IMG/VR virus record: IMGVR_UViG_3300048538_000331
Location: 1-56,779 of that record
From: a virus
DNA length: 56,779 nucleotides
Strand: one strand, 5' to 3'
Below, one piece after another: positions 1-56,779 of this stretch; position 1 is the stretch's first letter; each line of letters starts with the position of its first letter. The notes beneath the pieces were generated by a model. That model did no database searches and had not been told where the DNA came from. It saw only the letters and a program-made list of their open reading frames with translations. A program made the translations under genes and the position numbers.

Positions 1-13
1 AAAATTTATTATT

Positions 14-232
14 ATGAACCAAATAGATTTACATGGATTAACACATGATGTGGCAGTTGATAGAGCTGAAGATTTTGTGTTGATGGAATCACACAATGAA
101 TTATTTGAATGTAGAGTAATTACAGGTAATTCAATGAAGATGCAAGTTAAGATAATTGATATGTTAAAAGAACATAATTTCAGATGGTATATACCAACTT
201 GGAATACTGGTGAAATAATAGTTTCAAACTAA
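14..232 (+). CDS. Smr-domain protein, small
   Basis: A 72-aa protein that looks like a stand-alone Smr (small MutS-related) domain. Residues 5-8 are DLHG, the family's N-terminal signature, and TGNS at 37-40 sits where family members carry the TGxG turn. Smr domains act as nucleases on DNA or RNA or bind nucleic acid; which applies here cannot be read from sequence. It is slightly shorter than the usual 80-90 aa. It begins 13 nt from the window edge and is followed after 3 nt by an oxygenase gene, so it probably belongs to a multigene transcript entering from the left. Confidence 0.7.
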   Translation: MNQIDLHGLTHDVAVDRAEDFVLMESHNELFECRVITGNSMKMQVKIIDMLKEHNFRWYIPTWNTGEIIVSN

Positions 233-235
233 TAC

Positions 236-733
236 ATGAACTACACTAAAGATATATTATCAAACGAAGAATTAAGTTTTTTATTAGAACAACTGAATCA
301 AACTAAAATTCTTACACCTGAAGAAGCACAAGAAGAATGGAAAGATACTCATCCGTATGCTTTAAATAATGGAAGTGGTCTGAACCCAACTATTTTTCAA
401 GTATATAATACAGAAAACAAAACACTTAACAATTGGTTATCCAATAAGTTTTCGAAAAACAATATAGTTGAAACTTTATATACAATGGAATATAGAGATG
501 GGGATTTTTCATCAAAGCATAAAGATTTCTTAAGAAACGTTGCCATTATATTATTAACTGATGATTTTGATGGAGGTAATTTTTTAATAGAAGATGTAGA
601 TGTTGAATTAAATAACTTAGGTGAATGTGTAATACTGGATGGTCATAAACATATACATGAAGTTACTGAAATAACAAGAGGAATACGAAAGGTTTTGGTT
701 ATCTTCTTTAAAGCAAAATACAACTTATTATGA
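236..733 (+). CDS. 2OG-Fe(II) oxygenase (prolyl 4-hydroxylase-like)
   Basis: A 165-aa protein with the double-stranded beta-helix signature of 2-oxoglutarate/Fe(II) dioxygenases. The HxD iron pair is H95/D97 in KHKD, the distal iron histidine is H141 in HIHEV, and the 2OG-binding arginine is R151 in GIRKVLVIFF. Such enzymes hydroxylate protein side chains, nucleobases or small molecules; the substrate is unknown. Its stop overlaps the start of the next oxygenase by 4 nt, so the two are co-translated. It is one of five 2OG oxygenases in the window. Confidence 0.82.
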   Translation: MNYTKDILSNEELSFLLEQLNQTKILTPEEAQEEWKDTHPYALNNGSGLNPTIFQVYNTENKTLNNWLSNKFSKNNIVETLYTMEYRDGDFSSKHKDFLRNVAIILLTDDFDGGNFLIEDVDVELNNLGECVILDGHKHIHEVTEITRGIRKVLVIFFKAKYNLL

Positions 734-1326
734 TAAATAATCTATTTCCAACGCCAATATATTATAGCAATATAGATGAGAAGTTACTAAAAACTCTTCA
801 AAAAGATATTACTAAATACATTAAAGATAATGATGATTTATTTAAAACAAATCAATGGAAGTGTAATACAAAAACAAATATTTTTTGTGAGACTGGAAAG
901 GAATTCTTTCCTGATTACCTAAAGGATGCAATTATAAAACACACATCAGAATATATTGTAGAGTGTGGATTTAAACCAAGACCATTTTATATTGATGATT
1001 GTTGGATTACTCTTGGAGGTGATGGGGCGTATCAAGAGTTACATGACCATATTGGAGCGGGTAATGTATCGAATGGATTCTCCGCTGTACTTTATATATC
1101 AATAGATGAAAACAAAGGTGGAGAGTTTGTAATGGAATCACCAATTGATACTTTAGCTAAACTATTACCAGAATCGGATAATGAATTATTAGCTCCACAA
1201 ATACATATTGAACCACAAGAAGGTATGATGATATCATTTCCATCTTGGTTAAAACATGGAAGTTTACAATACAACTCCACAGATAAAAAAAGAATATCAA
1301 TAAGTTGGAATGTAAATTTTAATTAA
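730..1326 (+). CDS. 2OG-Fe(II) oxygenase, TIGR02466-like
   Basis: A 198-aa protein. It carries an LHDH motif (H105, H107) followed by a GFSAVLYIS strand, a distal histidine H176 (LKHGS) and R189 (RISISWN). This matches the phage-rich 2OG oxygenase family (TIGR02466 type) in which the first iron motif reads HxH-like instead of HxD. The N-terminus LFPTPIYY also resembles that family. Substrate unknown. It overlaps the preceding oxygenase by 4 nt and is the last gene before the host-like promoter at 1333-1363. Confidence 0.75.
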   Translation: MINNLFPTPIYYSNIDEKLLKTLQKDITKYIKDNDDLFKTNQWKCNTKTNIFCETGKEFFPDYLKDAIIKHTSEYIVECGFKPRPFYIDDCWITLGGDGAYQELHDHIGAGNVSNGFSAVLYISIDENKGGEFVMESPIDTLAKLLPESDNELLAPQIHIEPQEGMMISFPSWLKHGSLQYNSTDKKRISISWNVNFN

Positions 1327-1332
1327 AAAGAC

Positions 1333-1363
1333 TTGGATATATGAAAATAATTTCGTATATTTG
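1333..1363 (+). promoter_or_regulatory. Bacteroidota-type promoter P1
   Basis: TTG at 1333-1335, 20 nt, then TATATTTG at 1356-1363, matching the Bacteroidota -33/-7 consensus (TTG and TAnnTTTG). It sits between two genes and would drive 1391-1771 with a leader of about 20 nt. Confidence 0.8.
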
Positions 1364-1390
1364 TAATACAAATAATTTAAATTTAAAACA

Positions 1391-1771
1391 ATGAGTGAAA
1401 AACTATATGTAAGAAAGTGTGAAAGATACACCATTTGGGAAGCAACAGAAGAACCTATTGAGGTTGATGTTGACAAACTAAGAAAATGTGAACCTCCTTA
1501 TGAGGGAAGTACAACACAAGAACTTTGGGAGTACTTGGAAGAGAATATTTACGATTGGGATAACCAAGATGAGTTCATTGAAACTAATAAAGAAGTTTAT
1601 GGTGAAGATGAATTACAAAATCTTTTATTAGAAGATGGGTATCACGATAAAAAAGTTTATTCTGATTCAAGAGAGAAGGGTTGCGAAGATTGGGTTGAAC
1701 TTGGACATCTAAACGAAGAGTATAGAAAGACAGGTGGATTCGAATCTTTAAAAGATAATAATGATTGGTAA
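1391..1771 (+). CDS. Hypothetical acidic protein
   Basis: A 126-aa acidic protein, not recognised. The N-terminal stretch YTIWEATEEPIEVDVDKLRK has the same pattern as the start of the next gene product (TVRWEDTEELTEDQVKRWK), so the two may be related. No membrane segment or catalytic motif is visible. It is the first gene after promoter P1, which suggests early or middle expression, and it is followed 3 nt later by the next small acidic gene. Confidence 0.7.
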   Translation: MSEKLYVRKCERYTIWEATEEPIEVDVDKLRKCEPPYEGSTTQELWEYLEENIYDWDNQDEFIETNKEVYGEDELQNLLLEDGYHDKKVYSDSREKGCEDWVELGHLNEEYRKTGGFESLKDNNDW

Positions 1772-1774
1772 GAT

Positions 1775-1978
1775 ATGGCAAAATTAAGAAGAAAAGTAAT
1801 TATCACAACAGTTCGTTGGGAAGATACAGAAGAATTAACAGAGGACCAAGTTAAGAGATGGAAAAGTGGGGATGATGACCTACAAGATGAAGTTCACGAT
1901 GAGGTGGTGGATGATTTTGATTTGGTAAGAGATAAAGTATTAGAGGATACTGAGTGGCCTGAACTAATAGAAGAATAA
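1775..1978 (+). CDS. Hypothetical small acidic protein
   Basis: A 67-aa protein: basic first eight residues, then a strongly acidic body. The segment TVRWEDTEELTEDQVKRW resembles the N-terminus of the upstream 126-aa protein. No known family recognised. It is packed between neighbours with 3-nt gaps, as expected in the operon driven by P1. Confidence 0.65.
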   Translation: MAKLRRKVIITTVRWEDTEELTEDQVKRWKSGDDDLQDEVHDEVVDDFDLVRDKVLEDTEWPELIEE

Positions 1979-1981
1979 GAT

Positions 1982-2569
1982 ATGGCAAATGAAATGGAAA
2001 CTTATGTTACCATTAAGAATGGTGATATAAACGTTGCAAACAAATTAAAAGAATTATTTACTCCAAAGGAAGGTGAATATAATTCGAGAACTATTGAATT
2101 GATTAATCGATTGTATGGTAAGGATTATACTTGGGATATTAACTTAAGTAAAGAAGAAAACCAAGAGGCTGAAAATACTTGGCCAGAGTTTGAGTGGTTG
2201 GGAAACAATGTAGGTTCTAAATGGATTTATTCAGAATATGACCATGATGACGATACAGAATATACTCACCTTGTAATAACATCACCTTGGGCTGTACCAC
2301 AAGGGTTTCTAAAAAAGCTATCAGAAGTTCTTATTGATATAAAAGAAGATTGTTATATATTAGGAACTTATGAAGATGAATCATATGACCCGATGGGAGC
2401 TTTCTTATATGCAAAAGATTGGGAAGATATAGAAGATTTAGATGAAGAAATCGATGAAGATAAAATATGGGAAGATGATTTCTATACTGAAGAGTTAAGA
2501 GAAAAAACATCTAAACTACAATATGATATCGAAGAAGCTTATTCAGAATTTTTAAATGAAACAGAATAA
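1982..2569 (+). CDS. Hypothetical acidic protein
   Basis: A 195-aa soluble protein, rich in Asp, Glu and Trp, family not recognised. It has several WxxFEW/WED patches and an extremely acidic region at about residues 142-165. The alternating Trp-rich and acidic composition hints at a compact alpha/beta fold, but nothing indicates catalysis. It overlaps the nucleotidyltransferase gene by 14 nt. Confidence 0.7.
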   Translation: MANEMETYVTIKNGDINVANKLKELFTPKEGEYNSRTIELINRLYGKDYTWDINLSKEENQEAENTWPEFEWLGNNVGSKWIYSEYDHDDDTEYTHLVITSPWAVPQGFLKKLSEVLIDIKEDCYILGTYEDESYDPMGAFLYAKDWEDIEDLDEEIDEDKIWEDDFYTEELREKTSKLQYDIEEAYSEFLNETE

Positions 2570-3002
2570 ATTAGGTTTTACTGCAGGTAACTTTGATTTA
2601 TTACATCCTGGTTACATATATACTTTTGAAGAGGCAAAGAATCATTGTGATAGATTTATAGTATTCCTTCAGAAAGACCCTTCACTTCATAGGAAATCAA
2701 AATATAAACCTGTGATTCCTTTGTATGAAAGATATAGAACATTAATGTCAATTAAGTATATTGATGAAGTTTATATTTATCAAACGGAACAAGATTTATT
2801 AAAGCTCATAGAATTTTTCAAACCAGATATTAGAATACTTGGTGAGGATTATATCGGAGAAGATTTTACAGGTAAAGATTTACCAATAGAAGTTATTTAC
2901 ACAACTCGTTCGCATGGATGGTCAACAACGAAGATAAAAGATTTAATAACAAAACAGACAATAAAACAAAATCCAAACATTAATGAAAAAACTGATATAT
3001 AA
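2556..3002 (+). CDS. Cytidylyltransferase-like nucleotidyltransferase (TagD type)
   Basis: A 148-aa HIGH-superfamily nucleotidyltransferase. The nucleotide-binding motif is GNFDLLHPGY (residues 11-20) and the C-terminal motif is RSHGWSTTKIK (from R118), equivalent to RTxGISTT of glycerol-3-phosphate cytidylyltransferase. The family transfers CMP or AMP to a phosphorylated alcohol or sugar. The fourth residue of the HxGH motif is Tyr (HPGY) instead of His, which may lower or change activity. A second, canonical enzyme of this superfamily lies at 24518. Confidence 0.8.
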   Translation: MKQNKLGFTAGNFDLLHPGYIYTFEEAKNHCDRFIVFLQKDPSLHRKSKYKPVIPLYERYRTLMSIKYIDEVYIYQTEQDLLKLIEFFKPDIRILGEDYIGEDFTGKDLPIEVIYTTRSHGWSTTKIKDLITKQTIKQNPNINEKTDI

Positions 3003-3195
3003 AATAACTCCACCTGATGGAACAATGGGAAGAGAAGATTCTCCTTATAGTATTGAGTTTGTTACAGATAGAACACCTGAATGGACAGAGCAACAATACC
3101 TTAGAAATAGAGAAGTTGGATATCATATGGAATTGATAAGTAATGAAGAAACAAAAGAAAAAGAACAACTATCAAGAGAAGTTGAGTTGGGATGA
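2983..3195 (+). CDS. Hypothetical protein
   Basis: A 70-aa soluble protein with no recognised family. It overlaps the end of the nucleotidyltransferase gene by 20 nt in another frame, consistent with coupled translation. Residues 1-35 are neutral and Pro-rich; the C-terminal third is a Glu-rich helix (EETKEKEQLSREVELG). Confidence 0.55.
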   Translation: MKKLIYKITPPDGTMGREDSPYSIEFVTDRTPEWTEQQYLRNREVGYHMELISNEETKEKEQLSREVELG

Positions 3196-3196
3196 T

Positions 3197-3328
3197 ATGA
3201 GTTATGGTGAAGCCTCTCATCATATCGGCAAAAAAACTACTGAGAAAGTTCACAAATCACAAAAAGAATATAATAGAAAAGGGAAACACAAACGTAAGTG
3301 GAGTGATTTCTCTGATGATGATTATTAA
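3197..3328 (+). CDS. Hypothetical small basic protein
   Basis: The ATG at 3197 follows the previous stop by one base and gives a 43-aa protein (MSYGEASHHIGKK...). The C-terminal half is very basic (KSQKEYNRKGKHKRKW) and ends in SDFSDDDY, suggesting nucleic-acid binding. An in-frame ATG at 3143 would give 61 aa but would overlap the upstream gene by 53 nt, so I prefer 3197. Confidence 0.45.
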   Translation: MSYGEASHHIGKKTTEKVHKSQKEYNRKGKHKRKWSDFSDDDY

Positions 3329-3348
3329 ACTAATATATACTTATATAC

Positions 3349-3666
3349 ATGGAAACATTTATAACATTTGGCTTAGGTGTAGTTATTACATTATCGATTG
3401 TTGGAGTTATATACTCTGTAAAAACAATATCAAAGATAAAAAAAGAAACAAATGAAACACTTGATGAAATCGAAGAATATACCAGTTCTATTGATGAAAT
3501 AGAAGAAAGGGTTACTAAGATAGAAAAGTCAATAGAATTATTAGATAAAAAACACGATAATATAAATGAAGGAATTTATCGTAACATCGAACAACTCGAT
3601 AAAAATCAAGAAGAAATATTTCTTAGATTAGAAGAGTTTGAAGATGAGGATGAAGAAGAATCTTAA
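3349..3666 (+). CDS. Membrane-anchored coiled-coil protein
   Basis: A 105-aa protein with one N-terminal membrane segment (about residues 5-24), then a long charged heptad-rich coiled coil (about 30-95) and an acidic tail (EDEDEEES). The layout matches 3765-4112 and 27000-27275, so the phage has a set of small anchored coiled-coil proteins. Such proteins can act as spanins, exclusion proteins or scaffolds; none is proven. tRNA-Glu follows after 4 nt. Confidence 0.65.
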   Translation: METFITFGLGVVITLSIVGVIYSVKTISKIKKETNETLDEIEEYTSSIDEIEERVTKIEKSIELLDKKHDNINEGIYRNIEQLDKNQEEIFLRLEEFEDEDEEES

Positions 3667-3670
3667 GAAT

Positions 3671-3742
3671 GGCCCGTTCGTCTATCGGCTAGGACGCCAG
3701 GTTTTCATCCTGGTAAGAGGGGTTCGATTCCCCTACGGGCTA
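3671..3742 (+). tRNA. tRNA-Glu (TTC)
   Basis: A complete cloverleaf. The acceptor GGCCCGT pairs with ACGGGCT (one G-U pair). The anticodon stem CCAGG/CCTGG encloses a loop with anticodon TTC, and the T arm is GGGGTTCGATTCCCC. The discriminator base is A and CCA is not encoded. Glu GAA codons are abundant in this AT-rich genome. Confidence 0.93.
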
Positions 3743-3764
3743 CTAACTACTAAATTATAAAATT

Positions 3765-4112
3765 ATGCTTACATCATTATCAATCCTATTTTTAGGAATA
3801 TCAGTTATACTTCTTGCTTTTCAAATTTATAGACAAAAGGAAAGATTAGATTATTTAGAATCATATTTAGAGGATACTGAAAGAACGATTATAAAACTCG
3901 ATAGAGATATTAACCAAAGAGTAGATAGGGAACTCGAAGATACACATCAAACATTTAGAGATGTAGAAACTGATTTAAGAAGTCAGTTAAAATCGAGAAT
4001 GGATAAACTTACGAATCAAATAATAAAAAAGATTCCACCTACCAATGATACAATAATCAAAGAAGTTCAAAAAATGAGAGATGACTTTTTTGCACTAAGA
4101 CAAAATTTTTAA
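3765..4112 (+). CDS. Membrane-anchored coiled-coil protein
   Basis: A 115-aa protein with an N-terminal hydrophobic segment (about residues 4-21, LSILFLGISVILLAFQIY), then an uninterrupted charged coiled coil to the C-terminus. It has the same architecture as 3349-3666 but little obvious sequence identity. It begins a run of small membrane-protein genes (3765-5230) lying between the tRNA genes. Function unknown. Confidence 0.65.
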   Translation: MLTSLSILFLGISVILLAFQIYRQKERLDYLESYLEDTERTIIKLDRDINQRVDRELEDTHQTFRDVETDLRSQLKSRMDKLTNQIIKKIPPTNDTIIKEVQKMRDDFFALRQNF

Positions 4113-4113
4113 T

Positions 4114-4284
4114 ATGAATAAAGATATAGTAAAAGGAATAATCGTATTAACATTATTATCAACATTAATTTGGAGTTTAAATTTAAACTTCAATCCAACA
4201 ATGCAATTATCTTGGTTGGAAGCGTTTGGTTCTATTAGTTTAATTTTTATGATTGGAGCTACTTTCCTTACAAAACAAAAGTAG
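4114..4284 (+). CDS. Small two-helix membrane protein
   Basis: A 56-aa ORF starting 1 nt after the previous stop and ending 2 nt before the next start. The sequence has two hydrophobic segments (IVKGIIVLTLLSTLIWSL and AFGSISLIFMIGATFL). Perfect packing between two neighbours of similar type supports it as a real gene. Function unknown; small two-helix proteins in phages include holins. Confidence 0.6.
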   Translation: MNKDIVKGIIVLTLLSTLIWSLNLNFNPTMQLSWLEAFGSISLIFMIGATFLTKQK

Positions 4285-4286
4285 AA

Positions 4287-4484
4287 ATGAAAGATAAGAT
4301 AGTATTTCTTTTATCAGTAGGTATAATAGTTTTACTTGGAATGTTAATAATAGGAGATTTTATTATTTCCTCAAAAGAAAACAGACCAGTAGATGAATCA
4401 ATTATACATTTGATACAAATATCAATTACAGGTATAATAGGAATATTAGGAACTTATTTTGGAATGAAAAACAAAAACAAATAA
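4287..4484 (+). CDS. Small two-helix membrane protein, holin-like
   Basis: A 65-aa protein with two predicted membrane helices (residues 5-27 and about 43-59) separated by a charged loop, and a basic tail KNKNK. The size, two helices and Lys-rich C-terminus resemble small phage holins, but the gene does not sit next to the hydrolase at 26390, so a lysis role is only a possibility. Confidence 0.6.
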   Translation: MKDKIVFLLSVGIIVLLGMLIIGDFIISSKENRPVDESIIHLIQISITGIIGILGTYFGMKNKNK

Positions 4485-4487
4485 ATT

Positions 4488-4724
4488 ATGGCAAATCCAA
4501 TAGTATGTCTTGAAGCAATTAACAATGTTAAAAAATCAGTTCAAGGGAATGACCCAAGAACTTGGATGAAAGCATGTGCAATAGAAACCTTACTAAAAGG
4601 TAAAAGTGGTAAACATTTTAAAAATTGTTTAATAGGTAAAATGGAATCTACTGCTCAACATATCGAAAACCCTGCTGGTTATGCAGACGAACTGTATAAT
4701 GAAATTAAGGGCAAATGTAGTTAA
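4488..4724 (+). CDS. Hypothetical protein
   Basis: A 78-aa soluble protein with four cysteines spread along its length (C7, C29, C47, C77), not arranged as a clear zinc ribbon. Family not recognised. It lies 3 nt after a membrane-protein gene in the same block. Confidence 0.6.
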   Translation: MANPIVCLEAINNVKKSVQGNDPRTWMKACAIETLLKGKSGKHFKNCLIGKMESTAQHIENPAGYADELYNEIKGKCS

Positions 4725-4750
4725 TACTACAACTAAATTAAAACACAATT

Positions 4751-5230
4751 ATGAAATATTTAAAAGAGAAGTTTGGTAAGTACTTCCAATTCAAAAATAC
4801 CATTAATGGAACAGATTATTTTCTAAGAGGATTAGCAATGTTACTATTTGTTATTCCAATGGCAATCTTTATTGGAGTAGGAGTAGGGATAATTGCTGCA
4901 GGAGGAAATTCACTATTAGCTGGTATTCTTATTTTATTAGGAGGGTTACTTACGATACCAATGATTTGGTTTTCACTAGCAACAACATATAAAAGAATAA
5001 ATGCATTCTTTCCTAACAAAGCAACATTACTAACTGTACTAACATTTTTATTCTCATTTGTAGTAGAGGGATTAAATCCTAATAGTGGAGTTAATTTAGA
5101 TTTAGAGAATCCAGCACCAATTGTAAGTCCAATTGATAGTCCTATCTACATAGTATGTTTATTAGTATCATTAGTATGGAGTTTTTATTTACTATTTGGT
5201 AATTCAAAAGTTGAAAAACATATTGGATAA
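4751..5230 (+). CDS. Polytopic membrane protein, DUF805-like
   Basis: A 159-aa integral membrane protein with about four helices (roughly residues 28-48, 53-77, 93-110 and 130-150). The order of features, an N-terminal KYFQFKNTI segment, helices, then WFSLATTYKRINAFFP, resembles bacterial DUF805 inner-membrane proteins. The function of that family is unknown. It overlaps the next gene by one base. Confidence 0.6.
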   Translation: MKYLKEKFGKYFQFKNTINGTDYFLRGLAMLLFVIPMAIFIGVGVGIIAAGGNSLLAGILILLGGLLTIPMIWFSLATTYKRINAFFPNKATLLTVLTFLFSFVVEGLNPNSGVNLDLENPAPIVSPIDSPIYIVCLLVSLVWSFYLLFGNSKVEKHIG

Positions 5231-5610
5231 TGAATAAGGTATTTTTATTTATACTACTATTAACTTCTTCTTTACTCAGTTCACAAAACTTTGTAGGGGA
5301 GAAGTTTAAGTTATCAGCGGATAGTGATAACGTAGTATTTTTATTTGAAGATGGAAACTCAGAGGGTAGTTATATCGGAGGTGTACTTACTAAATCGTAC
5401 TTACGATTCGTTATATCTAAAAAAGAATTTAATACATCCTTTAAATCAAATATAAAAAAACTGAATAAAAAATCTAAAGGAACTATTGTTACAGAAAACT
5501 ATACATTAGACAAATATGATTGGGATAGTAGTAGAACAATTTTCTTAACAGTTGGTAATAAGATAGGTTCTATTGAGAAACAAGAAGTTAAACAATTACT
5601 AAAATTATGA
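5230..5610 (+). CDS. Secreted hypothetical protein
   Basis: A 126-aa protein with a clear Sec signal peptide ([19 protein letters not shown]); the Ser-rich end followed by Gln is common in Flavobacteriia. The mature part is beta-rich and basic, family not recognised. A phage protein exported to the periplasm could modify the envelope or block superinfection. Its start overlaps the upstream membrane-protein stop by one base, so the two may act together. Confidence 0.6.
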
Positions 5611-5615
5611 ACATA

Positions 5616-5701
<86 letters not shown>

Positions 5702-5705
5702 AAAA

Positions 5706-5779
5706 GGGGGATTAGCTCAGTTGGCTAGAGCACTACGCTTGCACCGTAGGGGTCATCGGTTCGAATCCGATATCCTCCA
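5706..5779 (+). tRNA. tRNA-Ala (TGC)
   Basis: The acceptor GGGGGAT pairs with ATCCTCC. The D arm is TAGCTCAGTTGGCTAGAGC, the anticodon stem CTACG/CGTAG carries anticodon TGC, and the T arm is ATCGGTTCGAATCCGAT. It lies 5 nt after tRNA-Ser, so the two are co-transcribed. CCA is not encoded. Confidence 0.93.
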
Positions 5780-5791
5780 CAAAAACATATT

Positions 5792-5992
5792 ATGATTTTT
5801 CCTTCATACAAAAGACCGATAGAATATATAAATCATAGACCTTATCTGATACATGCTATCATACCAATTGAAAGAATCAGAGATGCAAAGTTAGTAAAAG
5901 AATGGTTAGGAGTTGATACTGCATTTAAAGTAAAGAATGCAGATTATTGGTTTTGTGAAGAAATACAAGAAGCAAATTGGGAACAATTATAA
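5792..5992 (+). CDS. Hypothetical protein
   Basis: A 66-aa soluble protein, not recognised. It has a Tyr/Pro-rich start and two Trp-containing acidic helices at the end (DYWFCEEIQEANWEQL). It lies between tRNA-Ala and dCMP deaminase with short gaps. Confidence 0.55.
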   Translation: MIFPSYKRPIEYINHRPYLIHAIIPIERIRDAKLVKEWLGVDTAFKVKNADYWFCEEIQEANWEQL

Positions 5993-6001
5993 TTATATAA
6001 T

Positions 6002-6460
6002 ATGAGATGGGTAGAATACTTTAGAACATTGGCTCACACAGTCAAACTTAAATCCAAAGATGTAAACACACAAATTGGTGCAATCATCGTTGGTAGGGAT
6101 AAAGAAATTGTATCTACTGGCTACAACTCATTCCCAAGAGGATTACAAGATAATCTAAAAGAAAGACAAGAAAGACCAGAAAAGTATTATTGGTTTGAAC
6201 ATGCTGAAAGAAATGCAATATACAACGCAGCAAGAATAGGAGTATCTACTAAAGGAACTACTATGTATCTTAGTTGTGGAATCCCTTGTTCAGATTGTGC
6301 AAGAGGAATCATAAATGCAGGTATCACAAGAATCTTTTGTGAAAGAGGTGTTACTACTAAAGGAGACCATTGGGAAGAAAACTATCATAGAAGTTTCTCA
6401 ATGCTAGAAGAGGCTGGAATTAATATTCAGTTTTATGATGATGAATATGGTGGGTTGTAA
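6002..6460 (+). CDS. dCMP deaminase
   Basis: A 152-aa zinc-dependent deoxycytidylate deaminase converting dCMP to dUMP, the substrate of thymidylate synthase. The catalytic HAERNAI motif is at 68-74 (H68 zinc ligand, E70 proton shuttle) and PCSDC at 95-99 supplies the two cysteine ligands. N-terminal residues 1-50 match the phage and bacterial dCMP deaminase layout. Together with ThyA at 22141 it forms a dTTP-supply route, sensible for an AT-rich phage. Confidence 0.92.
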   Translation: MRWVEYFRTLAHTVKLKSKDVNTQIGAIIVGRDKEIVSTGYNSFPRGLQDNLKERQERPEKYYWFEHAERNAIYNAARIGVSTKGTTMYLSCGIPCSDCARGIINAGITRIFCERGVTTKGDHWEENYHRSFSMLEEAGINIQFYDDEYGGL

Positions 6461-6474
6461 TACTTATAATCACT

Positions 6475-6636
6475 ATGACAACATCCAAATTTACCGAAGA
6501 AATATTATACAAATCTCATTCACTTGGAATTAGAGATGAAGTATTTGATTTATCTAAACAATTAAGAGAACAAGATAGAACATTAGATTTTCATGGTTCT
6601 ATTGAAAAGGCTTTTAATAGATTAAATATCAAGTAA
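6475..6636 (+). CDS. Hypothetical small protein
   Basis: A 53-aa ORF starting ATGACAACATCC, mostly helical and charged, with no family recognised. It fills the gap between dCMP deaminase and the late motif at 6647. Codon use resembles its neighbours and no competing ORF covers it. Confidence 0.5.
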   Translation: MTTSKFTEEILYKSHSLGIRDEVFDLSKQLREQDRTLDFHGSIEKAFNRLNIK

Positions 6637-6646
6637 TTCATATCTT

Positions 6647-6656
6647 TATATTTATA
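6647..6656 (+). promoter_or_regulatory. Late promoter motif L1 (TATATTTATA)
   Basis: Perfect TATATTTATA, 5 nt before the ATG at 6662. If transcription begins a few bases downstream of the box, as for other -10/-7 elements, the transcript would be essentially leaderless. Confidence 0.55.
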
Positions 6657-6661
6657 GTAGT

Positions 6662-7390
6662 ATGAGTTTTTCAAGTAAATATCCAGATATACTAAAAAGT
6701 ATTGCTCCTTCATTAGTAAATTACTATAAACAATTTGCTGAAAAGGAAAAGATTGCCTCTGTAACAGTAAATCATGAGATTTCAAGTACACCAAGTATTG
6801 ATAAGTTTTGCACTTATCTAATAAATCATGATGGTGATGGTAATGGAATATATGGAGCTGCAGATAAAGAATCAATCTCATCCGCCGTTTCATTGAGAAG
6901 CTTTTCAATCATTCCTCAAGAAATCCCAACACCAAAAGAAAAAGAACAAGTACAAGAACCTTCAAGAGAAACAACACCTCCCAAAAGTGTAAAAACAGCA
7001 ACTCCGGTGGTTGAAACAGTTGCAGACTCAACTACAACAACATCAACACCACCAACATCTCCACCAACATCAGGACCATCAAGAGGTGATGTTCGTAGAA
7101 ATCCAAATAGGAACTTATTTAGACGTGGAACGTATCAGGAGTGGGATGGGGCAGCTTGGAAAACAATATCAAGAAGTAGATATAGTAGAGGGAGAGTTCA
7201 AGGTAAACTATATCCGAGAACCAGTTCTAATAGTACTTCTAACAGTGGTAGTGGAAGAAGAAGAAGAGGAAGAGGTATTTTTGGAGGAAGAAATGAACAA
7301 ACAGGAACACCACCATCGGGAAGAGGTAGATACCCATTTGAAGTGCGTGATGACTTTATTTGGAAAAGAAACAAATGGGAGAGGCTATAA
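6662..7390 (+). CDS. Putative virion-associated protein with Pro/Thr linker
   Basis: A 242-aa protein of three parts. Residues 1-85 form a globular start. Residues about 88-145 are a Pro/Thr/Ser/Glu-rich low-complexity linker. The C-terminus (145-242) is very basic, Arg/Gly-rich and ends in an aromatic DDFIWKRNKWERL. It lies directly behind late motif L1, so late expression and a structural or DNA-associated role are plausible. Family not recognised. Confidence 0.6.
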   Translation: MSFSSKYPDILKSIAPSLVNYYKQFAEKEKIASVTVNHEISSTPSIDKFCTYLINHDGDGNGIYGAADKESISSAVSLRSFSIIPQEIPTPKEKEQVQEPSRETTPPKSVKTATPVVETVADSTTTTSTPPTSPPTSGPSRGDVRRNPNRNLFRRGTYQEWDGAAWKTISRSRYSRGRVQGKLYPRTSSNSTSNSGSGRRRRGRGIFGGRNEQTGTPPSGRGRYPFEVRDDFIWKRNKWERL

Positions 7391-7749
7391 TGACACCACA
7401 ATTACTCAATACAGTAGATTGGAGAAAATATCTTATTGAAGATTCCGATAATCCAAGGATAAAACGATTTCTTGAATCAAGAGGTAATCAAGTATTTACT
7501 GAACTTACACGAGCTGTAAACTTTGCTAATAAAAATGGTAGAAAGAAAATTGTATTAATTGTTCATCCTAACGCTGGAAATGCAATATTAATCAAGGAAG
7601 ATGAGTATATGGAAGTTTATGATATTGCCACAAAGTTTTTTGAAAAGAAAGAAAACTATGAAGCGTGTAGCCTTGTTAGTAAGTATAAAACTAACTTCAT
7701 TAAAAGACAAAGACAGAGACAATCTGTAACTAAAACTATAAAACTTTAG
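7390..7749 (+). CDS. Hypothetical protein
   Basis: A 119-aa protein starting at the ATG that overlaps the previous stop by one base (TAATG), MTPQLLNTVDWRKYL. An upstream in-frame start at 7360 would add 10 residues but overlap the neighbour more. It is soluble and alpha/beta, with a hydrophobic strand KKIVLIVHP and a basic, Gln/Arg-rich tail (KRQRQRQSVTK). Family unknown. It is in the same late transcript as the upstream gene. Confidence 0.6.
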   Translation: MTPQLLNTVDWRKYLIEDSDNPRIKRFLESRGNQVFTELTRAVNFANKNGRKKIVLIVHPNAGNAILIKEDEYMEVYDIATKFFEKKENYEACSLVSKYKTNFIKRQRQRQSVTKTIKL

Positions 7750-7754
7750 TTTAG

Positions 7755-7764
7755 TATATTTATA
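7755..7764 (+). promoter_or_regulatory. Late promoter motif L2
   Basis: Perfect TATATTTATA, 23 nt before the ATG of the 569-aa structural-type gene, with an AAAAGGA purine tract between. Confidence 0.65.
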
Positions 7765-7787
7765 TAAAGTAAAAGGAAACGTACAAT

Positions 7788-9497
7788 ATGAAGGGAACAT
7801 TTTTCTCAGCTGATTTCGTAAAAACAGATAACGGTATAAAGTTTTTAGAACTTAATACTGATACTACTGATGTATTTAATGTACTCGATAATGGATTAGA
7901 TTATACGGGCTTAATATCTTTATTACAAAGTCAATCAATAGATACATTTGAAGTAATATATAAACCTCAATTTCAGAAAGAGATTGTAAATCACATTTCA
8001 GAAAGTATTAGAGATAACGCATCTTTTATTACAACTTGGGTAGAACATGAAGAATCTGCAGATACAATATACCCAACATCAGTTTCAGATGCAAGTAATA
8101 AGTTTATTCTTAGAATGGCGTATGATGAAAACGCGGTTGTAGATTCTGTATATGCTAAACATGATGTAAATTCATTATCACTATTTAATGAATATACCGC
8201 TTCGAGTGATTGTGCACCGTTTTACATTTCTTCATCTGATATGGTTGTTGATACTTTAGAAAGAAAAACAAATCCTGGTATTTATCCTGATATTGTTTTA
8301 AAAAATCAATGGTCAATTAGTACAGTTTCATTTTTAAAAGTAAGAGGACATCGTAAAGACGGAGAATTTGTTACTGGTTCAAATCCTACTCATATTAAAA
8401 TATCTGGTAGTTATTATAATAACGCTACAATTGAGGGCACTCATGGATTAGTAGATGGTAGTTTTGTATCTGCTTCAGAAGAAGTTGTAGGTACTCATGT
8501 TTTACTTGGTGGTAGATATGAACCTTTATATTGGGAAGATGTTGATACCGGTGAGTATAATCCAAATCCTGATTTACAACCAAAATATGTATGGGTTCAA
8601 GGAAGTATAGAAACGGGTTCTCAGTATGATGAATCTCGTATTAATGATTTCATAAGTAACTCAGAATTAGATTCTCATGTTTACTATACTAATTTTCTAT
8701 ATGGTACTGGTTCTATTATAGATAATCATGTAACTTCATTAAGACATTATGGTATTGTATATGGTTCTGAGTTGAATCACTTACCATTGGGAACTGTATC
8801 TGGAAAGAGTGTATTACAATTACCAACTTATGCTGATTTTGATTTTACATTTACTGATGATGAACACTATACTCAGAAACATTATCATGAGTTTTCAACT
8901 TCCTATATAAAAGAAAGAAGAGTAAAAAGAGGTATATATGAAACTGAAACTCTTGTATCATCAAGTGGAGACCTTGTTGATATTGAAGATGTGATAAGTG
9001 GTTCTATTGTAAAATCATTTTATATACCTAATATTACAGATGATGAAGATTTAAGTGCACACTTCATGAACGTTTCTGTATCTGGTTCTACTCTACCTGC
9101 TAATTCTTCATATACCTCATCACTTGTAGTAGCAGACCCTTCTATTCAAGAAATGGCAGACCATATAATATATGAACTAAAAGTTAGTGGTAGTGATGAA
9201 TCAAACTATATGTCAACTGATGTTATTGCATTAATATACGAAAGTTCATCTAATGAATTTAAATTTAAAAATGTTGTGGCTATAAATGAAGATGACCATT
9301 ATTTCTTTGATGATAATTCTAACCTAATTCCAATTTTAACTTCAAGTGTTCATATCTTAAATGTTAGCACAGGTTCGTTTTATGAAATAGATGTTGAAAC
9401 AGAAGATAACTATATATTGGCAAATGATACAGAAGGACAAGTACAAACAAGTTTATCTGCAATTGTACACAACAATAAACTAAAACCCTACCAATAA
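7788..9497 (+). CDS. Putative virion structural protein
   Basis: A 569-aa acidic protein rich in Ser, Thr, Tyr and Gly with repeated short 'SGS' turns (GSYYNN, TGSQYD, SGSTLP, VSGSDES), the composition of beta-rich phage tail or capsid decoration proteins. The start (FFSADFVKTDNGIKFLELNTDTT) resembles the ELNTDT strand of ATP-grasp-like domains, so an N-terminal enzyme-derived fold is possible. It is preceded by late motif L2 and a purine-rich leader. Specific virion position unknown. Confidence 0.6.
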   Translation: MKGTFFSADFVKTDNGIKFLELNTDTTDVFNVLDNGLDYTGLISLLQSQSIDTFEVIYKPQFQKEIVNHISESIRDNASFITTWVEHEESADTIYPTSVSDASNKFILRMAYDENAVVDSVYAKHDVNSLSLFNEYTASSDCAPFYISSSDMVVDTLERKTNPGIYPDIVLKNQWSISTVSFLKVRGHRKDGEFVTGSNPTHIKISGSYYNNATIEGTHGLVDGSFVSASEEVVGTHVLLGGRYEPLYWEDVDTGEYNPNPDLQPKYVWVQGSIETGSQYDESRINDFISNSELDSHVYYTNFLYGTGSIIDNHVTSLRHYGIVYGSELNHLPLGTVSGKSVLQLPTYADFDFTFTDDEHYTQKHYHEFSTSYIKERRVKRGIYETETLVSSSGDLVDIEDVISGSIVKSFYIPNITDDEDLSAHFMNVSVSGSTLPANSSYTSSLVVADPSIQEMADHIIYELKVSGSDESNYMSTDVIALIYESSSNEFKFKNVVAINEDDHYFFDDNSNLIPILTSSVHILNVSTGSFYEIDVETEDNYILANDTEGQVQTSLSAIVHNNKLKPYQ

Positions 9498-9501
9498 AAA
9501 A

Positions 9502-9660
9502 ATGGCTATACAGAAAAATGACATAAAGAAATTAATTTACAAATCAATTGATAATCATCATAGTGGTTCGTATACTGTTTCTGTATCTTCTGCAGAAAAA
9601 ACAGAAGTTAATAGAATCATGGGCAATTTTTTCTCTTATGTTTTAGATAAACATTCGTAA
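9502..9660 (+). CDS. Hypothetical small protein
   Basis: A 52-aa ORF starting 4 nt after the structural-type gene and ending exactly before the ATG at 9661 (TAAATG). The sequence MAIQKNDIKKLIYKSI... is soluble and unrecognised. The tight packing supports a real gene in the late operon. Confidence 0.5.
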   Translation: MAIQKNDIKKLIYKSIDNHHSGSYTVSVSSAEKTEVNRIMGNFFSYVLDKHS

Positions 9661-10398
9661 ATGTATTTTAATAAAGGTTACTATTCTTCAGATAAAGATA
9701 ATATTTTTTATCTTGCACCAATCCCACTCTACATAAAACAATATGATGATGAGTTATCAGATAAATTATTTTCTTTAGGGAAGGAAGTATTATCAGAAGG
9801 TCAACAAAAAATGGGCCAAGAACTACCAGAAAAATATGATGATGAGAGATATAGTTATTACAATATAAATTATGATAGAAAAGAAAATTGGGTAGAATCC
9901 GATTCTCAAATGCCAATAGGTAGTAGGTTCTTTACACCTCCAAATGATTTTTTAAATAGAACTGAAGATTGTGTTTTAGATGCTGTTGATAGAATAAAAT
10001 TAGGATTTAAAAACTTAATAAACTCTCTTGATTTTGATATCATCGTAAACGAATCAATAATAACAGAAAGTTGGTTACAATATTATAAACCAACAAGTGG
10101 GTTAGGGCACAACCAACACAATCATTCTCGTTGGAGTAAAGATGAACAAACAAATTTATCTTTTAGTGGAGGATATTATTTGAGTGATGGTGAACCATTA
10201 CCAGACCATCCATATAGTGGTGTATTTGCTTTTCATGAACGAGATAGACAATACATGATTAGACCAAAAAAGGGAATGTTAATAATATGGCCATCTGATA
10301 TAGTACATTCAGTAAAGCCCTTTTATGGTAAATCAGAAAGAGCTGTAATTAACTTTAACTTACACGCAAGTAAAGTTTCTAAAAATAAATTATTATGA
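9661..10398 (+). CDS. 2OG-Fe(II) oxygenase, TIGR02466-like
   Basis: A 245-aa protein. The motif GHNQHNHSRW (H153, H155) is followed by LSFSGGYYLSDGE, the family hallmark of HxH then a glycine-rich tyrosine strand. The distal iron histidine is H216 (DIVHSVKP) and R227 (ERAVINFNL) is the likely 2OG ligand. It lies immediately upstream of two glycosyltransferase-like genes, with 4-nt overlaps, so it may prepare or modify the same product. Substrate unknown. Confidence 0.75.
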   Translation: MYFNKGYYSSDKDNIFYLAPIPLYIKQYDDELSDKLFSLGKEVLSEGQQKMGQELPEKYDDERYSYYNINYDRKENWVESDSQMPIGSRFFTPPNDFLNRTEDCVLDAVDRIKLGFKNLINSLDFDIIVNESIITESWLQYYKPTSGLGHNQHNHSRWSKDEQTNLSFSGGYYLSDGEPLPDHPYSGVFAFHERDRQYMIRPKKGMLIIWPSDIVHSVKPFYGKSERAVINFNLHASKVSKNKLL

Positions 10399-11306
10399 AA
10401 TCTATTTTTGTATTCTGGTCAGAACCTATGTTTTCTTCTGAATCAAAAGGATATAATAAAGATAGAAATCCAGAAGAAATAATTAAACTACATGATTTTG
10501 AAATAGAAATCCAAAAACTATCTGCATTAAGTGCAAAAAAATATGTTGGGGAAACAACATTATATACAGATACAAATGGATTTGATTATTTATCAAAACT
10601 TGGATTAGTTGACTACTACGATAATGTTGATATTACTTTGTTAAACGAGTTTAATAAATTAAATTTTAATAAAGGATATTTTTGGACAAGTGGTAAAACA
10701 TATGTAATATGTAATCAAACAGAACCCTTTACTTTTTTAGATTTAGATTTTATTGTAAAAGATTATTTTAACATAGATGAGTTTAAAAAATATGATTGTG
10801 TGCATACTCAATGGGAATTACAAAGAAATAAATTTTATGTAGATGAGTCAAAACTAAAATCACTAAACCTACCATACTACTATACTGGTATGTTATATCC
10901 CAATACAAGTTTTTTATATATAAATAATACAACTTTATTATCTGAATATTGGAAACTACATGAATCTATAATTTACAATAAAAATTTAACTAAAGTAGAT
11001 GAATCAATTTGGTTAATGGCAGACCAAGGAATATTACCATTTACTTTTAGAAAATTAAAATCAAAGGTAGCTTGTTTAGAACCATTTATGTACATAGAAG
11101 ATGGTGAGAGAATACACCAAGAAATAAAATATGGAATAGTACCTCATAAGATGTACTATAAAAACTCAGATGTTATAGATTTAAAATACTATCATGTATG
11201 GTTAGAAAAATCTGAGTTACTAAAAAATAAAAATAAAAAAAGTTTGTTTCTAAAAGATATTAATTTACAAATTAAAAATATTAGTAAACCAAAAACAATC
11301 TTATGA
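10395..11306 (+). CDS. Glycosyltransferase-like protein (DUF6734-like)
   Basis: A 303-aa protein with a GT-A-like layout. The start MKSIFVFWSEP and the strand ETTLYTDTNGFDYLSKLGL resemble DUF6734-type proteins of Bacteroidota. DLD at 116-118 (FTFLDLDFIV) is in the position of the metal-binding DxD motif. Sugar donor and acceptor unknown. It overlaps the oxygenase upstream and the second transferase downstream by 4 nt each, a three-gene translationally coupled set. Confidence 0.6.
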   Translation: MKSIFVFWSEPMFSSESKGYNKDRNPEEIIKLHDFEIEIQKLSALSAKKYVGETTLYTDTNGFDYLSKLGLVDYYDNVDITLLNEFNKLNFNKGYFWTSGKTYVICNQTEPFTFLDLDFIVKDYFNIDEFKKYDCVHTQWELQRNKFYVDESKLKSLNLPYYYTGMLYPNTSFLYINNTTLLSEYWKLHESIIYNKNLTKVDESIWLMADQGILPFTFRKLKSKVACLEPFMYIEDGERIHQEIKYGIVPHKMYYKNSDVIDLKYYHVWLEKSELLKNKNKKSLFLKDINLQIKNISKPKTIL

Positions 11307-12118
11307 CTTTAACATATAGTTTCGATAATAGAATGGGTTGGTATGATGAAGAGTCTGATATGCGTACCACATGGCATACTGATAAGAAATACATATATGA
11401 TATGTATAAAGCTTCTATGATTCGTGCAAAAAAGTATGGATATGGAATTAGGTTCTATGGAGATAGTCTTTCTATAAAAGAACTTGATGGTTATTATGAT
11501 TCTTGTATCTGTATTGATAATATTCAATTTGAATTATTAGATGATTTAAAAATATGGATACATAAGAATAATGATTTGGATTGTGTTACATTTGATGGTG
11601 ATATCATTTTAACAAATAAATTAAAACTACCACCAAATACTGATGATGCTTGGTTTGAATATAAAGAAACAAAAAAAGGTGGTCCTCTTAGTAAAAAATT
11701 CGATATGCAAAATGGATATAATACTATGTTAGATATATTCAAAGATGCAGATACTGAAAAATATATTCCAGAGTTTAGTTATCACAATATGGTTGCATGG
11801 AATGTTGGTTTTATAAAATTTAACAATCAAAAAACTAAAGATATTCTTTTAGATGGTTACTATGAGCTTAAAGATTTTTATTTAAATAAAATTGATACAT
11901 CTTTTGAATTTAGAAAAAAAGGAATGTTGCCTTCTCTAATAGTTTGTCAATATCATTTTGGTAATTTAATAACATATCATAAATTAAAGGCATCTGCTTT
12001 AAAAAGCTTAAACCATAAAACATACGACCATTGGGTTGGTGAAATTAAATTTATGGAAGGTTGTAAGGATGTGGTAAAATCTATTTTAGATGGCGATAAC
12101 AAATTTAGGATGATTTAG
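11303..12118 (+). CDS. Glycosyltransferase-like protein (DxD)
   Basis: A 271-aa protein with the same organisation as the upstream transferase: an N-terminal alpha/beta half, a DxD-type DGD at 98-100 (CVTFDGDIILTN), and a C-terminal helical part including WNVGFIKF. Probably a divergent GT-A fold. It may glycosylate a virion or surface component. It is the last gene before the late motif at 12119. Confidence 0.55.
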   Translation: MTLTYSFDNRMGWYDEESDMRTTWHTDKKYIYDMYKASMIRAKKYGYGIRFYGDSLSIKELDGYYDSCICIDNIQFELLDDLKIWIHKNNDLDCVTFDGDIILTNKLKLPPNTDDAWFEYKETKKGGPLSKKFDMQNGYNTMLDIFKDADTEKYIPEFSYHNMVAWNVGFIKFNNQKTKDILLDGYYELKDFYLNKIDTSFEFRKKGMLPSLIVCQYHFGNLITYHKLKASALKSLNHKTYDHWVGEIKFMEGCKDVVKSILDGDNKFRMI

Positions 12119-12128
12119 TATATTTATA
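12119..12128 (+). promoter_or_regulatory. Late promoter motif L3
   Basis: Perfect TATATTTATA whose first bases overlap the stop of the transferase gene; 19 nt before the ATG at 12148. Confidence 0.6.
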
Positions 12129-12147
12129 TCTGTAAAGATGTTACTTT

Positions 12148-12702
12148 ATGGATACAACCAAAATAATACAACTAAAACTTACGAAAGAAAGTTTAGTTCC
12201 TTTCGAAATCTTGGAAGATTATAATATAGTTTTAATAAACAAAGAAAACTATAATAATTATATTCATGAGCTCCTCTACGTTTCAGATTTAATGAAACGA
12301 GATTTTGATTGGGTTGGAATTCCTGATGAACTTATGCTACATAGTAGGTTCGAAACACACAACTCCTCAGTACATTTATTTTATTACAATAATTCTCCAA
12401 TTGGTTGGATGTGGGGTAATCATAACCACACACCACTTTGGGAAGAAATGTATCAACCTCTCAAATCAAATGAAATGTTTGTTGGTGGTGCGTTTGTTAC
12501 TCAAAAACTCAAAAACAAACCAAAAGGATGTGGAGTTAGTATGTATCATTTAACTTTAAAAAAGTTTTTAGAGTATGATGGAATCGATTGTTTGTATTCA
12601 CACGCTGACACTTGGAACGAGAAATCAATTCACATTTGCTATAAAGTGGGTTGGTATGATTTTAATTTTATAAAGGAGAATAATGGCAACACAAAACATT
12701 AG
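12148..12702 (+). CDS. GNAT-like acetyltransferase
   Basis: A 184-aa protein. The strands around SSVHLFYYNNSPIGWMWGN and the C-terminal GVSMYHLTLKKFLEYDGIDCLYSHADTWN...YKVGWYDFN pattern resemble the acetyl-CoA fold of GNAT enzymes, where a late Asn/Tyr-containing helix (ENxxSIxxYxKxGF) closes the domain. The acetyl-CoA pyrophosphate loop (Q/RxxGxG/A) is weak (KPKGCGVSM). Substrate unknown. It overlaps the PhoH gene by 20 nt. Confidence 0.55.
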   Translation: MDTTKIIQLKLTKESLVPFEILEDYNIVLINKENYNNYIHELLYVSDLMKRDFDWVGIPDELMLHSRFETHNSSVHLFYYNNSPIGWMWGNHNHTPLWEEMYQPLKSNEMFVGGAFVTQKLKNKPKGCGVSMYHLTLKKFLEYDGIDCLYSHADTWNEKSIHICYKVGWYDFNFIKENNGNTKH

Positions 12703-13348
12703 TAAAAACCCACCTAAAGGTAAAGTAAAGTTTTCAATAACCCTATCAGAAGAACAAAAGATGGCAAAGACAAATATCTTATACCATCCGTATAACTTCG
12801 TAATGGGTAAAGCTGGTAGTGGTAAAACACTTCTTGCAGTACAGATAGCATTGGATATGTTTTTTACTCGTAAGATAAATCAAATAGTAATAACAAGACC
12901 AACTGTATCAAATGAAGATAATGGATATTTACCGGGTTCACTTGATGAAAAGATGGAGCCATGGTTAGTACCTATTCGTTCTAATATGAGAAAGGTTTAC
13001 AATAAACCAACTATATTACAGAAGATGGAATCAGATGAAAACATAGAGTTAGTATCGTTATCCCACTTTAGAGGTAGAACATTTGATAATGCGTGTGTGA
13101 TTGTAGATGAGTTTCAAAACTTAACGAAACAACAACTTAGTATGGTATTGGGTAGATTAGGTAAAGGTTCTACTATGATTCTTACTGGAGACCCACAACA
13201 AATCGATTTAAAGTTTGCTAATGATTCAGCAATACACGAAGTACCAAAGGTAAAAGAATCTAAGTTTGTTTATGCTGTAAGTTTAATGGATAACCATAGA
13301 CACGAATCATTGGATGAGATATTAAGGTTGTTAGCTGCTTATGCATAG
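12683..13348 (+). CDS. phoH: PhoH family ATPase
   Basis: A 221-aa PhoH-type P-loop ATPase. Walker A GKAGSGKT is at 42-49, Walker B VDEFQN at 141-146, and the sensor-like TGDPQQIDL and RHESLDEILR motifs are characteristic. PhoH is widespread in marine phages; its role, probably RNA-related or a phosphate-stress link, is unsettled. A strong Shine-Dalgarno-like AAAGGAG at 12672-12678 precedes the ATG, which lies inside the upstream gene. Confidence 0.92.
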   Translation: MATQNISKNPPKGKVKFSITLSEEQKMAKTNILYHPYNFVMGKAGSGKTLLAVQIALDMFFTRKINQIVITRPTVSNEDNGYLPGSLDEKMEPWLVPIRSNMRKVYNKPTILQKMESDENIELVSLSHFRGRTFDNACVIVDEFQNLTKQQLSMVLGRLGKGSTMILTGDPQQIDLKFANDSAIHEVPKVKESKFVYAVSLMDNHRHESLDEILRLLAAYA

Positions 13349-13356
13349 TAGTTTAA

Positions 13357-13366
13357 AATATTTATA
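13357..13366 (+). promoter_or_regulatory. Late-motif variant after phoH (AATATTTATA)
   Basis: One-base variant AATATTTATA 8 nt after the phoH stop. No gene start follows within 100 nt and the next gene has its own host-like promoter, so this copy may be non-functional or serve a short RNA. Confidence 0.3.
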
Positions 13367-13402
13367 GGCTTAAAAAAAAAATAAAAATAATTCACTTTTT
13401 GC

Positions 13403-13433
13403 TTGTTTATTTCATATTTTTTTCGTATATTTA
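13403..13433 (+). promoter_or_regulatory. Bacteroidota-type promoter P2
   Basis: TTG at 13403-13405, 20 nt, TATATTTA at 13426-13433, preceded by TTTTTTTCG. The transcript would have a leader of about 55 nt before the ATG at 13495. The rest of the 13349-13494 gap is AT-rich and holds no ORF. Confidence 0.75.
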
Positions 13434-13494
13434 CTATGTAAATAATTAAGATATGATATCTTAAAACTAATTAACGAAACCTTAAATATAAAAT

Positions 13495-13698
13495 ATGAAT
13501 AACGAATTACAATTGAAAGAGTATATGTTCACCTTTGAAGAGGGTGGTTGGAATACTGTATGGGCTAAAACCCTAAGAGGAGCTAAAACGTTAGCGGTTA
13601 AACAATACAAACAATATCCTACTTTAAATCCAAGGTTAGACTCTGTACACTTGGCAACAAAAGAAGGTTTGAGAGCCGCAATGAGTACATTTTATTAA
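13495..13698 (+). CDS. Hypothetical protein
   Basis: A 67-aa soluble protein, family not recognised: an N-terminal beta strand (LKEYMFTFEEGGWNTVWAKT) and a basic helix (GAKTLAVKQYKQYPTL). It is the first gene after promoter P2, with an unusually long leader for this window. Confidence 0.6.
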   Translation: MNNELQLKEYMFTFEEGGWNTVWAKTLRGAKTLAVKQYKQYPTLNPRLDSVHLATKEGLRAAMSTFY

Positions 13699-13716
13699 AC
13701 AATTAAATTTAAAATT

Positions 13717-13914
13717 ATGATTAAAACAATTAAAAGTAAACTATTAACTTACCTATTCAAAGATTGGGTAATGAACGAAACTGATTTAGAAACACTACAA
13801 ATATCTAAACAATTTATTAAGAAAAGAGAAGAAGCAATTACAGGTCATATCCCAATACTTGGATTCCGTTCTCACCTATCTCAAGAACAAAGAGATACCC
13901 CTACTACTACTTAG
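13717..13914 (+). CDS. Hypothetical protein
   Basis: A 65-aa protein, not recognised. Helical start (MIKTIKSKLLTYLFKDWV), then charged, ending in DTPTTT. It shares the P2 transcript with the upstream gene and is followed by promoter P3. Confidence 0.55.
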   Translation: MIKTIKSKLLTYLFKDWVMNETDLETLQISKQFIKKREEAITGHIPILGFRSHLSQEQRDTPTTT

Positions 13915-13943
13915 TAATTTACTAAAAATAAACACGAAAATAT

Positions 13944-13974
13944 TTGGTAAATCCAAATATTTTTCGTATATTTA
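13944..13974 (+). promoter_or_regulatory. Bacteroidota-type promoter P3
   Basis: TTG at 13944-13946, 20 nt, TATATTTA at 13967-13974. The ATG at 13983 is only 8 nt after the -7 box, so the transcript start would lie within a few bases of the start codon. Confidence 0.78.
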
Positions 13975-13982
13975 CATAGTAA

Positions 13983-14501
13983 ATGAGTGATAATAATAAC
14001 ATTAAAAAACAAAAGGTATTGAAAAAAAAGATAGTTTACATCGATATGGATGGAGTATTAGTTGATTTTGGTAAAGCAATTGAAGATTGGTTTGCTAATC
14101 ATCCACATTTAAAGGGGAGGTATGAAACTTTTCCTGACCACATCCAAGGATTATTCAGAATAGCTCCACCAATGAAAGGAGCCATCGAAGCTGTAAAGAA
14201 ACTACACAATAGTGGTAAGTATGAATTGTTCATAGCTACTTCAGCTCCATGGGGTAACCCACAATCAAACACAGATAAAAGATTTTGGATAGAAGATTAC
14301 TTCGGTGATATATTCCACAAAAGAATGTTTATTACTCACAGAAAAGATTTGTTGATGGGTGATTACCTTATTGATGATAGATTGAAGAATGGAGCGGGTG
14401 AGTTTAGTGGTAAACTATTAAGATTCGGTAACGATTGGGAAAATGATAACAAACCAAATGAGTTTCCAACTTGGGATAGTATATTAGATTACTTATTATG
14501 A
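13983..14501 (+). CDS. 5'(3')-deoxyribonucleotidase (NT5C-like, HAD fold)
   Basis: A 172-aa HAD phosphatase. Motif I is DMDGVLVDF (D21 nucleophile, D23 acid), followed by the substrate-binding FIATSAPWGN segment and motif IV GDYLIDDR. This matches cytosolic 5'-deoxyribonucleotidases that dephosphorylate dNMPs. In the phage it may recycle nucleotides or steer pools together with dCMP deaminase and ThyA. Promoter P3 lies right upstream, giving a nearly leaderless message. It overlaps the lipoprotein gene by 4 nt. Confidence 0.85.
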   Translation: MSDNNNIKKQKVLKKKIVYIDMDGVLVDFGKAIEDWFANHPHLKGRYETFPDHIQGLFRIAPPMKGAIEAVKKLHNSGKYELFIATSAPWGNPQSNTDKRFWIEDYFGDIFHKRMFITHRKDLLMGDYLIDDRLKNGAGEFSGKLLRFGNDWENDNKPNEFPTWDSILDYLL

Positions 14502-14953
14502 AACAATTCGATAGTATAAATTTTTTATTAACGTTTGCATTAGTTCTTTATTCACTAATGTTATTGGGAACATTAACATCTTGTTCGATAGCAGATGATG
14601 TATTAGTGTTAGAAGAACCAACTTTAGAAATAGATGGTAGGTTACCAATAGATGATAATGGATATTATCACTTAGAGTTAAACCAAGATACCAATCAAAC
14701 TATTCACACTATTAGTGGTACGATTGATAATTACGAACTGTACAATCCACTAAAAGTAGAATGGAGTAGTAACTTAGATTGGGTATATCAAGATGAGTTA
14801 GTTGAGGTTACAAACCAAGCTTCATATTCTATTGATGGTAGTGTGATGAATGTTATAGCTCCTATTAACACAATGATTGGAGATACATTAATAGTTACAG
14901 GTATAATTAGAGAACATCTAACTTCAGATACTATAAAAATCGTTTTAGAATGA
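14498..14953 (+). CDS. Putative lipoprotein
   Basis: A 151-aa protein with an N-terminal hydrophobic segment (residues 9-25) ending in a lipobox LTSC (C29), so it should be lipidated and exported. The mature part, beta-rich and acidic, looks like an Ig-like domain. Aspartates soon after the cysteine (CSIADD) may influence surface sorting in Bacteroidota. Phage lipoproteins often block superinfection, but this is inference. It is translationally coupled to the deoxynucleotidase and the next gene by 4-nt overlaps. Confidence 0.65.
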   Translation: MKQFDSINFLLTFALVLYSLMLLGTLTSCSIADDVLVLEEPTLEIDGRLPIDDNGYYHLELNQDTNQTIHTISGTIDNYELYNPLKVEWSSNLDWVYQDELVEVTNQASYSIDGSVMNVIAPINTMIGDTLIVTGIIREHLTSDTIKIVLE

Positions 14954-15279
14954 CAAACTTTATAGAGTTTCCATTTATACCAATAACAAAAAAAACTTTT
15001 GAAAGGCAGGAATGGGAAAAGAACACCGATTCAGATGGTGAAGATGATGAGGGAAATCCTTTATCATATACATATTATACACTCCCACTACCAAAAGATA
15101 ATCCTGATGAAAGAGCTCCATGTTTAATTTCTTGTGCAGATGATGAACAAGAAGAACTTGGACTTGAGAAAGATGAATTTGTTGTTGAGATACATGAATT
15201 AAATGGATTGGGGTTATGTAAAACTGAAGAAGAACTTGCAATATTATATAGAAGTTTAACAAACGAAGATATAGAATGA
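14950..15279 (+). CDS. Hypothetical acidic protein
   Basis: A 109-aa soluble acidic protein, family not recognised. It has an Asp/Glu-rich loop (TDSDGEDDEGN) and three cysteines (C58, C62, C90). It overlaps the lipoprotein gene by 4 nt. Its TGA stop is the first three bases of a 32-bp tandem repeat. Confidence 0.6.
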   Translation: MTNFIEFPFIPITKKTFERQEWEKNTDSDGEDDEGNPLSYTYYTLPLPKDNPDERAPCLISCADDEQEELGLEKDEFVVEIHELNGLGLCKTEEELAILYRSLTNEDIE

Positions 15280-15340
15280 CACTTTGTCATGTTATACCTT
15301 GACAAAACTGACAAAATGTCATACTATACCTTGACAAAAT
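15277..15340 (+). repeat. Tandem 32-bp repeat with TGACA-N3-TGTCA palindromes, likely operator
   Basis: Two direct copies at 15277-15308 and 15309-15340. Each starts with the inverted repeat TGACA-N3-TGTCA and continues TnnTATACCTTGACAAAA. They lie between the upstream stop and hsp20. A TTGACA at 15299-15304 is followed after 17 nt by TACTAT (15322-15327), a sigma70-like promoter overlapping the second palindrome. A further pair of TTGGTAC repeats (15344 and 15355) lies 11 bp apart. Confidence 0.65.
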
Positions 15341-15400
15341 AGATTGGTACGGATTTGGTACAATAGATAGTAAATGTATAATTAAAAAAAAAGGAATATT

Positions 15401-15772
15401 ATGTTTTACACAATTAATGAAAACTTTGTAGATAACTTCTTTAAGGATATCTACACAACAAAACCAACTAAACGATTACATTCACAATTTGATGCTGAGG
15501 TATTGGATGATGGTAAACAACAAGTTACAATTAACACTATTGGACATAATCCAAAAGATATTACAGTAGATGTTACTGAAGAGGAAATTACGGTCAAATC
15601 TAAAAAAGGAGAAGATACTTCTCGTTTTGTTCAAGATATTGATTTAGTATTAACAGTTGGTACTGATTACGATGGTGCAAAAACAACTGCTAAATTTGAT
15701 AATGGGTTACTCACTCTCCTCATTGATAAGAAAGTAAACAAGAAGGCAAAGTCCTTAAAGATTTCTTATTAA
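15401..15772 (+). CDS. Hsp20-family small heat shock protein
   Basis: A 123-aa protein with an alpha-crystallin-like domain: VTINTIGHNPKDITVDVTEEEITVKSKK, then FDNGLLTLLIDKK, the last two strands of the family. It prevents aggregation of unfolded proteins; marine myoviruses commonly carry one. The gene stands alone, with an operator-like repeat upstream, an AAAAGGA tract before the ATG and a strong terminator after it, so it appears to be a separately controlled monocistronic unit. Confidence 0.82.
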   Translation: MFYTINENFVDNFFKDIYTTKPTKRLHSQFDAEVLDDGKQQVTINTIGHNPKDITVDVTEEEITVKSKKGEDTSRFVQDIDLVLTVGTDYDGAKTTAKFDNGLLTLLIDKKVNKKAKSLKISY

Positions 15773-15788
15773 TCTCATATCAAGAACT

Positions 15789-15819
15789 AAAAGGGGGTTT
15801 GGAAAAATCCCCTTTTTTT
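15789..15819 (+). terminator. Rho-independent terminator after hsp20
   Basis: Stem AAAAGGGG/CCCCTTTT around a 12-nt loop, followed by a T run (to 15819). Confidence 0.85.
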
Positions 15820-15826
15820 ATATCCT

Positions 15827-15836
15827 AATATTTATA
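15827..15836 (+). promoter_or_regulatory. Late promoter motif L4 (AATATTTATA)
   Basis: One-base variant of the late motif, directly behind the hsp20 terminator and 23 nt before the ATG at 15860, the same spacing as at 7755 and 49273. Confidence 0.55.
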
Positions 15837-15859
15837 ATAGTAACAATAAAACATATCAA

Positions 15860-16039
15860 ATGAAAGATATTTATAAATCAAAAGTAGATGATACAATCGA
15901 ATCAATGGAAACACGAATTAAGATTGTAAAAGAAATGGTTACTGGAGAAAGACCTGCTGATTCAAAAATGGCAGATGTTTATCTACGAGAAGTTCTTACA
16001 AATTTAGAAAAGGTAAGAGAGATAGTAATTAGGGGATAA
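15860..16039 (+). CDS. Hypothetical small helical protein
   Basis: A 59-aa protein (MKDIYKSKVDDTIESMETRI...) with heptad-like spacing over almost its entire length, probably a helical hairpin. Unrecognised. It starts 23 nt after a late motif and ends 4 nt before the membrane protein gene, so the two probably form a late pair. Confidence 0.6.
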   Translation: MKDIYKSKVDDTIESMETRIKIVKEMVTGERPADSKMADVYLREVLTNLEKVREIVIRG

Positions 16040-16043
16040 CCTT

Positions 16044-17312
16044 ATGAAATTCAGAACACTATTATTAGGATTATCTGCGTTGTTTGTAGCATTCAATGCG
16101 GCATTCTTTTCAGTAAGTGGTTTATCTAAACTATTTGCAGGAGCTGCATTTTCTGTAATAATAATGGCAAGTTCATTGGAACTAGCAAAACTAATTACAG
16201 CTGGTTATCTTTACAACTATTGGGAAAGGATAAACAAATCATTTAGAATCTATCTAAGTATTGCAGTAGTTATCCTAATTCTTATAACATCATTAGGTAT
16301 CTATGGATTTCTAACATCAGCATTTCAAGATACATTTAATCAGTATAGTGTAAAAGAAAAACAATTAGCATTCCTACAACAGAAAGAACAATTTTGGGAA
16401 GATGATGTAACACGATATGATGAAGAACTTAAAAGAATTAGTAGTAACATTAGTACTCTTTCTAATGCGAAATCTCAATCAATCCAAGTACGAGACACCT
16501 CGGTGGTTGGGGGCGTTAGAACCACGATATCAACTTCCGAACTTAGGATGGCAGCGAAACGTATCGAAGTTGAAGAAGAAAATCGTAAAGGTGTTCAAGC
16601 CAAAAGAGAAGTAGCATCGGATTCACTACAATCTATTCAGTTAAGAATATTAGATTTAGAATCTATGGAAGGTGTATCATCTGAATTAGGCCCATTAGAA
16701 TATCTTAGTGGATTACTTAACAAACCAATGGACCAGATTATCAACTGGTTTATCCTAATCATTATATTTGTATTCGACCCATTGGCCGTTGCACTTGTAA
16801 TTGCTTTTAACAACGCTGTTAAAGTTGATAGAGGAATTGTTAAAAAAGATAAAGTAGTTCGTAAGAGAGAACTATATGGTGAAGATGATTCCTCTAATGA
16901 TGATAGTGATGAGGAAAAAGAATGGGAAGAAGAACTTACCAATGAATTAGATAACACTTTAGAAGATGGGTTAGAAGATGAAGAGTGGGATGAATCTCAT
17001 GCATTGGATATGGTTCTTAATGATATGGTTGAGGATTTAGATGAAGATGGTAAGATAGATGAAGATATAAACCAAGATGGTATAATTACTGAAGAAGAAA
17101 AAAAGAAAGCATATGAGTTGGGTAATTGGAAACATAGTTTTAATGGTAAACCATATTACTTACATCCTTGGTTTGATTGGAACAAAAAAGAAAGATGGAT
17201 AAACGATAGACAGGCAATAAATCACTGGTTAAATTATAGAGGTGGTAATACAACTGCACTTGAAGAAATAAAAAGTCAATACCCAACAGATTTTAACTCA
17301 AAAACATATTAA
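16044..17312 (+). CDS. Membrane protein with coiled coil and EF-hand loops
   Basis: A 422-aa protein. Three N-terminal membrane segments (about residues 6-25, 31-55 and 68-92) precede a coiled-coil region (about 100-215), a fourth membrane segment (about 232-256), an acidic stretch, and two back-to-back EF-hand-like loops. Loop 2 (341-352, D-x-N-x-D-G-x-I-x-x-x-E) is a perfect calcium loop; loop 1 (331-342) lacks the final Glu. The C-terminus is aromatic (GKPYYLHPWFDWNKKERW). Function unknown; perhaps an envelope-reorganising or injection-related protein. Confidence 0.65.
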   Translation: MKFRTLLLGLSALFVAFNAAFFSVSGLSKLFAGAAFSVIIMASSLELAKLITAGYLYNYWERINKSFRIYLSIAVVILILITSLGIYGFLTSAFQDTFNQYSVKEKQLAFLQQKEQFWEDDVTRYDEELKRISSNISTLSNAKSQSIQVRDTSVVGGVRTTISTSELRMAAKRIEVEEENRKGVQAKREVASDSLQSIQLRILDLESMEGVSSELGPLEYLSGLLNKPMDQIINWFILIIIFVFDPLAVALVIAFNNAVKVDRGIVKKDKVVRKRELYGEDDSSNDDSDEEKEWEEELTNELDNTLEDGLEDEEWDESHALDMVLNDMVEDLDEDGKIDEDINQDGIITEEEKKKAYELGNWKHSFNGKPYYLHPWFDWNKKERWINDRQAINHWLNYRGGNTTALEEIKSQYPTDFNSKTY

Positions 17313-17313
17313 T

Positions 17314-17652
17314 ATGTCAGTACAAATTACAGAAACCGCAAATAAACAATTGCTTCAAAATCTAAAAGAAGAAGATAAATCACCAGAAACACATCATCTT
17401 AGAGTTGGTGTATTAAGTGGTGGTTGTAGTGGTTTACAATACTTTATGGAATTTGGTGAAAAGGATGATTTACTTGAAGGAGATAAAACATTCGAAACCG
17501 AAAGTATAAATGTAGTTGTAGATAAACAATCTTTTATGTATCTTTTAGGTTCACAATTAGATTATTCAAGTGGGTTAAATGGTAAAGGGTTCGAATGGTC
17601 AAATCCAAATGCCAATAGAACTTGTGGGTGTGGTGAAAGTTTTTCACTATAA
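17314..17652 (+). CDS. A-type iron-sulfur carrier (IscA/HesB family)
   Basis: A 112-aa protein with the three family cysteines: C38 in SGGCSGLQY and C104/C106 in TCGCGESF. These carry Fe-S clusters to client proteins. Similar genes occur in other marine phages and cyanophages. It may support Fe-S or iron-dependent phage enzymes, given the many 2OG-Fe(II) oxygenases here. It lies 1 nt after the membrane protein gene. Confidence 0.9.
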   Translation: MSVQITETANKQLLQNLKEEDKSPETHHLRVGVLSGGCSGLQYFMEFGEKDDLLEGDKTFETESINVVVDKQSFMYLLGSQLDYSSGLNGKGFEWSNPNANRTCGCGESFSL

Positions 17653-17655
17653 TGC

Positions 17656-17686
17656 TTGGATAATTCAAATATTTTTCGTATATTTA
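17656..17686 (+). promoter_or_regulatory. Bacteroidota-type promoter P4
   Basis: TTG at 17656-17658, 20 nt, TATATTTA at 17679-17686. It would drive uvsE with a leader of about 25 nt. Confidence 0.8.
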
Positions 17687-17715
17687 CAAAGTAAATAAAA
17701 CTTAAACGAAAGAAT

Positions 17716-18663
17716 ATGAATTTAGGATACGCTTGTATTAACATGACTTTGGGTAAACAAAAACCTAAAGTAACCACTAATCGTTCAATGATTAAAAGAA
17801 CCTTCTTAGAGAAGGGTGTAGAATATGCTGGTGAGTTAGGATTACAGAACTCACGAGATTTATTCACTATATTAGAATGGAACAATCAGAATAATATCAA
17901 ATGTTTTAGATTATCTTCTGAAATGTTTCCATGGGCTTCTGAGTATGATATTGAGAACTCACCATACTACAAACGAATTGAAACAGTACTTCAGGCGTGT
18001 GGACATTATGCAAATACTAATGGTATTCGTATTACCGCACATCCTGGTCCTTTCAACGTACTTGTATCCCCAAGAGAGAATGTAGTAAAAAATACTATTA
18101 CCGATTTGGAAATACATGGTAAGATATTTGATATGTTGGGATTATCTCGTACACCATATAACAAACTAAACATTCATTGCAATGGTGTGTATGGTGATAA
18201 GATTTCTGCTATGGATAGATTCTGTAAGAACTTTGAGAAACTCTCTCCAGCAGTACAAGGTAGATTGACTGTTGAGAATGATGATAAGGCATCTATGTAT
18301 TCAGTAAAAGATTTGATGTACATACATGAACGTATTGGTATTCCAATTGTGTTTGATTATCACCACCACAAATTTAATACAGGTGGTTTATCAGAACAAG
18401 AGGCACTTGAATTGGCAATCTCTACATGGCCAAAAGGTATCAAACCAATTGTTCATTATTCAGAATCAAAAGCATTACATGAGGGTAATGAGAAACTAAA
18501 ACCACAAGCTCATTCTGATTACATCAATGAATTACCTGATTTGTATGGTAACGATGTAGATGTTATGGTAGAGGCTAAGGCAAAAGAACTATCTATACTT
18601 CCATTTATTAATTCCAATAAGTGTGAGTATAGTGGATTATTAAGTACATCAAGTTATGAATAA
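17716..18663 (+). CDS. uvsE: UV damage endonuclease UvsE/UvdE
   Basis: A 315-aa TIM-barrel endonuclease. The start LGYACINMTL, the segment FRLSSEMFPW and the metal-binding ENDDKASMY and VFDYHHHKF motifs are family signatures. It nicks DNA 5' to UV photoproducts, a light-independent repair route, suited to a virus of sunlit water. It replaces the T4 DenV type of repair. Promoter P4 lies just upstream, and it overlaps the following membrane-protein gene by 8 nt. Confidence 0.92.
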   Translation: MNLGYACINMTLGKQKPKVTTNRSMIKRTFLEKGVEYAGELGLQNSRDLFTILEWNNQNNIKCFRLSSEMFPWASEYDIENSPYYKRIETVLQACGHYANTNGIRITAHPGPFNVLVSPRENVVKNTITDLEIHGKIFDMLGLSRTPYNKLNIHCNGVYGDKISAMDRFCKNFEKLSPAVQGRLTVENDDKASMYSVKDLMYIHERIGIPIVFDYHHHKFNTGGLSEQEALELAISTWPKGIKPIVHYSESKALHEGNEKLKPQAHSDYINELPDLYGNDVDVMVEAKAKELSILPFINSNKCEYSGLLSTSSYE

Positions 18664-18976
18664 AATAAAACAACACTTACAGAGATATATAGGTTGGTAC
18701 TTTTTAGTATTATCTATATGGATGATGTTTCAAGAAGGATATGGATTCGAAGGATTCCTTATATTCTTTGCAACAATTATGAAAGTACCACCATTTGATT
18801 TAGTTGGTAGAATGTTTGATTGGGCAGGAGAACTCTCCTATAAATGGGGAATGAGAATAAAAAGTTGGAAAGAAAAACAATCAAGACCAGTTAGAGTATT
18901 AGTAACAATCTTGGCAATAATTTTTATTATTTTCCTTATTTGGATTATGCCAGATGAAGAATGTGTATTATGTTAG
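18656..18976 (+). CDS. Membrane protein
   Basis: A 106-aa protein with three hydrophobic stretches: about residues 11-26, 30-48 (partly amphipathic) and 80-97. It ends in EECVLC, placing two cysteines at the C-terminus. Family not recognised. It overlaps uvsE by 8 nt and the next gene by 7 nt, the start of a run of small genes to 20160. Confidence 0.55.
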   Translation: MNKIKQHLQRYIGWYFLVLSIWMMFQEGYGFEGFLIFFATIMKVPPFDLVGRMFDWAGELSYKWGMRIKSWKEKQSRPVRVLVTILAIIFIIFLIWIMPDEECVLC

Positions 18977-19146
18977 AGCCCAAAGAATGGTTAAGTGAAA
19001 ACGAATGGGAAAACAAACCGATAGAATCGGATGCTTTTTCTCATTACACAATGTTGGATACTCTGATGGCAGAATATGCAAAATATTACATGAAAGAAAA
19101 ATTAAAAGATATTGAAAAGAAAATTAATATTAATAAATTTATTTAA
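18970..19146 (+). CDS. Hypothetical small protein
   Basis: A 58-aa acidic-to-basic protein (MLEPKEWLSENEWENK...) overlapping the upstream gene by 7 nt. An alternative in-frame ATG at 18961 adds three residues. C-terminal Lys/Ile-rich helix. Not recognised. Confidence 0.5.
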   Translation: MLEPKEWLSENEWENKPIESDAFSHYTMLDTLMAEYAKYYMKEKLKDIEKKININKFI

Positions 19147-19148
19147 TT

Positions 19149-19313
19149 ATGGATAGAGGAAAACGATTACAAAAATCAGAATCGGCAAGAGAGAAACGAA
19201 GTAAAACAAAAGAAGTTGTTGATACGATAGAAAAGAGAAAAAATGCTGATGCTAAGAATCTTAAAAAGAAATATAAAAAGATTAAACAAAGACATCACGA
19301 TAACAAACTATAA
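19149..19313 (+). CDS. Hypothetical small, very basic protein
   Basis: A 54-aa ORF beginning MDRGKRLQKSESARE, with about one third Lys/Arg and a single long helix predicted by composition. It lies 2 nt after the previous stop and 1 nt before the next ATG. Probably nucleic-acid associated; no family recognised. Confidence 0.5.
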   Translation: MDRGKRLQKSESAREKRSKTKEVVDTIEKRKNADAKNLKKKYKKIKQRHHDNKL

Positions 19314-19314
19314 T

Positions 19315-19572
19315 ATGGAAAAGGAATATATCAAAAAAAATTTAAAACAGATTAAACAATTATTAGAAGAAGATTCTCCATACATTGCAAAAGAGAGAAT
19401 AGGATTTTTAATTGATGAACTTGAACCAAAAAAAGAAAGACAGTATAGAAGTAGACAAGGTAGAAGTGATAAACAATATGAATCTAATCTGAAAGTAATG
19501 ACATATGGTTGTTTTGGATTGGGTGCTATTCTACTAATGATGATTCTATGGGGTGTGGTAACTAATGGGTAA
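19315..19572 (+). CDS. Small C-terminally anchored membrane protein
   Basis: An 85-aa protein starting at the ATG 1 nt after the previous stop (MEKEYIKKNLKQIKQ...). A longer frame from 19243 would overlap the neighbour heavily. Residues 1-58 are a charged helical region; residues about 63-82 are a hydrophobic anchor (TYGCFGLGAILLMMILWGVV). Function unknown. Confidence 0.55.
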   Translation: MEKEYIKKNLKQIKQLLEEDSPYIAKERIGFLIDELEPKKERQYRSRQGRSDKQYESNLKVMTYGCFGLGAILLMMILWGVVTNG

Positions 19573-19783
19573 TGTAAATAGAATATTAGAAGTAGTAGTA
19601 GTTCACAAAGGCCCTCGTAAAAACTCTAAAGTAATATTAGATGTGTTTGAAAATACAAGAGTCGATGATATTATTAGTACCACAAAAAGAAAACCACTCA
19701 TCCCAAAAGAAAATGAAATATTAGATTTGGGAGTTGGTATATCATTTGTAGAAAGATATAAAAAGAAATATAAATTAAAATAA
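19565..19783 (+). CDS. Hypothetical small basic protein
   Basis: A 72-aa soluble protein overlapping the upstream gene by 8 nt. Beta-rich start (RILEVVVVHKGPRKNSKVILDVF) and a basic tail (FVERYKKKYKLK). Not recognised. Confidence 0.55.
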   Translation: MGNVNRILEVVVVHKGPRKNSKVILDVFENTRVDDIISTTKRKPLIPKENEILDLGVGISFVERYKKKYKLK

Positions 19784-19786
19784 ATT

Positions 19787-19969
19787 ATGAAGAACAAGGT
19801 TACAGAATTTTTAAACACTTGGTATCCAATTATACTTGCATTCATTTGTATGTGTTATTCTATTGGATTAGGATTATTCGGATACACAGAAGAGGCTCAA
19901 TACTCGGCTCATTGGGCAGGAACTATTTTACTATTTGCCATAGCAATCAGACAAAGAAGAGGAAGATGA
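19787..19969 (+). CDS. Small two-helix membrane protein
   Basis: A 60-aa protein with two hydrophobic segments (about residues 12-31 and 40-54) and a basic tail IRQRRGR. It overlaps the next gene by 4 nt (ATGA). Function unknown. Confidence 0.55.
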   Translation: MKNKVTEFLNTWYPIILAFICMCYSIGLGLFGYTEEAQYSAHWAGTILLFAIAIRQRRGR

Positions 19970-20160
19970 ATATAACTATGTTTATAGTGGGTGCTGTAAT
20001 ATTCTCGATATACACCTACTTTACTATTTGGAATATATTCTACGGAGCTAGAAAAAATAGAGAAGAAAACTATCCTGAATACTATGATAGACATGGTTCA
20101 CCTAAACAAGTTGAGGTTAAAAGAAAAAGAAGAACATATAAAAGAAAGACTAAGGTTTGA
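19966..20160 (+). CDS. Small membrane protein with basic tail
   Basis: A 64-aa protein starting at the ATG that overlaps the previous stop (ATGA). One membrane segment (about residues 4-26) is followed by a strongly basic C-terminus (VKRKRRTYKRKTK). The next gene starts with TTG overlapping this stop by 4 nt. Confidence 0.55.
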   Translation: MNITMFIVGAVIFSIYTYFTIWNIFYGARKNREENYPEYYDRHGSPKQVEVKRKRRTYKRKTKV

Positions 20161-20741
20161 AACAAAAGAAGATTTTAATTGTAGTAGGTCATCCTGATAA
20201 GAAATCATTCTGTTGGAGTGGTATCTATAAAACTGCTACAAGACAGATGAGAAAACATAAACAATCATATCGAGTGATTGATTTATACAGAGATTCATTT
20301 GCGAGACCGAGAACTGATTTGATAAAAAAATATCAAGAGTTAGTTACTTGGTCAACTCACATTTACTTTATATCACCTGTTTGGTGGTTTAGATTAACAC
20401 CAAGAATGGAAGTATTCTTTGATGAAGTATTTACACCAGGTTTTGCATACAAGTTTGTAAACTTTACAAAACTATATGCATATCCAAAACCATTCTTGAA
20501 AGATAAGAAAGTTAGAACTTATATTACACATGGAGCTCCATCACTACCTGTCAGAACTCTATATCTTAACTCAGTCAAACTAAGATTGGTGTTGGGTGTG
20601 TTTACCTTCGTTTTCGGATGGAAACTCAGTAGATGGATAAAAACAAAACAATTCTGGTCAGTACCATTTGTTTCTCATAAAAAAAGAACCAAATATTTAA
20701 CTACTGTAAAGAATGATATTAGAAAAGATTTAGGACTTTGA
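20157..20741 (+). CDS. Flavodoxin-fold NAD(P)H oxidoreductase (quinone reductase-like)
   Basis: A 194-aa protein of the Flavodoxin_2 family. The start ILIVVGHPDKKSFCWSG is the FMN/FAD phosphate loop, followed by VIDLYRDSF and the flavin-binding HIYFISPVWWFRLTPRMEVFFDEVFTPGFAY, highly typical of NQO1/KefF/MdaB-type enzymes that reduce quinones by two electrons. Such an enzyme is unusual in a phage and may counter oxidative stress or redirect reducing power. It uses a TTG start that overlaps the previous stop (TTGA). Confidence 0.82.
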   Translation: MKQKKILIVVGHPDKKSFCWSGIYKTATRQMRKHKQSYRVIDLYRDSFARPRTDLIKKYQELVTWSTHIYFISPVWWFRLTPRMEVFFDEVFTPGFAYKFVNFTKLYAYPKPFLKDKKVRTYITHGAPSLPVRTLYLNSVKLRLVLGVFTFVFGWKLSRWIKTKQFWSVPFVSHKKRTKYLTTVKNDIRKDLGL

Positions 20742-22120
20742 AATTAAGAGAAAACCAAATAGAACCAGTAGCAATTGGAGTTGAATTTTTACGAACTCCA
20801 AAAATGAAACCATCGATTATCGTAGCACCAACTGCTTTCGGTAAATCGATTGTTATCGCTGCAATTGCAAAAGAACTTGGTGAAAAGATTTTGGTTCTAC
20901 AACCTTCTAAAGAATTATTAGAACAAAACTATAATAAGTTTATAACTCTCGGTGGAGAGGCATCTATCTATTCTGCTTCAATGGGAAGTAAAGAAATGGG
21001 TGATGTAACTTACGCAACAATTGGTTCTATTATCAATATAGCGTATAAGTTTAAAGAGATGGGGGTCACTAAGATTATAATCGATGAGTGTGATAGGTAT
21101 CCGAGGAACAAATCCGGTCAACTTCGAAGGTTTGTGGACGGTATGAAAGCATCTCATGTACTTGGTCTTACTGCTACCCCCTTAAAATTACAAACCAACA
21201 TGGGAGATACTGGCCCATATTCAAAGTTGGTGATGTTAACAAATCGTTCTAAACATGGAACGTTTTTTAAATACATACTTCATGTTTCTCAGATTCAAGA
21301 TATTGTTAAGTTAAAATATTGGAGTCCTTTAGAATATCAGTCTTATGATTTCGATACAGGTGCCTTAGTTTACAATTCAAGTGGTGCTGAATATACACAA
21401 GAATCTATTGCTCGTTCTTATGAAAACCAAAACATTGGTGATAAGATTGTAAAGAAGGTTGAAGAAGTATATGATAGAAAATCAATTCTTGTAGCAGTAC
21501 CAACGATTGAACAGGCAACAGAACTTGCAAGAAAGATTCCACAATCAGCAGTAGTACATGGTGGAACACCAACTCAAGATAGAAAAAGAATTATTGAAGA
21601 GTTTAGAAATCAACAGATACGAGTTATTGTACAAGTTAATGTACTTACAGTTGGATTCGATTATCCTGAATTAGATTGTTTGATTACAGGTAGACCAACA
21701 TCATCAATCTCTTGGTGGTATCAGTTTGTTGGTAGAGGAACTCGTATTCATCCACAAAAAGAAAATTGTTTAGTTGTGGATTTTGTAGGTTCAGTTGAAA
21801 GATTTGGTAAAGTAGAAGAACTTTATTACAAAGATACTGGTGGTGAAGAATGGGAATTGTTTGGAGAAGGTAAGAAACAAATCACAGGTATTCCAATGCA
21901 CGAAATAGGAATTCACTTAGAAGGTGGAGTTAATCTTGCAGAAAAGAAAAACGAAGATGGTGATATAGAAAAGGTTTATATGACCTTTGGAAAGTATAAA
22001 GGTAAACCCGTCGCATCTATTCCTCCTTATTATAGAAAGTGGTTGGTAGATAATATTACATGGGGCCCTTGGAATATAAAAATTAAAAAAGAAATAGAAA
22101 GACTTGGAAATATAAAATAA
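20738..22120 (+). CDS. SF2 helicase (UvsW-like) with DUF3820-like C-terminus
   Basis: A 460-aa superfamily 2 helicase. Motif I is PTAFGKS (31-37), motif II is DECD (116-119), motif III is TATP (145-148), and motif VI is QFVGRGTRIHP near residue 340. It resembles phage UvsW and type III-restriction-like helicases that remodel branched DNA. After the helicase core, residues about 417-458 (FGKYKGK...IPPYYRKWLVDN) match the DUF3820 pattern, an uncommon fusion. It starts at TTG overlapping the oxidoreductase stop by 4 nt. Confidence 0.85.
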   Translation: MKLRENQIEPVAIGVEFLRTPKMKPSIIVAPTAFGKSIVIAAIAKELGEKILVLQPSKELLEQNYNKFITLGGEASIYSASMGSKEMGDVTYATIGSIINIAYKFKEMGVTKIIIDECDRYPRNKSGQLRRFVDGMKASHVLGLTATPLKLQTNMGDTGPYSKLVMLTNRSKHGTFFKYILHVSQIQDIVKLKYWSPLEYQSYDFDTGALVYNSSGAEYTQESIARSYENQNIGDKIVKKVEEVYDRKSILVAVPTIEQATELARKIPQSAVVHGGTPTQDRKRIIEEFRNQQIRVIVQVNVLTVGFDYPELDCLITGRPTSSISWWYQFVGRGTRIHPQKENCLVVDFVGSVERFGKVEELYYKDTGGEEWELFGEGKKQITGIPMHEIGIHLEGGVNLAEKKNEDGDIEKVYMTFGKYKGKPVASIPPYYRKWLVDNITWGPWNIKIKKEIERLGNIK

Positions 22121-22134
22121 ATTTCGTATATTTG
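22104..22134 (+). promoter_or_regulatory. Bacteroidota-type promoter P5
   Basis: TTG at 22104-22106, 20 nt, TATATTTG at 22127-22134, overlapping the end of the helicase gene. The thyA ATG at 22141 is 6 nt after the -7 box, so the transcript should be leaderless or nearly so. Confidence 0.8.
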
Positions 22135-22140
22135 TATAAT

Positions 22141-23049
22141 ATGAATAACTTAGACTTAGAATACCAAAAATTACTTCAAGAAATAATACTTGATGGAAAA
22201 GAAAAAACCGATAGGACTGGAACAGGTACAAAATCTATTTTCGGTAAACAAATAAGACATAAGATGAGTGAAGGGTTTCCACTTCTTACAACAAAGAAGA
22301 TGGCCATCAAATCAATTATGACAGAACTTAAGTGGTTTCTTAAGGGAGATACCAATATAAAATATCTTGTTGATAACGGATGTAATATTTGGAATGGAGA
22401 TGCTTACAAACAATATCAAAGGGCGTGTATGTATGAACTTGATAGAGATGAACTTACACTTAAAGAGTTTGTAGAAAAAATTAAAACAGATGAAGGATTT
22501 GCAAGAGTTTGGGGAGAACTTGGACCTGTTTATGGGAAACAATGGAGAAGAATTGAAAAAAGACATGGTTCATCTCCAACATATAAAATAGACCAAATCA
22601 AAAATCTTATAGAAAATATTAAAGAAAATCCTGATAGTAGAAGATTGATGGTTAACGCTTGGAATGTTCAAAAGATAGATGAGATGACACTTCCACCTTG
22701 TCATTATGGATTTCAATGTTATGTTCAAGATGGTAGATTATCACTACTATGGAATCAGAGAAGTGTTGATACATTCTTAGGATTACCATTTAATATTGCA
22801 TCTTATGGGATGTTATTACTACTATTATGTAAAGAAACTAATTTAGAACCAGGTGAGTTAATAGGAAACTTAGGAGATACTCATTTATATTTAAATCATT
22901 TAGAACAGGCTGAAGAACAAAGAGTTAGAAGTTCATTTGAATTACCATATGTGAATATATCAAATGTAGATATTCTAAATGGTGAATTTGATTATGAAAT
23001 TATTGGATATAAATCACACCCAACAATTAAAGCACCTTTAAGTAATTAA
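22141..23049 (+). CDS. thyA: Thymidylate synthase ThyA
   Basis: A 302-aa protein converting dUMP to dTMP with methylenetetrahydrofolate. Signature segments: DRTGTGTKSIFG at the start, the catalytic LPPCHYGFQCYV (C187), and NIASYGMLLLLL. The frame extends to a TTG at 22132, but that lies inside the -7 element of P5, so ATG 22141 is the start. dCMP deaminase at 6002 supplies its substrate. Confidence 0.95.
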   Translation: MNNLDLEYQKLLQEIILDGKEKTDRTGTGTKSIFGKQIRHKMSEGFPLLTTKKMAIKSIMTELKWFLKGDTNIKYLVDNGCNIWNGDAYKQYQRACMYELDRDELTLKEFVEKIKTDEGFARVWGELGPVYGKQWRRIEKRHGSSPTYKIDQIKNLIENIKENPDSRRLMVNAWNVQKIDEMTLPPCHYGFQCYVQDGRLSLLWNQRSVDTFLGLPFNIASYGMLLLLLCKETNLEPGELIGNLGDTHLYLNHLEQAEEQRVRSSFELPYVNISNVDILNGEFDYEIIGYKSHPTIKAPLSN

Positions 23050-23050
23050 G

Positions 23051-23221
23051 ATGGAACATAAAAGATTATACGAGATTAAGATTCAACAACTCGAAAAAGA
23101 AAATAAAGAACTTAAATTAAAACTTGAAAAACAAGAATTAATTAAAGAAGGTTATAAGGAAGAAATTTCTAAGTGGAATAAAAAATATAAAGATTTAAAA
23201 AACCAAATAAAAAATGGATAA
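23051..23221 (+). CDS. Small coiled-coil protein
   Basis: A 56-aa ORF starting 1 nt after thyA. Nearly all Lys, Glu, Leu and Ile with heptads (IQQLEKENKELKLKLEKQEL), a classic parallel coiled coil. The next small ORF starts inside its end. Function unknown. Confidence 0.5.
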   Translation: MEHKRLYEIKIQQLEKENKELKLKLEKQELIKEGYKEEISKWNKKYKDLKNQIKNG

Positions 23222-23324
23222 TAAAGAAATAATTAAAAAAATTTTAGAATTAAAACTTATAAAACCACAAACACAGAAGATTAAGGCACAAATCCAAAAA
23301 CTTCAACAAAAATTAACTAAATGA
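23214..23324 (+). CDS. Very small helical protein
   Basis: A 36-aa ORF (MDNKEIIKKILELKLIKPQTQ...) overlapping the coiled-coil gene by 8 nt and the PspC-like gene by 4 nt (ATGA). The double overlap on both sides supports it as a real, translationally coupled gene, though it is too short to assign. Confidence 0.4.
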   Translation: MDNKEIIKKILELKLIKPQTQKIKAQIQKLQQKLTK

Positions 23325-23509
23325 AAAACTTTTATAGAAGTAAATCAAACAGAATACTATCAGGTATATGTGGTGGTTTAGGAGAATACTTTGATACAGA
23401 CCCATTGTTGTGGAGATTGGTATTCATTATATTATTCTTTTGTCCTGCACCAATATTTCTTTTATACATTATAACAACATTTATAACAAATTCAATAGAT
23501 TATGATTAG
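23321..23509 (+). CDS. PspC-domain membrane protein
   Basis: A 62-aa protein that is a bare PspC domain: RSKSNRILSGICGGLGEYF, DTDPLLWRLVFIILFF, then a membrane helix. PspC proteins sense or stabilise the inner membrane under stress. A phage copy may protect the host membrane, or tune it before lysis. It overlaps metK by 8 nt, so the two are expressed together. Confidence 0.85.
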   Translation: MKNFYRSKSNRILSGICGGLGEYFDTDPLLWRLVFIILFFCPAPIFLLYIITTFITNSIDYD

Positions 23510-24467
23510 AACGGCAGAATGTGTATCACCGATGCATCCAGACAAAATGTGTGATAGAATATCAGACACATTATTAGATTTACATTTACAACAAGACCCA
23601 AACTCACGATGTGCAATTGAAACTTGTGGTGGTATGGGAGAAGTTTATATCACAGGAGAAGTTACTTCAAACGCTGTAGTAACAAGAGAAAACATTGTAA
23701 AGGTAGTTCATGATGTAACTACTGATGATACAATTAATGTTATCATTAATATCAACTCACAATCACCAGAGATTGCTAATGGAGTTGATACTGGTGGAGC
23801 AGGAGACCAAGGAATTATGATTGGTTATGCTTGTAGAGATAACGAACAATTCTTACCACAAGAATATTATTTATCAAGAGAATTAAATAAATTTGTATTT
23901 GATAAATATCCATACGATGGTAAAACTCAAGTTACAATGAATGGGAACTCACTTAGAGTTGTATGTTCATTTCAAAATGCACCAACTGAAATGTTAGAAG
24001 GGTTAGTTGGAGGATTCTTCAGTAGATATCCACAATATCATATTGAATCATTACATTGTAATCCTGCAGGAGATTGGAACATTGGTGGGTTTACTGCTGA
24101 TGCTGGATTAACTGGTAGAAAGTTAGCAGTAGATAATTACGGCCCAAGAGTTCCAATAGGTGGAGGAGCGTTTAGTGGGAAGGATTCTACTAAGGTTGAT
24201 AGAAGTGCAGCTTATATGGGAAGAAGAATTGCTGTAGATATTTTAGAACAAAGACCAGAGGTACAAGAAGTGATGGTTCAACTTGCTTATGCAATTGGAT
24301 ATGACCAACCACTTCAAGCAACCGCAATAGTTGATGGTAAACATGAATTTATTAAAGGATACGATTTATCACCAAAAGGAATTATAGATTTCTTAGAACT
24401 TAGAAAACCAATATTCGGAGAATCAGCATCATATGGACACATGGGTGCAGGATTTTCTTGGAAATAA
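23502..24467 (+). CDS. metK: S-adenosylmethionine synthetase MetK, short form
   Basis: A 321-aa enzyme making SAM from ATP and methionine. It keeps HPDK (12-15), GAGDQG (99-104), and GGGAFSGKDSTKVDRSAAY (220-238) with the ATP/metal-binding Lys and Asp residues. It is clearly shorter than the about 384-aa bacterial enzyme, with deletions outside the catalytic motifs, and there is no frameshift. Phage-encoded SAM synthesis is uncommon; it may feed DNA or RNA methylation or offset SAM depletion. It overlaps the PspC gene and is followed by promoter P6. Confidence 0.93.
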   Translation: MIRTAECVSPMHPDKMCDRISDTLLDLHLQQDPNSRCAIETCGGMGEVYITGEVTSNAVVTRENIVKVVHDVTTDDTINVIININSQSPEIANGVDTGGAGDQGIMIGYACRDNEQFLPQEYYLSRELNKFVFDKYPYDGKTQVTMNGNSLRVVCSFQNAPTEMLEGLVGGFFSRYPQYHIESLHCNPAGDWNIGGFTADAGLTGRKLAVDNYGPRVPIGGGAFSGKDSTKVDRSAAYMGRRIAVDILEQRPEVQEVMVQLAYAIGYDQPLQATAIVDGKHEFIKGYDLSPKGIIDFLELRKPIFGESASYGHMGAGFSWK

Positions 24468-24468
24468 T

Positions 24469-24499
24469 TTGGAATTGTAAAATAATTTTCGTATATTTG
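24469..24499 (+). promoter_or_regulatory. Bacteroidota-type promoter P6
   Basis: TTG at 24469-24471, 20 nt, TATATTTG at 24492-24499, starting 2 nt after the metK stop. It would drive 24518 onward with a leader of about 14 nt. Confidence 0.8.
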
Positions 24500-24517
24500 T
24501 ATAACAAATAGTTTATA

Positions 24518-24991
24518 ATGGCAAAAAAATACAAAGTAATATTAATTAGTGGAGGATTTGACCCTGTTCATAAAGGCCATATCGAGTGTATCCAAAATGC
24601 TAAAAAGTTAGCAGATGAAGTTTGGATAGGATTAAATAACGATAGTTGGTTAAGAAGAAAAAAAGGTAAATCTTTTATGAAAGAAGGAGAACGAAAGTTT
24701 ATAATGGAATCATTAAGAGATGTGGATTATGTTTATGTAATGAATCCACTTATACATGGAGATGATACAGCAATTGATTTCATTGACCATGCAAAACATA
24801 AATGGCATACTACATATAGTGATGATATAAAAGGTAAAATGGCTTTTGGTAATGGTGGAGATAGAACAGAAACAACCACACCAGAAAACGATGTATGTAA
24901 TTCATATGGAATAGAATCAGTATGGGGATTGGGAGATAAAGTACAATCTTCATCTTGGTTATTAGAAAAATATTTAAACATAGCAGAATAA
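24518..24991 (+). CDS. Nucleotidyltransferase (RfaE/TagD-like)
   Basis: A 157-aa HIGH-superfamily cytidylyl/adenylyltransferase. The motif SGGFDPVHKGH (11-21) has the canonical HxGH (18-21), and DEVWIGLNNDSWLRRKKG is the following strand. It resembles the nucleotidyltransferase half of HldE or a glycerol-phosphate cytidylyltransferase. The C-terminal half (KMAFGNGGDRTETTTPE...VWGLGDKVQSSSWLL) contains the GNGGDR and SS-W motifs of the RfaE-like group. It may activate a sugar or polyol for the glycosyltransferases. One base overlaps the next gene. Confidence 0.82.
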   Translation: MAKKYKVILISGGFDPVHKGHIECIQNAKKLADEVWIGLNNDSWLRRKKGKSFMKEGERKFIMESLRDVDYVYVMNPLIHGDDTAIDFIDHAKHKWHTTYSDDIKGKMAFGNGGDRTETTTPENDVCNSYGIESVWGLGDKVQSSSWLLEKYLNIAE

Positions 24992-25209
24992 TGGATATAG
25001 AACGATTAGTAAAAGAGTTTCCAAATGATATGGAACTTGGTAAGGCAGTAAGAGAGATTTACTTACAAAGAGAAAAAATTTTAGAAGAACATAAAGATAT
25101 AAAAATATTTGAATCACCTGATAAGGGTAAAACGGTTTATGTTAGAGGTTGGGGACAACCTTCTTCAACAAGAAAAAAAGTTACAAATCAATTAAACATA
25201 TTTGAATGA
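24991..25209 (+). CDS. Hypothetical protein
   Basis: A 72-aa protein starting at the ATG that shares its A with the upstream TAA stop. A longer in-frame start at 24955 would overlap the neighbour by 37 nt. Acidic helix at the start, then beta-like KTVYVRGWGQPSSTRKK. Not recognised. It overlaps peptide deformylase by 4 nt. Confidence 0.6.
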   Translation: MDIERLVKEFPNDMELGKAVREIYLQREKILEEHKDIKIFESPDKGKTVYVRGWGQPSSTRKKVTNQLNIFE

Positions 25210-25817
25210 GATTAATTAAAGACCCAAATAAAATAAGAAAAGCAATTGAACCAACTCCCATGACTCAAGTAGAGATTGATGAAATATCAACAACTCTATT
25301 ACAAGAACTAACAAAACATGGAGGAATAGGATTATCGGCAAACCAAATAGGATTAGATGTTAGGGCGTGTGTAATTAACGTTACTGAGCCTTTAGTATTG
25401 ATAAACCCAAAGGTTTTAGAAGTATCAGAAGATACTGTTGCTTATGTAGAACAATGTTTATCTATCCCAAAATCAATTCGTAAACCAGTTAAAACAGTAA
25501 GACATAAATCATTTAAAGTTGAAACAGATAACTTAGGTATAGTAGAGTTTTCACCAACAAAAACAGATTGGAAAGATTCTAATGAGTTCTTTTCTGATGA
25601 AGGATTGTTAGAAACAGTTTGTGCTCAACATGAGATAGACCATCTCAATGGAGTTCTAATTACAGACTCATCAAGAAGATATACTCAAACTATTACTCGA
25701 GCAAAAAAATATGGTAGAAACGAAAGGGTAATGGTTAAGTTACCAAGTGGAGATACTGAATTTATGAAATACAAGAAAGCAGAACCTTTATTAACACAAG
25801 GTGCTGAAATCTTATAA
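25206..25817 (+). CDS. def: Peptide deformylase
   Basis: A 203-aa metallo-deformylase that removes the formyl group from new proteins. Motif I is GIGLSANQIG (40-49), motif II is EQCLSIP (82-88, C84 metal ligand; Gln replaces the usual Gly), and motif III is HEIDHLNG (142-149). A C-terminal extension (VMVKLPSGDTEFMKYKKAEPLL) goes beyond the core. Phage deformylases are known in marine viruses and may speed maturation of phage proteins. It overlaps the upstream gene by 4 nt. Confidence 0.92.
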   Translation: MRLIKDPNKIRKAIEPTPMTQVEIDEISTTLLQELTKHGGIGLSANQIGLDVRACVINVTEPLVLINPKVLEVSEDTVAYVEQCLSIPKSIRKPVKTVRHKSFKVETDNLGIVEFSPTKTDWKDSNEFFSDEGLLETVCAQHEIDHLNGVLITDSSRRYTQTITRAKKYGRNERVMVKLPSGDTEFMKYKKAEPLLTQGAEIL

Positions 25818-25829
25818 TTAAACGAAAAC

Positions 25830-26096
25830 ATGGGAAAACTTATATTTACATATACAGACAAGGATTTTATTGAGAACAATAGAGAAGCTAATAAAGTAGA
25901 GCTTGATGTACCAGATGATATGGACATTAACGAATACAAAATCGTCTGTGTAAGAATGGCATCCGCCATTGGTTATGGTAACAAATCAATAACAAAAGCA
26001 TTTGGAGATTTAGTTTTTGGACAGGATGACCCAAACACAATAAAGGAATTATTAGATGAACTCAATATCAAAGGTGGCAATAAAAAAATTAAATGA
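25830..26096 (+). CDS. Hypothetical protein
   Basis: An 88-aa acidic-to-basic soluble protein, not recognised. Beta strands at the start (KLIFTYTDKDF, KVELDVPDDM), a central helix (YKIVCVRMASAIGYG) and a basic tail. It overlaps the next gene by 41 nt in another frame. Confidence 0.6.
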   Translation: MGKLIFTYTDKDFIENNREANKVELDVPDDMDINEYKIVCVRMASAIGYGNKSITKAFGDLVFGQDDPNTIKELLDELNIKGGNKKIK

Positions 26097-26307
26097 TAGA
26101 TTATTAACTCAGAATATTATCATGCAAACACTTATTGATGTTATATTAGAGAATGGTATGATTACAGAAAAAGAGTTAGAATCTAAGATACAAAAAAATA
26201 TCGATGATATGGATAATATTCTCGATTCACTACAAGAAGAATCTTCAGAATTAGGTGAAGATGTAGTTATTAGTGGGATGTACTTCGGCCCACATGGAGA
26301 AGCATAA
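26056..26307 (+). CDS. Hypothetical acidic helical protein
   Basis: An 83-aa protein, mostly helical (KVAIKKLNDRLLTQNIIMQTLIDVILENG), with a Glu-rich middle and an ending VVISGMYFGPHGEA. The first ATG overlaps the upstream gene by 41 nt; an in-frame ATG at 26122 would avoid this and give 61 aa. Function unknown. Confidence 0.5.
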   Translation: MNSISKVAIKKLNDRLLTQNIIMQTLIDVILENGMITEKELESKIQKNIDDMDNILDSLQEESSELGEDVVISGMYFGPHGEA

Positions 26308-26328
26308 TTAAAATTTTTCCGTTTTTAT

Positions 26329-26359
26329 TTGGATATATGGAATTTTTTTCGTATATTAG
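26329..26359 (+). promoter_or_regulatory. Bacteroidota-type promoter P7
   Basis: TTG at 26329-26331, 20 nt, TATATTAG at 26352-26359, a weaker -7 box. It lies upstream of the hydrolase gene. Confidence 0.65.
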
Positions 26360-26389
26360 TGAAGTATGTTTAATCAAAGAGGAGACTTT

Positions 26390-26992
26390 ATGAAAAAACA
26401 AATTATATTTACTTTGATAGTTTCACTACTATCATTTGGAATGATTGATTCGGCAATGAAATCTGAGTTTAAAGCTTCAGAAATAACATTACAAGAATTA
26501 GAAGAACAAAGAAAGATTCAAGAGTTAGAATTAAAAAAACTCGAAGAACAAAGAATCCAGCAATATCACGAAGATGAACTACAAAGGTTCTTAACTGATA
26601 TAGGATTTAGAGAAAGTGGTAACAGATATGGTATCACAAATAAATGGGGATACATGGGTAGATATCAATTCGGTAAATCAACATTAAAAGGTTTAGGATT
26701 TGAAGTTTCTAAAAATGAATTCCTTAGTAATCCACAACTACAAGATTCAGCAATGATGGCTTTATTAAATCACAACAAAGAAAAACTACAAAAGTATATT
26801 GATTTATTCGATGGAGAAACAATCGATGGTATGTATATTTCTGAAAGTGGTATATTAGCCGCGGCTCACCTCGGAGGACAGGGTTCTGTAAAAAGATACT
26901 TTAGAAATGGTAAGGTGTTTAGAGATGGTAATGGAACAAAGATTACATCTTATATGAATAAGTTTAGTGGATATGATATAAAATTAAATTAA
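26390..26992 (+). CDS. Peptidoglycan hydrolase, lytic transglycosylase-like (candidate endolysin)
   Basis: A 200-aa protein with an N-terminal signal anchor (MKKQIIFTLIVSLLSFGMI), a Glu-rich coiled-coil stalk (about 30-55) and a C-terminal transglycosylase-like domain: RESGNRYGITNKWGYMGRYQFG, then ILAAAHLGGQGSVKRYF. The Glu of RESG is the likely catalytic acid. I prefer the ATG at 26390 because an AGAGGAG Shine-Dalgarno precedes it by 8 nt; an in-frame ATG at 26366 would add eight residues. The neighbouring anchored coiled-coil gene suggests a lysis pair. Confidence 0.75.
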   Translation: MKKQIIFTLIVSLLSFGMIDSAMKSEFKASEITLQELEEQRKIQELELKKLEEQRIQQYHEDELQRFLTDIGFRESGNRYGITNKWGYMGRYQFGKSTLKGLGFEVSKNEFLSNPQLQDSAMMALLNHNKEKLQKYIDLFDGETIDGMYISESGILAAAHLGGQGSVKRYFRNGKVFRDGNGTKITSYMNKFSGYDIKLN

Positions 26993-26999
26993 AAAAGTT

Positions 27000-27275
27000 A
27001 TGTTAGAATTATTTACAACCTATAATATCGTTATAGGTTTTTCAGTATTATTAAACTTAATATTATTGGTAGGTGTACGAAACCTTATACGCCAAAATGA
27101 ACAACTCGAAGATAGAGTTGTTGAAACAATATATTCAATTAGAGATAGGGTTAGTATTTCTTTAGATAAAATGCGAAAATTAGACAATAGAGAAGCCTTT
27201 GAAAAAGATGATGAGGTTGGGGTTACCTTTAACGAATTAAAAAAAATAGTAGAAGATTTAAATAACGAATTATAA
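27000..27275 (+). CDS. Membrane-anchored coiled-coil protein
   Basis: A 91-aa protein with one N-terminal membrane segment (about residues 7-26) and a charged coiled coil after it. The same architecture occurs at 3349 and 3765. It sits directly behind the hydrolase gene, the position of Rz-like inner-membrane spanins in many phages, but sequence alone does not prove that role. Confidence 0.6.
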   Translation: MLELFTTYNIVIGFSVLLNLILLVGVRNLIRQNEQLEDRVVETIYSIRDRVSISLDKMRKLDNREAFEKDDEVGVTFNELKKIVEDLNNEL

Positions 27276-27276
27276 T

Positions 27277-28026
27277 ATGCCAAAGAAAAGAAGAAAAAAA
27301 TCCAAAATATATTTTGGTACACCTGCACAAGAAGCAATAGTTGAATATAATAATTGTGATGACCCAAAAATACGGTCTGTAATTTATGAAGAACGAATTA
27401 AGTATCCATTCGAAAAACTTGCGGAAAATGTTATTAATACTTTCAAGTTTTCATATTTCGATGTACCAAAAAAAGATATCCAAACAGAAGTAGTTTCTAC
27501 AATGGTAGAAAAAATGCATATGTTTAAAGAGGGTAAGGGTAGAGCATTTTCTTACTTCACTATTATTGCAAAGAACCATTTGATTTTAAAGAATAATGGT
27601 AACTACAAAAGATGGAAACAAAACGCACTTCTTTCAGAAATGCCAGAAACATGGAATCCTGAAAATGATTTTACAGAAGTAGAAGAGAATAATGAGTTCA
27701 AAGATTTTAAACAACTTATGTTAGAATATTGGGATGAAAATCTAAACTCAGTATTCACTAAGAAAAGAGATTTACAAATAGCAGATGCGGTATTGGAATT
27801 ATTTAGAAGAAGTGAACATATAGAAAACTTTAACAAAAAACATTTATATCTTCTCATTAGAGAAATGACCGATTGTAAAACTCACTACATTACTAAAGTT
27901 GTAAATGTAATGAAAACACACCAGAAAAAAATGTTAAATGACTATCTTGAATATGGTGATTTTAGAAGTGAAAAAACTAAATCATTTTGGAGTAAAGATG
28001 ATTATATAGATACTGATTATTTATAG
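27277..28026 (+). CDS. 55: Late transcription sigma factor, T4 gp55-like
   Basis: A 249-aa protein resembling the gp55 family of T4-like phages: EERIKYPFEKLAENVINTFKF, then FKEGKGRAFSYFTIIAKNHLI, the sigma region 2-like helices that bind core RNA polymerase and read the late box. gp55 proteins recognise a short -10 element without a -35 element. It is the natural candidate for reading the TATATTTATA motif found upstream of late genes here. It follows the coiled-coil gene by 1 nt. Confidence 0.85.
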   Translation: MPKKRRKKSKIYFGTPAQEAIVEYNNCDDPKIRSVIYEERIKYPFEKLAENVINTFKFSYFDVPKKDIQTEVVSTMVEKMHMFKEGKGRAFSYFTIIAKNHLILKNNGNYKRWKQNALLSEMPETWNPENDFTEVEENNEFKDFKQLMLEYWDENLNSVFTKKRDLQIADAVLELFRRSEHIENFNKKHLYLLIREMTDCKTHYITKVVNVMKTHQKKMLNDYLEYGDFRSEKTKSFWSKDDYIDTDYL

Positions 28027-28038
28027 AAAATAAAATCA

Positions 28039-29742
28039 ATGGGTTATATATTAGGAATTAGTTGTGGTTATCACGATTCGGCCGCCTCTTTAATTAAAGA
28101 TGGAATTGTTTTAGGAGGATGTGAAGAAGAAAGATTTACAGGCATAAAACACGATTCATCCTTTCCACATAATACAATTAAGTGGTTATTAAAAGAATTT
28201 AATGTTACCAAAAATGATTTAGAAGCAATTTGTTTCTACGAATCTCCTATTGAAAAATTAGATAGGATTGAAACCTCTACAAAAAAAGGTGGAATACTAA
28301 ATTATTTTAACAGAAGAAATATTGTTAAAAGAAATACAATATCTTATCAAGATTTAATGTTAGATATTAATTCTTATGTTGGTAACAAAACAACTGTTTC
28401 TTTTTACGAACATCACTTATCTCATGCCGCATATTCCTATTATACTTCACCATATAATAATGCTATTATTGTTTCTGTTGATGGTGTTGGTGAGTGGGAA
28501 ACAACTACGATATATGAAGGAAATAGAAACACCTTAAAAAAATTAAAATCTATTAAATTCCCACATTCACTTGGAATGTTTTACTCAGCGATGACTGCTT
28601 TTCTTGGATTCAAACCAAACGAAGGTGAATATAAAATGATGGGATTGGCTCCATATGGAGATTCTTCTAAATACATAGATAGATTTTCTTCTATTATTGA
28701 AGATACTTATGATGGTGGTTTTAAATTAAACATGAAGTTTTTTACATACGAGTATTCAGATACACATATGTTTAATGAAAAACTTGGAATGGAACTTGGA
28801 ATAGAAAATAGATTACCCGAAGAACCACTAACACAACAACATAAAGATTTAGCGGCATCTGTACAATCTATTTACGAAAAATACTTTTTTAATTTAGTAA
28901 ATCATGCCTACGAACTTTCACCATCACGAAACTTATGTTTAAGTGGTGGGTGTGCTTATAATGGTACGGCTAATGGAAAGATATTAAAACAAACCTCATA
29001 TAATAATTTATGGATTCCACCTGCTCCATCTGATGCTGGTTCTTCTATTGGATGTGCTCTTCATCACTATTATACAAACAATGTATCGTTGAGAAAAATA
29101 AATACTAATCCATATCTTGGGCCAGAGTATTCTAAAACTGAAATTAAAAATGTAATAGATAGATATACTAAATATGTTTATGGTGAATATGTTTCTGATA
29201 TCAACTTGATAAAAAATATTTCAAAAGAAATTACTGATGGAAATATTATTGGTTGGTTTGAGGGTAGAATGGAATTTGGTGCAAGAGCATTAGGTAATCG
29301 TTCTATATTAGCAAACCCAAGAGACCCTCAAATGAAATCTCGACTAAATAAAATGATTAAGAAGAGAGAGGGGTTTAGACCATTTGCTCCAATAGTTAAA
29401 AAAGAATCACAAGTAAAATATTTTAAATATCAAAGAGTTGTTCCTTATATGAATCAAGTGGTTAAGGTTAAAGATGAATTTGTAAATAAACTTCCAGCTA
29501 TAACTCACATTGATAAATCAGCAAGAATACAGAGTTTAGATTCTAAATCTCAACCAAGAATATACTCCTTATTAGAACAACTTGAAAAGGATAATGAATA
29601 TCCAATTGTTATTAATACTTCATTCAACTTAAAAGACCAAACAATGGTTTTAACACCAGAGGATGCAATCAAAACATTTCTAAATTGTGAAATGGATATT
29701 TTAGTTCTTGGTAATTACATCTTGAAAAAAACTATTTTATGA
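28039..29742 (+). CDS. Carbamoyltransferase (NodU/CmcH family)
   Basis: A 567-aa enzyme with the family layout. The N-terminal YrdC/Kae1-like ATPase half begins LGISCGYHDSAASLI, with the metal/carbamoyl site HHLSHAAYSYY near residue 133. The C-terminal half has GARALGNRSILANPRD. It transfers a carbamoyl group from carbamoyl phosphate to hydroxyl or amino groups of sugars, antibiotics or nucleotides. Homologues occur in marine cyanophages, where the target is uncertain. It is followed by a terminator unit. Confidence 0.9.
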   Translation: MGYILGISCGYHDSAASLIKDGIVLGGCEEERFTGIKHDSSFPHNTIKWLLKEFNVTKNDLEAICFYESPIEKLDRIETSTKKGGILNYFNRRNIVKRNTISYQDLMLDINSYVGNKTTVSFYEHHLSHAAYSYYTSPYNNAIIVSVDGVGEWETTTIYEGNRNTLKKLKSIKFPHSLGMFYSAMTAFLGFKPNEGEYKMMGLAPYGDSSKYIDRFSSIIEDTYDGGFKLNMKFFTYEYSDTHMFNEKLGMELGIENRLPEEPLTQQHKDLAASVQSIYEKYFFNLVNHAYELSPSRNLCLSGGCAYNGTANGKILKQTSYNNLWIPPAPSDAGSSIGCALHHYYTNNVSLRKINTNPYLGPEYSKTEIKNVIDRYTKYVYGEYVSDINLIKNISKEITDGNIIGWFEGRMEFGARALGNRSILANPRDPQMKSRLNKMIKKREGFRPFAPIVKKESQVKYFKYQRVVPYMNQVVKVKDEFVNKLPAITHIDKSARIQSLDSKSQPRIYSLLEQLEKDNEYPIVINTSFNLKDQTMVLTPEDAIKTFLNCEMDILVLGNYILKKTIL

Positions 29743-29751
29743 TAAATTAAC

Positions 29752-29761
29752 TATATTTATC
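29752..29761 (+). promoter_or_regulatory. Late-motif variant (TATATTTATC)
   Basis: Late motif with a final C, 10 nt after the carbamoyltransferase stop. No gene starts before a terminator at 29801-29830, so it may drive a short RNA. Confidence 0.45.
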
Positions 29762-29764
29762 AAT

Positions 29765-29830
29765 AAGAACCCTGGTCGTATAATAAAGTGGCTAGGATAC
29801 AAACCCAACGAATTTCGGTTGGGTTTTTTT
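29765..29830 (+). ncRNA. Candidate small RNA between late motif and terminator
   Basis: A roughly 65-nt non-coding segment bounded by a late-type box (29752-29761) and a strong terminator hairpin. It holds CCTGGTCGTATAATAAAGTG and GGCTAGGATAC; the latter resembles the D-arm of the tRNA-Glu at 3671 (GGCTAGGACGC), so it may be a decayed tRNA. No ORF is present. Confidence 0.3.
29801..29830 (+). terminator. Rho-independent terminator
   Basis: Stem AAACCCAAC/GTTGGGTTT with an 8-nt loop (GAATTTCG) and a T tract. It ends the short unit after the carbamoyltransferase. The 29831-29988 stretch beyond it is AT-rich, has a 12-bp palindrome GAATATATATTC (29877-29888) and no ORF. Confidence 0.88.
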
Positions 29831-29988
29831 GTACATACATATATAAACACCAAATACATCTCTTTAATTTAGGGTTGAATATATATTCAAAATTTTTTTA
29901 TCATATATACCATAGTTATTTGTGGATATCCCAATGTTTTGCAAGATGGAAAAGTTATTAACATTAATTAAAACAAAAGGAGAAACAT

Positions 29989-30219
29989 ATGGAATTTTTG
30001 AAAAAAATTGGCTCTTGGGCTGATGAACTAACAAAAATTGGTATTAGTATAGTTGCTTTAGGAGTTGTACTTGAAGTATTATTCAAAGGAGCAAACATCC
30101 CATTTTGGCCAGAAGTATCAGTAGTTGATAATCTTATGGGTATTTTAGGAAGTTTGAGTGCTGAAGGTCTGTTAGGACTTGTAGGTGCTTTTGTACTGTA
30201 TCATATAATTAAGAAGTAG
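29989..30219 (+). CDS. Small two-helix membrane protein (holin-like)
   Basis: A 76-aa protein. An amphipathic start (MEFLKKIGSWADELTK) leads to two hydrophobic helices (about residues 16-33 and 57-73) with a short polar loop (NIPFWPEVSVVDN) and a Lys end. A strong AAAAGGAG precedes the ATG and a terminator follows, so it is a single-gene unit. The pattern fits a small holin or a virion membrane protein; neither is proven. Confidence 0.65.
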   Translation: MEFLKKIGSWADELTKIGISIVALGVVLEVLFKGANIPFWPEVSVVDNLMGILGSLSAEGLLGLVGAFVLYHIIKK

Positions 30220-30254
30220 TAAATATTTTTTAATTCCATAACGCGTTAAAAATC

Positions 30255-30287
30255 AAACCCTCACTTAAGGTGGGGGTTTTTTATTTT
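30255..30287 (+). terminator. Rho-independent terminator
   Basis: Stem AAACCCTCAC/GTGGGGGTTT with a 5-nt loop TTAAG and T tract, 35 nt after the membrane-protein gene. It separates that gene from the tail operon. Confidence 0.88.
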
Positions 30288-30289
30288 AC

Positions 30290-30299
30290 CATATTTATA
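30290..30299 (+). promoter_or_regulatory. Late promoter motif L5 (CATATTTATA)
   Basis: One-base variant of the late motif directly behind a terminator and 22 nt before the ATG at 30322, the start of the baseplate gene block. Confidence 0.6.
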
Positions 30300-30321
30300 T
30301 ACAACATAATATGGTATAATC

Positions 30322-30732
30322 ATGAGTACAGATTTTGAATTATTTCCTGGCAAAAACTTAAGTGGGTTGTTCAAAGATATCTACGATAATCAACAGAACA
30401 AGAAAAAGAGAATCTCAGAACTAATTGCGGAGATGAGAAAAATAATTAGACATGCTGGAGATATGGCAGTAATTGGTCCAATATTAAAAGATTTAATTGA
30501 TTCATCAATACGAAACGATGAATCATTAATTAAGATGAGTGCAATTGCTCAAAGGATAATTGGTGCACAACATAAAGCAGAAGGAGATAGTGGATTCCTT
30601 AGTGATGATGAAAAGGAACAACTTCTAAAACAATTAGATGAAACAATTGCTGAAGTTGCAGATGAACATGATACAAAGGTTGATGAACTTACAAATGAAA
30701 TAGAAGAACTTAAACAAAAAGTTAACGAGTAA
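30322..30732 (+). CDS. Putative virion/baseplate-associated protein
   Basis: A 136-aa helical protein: a basic middle (NQQNKKKRISELIAEMRKIIRH), a hydrophobic helix, and a C-terminal acidic coiled coil (EIEELKQKVNE). Its position, first gene of the tail operon and one base overlapping the gp5-like gene, suggests a baseplate assembly role. Not recognised beyond that. Confidence 0.6.
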   Translation: MSTDFELFPGKNLSGLFKDIYDNQQNKKKRISELIAEMRKIIRHAGDMAVIGPILKDLIDSSIRNDESLIKMSAIAQRIIGAQHKAEGDSGFLSDDEKEQLLKQLDETIAEVADEHDTKVDELTNEIEELKQKVNE

Positions 30733-31970
30733 TGGCAAGAAGAATATCTACATCTAACGCATCGTTTTTTAATAACTACCAATCCACAGGACAAGATAAT
30801 GTAACAGGTACTGTTGTATTTGTTCATGTTGATGATAGTGAATTCGAAACTATAGCAATTCCAAGTGATATTAGTTCTGATGTATCTGATAAAGATTCTA
30901 AACTCGGATTTGCAAAAATAGTTTTAAGAGCGGATACATCATATGATTTAGATGATTTAGGAGATTATCCCCCATATAATATTGATGAAGGATTGCCTCT
31001 TCTTGGTGAAGTTGTTGAAATGGTTAAGGTTGGTGGAAACTTACATTATAAAAGAATTCACAACATTGATATAAACAAAGGAAACGCTGTAGAAGATGCT
31101 CAACTAAAAGGATTACCAGTAGAAAGTTCGGATGGAGCTTCTGGTGATTACGGAGAAACATCATCAACAGGAACTCCAAACTCAGGAGGAGATGGTGATA
31201 GAAATAATAAACTTGGTGAATACTTTGAACCAACACAGATAAATCCTTTAAAATACTACGAAGGTGATAAATTATTACAATCGAGATTTGGTCAATCAAT
31301 TAGATTTAGTGGATACAATAATGAAGAAAATGTTTTAGCACCAACTATTCTTATTCGTAATAGACAAAACGATAAATCTATTGAAGATTTAAAAGAATAT
31401 GAAATAACCGAAGAAAATGTAATAGAAGATGGTTCAACAATTGCAATTACAAGTGGAGATTATTTATTAGGATTTAGTCCTGGTACAGAAGATGTTCCTT
31501 TTGAAACTGAGCCTGTATATCACACACCACCAGATGAATTAAAAGGAACAGACCAAGTTCTTGTTAATAGTGGTAGAATTATATTATCATCAAAAGATTC
31601 TGAAATGATTTTCTTTTCTAAGGGAGATGTTTCAATATTATGTGATAGTAAACTTACAATTGATAATGGTAACGATGGAGCCTTTATTGATTTAAATGGA
31701 GAGTACAGAACTACAACAAATGATAATGATATGTTTTTCTTGGGTGGAAGTGGGAAAATATTTTTAAATGTTGATGGTGTTGAAGATGAACCTTTAGTAA
31801 GAGGTGAAACACTTCTTGGATTACTTGAAGAATTGATTGATGCTATAAATGTACAAATATTTCAAACACCATGTGGCCCTACATCACCTGGTCCAACAAA
31901 TGCACCAACCTTTAATGATATTAAATCAAGACTAAACACTTTCTTATCTACTTTAAATTATACGGAGTAA
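30732..31970 (+). CDS. Baseplate spike/hub protein, gp5-like without lysozyme
   Basis: A 412-aa protein. The LLQSRFGQSIRFSGYN segment (about residues 178-195) and the repeated beta-strand region (QVLVNSGRIILSSKDSEMI) match OB-fold/beta-helix spike proteins of the gp5/VgrG/gpV type. I see no T4-type lysozyme domain in it. The C-terminus is helical. It lies upstream of gp25 and gp6, the usual order in T4-like marine phages. Exact homology to T4 gp5 would need structure-based comparison. Confidence 0.65.
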   Translation: MARRISTSNASFFNNYQSTGQDNVTGTVVFVHVDDSEFETIAIPSDISSDVSDKDSKLGFAKIVLRADTSYDLDDLGDYPPYNIDEGLPLLGEVVEMVKVGGNLHYKRIHNIDINKGNAVEDAQLKGLPVESSDGASGDYGETSSTGTPNSGGDGDRNNKLGEYFEPTQINPLKYYEGDKLLQSRFGQSIRFSGYNNEENVLAPTILIRNRQNDKSIEDLKEYEITEENVIEDGSTIAITSGDYLLGFSPGTEDVPFETEPVYHTPPDELKGTDQVLVNSGRIILSSKDSEMIFFSKGDVSILCDSKLTIDNGNDGAFIDLNGEYRTTTNDNDMFFLGGSGKIFLNVDGVEDEPLVRGETLLGLLEELIDAINVQIFQTPCGPTSPGPTNAPTFNDIKSRLNTFLSTLNYTE

Positions 31971-31974
31971 GAAG

Positions 31975-32535
31975 ATGTCTTTTACTACATTTAAACAACA
32001 AATGAATAATTACATGACCAATCAAGATGGTATTGGTGCATATGCTGATTTTGCAAAAAAGATTACTCAAGAGTATGATATGTGTATTAAGAGGGGATTC
32101 CAAACAGTGAATTCTATTCCTATAGCGGCTGGAAACACTGCAGGTATGGAAGCTATGGTTAACACAGCGTGTACAATTGCTATTTCCAAAACAGGAGGAT
32201 TACATACCTTTGGTGATGATATTGGTAAAGCCGTGATTGTTTATTGGACAGGTGCAACTTTAATTGTTGGAATTCCACCAGTAATACCTGCTACTGGTGC
32301 AGTATCAAACATAACTACAACCGCCGCCGTTTGTTTGAGTCCTGGTTCATGGACACCAATGGGCCCATTAAATCCAATAGATGATAGTATGAATTTCTTG
32401 AATAGATTGGCAGGTTCAATGCAATCTCACCTACCAACAACAACACATATGTATAATACAATATCTATATATCCAGGAGCTCCACCACCAGTAGCACCTG
32501 GAGTTTTGATATCTCCTGGTTACACAGTACCATAA
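31975..32535 (+). CDS. Putative structural protein
   Basis: A 186-aa protein rich in Gly, Pro, Thr and Ile, with a hydrophobic middle (IVYWTGATLIVGIPPVIPATGA) and a Pro-rich end. Probably beta-rich and virion-associated from its position between the spike protein and gp25. Family not recognised. Confidence 0.55.
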   Translation: MSFTTFKQQMNNYMTNQDGIGAYADFAKKITQEYDMCIKRGFQTVNSIPIAAGNTAGMEAMVNTACTIAISKTGGLHTFGDDIGKAVIVYWTGATLIVGIPPVIPATGAVSNITTTAAVCLSPGSWTPMGPLNPIDDSMNFLNRLAGSMQSHLPTTTHMYNTISIYPGAPPPVAPGVLISPGYTVP

Positions 32536-32547
32536 AATGAAAGAAGA

Positions 32548-32557
32548 TATATTTATA
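32548..32557 (+). promoter_or_regulatory. Late promoter motif L6
   Basis: Perfect TATATTTATA, 21 nt before the ATG at 32579, inside the baseplate block. Confidence 0.65.
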
Positions 32558-32578
32558 TTAAGATAAACACAATTGAAA

Positions 32579-33163
32579 ATGAATAATAAACAATTAATTA
32601 AAGTAATTAAAACTCTTGTTGAAGTGGAAACCGCTAAACAACAAGAACGCTTTTTATCTAAAACTTTTCCAACGATATTGGAAGAAGAAGTTAAGAAACG
32701 ATTAGCAGAGGTGAAGGGAGGTGTAGTCAGCGTTCCCTCTACGCAAGTTCCACAATTAACAAATGAAGTAGACCCATTTGAACAAGCAGAACTTGCATTA
32801 CAGGAACAAAGACAAACACCAAAAAAACAATTCACTAAAAACTCTGTTTTAAATGAAGTTTTAAATAATACAAAACCATTCTCAAAGGAACAGAGACAAG
32901 GTGGAGCTGGTACTAAATCTGTATTAGATAATTTACCTCAACAATCTGTAAACGAAAGTATGGATAAAACTGTAACATTTAATTCTCAAGGTGCACAAGG
33001 TGGTACTGATATGATGAGAGCTCAAATGGTACAAAAAATGGGTTATGGAGATGTAAGAAGAGGTCCTAATAAACAAGGATTGGGTGTTCAAACTGGTTTA
33101 CCTGGTTTAGATAGAATATTAAATAGAGATAATTCAGAACTTGTAAAAAAGTTTAAAAAATAA
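32579..33163 (+). CDS. Putative virion-associated protein
   Basis: A 194-aa Gln/Asn-rich protein (from MNNKQ; a TTG at 32573 would add two residues). A helical start with a basic KQLIKVIKTLVEVETAKQQ stretch leads to a low-complexity middle and a basic end (ELVKKFKK). Its position, behind late motif L6 and before gp25, suggests a structural or assembly role. Not recognised. Confidence 0.5.
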   Translation: MNNKQLIKVIKTLVEVETAKQQERFLSKTFPTILEEEVKKRLAEVKGGVVSVPSTQVPQLTNEVDPFEQAELALQEQRQTPKKQFTKNSVLNEVLNNTKPFSKEQRQGGAGTKSVLDNLPQQSVNESMDKTVTFNSQGAQGGTDMMRAQMVQKMGYGDVRRGPNKQGLGVQTGLPGLDRILNRDNSELVKKFKK

Positions 33164-33184
33164 ATTTACTTGGGAGAGTAATTA

Positions 33185-33619
33185 ATGGCGTATATACTTG
33201 GCAGAAAAACACTTAAGGATTCTAAAGAATTTGATTCTTATGCATATGGAATCACACTACCAATACAAAATGATGGTAGAGGATTTTTTGCACAAGCATT
33301 TACATCAATCGAACAAGCAAAAAGTAATTTAAAAAATTTATTACTTACAGCAAAGGGTGAAAGAGTAATGCAACCAAACTTCGGTTCTGGATTAAGGTCA
33401 TTACTATTTGAACAAATGGATGATGAAAAGTTTGAAGATAAAATACAACAAACGATTATCACTGCTGTAGAGTTTTGGTTACCTTATATTAATATAGAAG
33501 AAATTAATGTAGAAATGACCAATGAGTTAAGAGATAAAAACCAAGTAAACTTGGATTTAAAATTTACAGTTGGTAATGAAATTGATTTACAAGAAATAAC
33601 ATTGGTAGTACAGGAATAA
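33185..33619 (+). CDS. 25: Baseplate wedge protein gp25
   Basis: A 144-aa protein of the gp25/gpW family: LLLTAKGERVMQPNFGSGLRSLLFEQ is the core signature, followed by VEFWLPYINIEEINV and a beta end. gp25 joins gp6 and gp53-like proteins to form the baseplate wedge core of contractile tails. It is immediately upstream of gp6, the standard order. Confidence 0.93.
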   Translation: MAYILGRKTLKDSKEFDSYAYGITLPIQNDGRGFFAQAFTSIEQAKSNLKNLLLTAKGERVMQPNFGSGLRSLLFEQMDDEKFEDKIQQTIITAVEFWLPYINIEEINVEMTNELRDKNQVNLDLKFTVGNEIDLQEITLVVQE

Positions 33620-33623
33620 TATT

Positions 33624-35636
33624 ATGGCATTAAATTCAGCAAATTTTAAAAGTAATCAAGGAAGAGATATAAAGTATCTTAGTAAAGATTTTGCCTCCTT
33701 TAGAAAAAACTTAGTAGAGTACTCTAAAACCTATTTCCCTAAAACGTATTCTGATTTTAATGAATCATCACCTGGTATGATGTTTATTGAAATGGCATCT
33801 TATCTTGGGGATATATTATCTTACTATACAGATGATTCATTAAAAGAATCATTAATGTTATATGCAGAAGATAAACAAAATGTAATAGCATTAGCTAACT
33901 ACCTCGGATATAAACCAAAAGTTACTGCACCTGCTATTGTACAACTATCCGTTTACCAACTTGCACCTGCAGTGGGTAGTGGAGAAGATAACAGACCTGA
34001 TTCTGATTACTACCTTAGAATTAAACAAGGTATGGTTATAGAATCATCCAAAACAAGTGTAAGATTTAGAACAACAGAACTCGTTGATTTTAATGATGCA
34101 ACAGATAGAGAGATAACGGTCTATACTGATGATGGTGGAGAACCAACTCAGTATCTTATAAAAAAATATGTTAAAGCAGTATCAGGAGAACTTAAAACTG
34201 TAAATGTTGATTTTGGTTCACCAGAACAATTTTCATCAATTAATATTGCAGATAAAAATGTAATTGATATCTATGATGTTAGGGATACTAATGGTGGTAA
34301 GTGGTATGAAGTTCCATATCTTGCTCAAGAAATGGTTTATGTTGATTATCCTGTATCAGAACAAACTGATAAAGATTTAGCACAATTTAAAGATTCTGTA
34401 TCTAATGTACTTAGAGTATTAAAAACTTCAAAAAGATTTGTTAAAAAGATAAATCAAGATAATAGTACTAGCATTGTATTTGGTGGTGGTAATTCAACCA
34501 ATGATGAACAATTAGTTCCAAACTTAAAAAATGTAGGATTGGGATTAAATTCCTCTATTGATAAAATGAGTTCAGCGTATGACCCCGCTAACTTTTTGAA
34601 AACTACATCATATGGACAGGCCCCATCTAATACAACTATGAGTGTATCTTACTTAGTAGGTGGTGGTGTTGAATCAAATGTTGGTAAGGGTGAATTAACT
34701 TCAATTAAAAGAATTGAGTTTGATGATGATACCAAAACTTTTGCACAAAACGAAACAACTCTTTATAACAAAATGAAATCATCAGTAGCGGTTGATAATG
34801 AAATACCTGCAACTGGTGGTAGAGGTGAGGAAACGATTGATGAAATCAGAGAAAACGCACTTGCAAACTTTGGTTCACAAAACAGAGCGGTAACTCGTAA
34901 AGATTATCAAGTGAGAGCTCTTTCTCTTCCACCAAAGTATGGTGGTATTGCAAAAGCATTTTGTTCACCAGATGGTCAATTAGATAATAACTCACCTGCT
35001 TCACTTTTAAAAGATACAGAATCACTTGATGAGTTTGTTGGGTTGATTAATGATATGAAGGGTAAAGACCTATCTGACCAAGAAATGAGAGATGAGGTTC
35101 GTAGGATTTTAAAAACTAAAAAGGGAACAACCAATGAGGTTAATAATCCTTTTGCCATAAATTTATACATTCTTGGATATAATTCAAACAAGAACTTAAG
35201 TATTCTTAATAGAGCGGTAAAGGAGAATTTAAAAACTTATATTGGTGAATATAGAATGTTAACAGATGGTATTAATATTATTGATGGGTTTGTTATTAAC
35301 ATTGGTTTAGATTTTGAAATCAGAGTTTATGGTGGATATAATAAAAGAGAAGTTCTTACAAAATGTATAACAGAATTAAAAGAATATTTCGATATAGATA
35401 ATTGGACGTTTAATATGCCTATTAATATTTCAGAAGTTGAAATCTTAATTGCAGGTGTTGAGGGAGTTCAATCAGTACCAAAATGTGAAGTATTCAACAA
35501 GTGTTTAGGAAACTACTCAGAACACTCTTATGATATTAAAGCGGCAACTAAAGGTAAGATGGTATATCCATCAGTAGACCCTTCAGTATTCGAGGTTAAA
35601 TTTCCTAATAAGGATTTAAAAGGGAGGGTAGTATAA
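33624..35636 (+). CDS. 6: Baseplate wedge protein gp6
   Basis: A 670-aa gp6/BaseplateJ-family protein. The N-terminal FNESSPGMMFIEMASYLGDILSYYTDDSLKE and the RAVTRKDYQVRALSLPPKYGGIAKA segment (about residue 430) are characteristic. gp6 builds the inner ring of the contractile-tail baseplate. Its length is close to T4 gp6 (660 aa). One base overlaps the next gene. Confidence 0.93.
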   Translation: MALNSANFKSNQGRDIKYLSKDFASFRKNLVEYSKTYFPKTYSDFNESSPGMMFIEMASYLGDILSYYTDDSLKESLMLYAEDKQNVIALANYLGYKPKVTAPAIVQLSVYQLAPAVGSGEDNRPDSDYYLRIKQGMVIESSKTSVRFRTTELVDFNDATDREITVYTDDGGEPTQYLIKKYVKAVSGELKTVNVDFGSPEQFSSINIADKNVIDIYDVRDTNGGKWYEVPYLAQEMVYVDYPVSEQTDKDLAQFKDSVSNVLRVLKTSKRFVKKINQDNSTSIVFGGGNSTNDEQLVPNLKNVGLGLNSSIDKMSSAYDPANFLKTTSYGQAPSNTTMSVSYLVGGGVESNVGKGELTSIKRIEFDDDTKTFAQNETTLYNKMKSSVAVDNEIPATGGRGEETIDEIRENALANFGSQNRAVTRKDYQVRALSLPPKYGGIAKAFCSPDGQLDNNSPASLLKDTESLDEFVGLINDMKGKDLSDQEMRDEVRRILKTKKGTTNEVNNPFAINLYILGYNSNKNLSILNRAVKENLKTYIGEYRMLTDGINIIDGFVINIGLDFEIRVYGGYNKREVLTKCITELKEYFDIDNWTFNMPINISEVEILIAGVEGVQSVPKCEVFNKCLGNYSEHSYDIKAATKGKMVYPSVDPSVFEVKFPNKDLKGRVV

Positions 35637-36703
35637 TGTATCATTTCGTAACATCATCAAAAGACTCAACAATATTTTTACAACAACCTACTCAAAATAC
35701 AGGTTTAGATGAAATATTAGAAGTATCTAAAACATATTATGGAAACTTAAAAGATACTGCTCGTTCTCTTATCAAGTTTAACACCACTCCATTATCACAA
35801 TCCATAGCAAGTGGTGAAGTAACAATGAGTTCTGCTCACCTATTATTAAAAGAGTGTGATGCTATTGAGATTCCATTAGATTATACAATCTATGCATATC
35901 CTATTTCTCAATCTTGGGAAATGGGAATCGGTACTCGTTTTGATAACATCACAACAGATGGTGTTAGTTGGGAAAATAGAGGAACTCAATCTGATAGTTG
36001 GTTGGGTGATGGTTCTTACTTAGCAGGAACAACTGGTTCATTTAATGGTAAAGGAGGAACATGGTACACTGGTTCAGCCGCATCACAATCATTCTCATAT
36101 CAAACTGAAGATATTGAAATGAATGTATTAGGAGCTATGAATACATGGATTGGTGGTACACTTCCAAACGAAGGTTTTATAATTAAACATTCTAATTCTA
36201 AAGAATCAGATACATCTGATTATGGTCAATTAAAATTCTTTGGAAAAGAAACTTCTACAATATACCAACCAAAACTTAGAATAGGTTGGGATGATTCATC
36301 TTTCTCGACAGGTTCATTAACTGAACTAACCGCAGATGATATCCATGTAACATTTAAAAGATTAAAAGTAAGATACAAGAGAGGAAGTAAACCAACCATA
36401 CGAGTATTTGGTAGAGAAAGATATCCTTTAAAATCTTATTCAAACACATATGCATATAATGATGTGAAGTATTTACCATCTACAACATATTATCAAGTAA
36501 AAGATGCTATTACAGAAGAAGTAATTGTACCTTTTAATGATAACTATACAAAAGTAAGTTGTGATTCAAATGGTAATTTCTTTAAAATAGATTTAAGTAA
36601 TTTTGAAATAAATAGAGATTATTACTTTGAAATCAAAGTAGATAGAAGTGGTGAAATAGATTATTTTACTGAAAAAGATTTAACATTTACGGTAGAAAAG
36701 TAA
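35636..36703 (+). CDS. Putative baseplate/tail protein with DNRLRE-like domain
   Basis: A 355-aa protein. Residues 1-240 resemble DNRLRE-type beta-sandwich domains (KDSTIFLQQPTQNTGLDEIL, ARSLIKFN, GVSWENRGTQSDSW), usually found on secreted or surface proteins. The C-terminal part is also beta-rich. It sits between gp6 and a coiled-coil protein, where gp7/gp8-like wedge proteins usually lie. It may form an outward-facing part of the baseplate. Confidence 0.6.
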   Translation: MYHFVTSSKDSTIFLQQPTQNTGLDEILEVSKTYYGNLKDTARSLIKFNTTPLSQSIASGEVTMSSAHLLLKECDAIEIPLDYTIYAYPISQSWEMGIGTRFDNITTDGVSWENRGTQSDSWLGDGSYLAGTTGSFNGKGGTWYTGSAASQSFSYQTEDIEMNVLGAMNTWIGGTLPNEGFIIKHSNSKESDTSDYGQLKFFGKETSTIYQPKLRIGWDDSSFSTGSLTELTADDIHVTFKRLKVRYKRGSKPTIRVFGRERYPLKSYSNTYAYNDVKYLPSTTYYQVKDAITEEVIVPFNDNYTKVSCDSNGNFFKIDLSNFEINRDYYFEIKVDRSGEIDYFTEKDLTFTVEK

Positions 36704-36704
36704 C

Positions 36705-37994
36705 ATGGGACTTAAAGATAGGTTTAGAATAGATGAGCTGGTAAAGAAAGGTTCAAACGCTATTCCTCGTGATAAACGAGGTGGTATTCGTGTGCGAAAA
36801 AAAGATGGTAAACAAGTTCCACCAGGATATTTTAAAGATTACAGAGGTAGGTTTGTACAAAAACCAATGAGACCAATTCCATTTGGAAAAAAACCAATCA
36901 AAGGATTTGATGATACTACAAAAAGATTTAAAGCAGATTTTGTTGATAAATTACCTCCAATAAATGATTTTCATCCTGATAGAAATTCATTTGGTGGGGA
37001 AACATCTGGTAGAATAGAAAGACCTATCTATGATGAAAATGAATTGCAGAAGGCAATTGATATTAAGGTTGATGAATTAATAAAACCAAAAAAACAAACA
37101 AAAGGTAAGTTTGTACCATTACCAAGATACAATAAACTACTTGCACAATTTACAGGTTCTCAACAACAGATAAAGTCATTAGAATCTGATAATTCACGAG
37201 TACGTTCATCAATAAGTGGTCTTGAAGGAGAGATTCAAACATTAACGGGAACAGTAACTTCTAAAGAAGGTGAGGTAGAACAATTAAATTTATCTCAAGA
37301 AGAATTAAATAGTAAGTATAATGAACTATTGGCAGATTTTCAATCAGCATTAATAAAAGGTACTAAGGAAGGTATTGAAAGAGCTTCTTTATCTGCACAA
37401 GTAGAAGGTTTACAGGCTCAAGTTACAACCTTACAAGCACAATTGACTGCACAACAAGATATTGTAAAATCTTTACAACAACAAGCAGAAATACAAGCAA
37501 CAGTTACAGAACAAGTTGTTGAATCAAAAGAAAAAGAAGTTGAAGCGGCCAAACAAACAAGTTTGTTAGGGATAGTTGAAGATAAAGGACAATTCCAAGT
37601 TAAGGGTACTGTTGGTTGGGCACTCCATCCATCAAGTAAAAATAGAAAACCAGAATGGGCAGCTCGATGGGATGATAGAAAAAAAGGAGCTAGGGGTAGA
37701 TTATCTGGTCTTAAATATGATTGGTATAATATGGGGCCTGAACCAATTACACTTAAGGTTGATGAAACTGTTATCAAAAAGAAAAAGTGGTTAAATGGTG
37801 TTCCAAACTCACTTACTATTCCAGCAAGTCCTGATGGTGGTTCAACACCTGGTACAAAAACAGTTACTTTCAGTAGAGGTAGTATTGGTAAGGGAACTTA
37901 TGAAACAGAAATAATTTGGACGAACCAAACTACAAATGAGAAATTTAAAATGAAAACTCGTTACTGGCAAGCAAGAAGTAGAAGAAAAACCTAA
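36705..37994 (+). CDS. Putative tail protein with central coiled coil
   Basis: A 429-aa protein with a basic N-terminus (residues 1-70, Arg/Lys/Pro-rich), a long heptad coiled coil (about residues 147-280, with runs of QLTAQQ and QAQVTTLQAQ), and a C-terminal beta-rich basic domain (VGWALHPSSKNRKPEWAARW, then GTYETEIIWTNQTT). Likely a trimeric elongated baseplate or fibre-associated protein. Family not recognised. Confidence 0.6.
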   Translation: MGLKDRFRIDELVKKGSNAIPRDKRGGIRVRKKDGKQVPPGYFKDYRGRFVQKPMRPIPFGKKPIKGFDDTTKRFKADFVDKLPPINDFHPDRNSFGGETSGRIERPIYDENELQKAIDIKVDELIKPKKQTKGKFVPLPRYNKLLAQFTGSQQQIKSLESDNSRVRSSISGLEGEIQTLTGTVTSKEGEVEQLNLSQEELNSKYNELLADFQSALIKGTKEGIERASLSAQVEGLQAQVTTLQAQLTAQQDIVKSLQQQAEIQATVTEQVVESKEKEVEAAKQTSLLGIVEDKGQFQVKGTVGWALHPSSKNRKPEWAARWDDRKKGARGRLSGLKYDWYNMGPEPITLKVDETVIKKKKWLNGVPNSLTIPASPDGGSTPGTKTVTFSRGSIGKGTYETEIIWTNQTTNEKFKMKTRYWQARSRRKT

Positions 37995-38000
37995 TAGATT

Positions 38001-40214
38001 ATGGCGTTAGAAACATTTAAAGAAATAGTTGAAAGAAAGGGATATCTTGTAAACAAAGAAGATAGAAAAATTTTCGAAAAGGAAATTAGAAAATCTAACT
38101 TTGGTATGGGGTATTCTGATATGATTGAATTCATACTATATGATTCAAATGATAATCAGCTGCCTCAAGGTGAAGATGCTAAACTTGTACGATATATTCA
38201 TATTAATGATAAAAATATAAATGAGTATTTTTTAATTACAAGTAGTGAAGAAACTAAAAAATTTAATGATTCATCTGAGTTTATTATTGATTTAGAAAAG
38301 TTAATAAAAGAAGCTGGATATTCAAATGGTATATTTAAAACACAAGTTACATTACTAAACAGAAGAGTTGGTTCAGAAGAATCTTCTGAAGATAAATTGT
38401 GGATACACGAAATTTCTCCATCAAGAACCGAAATACGAGTTGTTCCTCTTAAGAATACAGTAAGACCTAATAAGGATTTAGTTAAAAGATATAATCTATT
38501 TGTTGAAAATGGAAACTTTAGAGATGATACAATTTACTATGTAAGAAACTTTATAGAAGGAATTGATATATTAAATGTAGTTGATTCTTTTATAAGAAGT
38601 AAAGGAAGAATTAAAGATGGTAGAAGATATCAGAGACTAATTCAAAAAGAATTTAAAGTTGGTTCTTTTGATAAGTTATTAAACGATATTAAAGATAGGT
38701 ATATAGAATCCATGAACTATTTTATTGAAGGTAGTGAATGGAATATTACATCAAATAAATATGGTAAACCAAAAGGTGAATTAGATAAAATTGAGCTAAC
38801 AGTAAGATTTATAAAATCAGTTGCAGAACAAGCTCTTAGAAACTCAATTGAATATTATTTACCAAAGAGAAGAATTCAAAATAGTGTTGAATTAACAAGA
38901 GATGAACAAGTTACTTTTGATAAAGTAAAAAGAATTCTTAAAACAATAAAAGCAAATCAGAAGTTTGAATCTACTGTACCTGGTGAAATAGGTGGTGTTG
39001 TTCGAGGATGTACTGATAAAGAAGCATTAAATTACAATCCGAGAGCAAAAGAAAATGATGGTAGTTGTAGATATAAAGAAGCTGAAGTTGAAGCGGCGGT
39101 TGTATTAGGTTGTACTGATAAGTCTGCTGTAAACTTTAATAAATATGCAAATAAAGATGATGGAAGTTGTAAGTATCAAGAAAAGGTAGAAGATTTTGCA
39201 GATTTAGGAGGAGGTACTACCGTAGAAACAACTGATGTAGAAATAGATACAGAGGTAATTGATAATACTCCACCAATACCAGACCCGGAACCAGAATACA
39301 AATTAATTACAAAATTGTATTACATTTGGTCGGATACTGGAGCAATCAAATACAGAGATAGAAATAATGAATCGGTTGAAACACGAGGTGTAGAATTTGA
39401 TGCACATAAAATAACATATAGAGATACTGTTGCACCAAAGTTCGTAGGAGATGTTAGGGAAGTTCCAAAAATTATAAAATCACCTCCACGAGTGATGGAA
39501 TATAAAATTGTAAATAACTCAAGAAAAACAAGAGTTAAATTTCCTAACCCAAGAGTTGTCAGAAATGAAATGGACTATTTCGATGAGAGAAGAGCTCGAG
39601 GTAGAGATTATAGAAAAGGTAGACCTCTTGTAGATATAGATGGTCCAGAAGAAATTTTTACAGGTCAAGCTTTATCTTTTACTTATAAGAATAAACTTGA
39701 ACAAACAAAAACAAGTTCACAAATACAACCAGGAGATACACTTATACTATGTGCTATTGAGGATTCAATAGTTCCTGTACCTGGATTATCAATAAACGAA
39801 GTTGGTGGATGTGGAGGTACTTATCCAAGAACTATATCCGCACCTAAACCACCTCAGAGGTGTAATGACCCTGAGGCGATTAATTATCAATCTATTGGAA
39901 GTTGTAAATATAGACCAAAAGACCCTATTGACCCAACACCAATACCAACACCAACACCAAGACCAATCTGTAATGACCCTAAGGCTACAAATTATAGAGC
40001 TATTGGTTCTTGTGTATATCCAATACCAGACCCTGTTGTAGATGAACCGATTAAGCCGATAGTAATAACAGGAGGCAACCGCGGTGGAGGCGGAGGAGGT
40101 GGTTCTCGAATAGTAGAAGAAATACTAAATGAACTTAATAATATTCCTAACGCTTTTAGAATGGATGGAGAAGGTAGTATTTCGAATCCATTCAGAGGTA
40201 GAAACTATTTATAA
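38001..40214 (+). CDS. Large tail protein with GCTD/NY/DGSC repeats
   Basis: A 737-aa protein with an N-terminal helical part (about residues 1-330), then four short Cys-rich repeats. Two are canonical, GCTDKEALNY...NDGSCRY (about 336) and GCTDKSAVNF...DDGSCKY (about 371), and two are shortened, CNDPEAINY...GSCKY (about 620) and CNDPKATNY...GSCVY (about 656). Pro-rich and Gly-rich linkers lie between. Such repeats occur in surface proteins of marine Bacteroidota; each probably forms a small disulfide-bonded or calcium-binding turn. Probable adhesin or fibre-attachment role. Confidence 0.65.
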   Translation: MALETFKEIVERKGYLVNKEDRKIFEKEIRKSNFGMGYSDMIEFILYDSNDNQLPQGEDAKLVRYIHINDKNINEYFLITSSEETKKFNDSSEFIIDLEKLIKEAGYSNGIFKTQVTLLNRRVGSEESSEDKLWIHEISPSRTEIRVVPLKNTVRPNKDLVKRYNLFVENGNFRDDTIYYVRNFIEGIDILNVVDSFIRSKGRIKDGRRYQRLIQKEFKVGSFDKLLNDIKDRYIESMNYFIEGSEWNITSNKYGKPKGELDKIELTVRFIKSVAEQALRNSIEYYLPKRRIQNSVELTRDEQVTFDKVKRILKTIKANQKFESTVPGEIGGVVRGCTDKEALNYNPRAKENDGSCRYKEAEVEAAVVLGCTDKSAVNFNKYANKDDGSCKYQEKVEDFADLGGGTTVETTDVEIDTEVIDNTPPIPDPEPEYKLITKLYYIWSDTGAIKYRDRNNESVETRGVEFDAHKITYRDTVAPKFVGDVREVPKIIKSPPRVMEYKIVNNSRKTRVKFPNPRVVRNEMDYFDERRARGRDYRKGRPLVDIDGPEEIFTGQALSFTYKNKLEQTKTSSQIQPGDTLILCAIEDSIVPVPGLSINEVGGCGGTYPRTISAPKPPQRCNDPEAINYQSIGSCKYRPKDPIDPTPIPTPTPRPICNDPKATNYRAIGSCVYPIPDPVVDEPIKPIVITGGNRGGGGGGGSRIVEEILNELNNIPNAFRMDGEGSISNPFRGRNYL

Positions 40215-40218
40215 AATG

Positions 40219-40228
40219 AATATTTATA
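40219..40228 (+). promoter_or_regulatory. Late promoter motif L7 (AATATTTATA)
   Basis: One-base variant, 21 nt before the ATG of the 1923-aa gene. Confidence 0.6.
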
Positions 40229-40249
40229 TAGAGTACAAGGATAGGTAAA

Positions 40250-43200
40250 ATGAGAAGAAGATTTGACCAAGATGATTTTAATGATTACGAAAATAATTTC
40301 GGTAATCCGTTTGGCAATAACCCACAGGGTTTTGAGCCAGAAACCCTATCTGCGGTTACTTCACTACGAGGTGGTGGAGGTGGTGGTGGAGGAAGAGTCT
40401 CACCACCAAGAGGAGGTACAGTATCTCCAAGACCTGTACGAAGCAATCCTCCAAGGCCACCAAAAGAACCTTTTGAGGAAATTTCACATTTACCAATAAA
40501 GCCTAAAACACCTATTTTTGTAAAACCAGATTTACCACCAATTGTAGTTAAACCAAATACAGGTACAATTAAACCAATTGAGGTAGACCCGGTAAGAGTA
40601 AAGGGTGGTTGTAAAGACCCTAAAGCGGTGAACTATGATTCAACCGCAACTTATGATAATGGTAAGTGTGTATATCCAAATATAAAAATAAAACAAACTG
40701 TTAAAGATAAAAACGCACCTGTAAAAATTACGGTTGCAACTGATAGAGGACCTGCAACTGTAATGGTTGATGGTAAAGATGTTGGTACAACAAATGGAAC
40801 TGGAGAATTTCATACACTTATTTTAAACTTTACTGAAAAAGAATTATTACAAAGAAAAATAATTACAGTTAAAAAAAGTAACTTTGCTTCAAAAGATGAG
40901 TGGAGAGTTTCTTCTGTACAACGTAGTATAACAAAAACTATTAAACCAATAATAGATACTACACCCGTTTTAAGTGGTGGTAGACCAGAATTACCTGATG
41001 TAAGTTCACCAAGACCAAGACCTTCAAGTGGAAATGTTAATCCAAGAGTTACTCCATCATCTGATGGATTCAATAGAGATATGGATGATTATCTTGGTAA
41101 TAACAAACAATTTTTAGGTGGAACTGGATTTGGAGAATTTAATGGAAATATAGGACCATCGAGAACATCAGGTGGAAATACCATTGGATTTGATGATATA
41201 AATTTTGGATTTGGCGGAGCTAGTTCAAATAGACGTAATAATTTTTCCACTATCAATTTTGGTGGATATGGATATGACAATTTTGATAATTTACCTAAGT
41301 TGGGATTACCTCCAAGAGATGTTCCTGCAAGAAGTTTTATAAGAAAACCATATGGTAATATTGGTACGAGTCCTATAAAGACATCACCTACATTAAAACC
41401 AGCTAAACTAACGTTAGGTACGATTCCATTTAACTATTATGAGATAGTATTAGAAAGAAAAGTGGATGGTAAGTGGGTACAACAACCATCAGACTATTCT
41501 ACTTTTTCAAAAACAAATGTTTCTGTAAGACCTAAATCTCACTCATTACGAGTTGGTTTTAGTTTAAGAAAAAATGTTGAGATACTCGAATCACCAAAAA
41601 TTGAATCTACATATAAGGTAAGGATAATTGGAGATGTTCCAACTGATGATACTATTGTATGGAAAACTAATTATGGACAAGTTGGTTCTGTATTAGATGA
41701 TGATGATATCGTAATATTTCAAATTGAACAACAAGTTGGAGACCCCGAGCCACGAATAGAATTTTATGCAAATGGTATAACGGATTTTACACACAATGGT
41801 AGTTTCCAAATTAAATCTGGAAAAAATAATAAAGAATTTAAAGGTTTAGAAACAAGTTTTAGATTATATCCTGGTAATAATGATATACAAGTACAGGTAT
41901 TTAAAGAACCCGTATCTGAACCTCCAACTAAACCTGCTCTTAAATTAGATAGAACATCTGCTCAATTAAATATATCAGACCCAAAGGCAATTAGAATAGG
42001 ATACAAATCAGTAGATGCAGATAAAGTAATCTATACACTTGGAAAAGTTAAAAAAACTATTCCATTAAATGGTACTATTACATTAAGTGGTAAAGACTTT
42101 CCAAACGGAGCAGGTACATATACATTATATGTTCAACCTGTATCACGAAGAGGTGGTTCTGGTGATATTGAAAAATGTATAATTACTGCAGAAAGTAAAG
42201 CATATTTACCTGGTCCTGATATCACACATATTAATTATCCACAAGTAATTAAAGGACCTGATTTTAAAGGCATTGATGTTGATTTCAACATATCATGGCA
42301 ATCGGTAAATACAAACTATATACACATATATCTTGGTAAACCTGTAAGGGAAAACTACTTGGGTAAATTTGAACCACAAGGTGTTGCTCAATTTAATATG
42401 AGAAACATTATTAAAAAGGGTAGAAGGTTTGGAGCTTTAAGAAATTCAAGAAATATAATTAATTTTCAATTACTATTAGTTCCATATAATGAAGAGGGTG
42501 ATTCAAGAGCAACAGGTAAGTTTGAAACTGTTAACATAACATTTGATAAAGGTGATTTAACTCTTAGAAGAGGAAGAGTAGTTGGTGACCTTAGAACTTC
42601 ATTTGTAAAACAATGGAATTCAAAAGGGTTTGATGATTTTACTTCACCATTCTTAACTCACTACTTACACCTTGGTGATGGTAATAATAAATTGATTGGT
42701 ACATGGGGAATTGATGAAACAACATTTTCAGATAAGATAACAAATCCTACTACAAATCAAATAGAATATAAAAACATAGAAAAATCTATTGTTTTAAAAC
42801 TATATGAACCAATACCTCGAAATGTTGGTACAAATGATAAGATATGGATATCTAAAATACAATCCATACCATTAATTGATACAATAACAATTACAGATGA
42901 TATTGTTAGTCAATGTACACCATTAACGCCAAATTTTAATTTAGATGTTAGTGATGAAATAGGATATCAAATTCTTGATGATTTAATTTCGAGTGGTTCT
43001 GCATCTTCAACTGATGTAATAAGTCAATTTGTATCTTCAAGTGATTTTTCTTTAGAAAATCTTAATATAGAATTCGTAACTCAATCTTCGGTAGTAAAAG
43101 AAGTTGGGACAGGTTTATTATTAGAAAAGGCTGGTATAGAAGATTATAATTGGAAAGAATTTATAAAATACTCATCTGCAGGTGAACGAGTTGAAAACTT

Positions 43201-46021
43201 TTACTATAAGATTAAATTATTAGAAAATTATGAAGATAAATATAATACAGTAAATAGTCTTACATCTTCTATAGCAACAAGAAACGAAGCTAAAAAACTT
43301 CAATTTAAAATTGGAGAAGTAAAAAGAGGATTTGATGCATTTGAAAAATTCCTATATAGTAAACCAACTTCTCTTTCATATCCTGGAGCTGGATTAAACT
43401 CAATATCTTCATCAGAAGATTCTTCAACAATTAGTTGGTTTAATGGTATTTTAAATTCTGCGAGAGATTATGATAAATATAATACAGCAAGATTATCTTT
43501 CAATTTACCAAAACATATTAGAGATGATGAAAACAATTCTGATTTTATATTATTCTCAGATATGGTTGGACAACACTTTGATGTTATCTACACACACATT
43601 AAGGCGGTTTCAAAGAGTAATAGAGTTGAAAACAAACATGAATATGGTATAGATGATACAATGTTGTATCATATGTTGGAATCTCTTGGGTGGAACGCTG
43701 ATATGGGTGTTCAAGGTCAAGCGTTGTGGGAATATGCATTTGGTAAAGATATAGATGGCAATCAAACCACCACAATGAGTGGTAAGGATAGACAACATGA
43801 GATTTGGAGAAGATTATTAAATAACTTACCATATCTCTATAAACATAAAGGTACAAAAAGAGCAATCTCTGCGGCTTTAAGTTGTTATGGTGTACCTGCT
43901 TCCTTATTAACAATAATGGAATTTGGTGGACCAACTGACCCAGATGGAGATACTCCACAAACATTTACTTATCAAGATAGAACAGCATCTATTCTACTAA
44001 GCGGTTCAGCTGCTATTACAGTTCCATGGAAAAAATTTACATCAGTATTTAGTGATGATTATCCTAACTCTGTTGAGATTAGAATAAACACAGAACAAAG
44101 ACAAGACCAAACAATAATGAGTACTGATGGATGGTCTTTACATATAAATAAAGATACTGGTTCACTTGCATCAATAGAACTAAAAGTAAGTGGAAGTGAT
44201 ACCATATATTCTTCATCTACGAATCTTGGAGCATTGTATAATGATGAATATACACAAATAGTAGTACAAAAAACAGTAACTGGTTCTAATGATGTATTTT
44301 ATCTATATGCACAAGAGCCGTTTCAAGGTAGAATACGAACAAAATTAAGTTCAAGTTTAGAAATTTCAGGAGTTAGTTCTTGGAAGAGTGGTAGTGATTT
44401 GGTTATTGGTGGTGATAACTTAACTGCATCAATTGATGAATTTAGATTATGGAGAACTCCACTATCTGATTCAAAAATAGATAACCATACACTTTTACCA
44501 GATGCTATAGATGGTAACCATGTATCTGCTTCTACAACTGATTTAATATTAAGACATGATTTTGAATATCCAAAAAATAGACATACAAGTGGAGATGTTA
44601 ATATAAAAAGTGTATCTATTAATAGAACATATAGTACATCTTCAATTGCATCTAACTTTGAAAATGTTTCATCATATCCATATCAATATAAATCATATGA
44701 TAGAGATGTAACGGCGGTTGTACCATCAACTGGTAACACTGTTGGTAACAAAGTAAGATTTGAAACTCAAACTTTAATTTCTGATTTAAATTATAAAAGT
44801 AGAGCAACTAAAAAATCATTTGACCAATCACCTACCGATTCAAATAGATTAGGATTATTCTTTTCTCCAACAAAGGAGATTAACATGGATATCGTAAAAT
44901 CATTTGGAAAGTTTAATATTGATGATTATATAGGAGACCCTTCTGATGATTATAAACCTACTTACGCTAAACTAAATCAATTAAGAGGTTATTATTTCGA
45001 TAGATATTCTTTAAACATCTATGAATATATTCAACTAATTAGATACATAGACCAATCATTATTTAATATTATTATTTCATTAATACCAGGAAGAGCTCAA
45101 ACAAGTCAAGGTTTGTTAATAGAACCCCATATTCTTGAAAGAAGTAAAACACAATGGAAACCATCCACTGCAGTTAAAAAAGATTATAAATCGGTTATTG
45201 ATATTACTGATATAGGAGTATCTTCTGATAATAAACAATACTTGACAATAGTATCCGCATCAGACAATACATCATTAAGTGGCGAATCAAGTGATTTTGT
45301 TTCTGTTATTGATACCGATACTTCAAAAGTTTTAGTAGGAACTCATTCAGATTTTTCTGCAACAATTGGTACTGAGGATAATACAACATTAAATGGATTT
45401 ATCACTGCAAACTCAGGTTCTGATATGGCAGGGATTTCATTTACAATAGATAACACAAATTTAGGAGAATCAATACAAGGTGAATTTGATTCTGATTCTT
45501 TTACTCAAATAGGAACAGATTCGGACTCATTATCAATAGCTGGATTTGGTGTATTTGGTAAAAACGGAAACTCTATCAGAACTAAACTTGATTCTGATAA
45601 TAATTATATTCAAGAAAGAATAAAGATTTTCTTACTTAAAAAATCATATCAAGTTGATATACCAGAAAACGTATCAGTAGATGCATCACAAGGTAGACAA
45701 TTTGTATCCACAACCAAATATAAAAAGATTGTAAATATTTTACCATTTACTGGTTCTGATGGAAACGAATCAACAAATCCAACTGTAAGTGGAGATATCG
45801 TGGAGGTTACACCTTTAAATGGTTATTTCCCAACACATTACAGAAATACAGGAGACTTATCTGCTGGATTGGAAAATTCGTTTTATAATGGTTCTAAACA
45901 AACAAGTGCAACAACTTTAGATGGTGGTTCACCTGTTGTAACGTTTACTACAAATCCGAATACATTAAAAGTTTCTGATAGTGGTAGAGGAAGTGGAGAA
46001 CCAATTTTAGAGGTAGATTAA
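40250..46021 (+). CDS. Giant baseplate/tail protein with gpI-like and LamG-like modules
   Basis: A 1923-aa protein. The N-terminus is Gly/Pro-rich and low complexity, with one GCKDPKAVNY...NGKCVY repeat (about residue 119) and a Gly/Asn/Phe-rich tract (about 270-360). Ig-like beta regions follow. The segment NNLPYLYKHKGTKRAISAAL and its CYGVPASLL continuation (about 1190-1225) match a P2 gpI-type tail module seen in marine myoviruses. A concanavalin/LamG-like domain (about 1250-1430) follows, then a helical baseplate-like part and a beta-rich end. Probably the host-contact hub or wedge protein. Confidence 0.7.
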   Translation: MRRRFDQDDFNDYENNFGNPFGNNPQGFEPETLSAVTSLRGGGGGGGGRVSPPRGGTVSPRPVRSNPPRPPKEPFEEISHLPIKPKTPIFVKPDLPPIVVKPNTGTIKPIEVDPVRVKGGCKDPKAVNYDSTATYDNGKCVYPNIKIKQTVKDKNAPVKITVATDRGPATVMVDGKDVGTTNGTGEFHTLILNFTEKELLQRKIITVKKSNFASKDEWRVSSVQRSITKTIKPIIDTTPVLSGGRPELPDVSSPRPRPSSGNVNPRVTPSSDGFNRDMDDYLGNNKQFLGGTGFGEFNGNIGPSRTSGGNTIGFDDINFGFGGASSNRRNNFSTINFGGYGYDNFDNLPKLGLPPRDVPARSFIRKPYGNIGTSPIKTSPTLKPAKLTLGTIPFNYYEIVLERKVDGKWVQQPSDYSTFSKTNVSVRPKSHSLRVGFSLRKNVEILESPKIESTYKVRIIGDVPTDDTIVWKTNYGQVGSVLDDDDIVIFQIEQQVGDPEPRIEFYANGITDFTHNGSFQIKSGKNNKEFKGLETSFRLYPGNNDIQVQVFKEPVSEPPTKPALKLDRTSAQLNISDPKAIRIGYKSVDADKVIYTLGKVKKTIPLNGTITLSGKDFPNGAGTYTLYVQPVSRRGGSGDIEKCIITAESKAYLPGPDITHINYPQVIKGPDFKGIDVDFNISWQSVNTNYIHIYLGKPVRENYLGKFEPQGVAQFNMRNIIKKGRRFGALRNSRNIINFQLLLVPYNEEGDSRATGKFETVNITFDKGDLTLRRGRVVGDLRTSFVKQWNSKGFDDFTSPFLTHYLHLGDGNNKLIGTWGIDETTFSDKITNPTTNQIEYKNIEKSIVLKLYEPIPRNVGTNDKIWISKIQSIPLIDTITITDDIVSQCTPLTPNFNLDVSDEIGYQILDDLISSGSASSTDVISQFVSSSDFSLENLNIEFVTQSSVVKEVGTGLLLEKAGIEDYNWKEFIKYSSAGERVENFYYKIKLLENYEDKYNTVNSLTSSIATRNEAKKLQFKIGEVKRGFDAFEKFLYSKPTSLSYPGAGLNSISSSEDSSTISWFNGILNSARDYDKYNTARLSFNLPKHIRDDENNSDFILFSDMVGQHFDVIYTHIKAVSKSNRVENKHEYGIDDTMLYHMLESLGWNADMGVQGQALWEYAFGKDIDGNQTTTMSGKDRQHEIWRRLLNNLPYLYKHKGTKRAISAALSCYGVPASLLTIMEFGGPTDPDGDTPQTFTYQDRTASILLSGSAAITVPWKKFTSVFSDDYPNSVEIRINTEQRQDQTIMSTDGWSLHINKDTGSLASIELKVSGSDTIYSSSTNLGALYNDEYTQIVVQKTVTGSNDVFYLYAQEPFQGRIRTKLSSSLEISGVSSWKSGSDLVIGGDNLTASIDEFRLWRTPLSDSKIDNHTLLPDAIDGNHVSASTTDLILRHDFEYPKNRHTSGDVNIKSVSINRTYSTSSIASNFENVSSYPYQYKSYDRDVTAVVPSTGNTVGNKVRFETQTLISDLNYKSRATKKSFDQSPTDSNRLGLFFSPTKEINMDIVKSFGKFNIDDYIGDPSDDYKPTYAKLNQLRGYYFDRYSLNIYEYIQLIRYIDQSLFNIIISLIPGRAQTSQGLLIEPHILERSKTQWKPSTAVKKDYKSVIDITDIGVSSDNKQYLTIVSASDNTSLSGESSDFVSVIDTDTSKVLVGTHSDFSATIGTEDNTTLNGFITANSGSDMAGISFTIDNTNLGESIQGEFDSDSFTQIGTDSDSLSIAGFGVFGKNGNSIRTKLDSDNNYIQERIKIFLLKKSYQVDIPENVSVDASQGRQFVSTTKYKKIVNILPFTGSDGNESTNPTVSGDIVEVTPLNGYFPTHYRNTGDLSAGLENSFYNGSKQTSATTLDGGSPVVTFTTNPNTLKVSDSGRGSGEPILEVD

Positions 46022-46039
46022 ACGATTTTATGATTTACT

Positions 46040-46049
46040 TATATTTATA
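46040..46049 (+). promoter_or_regulatory. Late promoter motif L8
   Basis: Perfect TATATTTATA, 34 nt before the ATG at 46084, the longest leader of the late set. Confidence 0.6.
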
Positions 46050-46083
46050 TATTGAATAACATTAACAAAGGAATTTTTAAATT

Positions 46084-46737
46084 ATGGCTTATTTAAATAA
46101 CACCGAAATCACAGTAGATGCGATTCTCACTAAGAAGGGTAGAGAGAAATTAGCAGCTGGAGATGGTTTAAACATCACAAAGTTCGCTTTGGGTGATGAT
46201 GAAATTGATTACACCCTTTACGAACCAGCACACCCAAAGGGAAGTGCTTATTATGATGCGGCAATTAAAGCAATTCCGATTACTGAAGCTTCACCCGATG
46301 AAACTCAAGTATTAAGACATAAATTAGTTACTTTACCAAAAGGTACAACTAAGATACCTAAAGTTGAATTTGGTATCCCTTCTATAAGAGTTTCACCATC
46401 ATCTGGTCAAGTAACTCTTTCACCAACTACATCACCAAGTGGTAACACACAACAAGGATATACAGTAATACTTGCTAATAAAAACGCAGGTTCTATTGTT
46501 GGTAGTGGTTTAGCAGCAGGAGCAGCAACTACTCCATCATTCTTAGGAGATGAAATTACACAAACAGCAGCAATTGAAACTGGATTAACATTTACGTTTA
46601 TTCCAAATCCAAGTCTGTTAAGAGCGTTAACAACAACTATAACGGTTTATGGAAACGAAACAGGTGGTTCACAAACTATTCCTGTTACAATTACTGACCC
46701 AAGAAGAAGCTTAGGTACACCTATTAGACGACTCTAA
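46084..46737 (+). CDS. Virion structural protein (tail-associated)
   Basis: A 217-aa protein. The start DAILTKKGREKLAAGDGLNITKFALGDDEIDY is shared with many marine T4-like structural proteins. The rest is Ser/Thr/Gly/Pro-rich and beta-like (VSPSSGQVTLSPTT), ending in a basic RRSLGTPIRRL. It has its own late motif (L8) and an AAAGGA tract. Exact location in the virion unknown. Confidence 0.7.
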   Translation: MAYLNNTEITVDAILTKKGREKLAAGDGLNITKFALGDDEIDYTLYEPAHPKGSAYYDAAIKAIPITEASPDETQVLRHKLVTLPKGTTKIPKVEFGIPSIRVSPSSGQVTLSPTTSPSGNTQQGYTVILANKNAGSIVGSGLAAGAATTPSFLGDEITQTAAIETGLTFTFIPNPSLLRALTTTITVYGNETGGSQTIPVTITDPRRSLGTPIRRL

Positions 46738-46773
46738 TGGATAAAAAATTAAAGTAAAAAAGGAAAATAAAAA

Positions 46774-48003
46774 ATGGCACAAATAGCAGGACAAGCTGGA
46801 GTAAATTTAACAACTGAGTTATCAACGTATTTAGCTGATAATCAAGGTACTCTTACTTCAGAACAATTATCATCAATCATTAATCAGTATTTAACTGGTG
46901 GTGATAAATTAGGTGCAAGTGGGGGAGCAATCGCTCAAGGCATCTATAAACGATTTGGTGAATTTGACCAAATAACAGGTAAAGTTGAAGTTGTCACGAC
47001 TGGATTGTGGAGTGGAGATACTGGAAGTTTATCAACTTTCTTTACTTCATCAACACAAGTTTCTCAGGCAAGTTCAAACTACTATCTAAATGTATATAAT
47101 ACTGACCCAGCAAGTGATACATCAGCCGCTGTACAATACGCAGTTGCATATGGACACAGAACTGGTCAAGGTTCTATATCATTAGCAAATTCAGATTCAT
47201 CAACTTTAGCAAGTAAAGCAACTTATGCTCAATATCGTTCAATATTATTGGATAATGATGATACTCAATTCACATTTGTATCTTCATCAGCAGCTGGAAC
47301 ACATGACTCAGATAGTATCTATGTAATCAATGTAGCTCGTGCCCGTTACAAAGAGAAAATGGATGCTGGAAACTGGTCATTGAAAATTAGTGGTTCTAAT
47401 GGAATCTCTACATTGATTGATGATAGTGGAAAGAAATTCTCAGATACAGTTGGTAAAGCTGGTAGAGTATTTGATGTTGCAAGTGGTTCATTAAATTTAG
47501 GAACTGAAAATGAAGCAACAGTTAATACAACAACCGCTTCAAATGGACAAGGATTGGGTAAATTCTATCCTGACCAAGGTTTAGTAATTCTTAATCCAAC
47601 TGCGATTCATAATTTAATCGGAACTTCAATAGATAAGGATAATGATAAAGGAGCTTCCATTTCTACATCTGTAGCTACAGAAGGTAAAAATCATTTCTTA
47701 TTACACAACGCTATTGTAGGTGGGGGAGATTTTGAAGCAAGAAGAACAGAAAATGTTTCTACATCACATTACTTTGTAAGAGCAACAAATAGAGAATTTA
47801 ACTTCTCTAACAACCCAACGTTTGTAACTGGTTCAGATGGTTCATTTGCAGAATCAAGTTTTGAAACTGACCCAAGAACCTTTATCAGTACAATTGGTTT
47901 ATATAATGATTCAAACGAGATACTGGCAGTTGCTAAAACATCACAACCAATTCCTAAATCATTTGATAAAGAAGTATTAATCAAAGTAAAACTTGACTTT
48001 TAA
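46774..48003 (+). CDS. Tail structural protein
   Basis: A 409-aa Ser/Thr/Gly-rich, mostly beta protein. Its last about 70 residues (NREFNFSNNPT ... ISTIGLYNDSNEILAVAKTSQPI ... VLIKVKLDF) are clearly related to the C-terminus of the next gene product, showing a shared assembly module. An AAAAAGGAAA tract precedes the ATG but no late motif is adjacent, so it may be co-transcribed with 46084. A terminator follows. Confidence 0.7.
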   Translation: MAQIAGQAGVNLTTELSTYLADNQGTLTSEQLSSIINQYLTGGDKLGASGGAIAQGIYKRFGEFDQITGKVEVVTTGLWSGDTGSLSTFFTSSTQVSQASSNYYLNVYNTDPASDTSAAVQYAVAYGHRTGQGSISLANSDSSTLASKATYAQYRSILLDNDDTQFTFVSSSAAGTHDSDSIYVINVARARYKEKMDAGNWSLKISGSNGISTLIDDSGKKFSDTVGKAGRVFDVASGSLNLGTENEATVNTTTASNGQGLGKFYPDQGLVILNPTAIHNLIGTSIDKDNDKGASISTSVATEGKNHFLLHNAIVGGGDFEARRTENVSTSHYFVRATNREFNFSNNPTFVTGSDGSFAESSFETDPRTFISTIGLYNDSNEILAVAKTSQPIPKSFDKEVLIKVKLDF

Positions 48004-48077
48004 TAAATAACACAGAACACTTAAGGTTGCAAACTTAAAGGTTCACGAAAAACTTAAAGAATGATATCGTTCTTTAT

Positions 48078-48102
48078 ACCCCACCGAAAGTGGGGTTTTT
48101 TG
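48078..48102 (+). terminator. Rho-independent terminator
   Basis: Stem ACCCCAC/GTGGGGT with loop CGAAA and a T run, 75 nt after the tail gene at 46774. Confidence 0.88.
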
Positions 48103-48108
48103 TTTCAC

Positions 48109-48118
48109 TATATTTATA
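48109..48118 (+). promoter_or_regulatory. Late promoter motif L9
   Basis: Perfect TATATTTATA directly after the terminator, 18 nt before the ATG at 48137, with AAAGGAG in the leader. Confidence 0.68.
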
Positions 48119-48136
48119 TAAAGGAGTATTGAATCT

Positions 48137-49270
48137 ATGATAAAAAATATACCAAAAACGGCAGTTTGGAAAAAGAGTTTTCCTGTTTATAAACAATTTA
48201 CTGTTTCTAATTCGGACTATGAAGTAATATCTGGTTCTTTAGAAACAGGAAGTTTTGAAACAGGTTCTTTCAACAAGCAGGGTAATGTATATACTCATCC
48301 ATTAATTAAATCGATTATACATAAGTACTATGGTGACCATAGTAATCCATTTACAATGTATGGGGTTGTAAGTGATATTGGTAATTTTAGAAACGAAAGA
48401 CAAACTGGTTCTAACGCATATGTTATATCAATTGACCAAGAAAAATATGGTGAAGGTATAAAAAAGAACTCATTACTACTAACTGACCATGGAAATACGA
48501 TTGTATATTCAGATGATGGTAGTGGTAATATAGTTTCACAATATCCAAACTACACAATTAATAGTATAGATTTTCAAACAGGTGACATTACTATAACAGA
48601 TACCGATAATGAAATATTTACAGGAAGTATTGCAAACTTTGATGTTGAGAGTGGTGTAGCTATTTTAACATTTGGTATTGATACTGATTCTGTTGATGTA
48701 ATGGTATTGGATTTTTCAGAAAATAGACTACAAACTTCTGTAGCTTTAGATTTTGATGAATTAGAGATTGATGAAGCTAGATACGGAAACGTATTTTATG
48801 CAGATGGTACAGTAATATTGTGGGATAATCCAATTACAAATTATACTGCACAATATAGAAGTACTAAAACTATTCACGAAACAGAAGTTCTTGTACAAGT
48901 TAAAGCGGGTGAATTTAATTTTTCACAAAACCCTTCTGCTGTAGATGTTACTTTATTTAAAACTCCATATGAATTTGATATATCACAACCATCAATACAT
49001 AGAAGAGCACACAAACGAAAAATAAAAGAAATTTTAGATATATCAAGAAAAGAAGAATATTATGGAACTGTTGGAACATCGACAGGAAGTTGGGATGATT
49101 ATGATAAATACAGACAAACAGACCCAACAGGTTCATATTTAGCACCATTTATTACAACCATTGCATTATACGATGATGATGGAGATATGGTTGCAGTTGC
49201 AAAATTACCAACACCAATTAAAAATTTACCAGATATGGATATGAACTTTATTGTTCGTTTCGATACTTAA
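48137..49270 (+). CDS. Tail structural protein sharing a C-terminal module
   Basis: A 377-aa protein with an N-terminal beta region (SGSLETGSFETGSF repeats), a middle of alternating strands, and a C-terminal module (GEFNFSQNPSA ... APFITTIALYDDDGDMVAVAKLPTPIKN ... MNFIVRFDT) shared with the upstream tail protein. It has its own terminator-motif-SD arrangement, so it is likely expressed strongly and late. Probably a baseplate or tail-tube-associated protein. Confidence 0.7.
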   Translation: MIKNIPKTAVWKKSFPVYKQFTVSNSDYEVISGSLETGSFETGSFNKQGNVYTHPLIKSIIHKYYGDHSNPFTMYGVVSDIGNFRNERQTGSNAYVISIDQEKYGEGIKKNSLLLTDHGNTIVYSDDGSGNIVSQYPNYTINSIDFQTGDITITDTDNEIFTGSIANFDVESGVAILTFGIDTDSVDVMVLDFSENRLQTSVALDFDELEIDEARYGNVFYADGTVILWDNPITNYTAQYRSTKTIHETEVLVQVKAGEFNFSQNPSAVDVTLFKTPYEFDISQPSIHRRAHKRKIKEILDISRKEEYYGTVGTSTGSWDDYDKYRQTDPTGSYLAPFITTIALYDDDGDMVAVAKLPTPIKNLPDMDMNFIVRFDT

Positions 49271-49272
49271 TT

Positions 49273-49282
49273 AATATTTATA
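49273..49282 (+). promoter_or_regulatory. Late promoter motif L10 (AATATTTATA)
   Basis: One-base variant, 2 nt after the previous stop and 22 nt before the ATG at 49305, with AAAGGAG between. Confidence 0.62.
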
Positions 49283-49304
49283 TAATACAAAGGAGATACT
49301 TATT

Positions 49305-49487
49305 ATGGCATCAATTGAAGAACTTTACAACAAATCTGAATTCGCAAAATTTCCACAAGGAAAAGATAAAGATAAAACACCTATCGAATTAGATGGTGGA
49401 AAAGATTTAAGAAACGAAGAGAATCTAGCAAAAGCTAGAGGTGGAAAACTGAACTTGAAAAAGTATTCAGAATCAGTTACACGCTAA
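49305..49487 (+). CDS. Small late protein
   Basis: A 60-aa charged protein (MASIEELYNKSEFAKFPQGK...), basic C-terminus, no membrane segment. It is preceded by a late motif and strong SD, so it is probably abundant and structural or scaffold-like. Not recognised. Confidence 0.6.
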   Translation: MASIEELYNKSEFAKFPQGKDKDKTPIELDGGKDLRNEENLAKARGGKLNLKKYSESVTR

Positions 49488-49497
49488 ATCTATAATT

Positions 49498-50070
49498 TTG
49501 GGTTTACTTATTAATACCCATCATAAATGGGCTTTTGTTCATATTCCAAAAACAGGAGGCACAAGTTTGTCAAAAGTTTTGGCAAACATTCCAAATACTG
49601 CAAATCCTGCTGGTCACGATTCTCTAAGAATATTAGAGACTAACTTATCGGAATATTTTAAATTTACTCTTGTAAGAAATCCTTTTACAAGAATAGCATC
49701 AGCATACTTTCATGAAATTAGAAAAACAGGATATATGACTTTTGAATCTTTTTTAAAAAATTCGAATGAATATGATTTATGGTTTTTAAATCAAACTTAT
49801 TATACACATGAAGGATGTACAAACGATAAACACATGAATTATATTGGTAGATATGAAAACTACTCAAATGATGTTGAATACTTATTTAATAAAATAGGTA
49901 TAGATTCAAATATTCCTCATTTAAATCGTAATCCAATTTACGATAAACATCCAAACTTAGACCAACACAAATATTACAAGCATTTATATTCTGAGAAGTG
50001 GATGAAGGATTGGGTACGAGAGAGGTATTATAATGATTTCAAAATTTTTAACTATGGGATGGACATATAA
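49498..50070 (+). CDS. Sulfotransferase family protein
   Basis: A 190-aa protein of the Sulfotransfer_2 type. The PAPS 5'-phosphosulfate loop is HIPKTGGTSL (15-24) and the 3'-phosphate-binding segment is LVRNPFTRIASAYFHE (58-73, R60, S68). It transfers a sulfo group from PAPS to a sugar or other hydroxyl. In a phage it could sulfate a surface glycan or virion component. It starts with TTG at 49498, 10 nt after the small late gene, and its end overlaps the GIY-YIG gene. Confidence 0.82.
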   Translation: MGLLINTHHKWAFVHIPKTGGTSLSKVLANIPNTANPAGHDSLRILETNLSEYFKFTLVRNPFTRIASAYFHEIRKTGYMTFESFLKNSNEYDLWFLNQTYYTHEGCTNDKHMNYIGRYENYSNDVEYLFNKIGIDSNIPHLNRNPIYDKHPNLDQHKYYKHLYSEKWMKDWVRERYYNDFKIFNYGMDI

Positions 50071-50500
50071 CGGAAAATGTATAACAGAAATATCAGATAT
50101 GCCAGAAGGTACTATCGGATTCATATACAAAATTACAAATGGACAAACAGGTCAATATTATATAGGAAAAAAATCTCTATATTCACATAGAACTTTACCA
50201 CCACTAAAGGGTTACAAAAGAAAAAGAAAAGTAGTGAAAGAATCTAAGTGGCAAGATTATCGTTCATCTAATGCAAATGTACAACTTTGGTTTAGTGAAA
50301 ATGATAAAGCTTTGAATGAAGATAGAAGAAAAGATATTAATGATAGATTAGAATTAAGGATTCTTAGATTCTGTAAAGGTAAAAAATCCTTAACCTATTA
50401 TGAACTACAAGAACAATTCTCACATAATGTACTTGCAGACGAGTTATCTCTAAATGATAACTTATTAGGAAAGTTTTTTAGAAAAGACTTGGAAAATTAA
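50033..50500 (+). CDS. GIY-YIG nuclease domain protein
   Basis: A 155-aa protein. TIGFIYKITNGQTGQYYIGKK (about residues 27-47) is the GIY-YIG core, here GFIY and YYIG, followed by a basic segment (GYKRKRKVVKESKW). It may be a homing or junction nuclease. The first ATG overlaps the sulfotransferase by 38 nt; an in-frame ATG at 50054 (MGWTYNGKC) gives a shorter 17-nt overlap and 148 aa. Confidence 0.75.
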   Translation: MISKFLTMGWTYNGKCITEISDMPEGTIGFIYKITNGQTGQYYIGKKSLYSHRTLPPLKGYKRKRKVVKESKWQDYRSSNANVQLWFSENDKALNEDRRKDINDRLELRILRFCKGKKSLTYYELQEQFSHNVLADELSLNDNLLGKFFRKDLEN

Positions 50501-50519
50501 AATATTTTTTGTATATTTG
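50489..50519 (+). promoter_or_regulatory. Bacteroidota-type promoter P8
   Basis: TTG at 50489-50491, 20 nt, TATATTTG at 50512-50519, preceded by TTTTTT instead of TTTTCG. The ATG at 50524 is 4 nt after the box, so a leaderless transcript is predicted. Confidence 0.75.
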
Positions 50520-50523
50520 ATAT

Positions 50524-51279
50524 ATGGGTAAGAATACTTTAGTTGTAATGGGATGCTCTATGACAGAAGGTCAAGGATGTTGGGGTGATTTTAATAAACA
50601 CATCACAAAAGTTGATGATATCTTAAAACTAAGGAAAAAATATATTAATAGATTTTACGAATTTGGTTGGCCAAATATTGTAGCTAAAGAACTTGGATTT
50701 GATAAAGTAATAAATTTAGGTAAAATAGGAAGTTCAACATCAGGTCAACTAAAGTTTTTTAAAGAACAGAATTTTGGTAATGATAATGTATATATTATAT
50801 GGATGTTAACTGAGCCAATTCGGTTTTCTTTTTATAAAAAAGGAAAAATAAAAAACATTCATCCAGCTAAAGGAACACCTATTGGAAATTCCTATATAGA
50901 TTTTGTAGATGATATAACATTAGATTCGTGTCTTGAACAATTATTTTACATTAAGTGTATGAGAGATATTTCTAAATTGAATAACTATAATTTATTAATT
51001 ACACATTGGAACTCTGCATCTAAACACACTCAATCATTAGATGATGTTACTGATAACTATTTACACAAAGTTCCAACAACTATATTACCATCTAATAGAA
51101 AATTTATTTCAAATGTATGTGGTCATCCTAATGAATTGGGATATGATTGGATGGCAAAAACTATATTAAAAGAAATTAAAAATAATAATAAAAATTTTAT
51201 CATATCTGATAAAAAAGATAAATTAGAATATATTGCACCTGAACACAAATCATATACTATAAATAAAGAATTACTATAA
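50524..51279 (+). CDS. SGNH/GDSL hydrolase-like protein
   Basis: A 251-aa protein with the SGNH pattern: block I VVMGCSMTEGQG (Ser 12 as the nucleophile), a middle NLGKIGSSTSGQ segment with the oxyanion Gly, and block V GHPNELGYDW near residue 198 supplying the catalytic His. Such enzymes deacylate sugars or lipids. It lies within a cluster with sulfotransferase, GT25 and oxygenases. One base overlaps the next gene. Confidence 0.7.
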   Translation: MGKNTLVVMGCSMTEGQGCWGDFNKHITKVDDILKLRKKYINRFYEFGWPNIVAKELGFDKVINLGKIGSSTSGQLKFFKEQNFGNDNVYIIWMLTEPIRFSFYKKGKIKNIHPAKGTPIGNSYIDFVDDITLDSCLEQLFYIKCMRDISKLNNYNLLITHWNSASKHTQSLDDVTDNYLHKVPTTILPSNRKFISNVCGHPNELGYDWMAKTILKEIKNNNKNFIISDKKDKLEYIAPEHKSYTINKELL

Positions 51280-51809
51280 TGAGTGTTAAACAGATAAAAA
51301 ATATATTAAATTTAGATACGTTATCTATTATCAAAAAGAATAATAGGGATGTTTTTATTAAACAAATTAATAATCTTCAAAAAAGTAAAGAATTTTGGAA
51401 TTATAAAATAGTTCAATTTAGTAACGATGTATCAATATATAACTTACCAACAGATAGTTTAGAATTTGATTTAATAAAAAAAGATATAGATAAATTAAAT
51501 TTAGAGGTTAATATACAAGGAATAATGTATTACTATTGGCAACCTGGTTCATATATTCCATGGCATAACGATGGTATCTACTCTAATTCTATTACTATAT
51601 ACTTAAATAATAAATGGGATTATAGTGAAGGTGGTTTATTTTTATACAAAGATGGAAACGATATTAAAACTATAATACCAAGTGATAACTTAGGAGTTAT
51701 TCAAACGGGTGGTGTTGAACACTCTACAACAATAACAAACACAGAATCCCCAATTAGAAAAACTATTCAAATATTTTTAAACGATAAAAAACATAATACA
51801 CTATTGTGA
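51279..51809 (+). CDS. 2OG-Fe(II) oxygenase
   Basis: A 176-aa protein with a canonical iron site: HxD at H96/D98 (IPWHNDGI), distal H148 (GVEHSTTI) and R160 (PIRKTIQIFL). The first about 70 residues are helical. Substrate unknown; it is translationally coupled to the SGNH-like gene upstream and the GT25-like gene downstream, so it may act on the same glycan or protein. Confidence 0.8.
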   Translation: MSVKQIKNILNLDTLSIIKKNNRDVFIKQINNLQKSKEFWNYKIVQFSNDVSIYNLPTDSLEFDLIKKDIDKLNLEVNIQGIMYYYWQPGSYIPWHNDGIYSNSITIYLNNKWDYSEGGLFLYKDGNDIKTIIPSDNLGVIQTGGVEHSTTITNTESPIRKTIQIFLNDKKHNTLL

Positions 51810-52531
51810 AAACATTTATAATCAGAATAAGTAGTAATGAAGATTCAGTTAGGTCTGTAAAACAAACAATCCAAAGTGCAAAAGATGTAGGATATAAAGA
51901 ATCAATTGAAATATTTGAAGCAATTAAACCAACTGAGTGGAAAGAGATTCTACCATATGAAAATACGTTTCATAATTACGAAAGACCAGATAATGTTGGT
52001 GCTTGTTTTGCTTCTCATTATTTGTTGTGGAAAGAGTGTATAAAGTTAAATGAACCTATATTAATATTAGAACATGATGCAATATTCAAAAGTAATATAC
52101 CTGATATAGATTTCAATATGTGTGTTAACTTTGGTAGACCGAGTTACATTAGACCTCATCATATGATTTATGAAGAACCAAAAGATGGATTAAATTGGCC
52201 AAATCAAGTTAACTTCTTAGGTCATCATGCATATGCAATTAAACCAAATGCAGCTAAAATATTCTGTGAAGATGTAAAGAAAAGAACTTTATCTGCAAAT
52301 GATGTATGGATTGAAAGAGTAACATATCCATGGTTAGAAGAATATAGACCATTCCCCATTTGGGCAGATACTGATTTCTCTACTATACAAACGATGTTAC
52401 CAGATGAAAACCCACTAAAACAAAAATATGATGAAATTACTGATGTTAATAGTCCTTATTACGATTATTTAATGAAACATTTTTCTCATGTTCTAAAAGG
52501 ACCACAATCAGAAAGACATATAGATATATGA
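51806..52531 (+). CDS. Glycosyltransferase family 25-like protein
   Basis: A 241-aa protein. The segment NVGACFASHYLLWKECIKLNEPILILEHDAIF (about residues 63-94) has the GT25 signature: a conserved CxxSH helix, then a strand ending in the metal-binding EHDA (EDD in many family members). The GT25 family includes LPS galactosyltransferases and collagen-modifying enzymes; the acceptor here is unknown. It starts with GTG overlapping the oxygenase stop by 4 nt. Confidence 0.75.
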   Translation: MKTFIIRISSNEDSVRSVKQTIQSAKDVGYKESIEIFEAIKPTEWKEILPYENTFHNYERPDNVGACFASHYLLWKECIKLNEPILILEHDAIFKSNIPDIDFNMCVNFGRPSYIRPHHMIYEEPKDGLNWPNQVNFLGHHAYAIKPNAAKIFCEDVKKRTLSANDVWIERVTYPWLEEYRPFPIWADTDFSTIQTMLPDENPLKQKYDEITDVNSPYYDYLMKHFSHVLKGPQSERHIDI

Positions 52532-53064
52532 TATTAGAAAAAAATATATTATCTAAGAGTGAATGTGATTTGTTTATAGAAAGAGCAACACTAAAAGGAT
52601 TTAAAAATAGTTTAATTGGTGATGGAAACGAAAATTCTAATATAAGAACTTCCTATGAGGTAAATTTAGATATAGATGATGTAGTTGGTAATCTATTATT
52701 AAATAAATTAAATGAGTTTAATATTACATCACTACCAAAGTATCTAAAAGTAATAAAATACACTAAAGGTTCTTTTTTTAAAAAACATAAAGATACCTAC
52801 GATGATGTAAAAAATCGTAAAAGGTATAAAACAATGGTTTTACAACTATCTAATACTGCGGATTATCAAGGAGGTGATTTGAAGGTTTATACTGACTTGA
52901 GTAAAGATATATATTTCCCTATATCAAGACAACAGGGTTCGGTTTCTATATTTCCAAGTGATTTTACACATGAGGTTTTGGAAATTATTGACGGAATTAG
53001 GTACACTATTGTTATGTGGTTAGAATCAGATAATTTTGATAGTAATAAAAAAATATTAATATAA
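52528..53064 (+). CDS. 2OG-Fe(II) oxygenase (prolyl 4-hydroxylase-like)
   Basis: A 178-aa oxygenase. HxD at H87/D89 (KKHKDTYD), distal H148 (DFTHEVLEI) and R158 (GIRYTIVMW). The layout is like the 165-aa enzyme at 236, so the two may be distant paralogues. It overlaps the GT25-like gene by 4 nt and is followed by promoter P9. GT25 and lysyl/prolyl hydroxylases are paired in collagen modification, so hydroxylation followed by glycosylation of a phage protein is a testable idea. Confidence 0.82.
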   Translation: MILEKNILSKSECDLFIERATLKGFKNSLIGDGNENSNIRTSYEVNLDIDDVVGNLLLNKLNEFNITSLPKYLKVIKYTKGSFFKKHKDTYDDVKNRKRYKTMVLQLSNTADYQGGDLKVYTDLSKDIYFPISRQQGSVSIFPSDFTHEVLEIIDGIRYTIVMWLESDNFDSNKKILI

Positions 53065-53066
53065 AT

Positions 53067-53097
53067 TTGGAATTTACAAATATTTTTCGTATATTTG
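53067..53097 (+). promoter_or_regulatory. Bacteroidota-type promoter P9
   Basis: TTG at 53067-53069, 20 nt, TATATTTG at 53090-53097. It drives the primase and the fused nuclease-ATPase gene with a leader of about 15 nt. Confidence 0.8.
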
Positions 53098-53116
53098 TAG
53101 TGTTAAAAGTATAAAT

Positions 53117-54061
53117 ATGCTTTCACATCACGAGAAACAAGAGGTTATAAACATATTAAATGATGTTTTGGGTGTTGGTACATCGATGAAAAACGATGAA
53201 CAAGCACACCATTGTCCATTCTGCCATCATCACAAGAAAAAGTTACAAGTTAATTTAAAAACACAATATTGGCATTGTTGGGTTTGTGATGCAAAAGGAA
53301 GAAAGATACAGAGGTTACTTAAAAGACTTCATGTAGATTCTCGTAAATTAAAGAAAATATATGAAATCTATGGAGATGATTATGTTGTATATTCAAAAGA
53401 AACTGAAGAAGAGAAGGTTGAGTTACGATTACCAAGTGAATTTAAATCACTTTTAAAAGTACCAACAGGTAAAGTAAAACCTGTGTACAGAAAAGCTCTT
53501 AGGTATGCTGAAGATAGAGGTATTACTAAAGAAGATATTACAAGATATAATATCGGTTATTGTGATACTGGTATGTATTCCAATCGTATTATTATTCCAT
53601 CTTATGATTCTGATAACAGACTCAATTACTTCATCGCACGTTCTATACACTCTGAAGAAAAGTTTAAGTATAAGAATCCGCCAGTTTCGAAAAATGTTAT
53701 TATGTTTGAAAACCAAATAAATTGGAACGAACCAATAACATTAGTTGAGGGTGTATTTGATGCAATGGCGGTAAAAAGAAATGCTATTCCTATACTTGGT
53801 AAATTTATTCCAAAAACTTTAAATGATACTATATATAAAAAGGGTGTTGAAAGTATCAATATATTATTGGATGGGGATGCTCAAGACCAGGCTTTATACT
53901 ACACTATGCAATTCCAAAATCAAGGAATCACTACAAAAAATATTAAACCCACAGATAAAGATGCATCTGAAATGGGGTTCACAGAAGTAAATAATAAATT
54001 AAAAGAATCTAAGAAAACAGGATTCGGTGATATTATATCACAAAAACTAAAAGGTTTATGA
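53117..54061 (+). CDS. 61: DNA primase (gp61/DnaG-like)
   Basis: A 314-aa primase with an N-terminal zinc ribbon (C33, C36, C54, C57, in HHCPFCHHHKKK and WHCWVCDAKGRK) and a TOPRIM core: E211 in LVEGVFDAMAV and D252/D254 in ILLDGDAQD. It makes RNA primers for lagging-strand synthesis and works with the replicative helicase, which is not in this window. Its stop overlaps the next start by 3 nt. Confidence 0.9.
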   Translation: MLSHHEKQEVINILNDVLGVGTSMKNDEQAHHCPFCHHHKKKLQVNLKTQYWHCWVCDAKGRKIQRLLKRLHVDSRKLKKIYEIYGDDYVVYSKETEEEKVELRLPSEFKSLLKVPTGKVKPVYRKALRYAEDRGITKEDITRYNIGYCDTGMYSNRIIIPSYDSDNRLNYFIARSIHSEEKFKYKNPPVSKNVIMFENQINWNEPITLVEGVFDAMAVKRNAIPILGKFIPKTLNDTIYKKGVESINILLDGDAQDQALYYTMQFQNQGITTKNIKPTDKDASEMGFTEVNNKLKESKKTGFGDIISQKLKGL

Positions 54062-56779
54062 TAATAAATAAGGTTTACCACCTTGCAGATTTACACATTA
54101 GAAATCTACAAAGGCACAAAGAATACAAACAAGTATTTAAAAAATTCCTAAAACAAGTTAAAGAAGATAAAATTGAGGATTCCCTCATTTATATTGCTGG
54201 TGATATTGCTCATGCTAAAACTGAGATGTCACCTGAACTCGTACACGAAATAAGTTGGTTTCTCACCGAGTGTGCGAAGTTAAGAGAAACTGTGTTAATC
54301 ACAGGTAATCATGATTGTAATTTAAATAATTCCCACAGACTAGATGTACTCACACCTATTATCGAAAATCTTGGAAATAATCGAATTCATTATCTTCGTG
54401 ATACTGGTGTCTATAATATCCATAATCTTACTTTTGTTGTTTATTCTATATTGGATGACAAAGAAAATTGGCCTAAAGGAGATACCATTGATGGAGAAAA
54501 TAAAATCGTTTTATTCCATGGACCAGTAAACAAAGCTCAAACAGATATCGGCTATACCGTTTCTTCAAACTCATTCCAAGTGGATATGTTTGATGGATTC
54601 GATATGGCCATGTTGGGTGATATCCACAAAAGACAAACATTCGGACCTGGTTATGAACACATTGCTTATGCTGGTTCTATGATTCAACAAAATCATGGTG
54701 AGTTATTAGAGAATCATGGATATCTACTTTGGGATATTCCAACAAGAACTTTTACAGAACATCATCTACATAATGATTATGGATTCTTAACAGTTGATGT
54801 AGTTGATGGTAAGATACCTCAATGGGTGTATGATGAGGTTGGTACTAAACTTCCAAAGTATCCAAGATTAAGATTACGATTTACAAGAACAGAAGCTTCT
54901 GATATGAAAAGAAGAATAACTGAACTAAAGAAGTTATTCAAAGTTGCTGAAGTTACTGTAACGAGAACCGATACAATAGGACAACTAAAAACAAATCAAA
55001 AGGTAAACAAAAACATCGTTGGTAATGTTAAAGATGAAACATTCCAAAACTCCTTAATACGAGATTACTTAGAAAGACAATATTTGTTAGAAGATGAGGA
55101 GTTAGATAAGATAGCAGAAATTAACTCAGAGTTAAATGGACAGATAGATGATTCAGATTCAATAGGTAACATCTTATGGACACCGAAAGAGTTTCAGTTT
55201 TCTAATATGTTTTCATATGGTGAGGATAACAAAGTAAGGTTTAATAAAGCTCAAGGTATCGTTGGTATCTTCGCTCCAAATGCCTCTGGTAAATCCTCTC
55301 TCTTCGATGCATTATCATTTTGTATCTATGATAAGACTTCTCGTACAAACATCTCTAAGAACATCTTAAATAATCGTAAAACAAACTTCTATTGTAAGTT
55401 TAACTTCGAGATAGATGGAATTGATTATTATATCGAAAGAAGAGCTAAATATGTTAGGAGACAAACATCGGTAAAGGTGGATGTAGATTTTTGGAGAGAT
55501 AACAATGGAGTTATAGAATCACTTAATGGAGAACAACGAAAAGATACTAATAAGGAAATAGAAAAGTACTTAGGTAAGTTCGAGGACTTTGTTTTAACTG
55601 CTCTTTCTCTACAAGGAAATAACGCACTCTTTATAGATAAATCACAATCGGAAAGAAAAGAAATACTTTCTCAATTCATTGGTGTAAACATCTTTGATAA
55701 ATTATATCAAAAGGCTGCTGATGAGAATAGGGATAATGCAACACTTATCAGAAAATTTAAGAGTGATGATTTTACGACAAAATTAGCGGAAATCGACACT
55801 GATTTAAAAACAAACAAAAATGATTATAAACTTTTAGAGATAAATCAAAAAGCTTTAAAAGACGAAGAAGATGTGTTGAACAAAAGGATTATATCCCTAA
55901 ACGAGAAAATCGTTAAGTTGAATGCTGATAGTGGGGTTTCGATTGAAGAGTTAGAAAAAAGATTGAAAAACCTCGAAACCAAAAAGGATGGGGTTTCAAC
56001 CACAAAAAGTTCGGTTCAAGAAAGAATCACCTTTAGGGAAGAACTACAAATTACTTTAGAAGAAATCTTAGATAAGTTTGATGAAGAAGATTTAGAAGAA
56101 GGAATTACAAAATTAAAAAGATTAAGAAAGAATTTATCTAATATTGATTCTGAAATAGAAAAAATTAATATTAAGTTAGAATCTTTATACGAAAGAAAAC
56201 AGCACTTAGATTCACACAAATATAATGAGGATTGTGATATTTGTATGGAAAATTCTAAATCTATTTTAGATACAAAATCTGAAGTAGAATCAAAGATAAA
56301 GGAGTTGGAAGAATCTTTACAACACAATGAAAAAGAAAAGTTAGATTTAAACATTGAGATTGATTCTTTGAAAGGATATGAGGATGAGTGGGATAAGTAT
56401 AAAGATGCTAAAGATAAAGAGGATAAATTAGATAGAGAAATATCCCAACTTATCAACAAGTTATCAACAACCGAAACTGAAGAAATCCGTTTAGATACAC
56501 AAATTACTCAACAGCAACAACTTATCAAAGAATATTATAAGAATGAGAAACAAATTCAGAAGAATAAAGAAATCAGAGATGAGATTAGTGGAGTAAGAGA
56601 AAAACTTACAATTGTTAAAGATGAACTTAAAGGATACAATACAGATATCCTTAAATTAAATGGTAAAGTATCAGCATTACAGAATCAGAAAGAAACTATT
56701 GAAGATAGAATCAATGAGGTTAAGGATATGGAATCTCAAAGTAGATTATTTGATTTTTACTTAAATGCTCTTTCTAAAG
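54058..56779 (+). CDS. Fused Mre11/gp47 nuclease and Rad50/gp46 ATPase (partial, runs off the window)
   Basis: One open frame of at least 907 codons, with no stop to the window end. Residues 1 to about 355 are an Mre11/SbcD/gp47-type nuclease: DLH at 11-13, GD at 48-49, GNHD at 83-86, FHG at 153-155 and GDIH at 187-190. From about residue 373 the sequence is Rad50/SbcC/gp46-like: Walker A APNASGKSS at 406-414, a long coiled coil and a zinc-hook CDIC (C726, C729). The C-terminal ATPase half lies outside the window. T4 and most relatives encode these as two genes. It processes double-strand ends for recombination-dependent replication. Confidence 0.88.
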   Translation, partial: MIINKVYHLADLHIRNLQRHKEYKQVFKKFLKQVKEDKIEDSLIYIAGDIAHAKTEMSPELVHEISWFLTECAKLRETVLITGNHDCNLNNSHRLDVLTPIIENLGNNRIHYLRDTGVYNIHNLTFVVYSILDDKENWPKGDTIDGENKIVLFHGPVNKAQTDIGYTVSSNSFQVDMFDGFDMAMLGDIHKRQTFGPGYEHIAYAGSMIQQNHGELLENHGYLLWDIPTRTFTEHHLHNDYGFLTVDVVDGKIPQWVYDEVGTKLPKYPRLRLRFTRTEASDMKRRITELKKLFKVAEVTVTRTDTIGQLKTNQKVNKNIVGNVKDETFQNSLIRDYLERQYLLEDEELDKIAEINSELNGQIDDSDSIGNILWTPKEFQFSNMFSYGEDNKVRFNKAQGIVGIFAPNASGKSSLFDALSFCIYDKTSRTNISKNILNNRKTNFYCKFNFEIDGIDYYIERRAKYVRRQTSVKVDVDFWRDNNGVIESLNGEQRKDTNKEIEKYLGKFEDFVLTALSLQGNNALFIDKSQSERKEILSQFIGVNIFDKLYQKAADENRDNATLIRKFKSDDFTTKLAEIDTDLKTNKNDYKLLEINQKALKDEEDVLNKRIISLNEKIVKLNADSGVSIEELEKRLKNLETKKDGVSTTKSSVQERITFREELQITLEEILDKFDEEDLEEGITKLKRLRKNLSNIDSEIEKINIKLESLYERKQHLDSHKYNEDCDICMENSKSILDTKSEVESKIKELEESLQHNEKEKLDLNIEIDSLKGYEDEWDKYKDAKDKEDKLDREISQLINKLSTTETEEIRLDTQITQQQQLIKEYYKNEKQIQKNKEIRDEISGVREKLTIVKDELKGYNTDILKLNGKVSALQNQKETIEDRINEVKDMESQSRLFDFYLNALSK

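Follow-up and report, generated by a model that had tools for sequence, protein, structure and literature searches.

Mre11-type nucleases and Rad50-type ATPases are encoded in T4 (gp47/gp46), T5-like and SPO1-like phages by nearby genes lying in the same order, as two polypeptides whose zinc hook is mostly CPxC. The chains are also separate in E. coli SbcCD and archaeal Mre11-Rad50. Yoshida, Claverie & Ogata (Virol J 2011, PMC3175470) have described the fusion of the two enzymes in Mimivirus R555 and twelve other proteins, one of them from Bacillus phage 0305phi8-36; the reported fusions also include ones from bacteria, bacterial plasmids and eukaryotes, and from aquatic viral metagenomes. In that work R555 homologues were abundant in aquatic viral metagenomes and some were argued to be phage-derived; phage primases were among the genes on the aquatic phage-like scaffolds that carried them, and the fusion itself was confirmed in only a few long metagenomic sequences. 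R555 departs from the canonical active site at two points (PMC3175470): motif II contains a His, and in motif V the first His has become an Asp. A literature search, with most subscription journals outside its scope, found no later study devoted to phage fusions.

The window analysed here, that is, the whole stretch of DNA, is an IMG/VR viral contig of 56,779 bases; it comes from a tailed aquatic phage that is uncultured and carries T4-like genes. It encodes baseplate wedge and helicase genes, three tRNA genes and, in its last part, the following features:

53117-54061, plus strand: phage DNA primase (phrog_47, 1.3e-51).
54058-56779, plus strand: Mre11-Rad50 fusion gene, 5' 907 codons, continuing past the contig end (1052 aa in the relative L003).
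54058-54762, plus strand: Mre11-type calcineurin-like phosphoesterase core, residues 1-235 (D11/H13, D49, N84/H85, H154, D188/H190).
54763-55032, plus strand: Mre11 capping domain, about residues 236-325 (AlphaFold2 model; by analogy to T. maritima Mre11, described in PMC3175470).
55033-55146, plus strand: helix-loop-helix equivalent to the C-terminal Rad50-binding element of Mre11, residues 326-363 (AlphaFold2 model; conserved in relatives).
55147-55179, plus strand: short, poorly conserved interdomain linker, about residues 364-374 (relatives, AlphaFold2 model, pN/pS).
55180-55737, plus strand: Rad50 N-lobe, residues 375-560 (Pfam AAA_23, 6e-11; Rad50 matches in the PDB).
55738-56772, plus strand: antiparallel coiled coil with the CxxC zinc hook C726/C729, residues 561-905 (relatives, model, motif positions).

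Translation of the frame at 54058-56779 gives 907 open codons up to the contig end, the uninterrupted run that the initial annotation had reported, whereas stop-free runs reached at most 110 codons in 300 shuffles of these bases. The Rad50 C-lobe falls off the contig, and the protein was completed with the relative L003 (IMGVR_UViG_3300017710_002137), which is 100% identical across the 907 residues, and in its coding bases, and continues to a full length of 1052 aa. The C-terminal ATPase half that the annotation had proposed to look for beyond the window is present there: L003 adds the Rad50 signature CSGMERF (about residues 963-969), Walker B VIDEG at 992-996 (within VIDEGFG), the D-loop GTLD and the switch histidine H1027. 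With the first strand of the N-lobe at residue 375, Walker A APNASGKS at 406-413 and the Q-loop Q519 in the window, the Rad50/SbcC motif set is complete, its signature reading SGME as against SGGE. The Walker A and the CDIC zinc hook that had been read at 406-414 and 726-729 were found at 406-413 and as C726-D-I-C729. Domain order and the single frame agree with the proposal of a nuclease at the N-terminus of the ATPase in one polypeptide, and at the level of sequence the gene is confirmed as such a fusion, from which a fixed 1:1 ratio of nuclease to ATPase would follow.

All five phosphoesterase motifs lie between residues 11 and 190 where they had been placed (D11-x-H13, G48-D49, N84-H85-D86, H154 and G187-D188-I-H190), although motif V departs from the canonical GHxH and reads GDIH. 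Among 39 close relatives the nuclease ligands, including those of motifs I-IV typical of Mre11/SbcD (D11, H13, D49, N84, H85, H154), are invariant, as are Walker A, the signature, Walker B and the hook cysteines C726 and C729. The protein shares with R555 the order Mre11, helix-loop-helix, short linker and Rad50 within a single open frame, the GDxxH of motif II and the His-to-Asp change in motif V; its linker of about eleven residues falls within the 9-12 or so that separate the domains in R555-like proteins. It differs from R555 in length (1052 versus 1351 aa) and in being encoded by a tailed phage and not a giant virus. The window protein is thus of the R555-like fused kind, an ordinary addition to a described class, and the earlier suggestion that such a fusion might be undescribed does not stand, since the class was published in 2011 (PMC3175470) and another member is deposited in Microcystis phage Mel-JY01. 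The latter (WWT39521.1, 'AAA domain containing protein') is fused, about 37% identical over its full length, and carries the same motifs. Mel-JY01, a cultured freshwater cyanophage, also shares with the window the order GIY-YIG-like gene, primase, fusion. In Mel-JY01 primase and fusion are separated by a 174-base ORF, whereas in the window the primase is directly upstream and overlaps the fusion start by 4 bases (ATGA); the window, unlike Mel-JY01, has four further genes between the GIY-YIG-like gene and the primase.

AlphaFold2, run with 39 relatives, returned a moderate model (pLDDT 70.5, pTM 0.39) that shows the Mre11 core, the capping domain, a two-helix element at 327-362 (helices 327-342 and 346-362, the helix-loop-helix), the short linker, the Rad50 lobes and the antiparallel coiled coil. 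At these scores the modelled placement of the two halves relative to each other should not be trusted and, because the model is only moderate, any docking of the nuclease on its own head is tentative. Foldseek matched both solved Rad50 and solved Mre11 chains, and both enzymes were recovered in the PDB by sequence profile as well as by fold (matches 6s6v, 3aux, 3tho, 3qg5); the likeness to E. coli SbcCD and archaeal Mre11-Rad50 extends to fold and ATPase motifs. Among predicted viral structures the top full-length fold matches came from giant viruses (Tupanvirus, Harvfovirus, Yasminevirus, Catovirus); proteins of Tenacibaculum phages pT24 and PTm1 also ranked high. The first-ranked of the giant-virus matches are annotated as DNA repair exonucleases, and the Tupanvirus protein is about 25% identical in the fold alignment.

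We consider it very probable that the gene encodes a single-chain Mre11-Rad50 (SbcD-SbcC / gp47-gp46) enzyme of the R555-like kind, used by an aquatic tailed phage to resect ends for recombination-dependent replication. The fusion most likely replaces T4 gp46/gp47, whose role is summarised in PMC3175470 and likewise in the T4 record. Homology to gp46/gp47 suggests that it most likely resects DNA ends into 3' single strands for recombination-dependent replication and repair; an ATP-regulated, Mn-dependent nuclease activity is predicted. ATP would drive two Rad50 heads, linked through the CxxC hook, to dimerise and clamp DNA ends; the two attached Mre11 domains could then trim or nick the end and expose a 3' single strand, to be taken by a phage UvsX-type recombinase for recombination-dependent replication and break repair. 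In this scheme we infer the nuclease activity, the resection role and the docking partner of nuclease and head. The profile phrog_97, which we take to be a UvsX-like recombinase, matches Mel-JY01 and, of seven IMG/VR relatives, the four largest; the window gave no match, nor did the other three relatives, which may be fragments.

Two viral scans gave 107 and at least 593 confirmed relatives. The nuclease domain was present in 165 fetched loci, a partly overlapping set that holds 117 distinct proteins; in 164 of these loci nuclease and ATPase share a single unbroken frame, and fused relatives extend down to 25% identity. The sole exception, LR756508, is split by an inserted endonuclease gene. 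In this record (LR756508.1, a 484-kb uncultured phage; L083:4950-9175) a 305-aa ORF interrupts the fusion gene shortly 3' of motif V (GDIHKRQ). The ORF encodes a TnsA-like endonuclease domain (PF08722, 5.8e-6), and the arrangement resembles a homing-endonuclease or intron insertion; an Rfam search of the interrupted gene matched no intron model. Median dN/dS was 0.04-0.08 in the nuclease, cap, helix-loop-helix and Rad50 lobes, 0.11 in the linker and 0.17 in the coiled coil, rough values because synonymous sites are near saturation; on these ratios all regions of the fusion are under purifying selection.

The frame could also yield free Rad50 beside the fusion, by translation from an internal start ahead of the Rad50 domain or by cleavage within the linker. 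The linker (364-374) does have the highest pN/pS of all regions and low confidence in the AlphaFold2 model, but no conserved start codon preceded by an SD-like site was found upstream of residue 375 in twelve relatives, and the sole conserved methionine, Met384, lies in the first-strand region inside the Rad50 domain. The internal start, which the initial annotation had named as evidence against its own reading, is thus without support in the relatives examined, and we regard a second product as improbable.

Marginally less probable still is a fused SMC-like protein whose nuclease is degenerate and which serves some other purpose, such as structural bridging or anti-defence. The GDIH of motif V is family-wide, found by pattern in 164 of the 165 loci (in the remaining locus GSVH was matched first, and GDIH is present as well); an Asp replaces the canonical His metal ligand and nuclease activity could therefore be altered. 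Fold matches also include SMC-type defence proteins (Lamassu, JetABCD). However, the other nuclease ligands are invariant, the nuclease is under strong purifying selection, and the same His-to-Asp change occurs in R555 (PMC3175470). Moreover, since the separate nucleases of T5-like phages have GDLH, the departure is, by sequence comparison, a known variant and not grounds for exclusion from the Mre11/SbcD nucleases.

That adjacent mre11 and rad50 genes merely look fused through a frameshift or stop lost in assembly or sequencing, as may have happened in Listeria phage LMTA-57 (an annotated fusion, against two genes in A511), is next to impossible and is refuted by the independent contigs: the stop or frameshift sought at residues 340-375 was not found, the fused frame recurs across loci and proteins down to the most divergent relatives, neither stop nor start is conserved at the junction, and the junction evolves as protein. 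LMTA-57 (L178:1855-4884) has one annotated 1009-aa Mre11-Rad50 protein where A511 (L169:1854-4884) has a pair of genes. The two stretches share 97.6% identity, and their lengths differ by a single A in an A-run at the junction, so the LMTA-57 gene either fused very recently or reflects a sequencing error.

The single-chain Mre11-Rad50 enzyme appears to be the only copy in most genomes searched. Ten of eleven family records, several of which may be fragments, have a single Rad50-type AAA_23 match, located in the fused frame or, for LR756508, in the ATPase piece, and the profile found no second Rad50 copy in these ten. LR756501 (735 kb) has two additional AAA_23 matches, and larger relatives have extra Metallophos matches in frames of about 190-490 aa. 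Several large aquatic phages thus appear to rely on the fusion alone.

In a midpoint-rooted concatenated-domain tree with ten separate-gene phages, the sampled phage fusions group as a single clade (UFBoot 100), apart from the T4, T5-like and SPO1-like proteins; the tree left out R555 and the giant-virus and Bacillus phage fusions, and says nothing on a single origin of all fusions. The two LR756508 gene pieces were kept apart and excluded from it. Identity to the T4, T5-like and SPO1-like proteins is 12-21% for the nuclease; for the ATPase N-lobe it is 20-28%. Most sampled fusions combine GDIH with hooks such as CDIC or CKFC, whereas the separate phage proteins mostly have CPxC and GHxH. Neither type is a strict marker of fusion: GDLH occurs in T5-like nucleases, and the hook of the distant fusion LR756501 is CVTC. 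It is conceivable, though we lean against it, that the fusions are an abundant aquatic-phage clade of single origin, in which a one-chain enzyme with GDIH and a non-proline hook wholly replaced gp46/gp47 and whose fused ancestor was common with that of the giant-virus R555 genes.

Phage-borne sequences of the fusion class were mostly fragmentary in the 2011 metagenomes, and complete ones add to it here. The understanding of the Mre11-Rad50 enzyme is unchanged by this fusion; a single chain of about 1050 residues could suit structural work.

Beyond viral records, the plasmid collection gave weak ATPase-only matches and nothing more, and the genome collection gave the fusion on three contigs of metagenome-assembled genomes, plus one weak ATPase match. 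The three (L086, L087 and L088; 39-41% identity) lie in genomes labelled Nitrosopelagicus, Chloroflexi and Gammaproteobacteria, and are possibly misbinned phage or hints of hosts.

Elsewhere in the window, the stretch before the primase (49498-53064) encodes a sulfotransferase (PF03567), a GT25 glycosyltransferase (PF01755) and a 2OG-Fe(II) oxygenase (PF13640), with a homing-endonuclease-like ORF at 50033-50500 within this cluster. A Nol-like carbamoyltransferase (phrog_1601) at 28039-29742 is closest to genes of Pelagibacter phage HTVC008M and of cyanophages.
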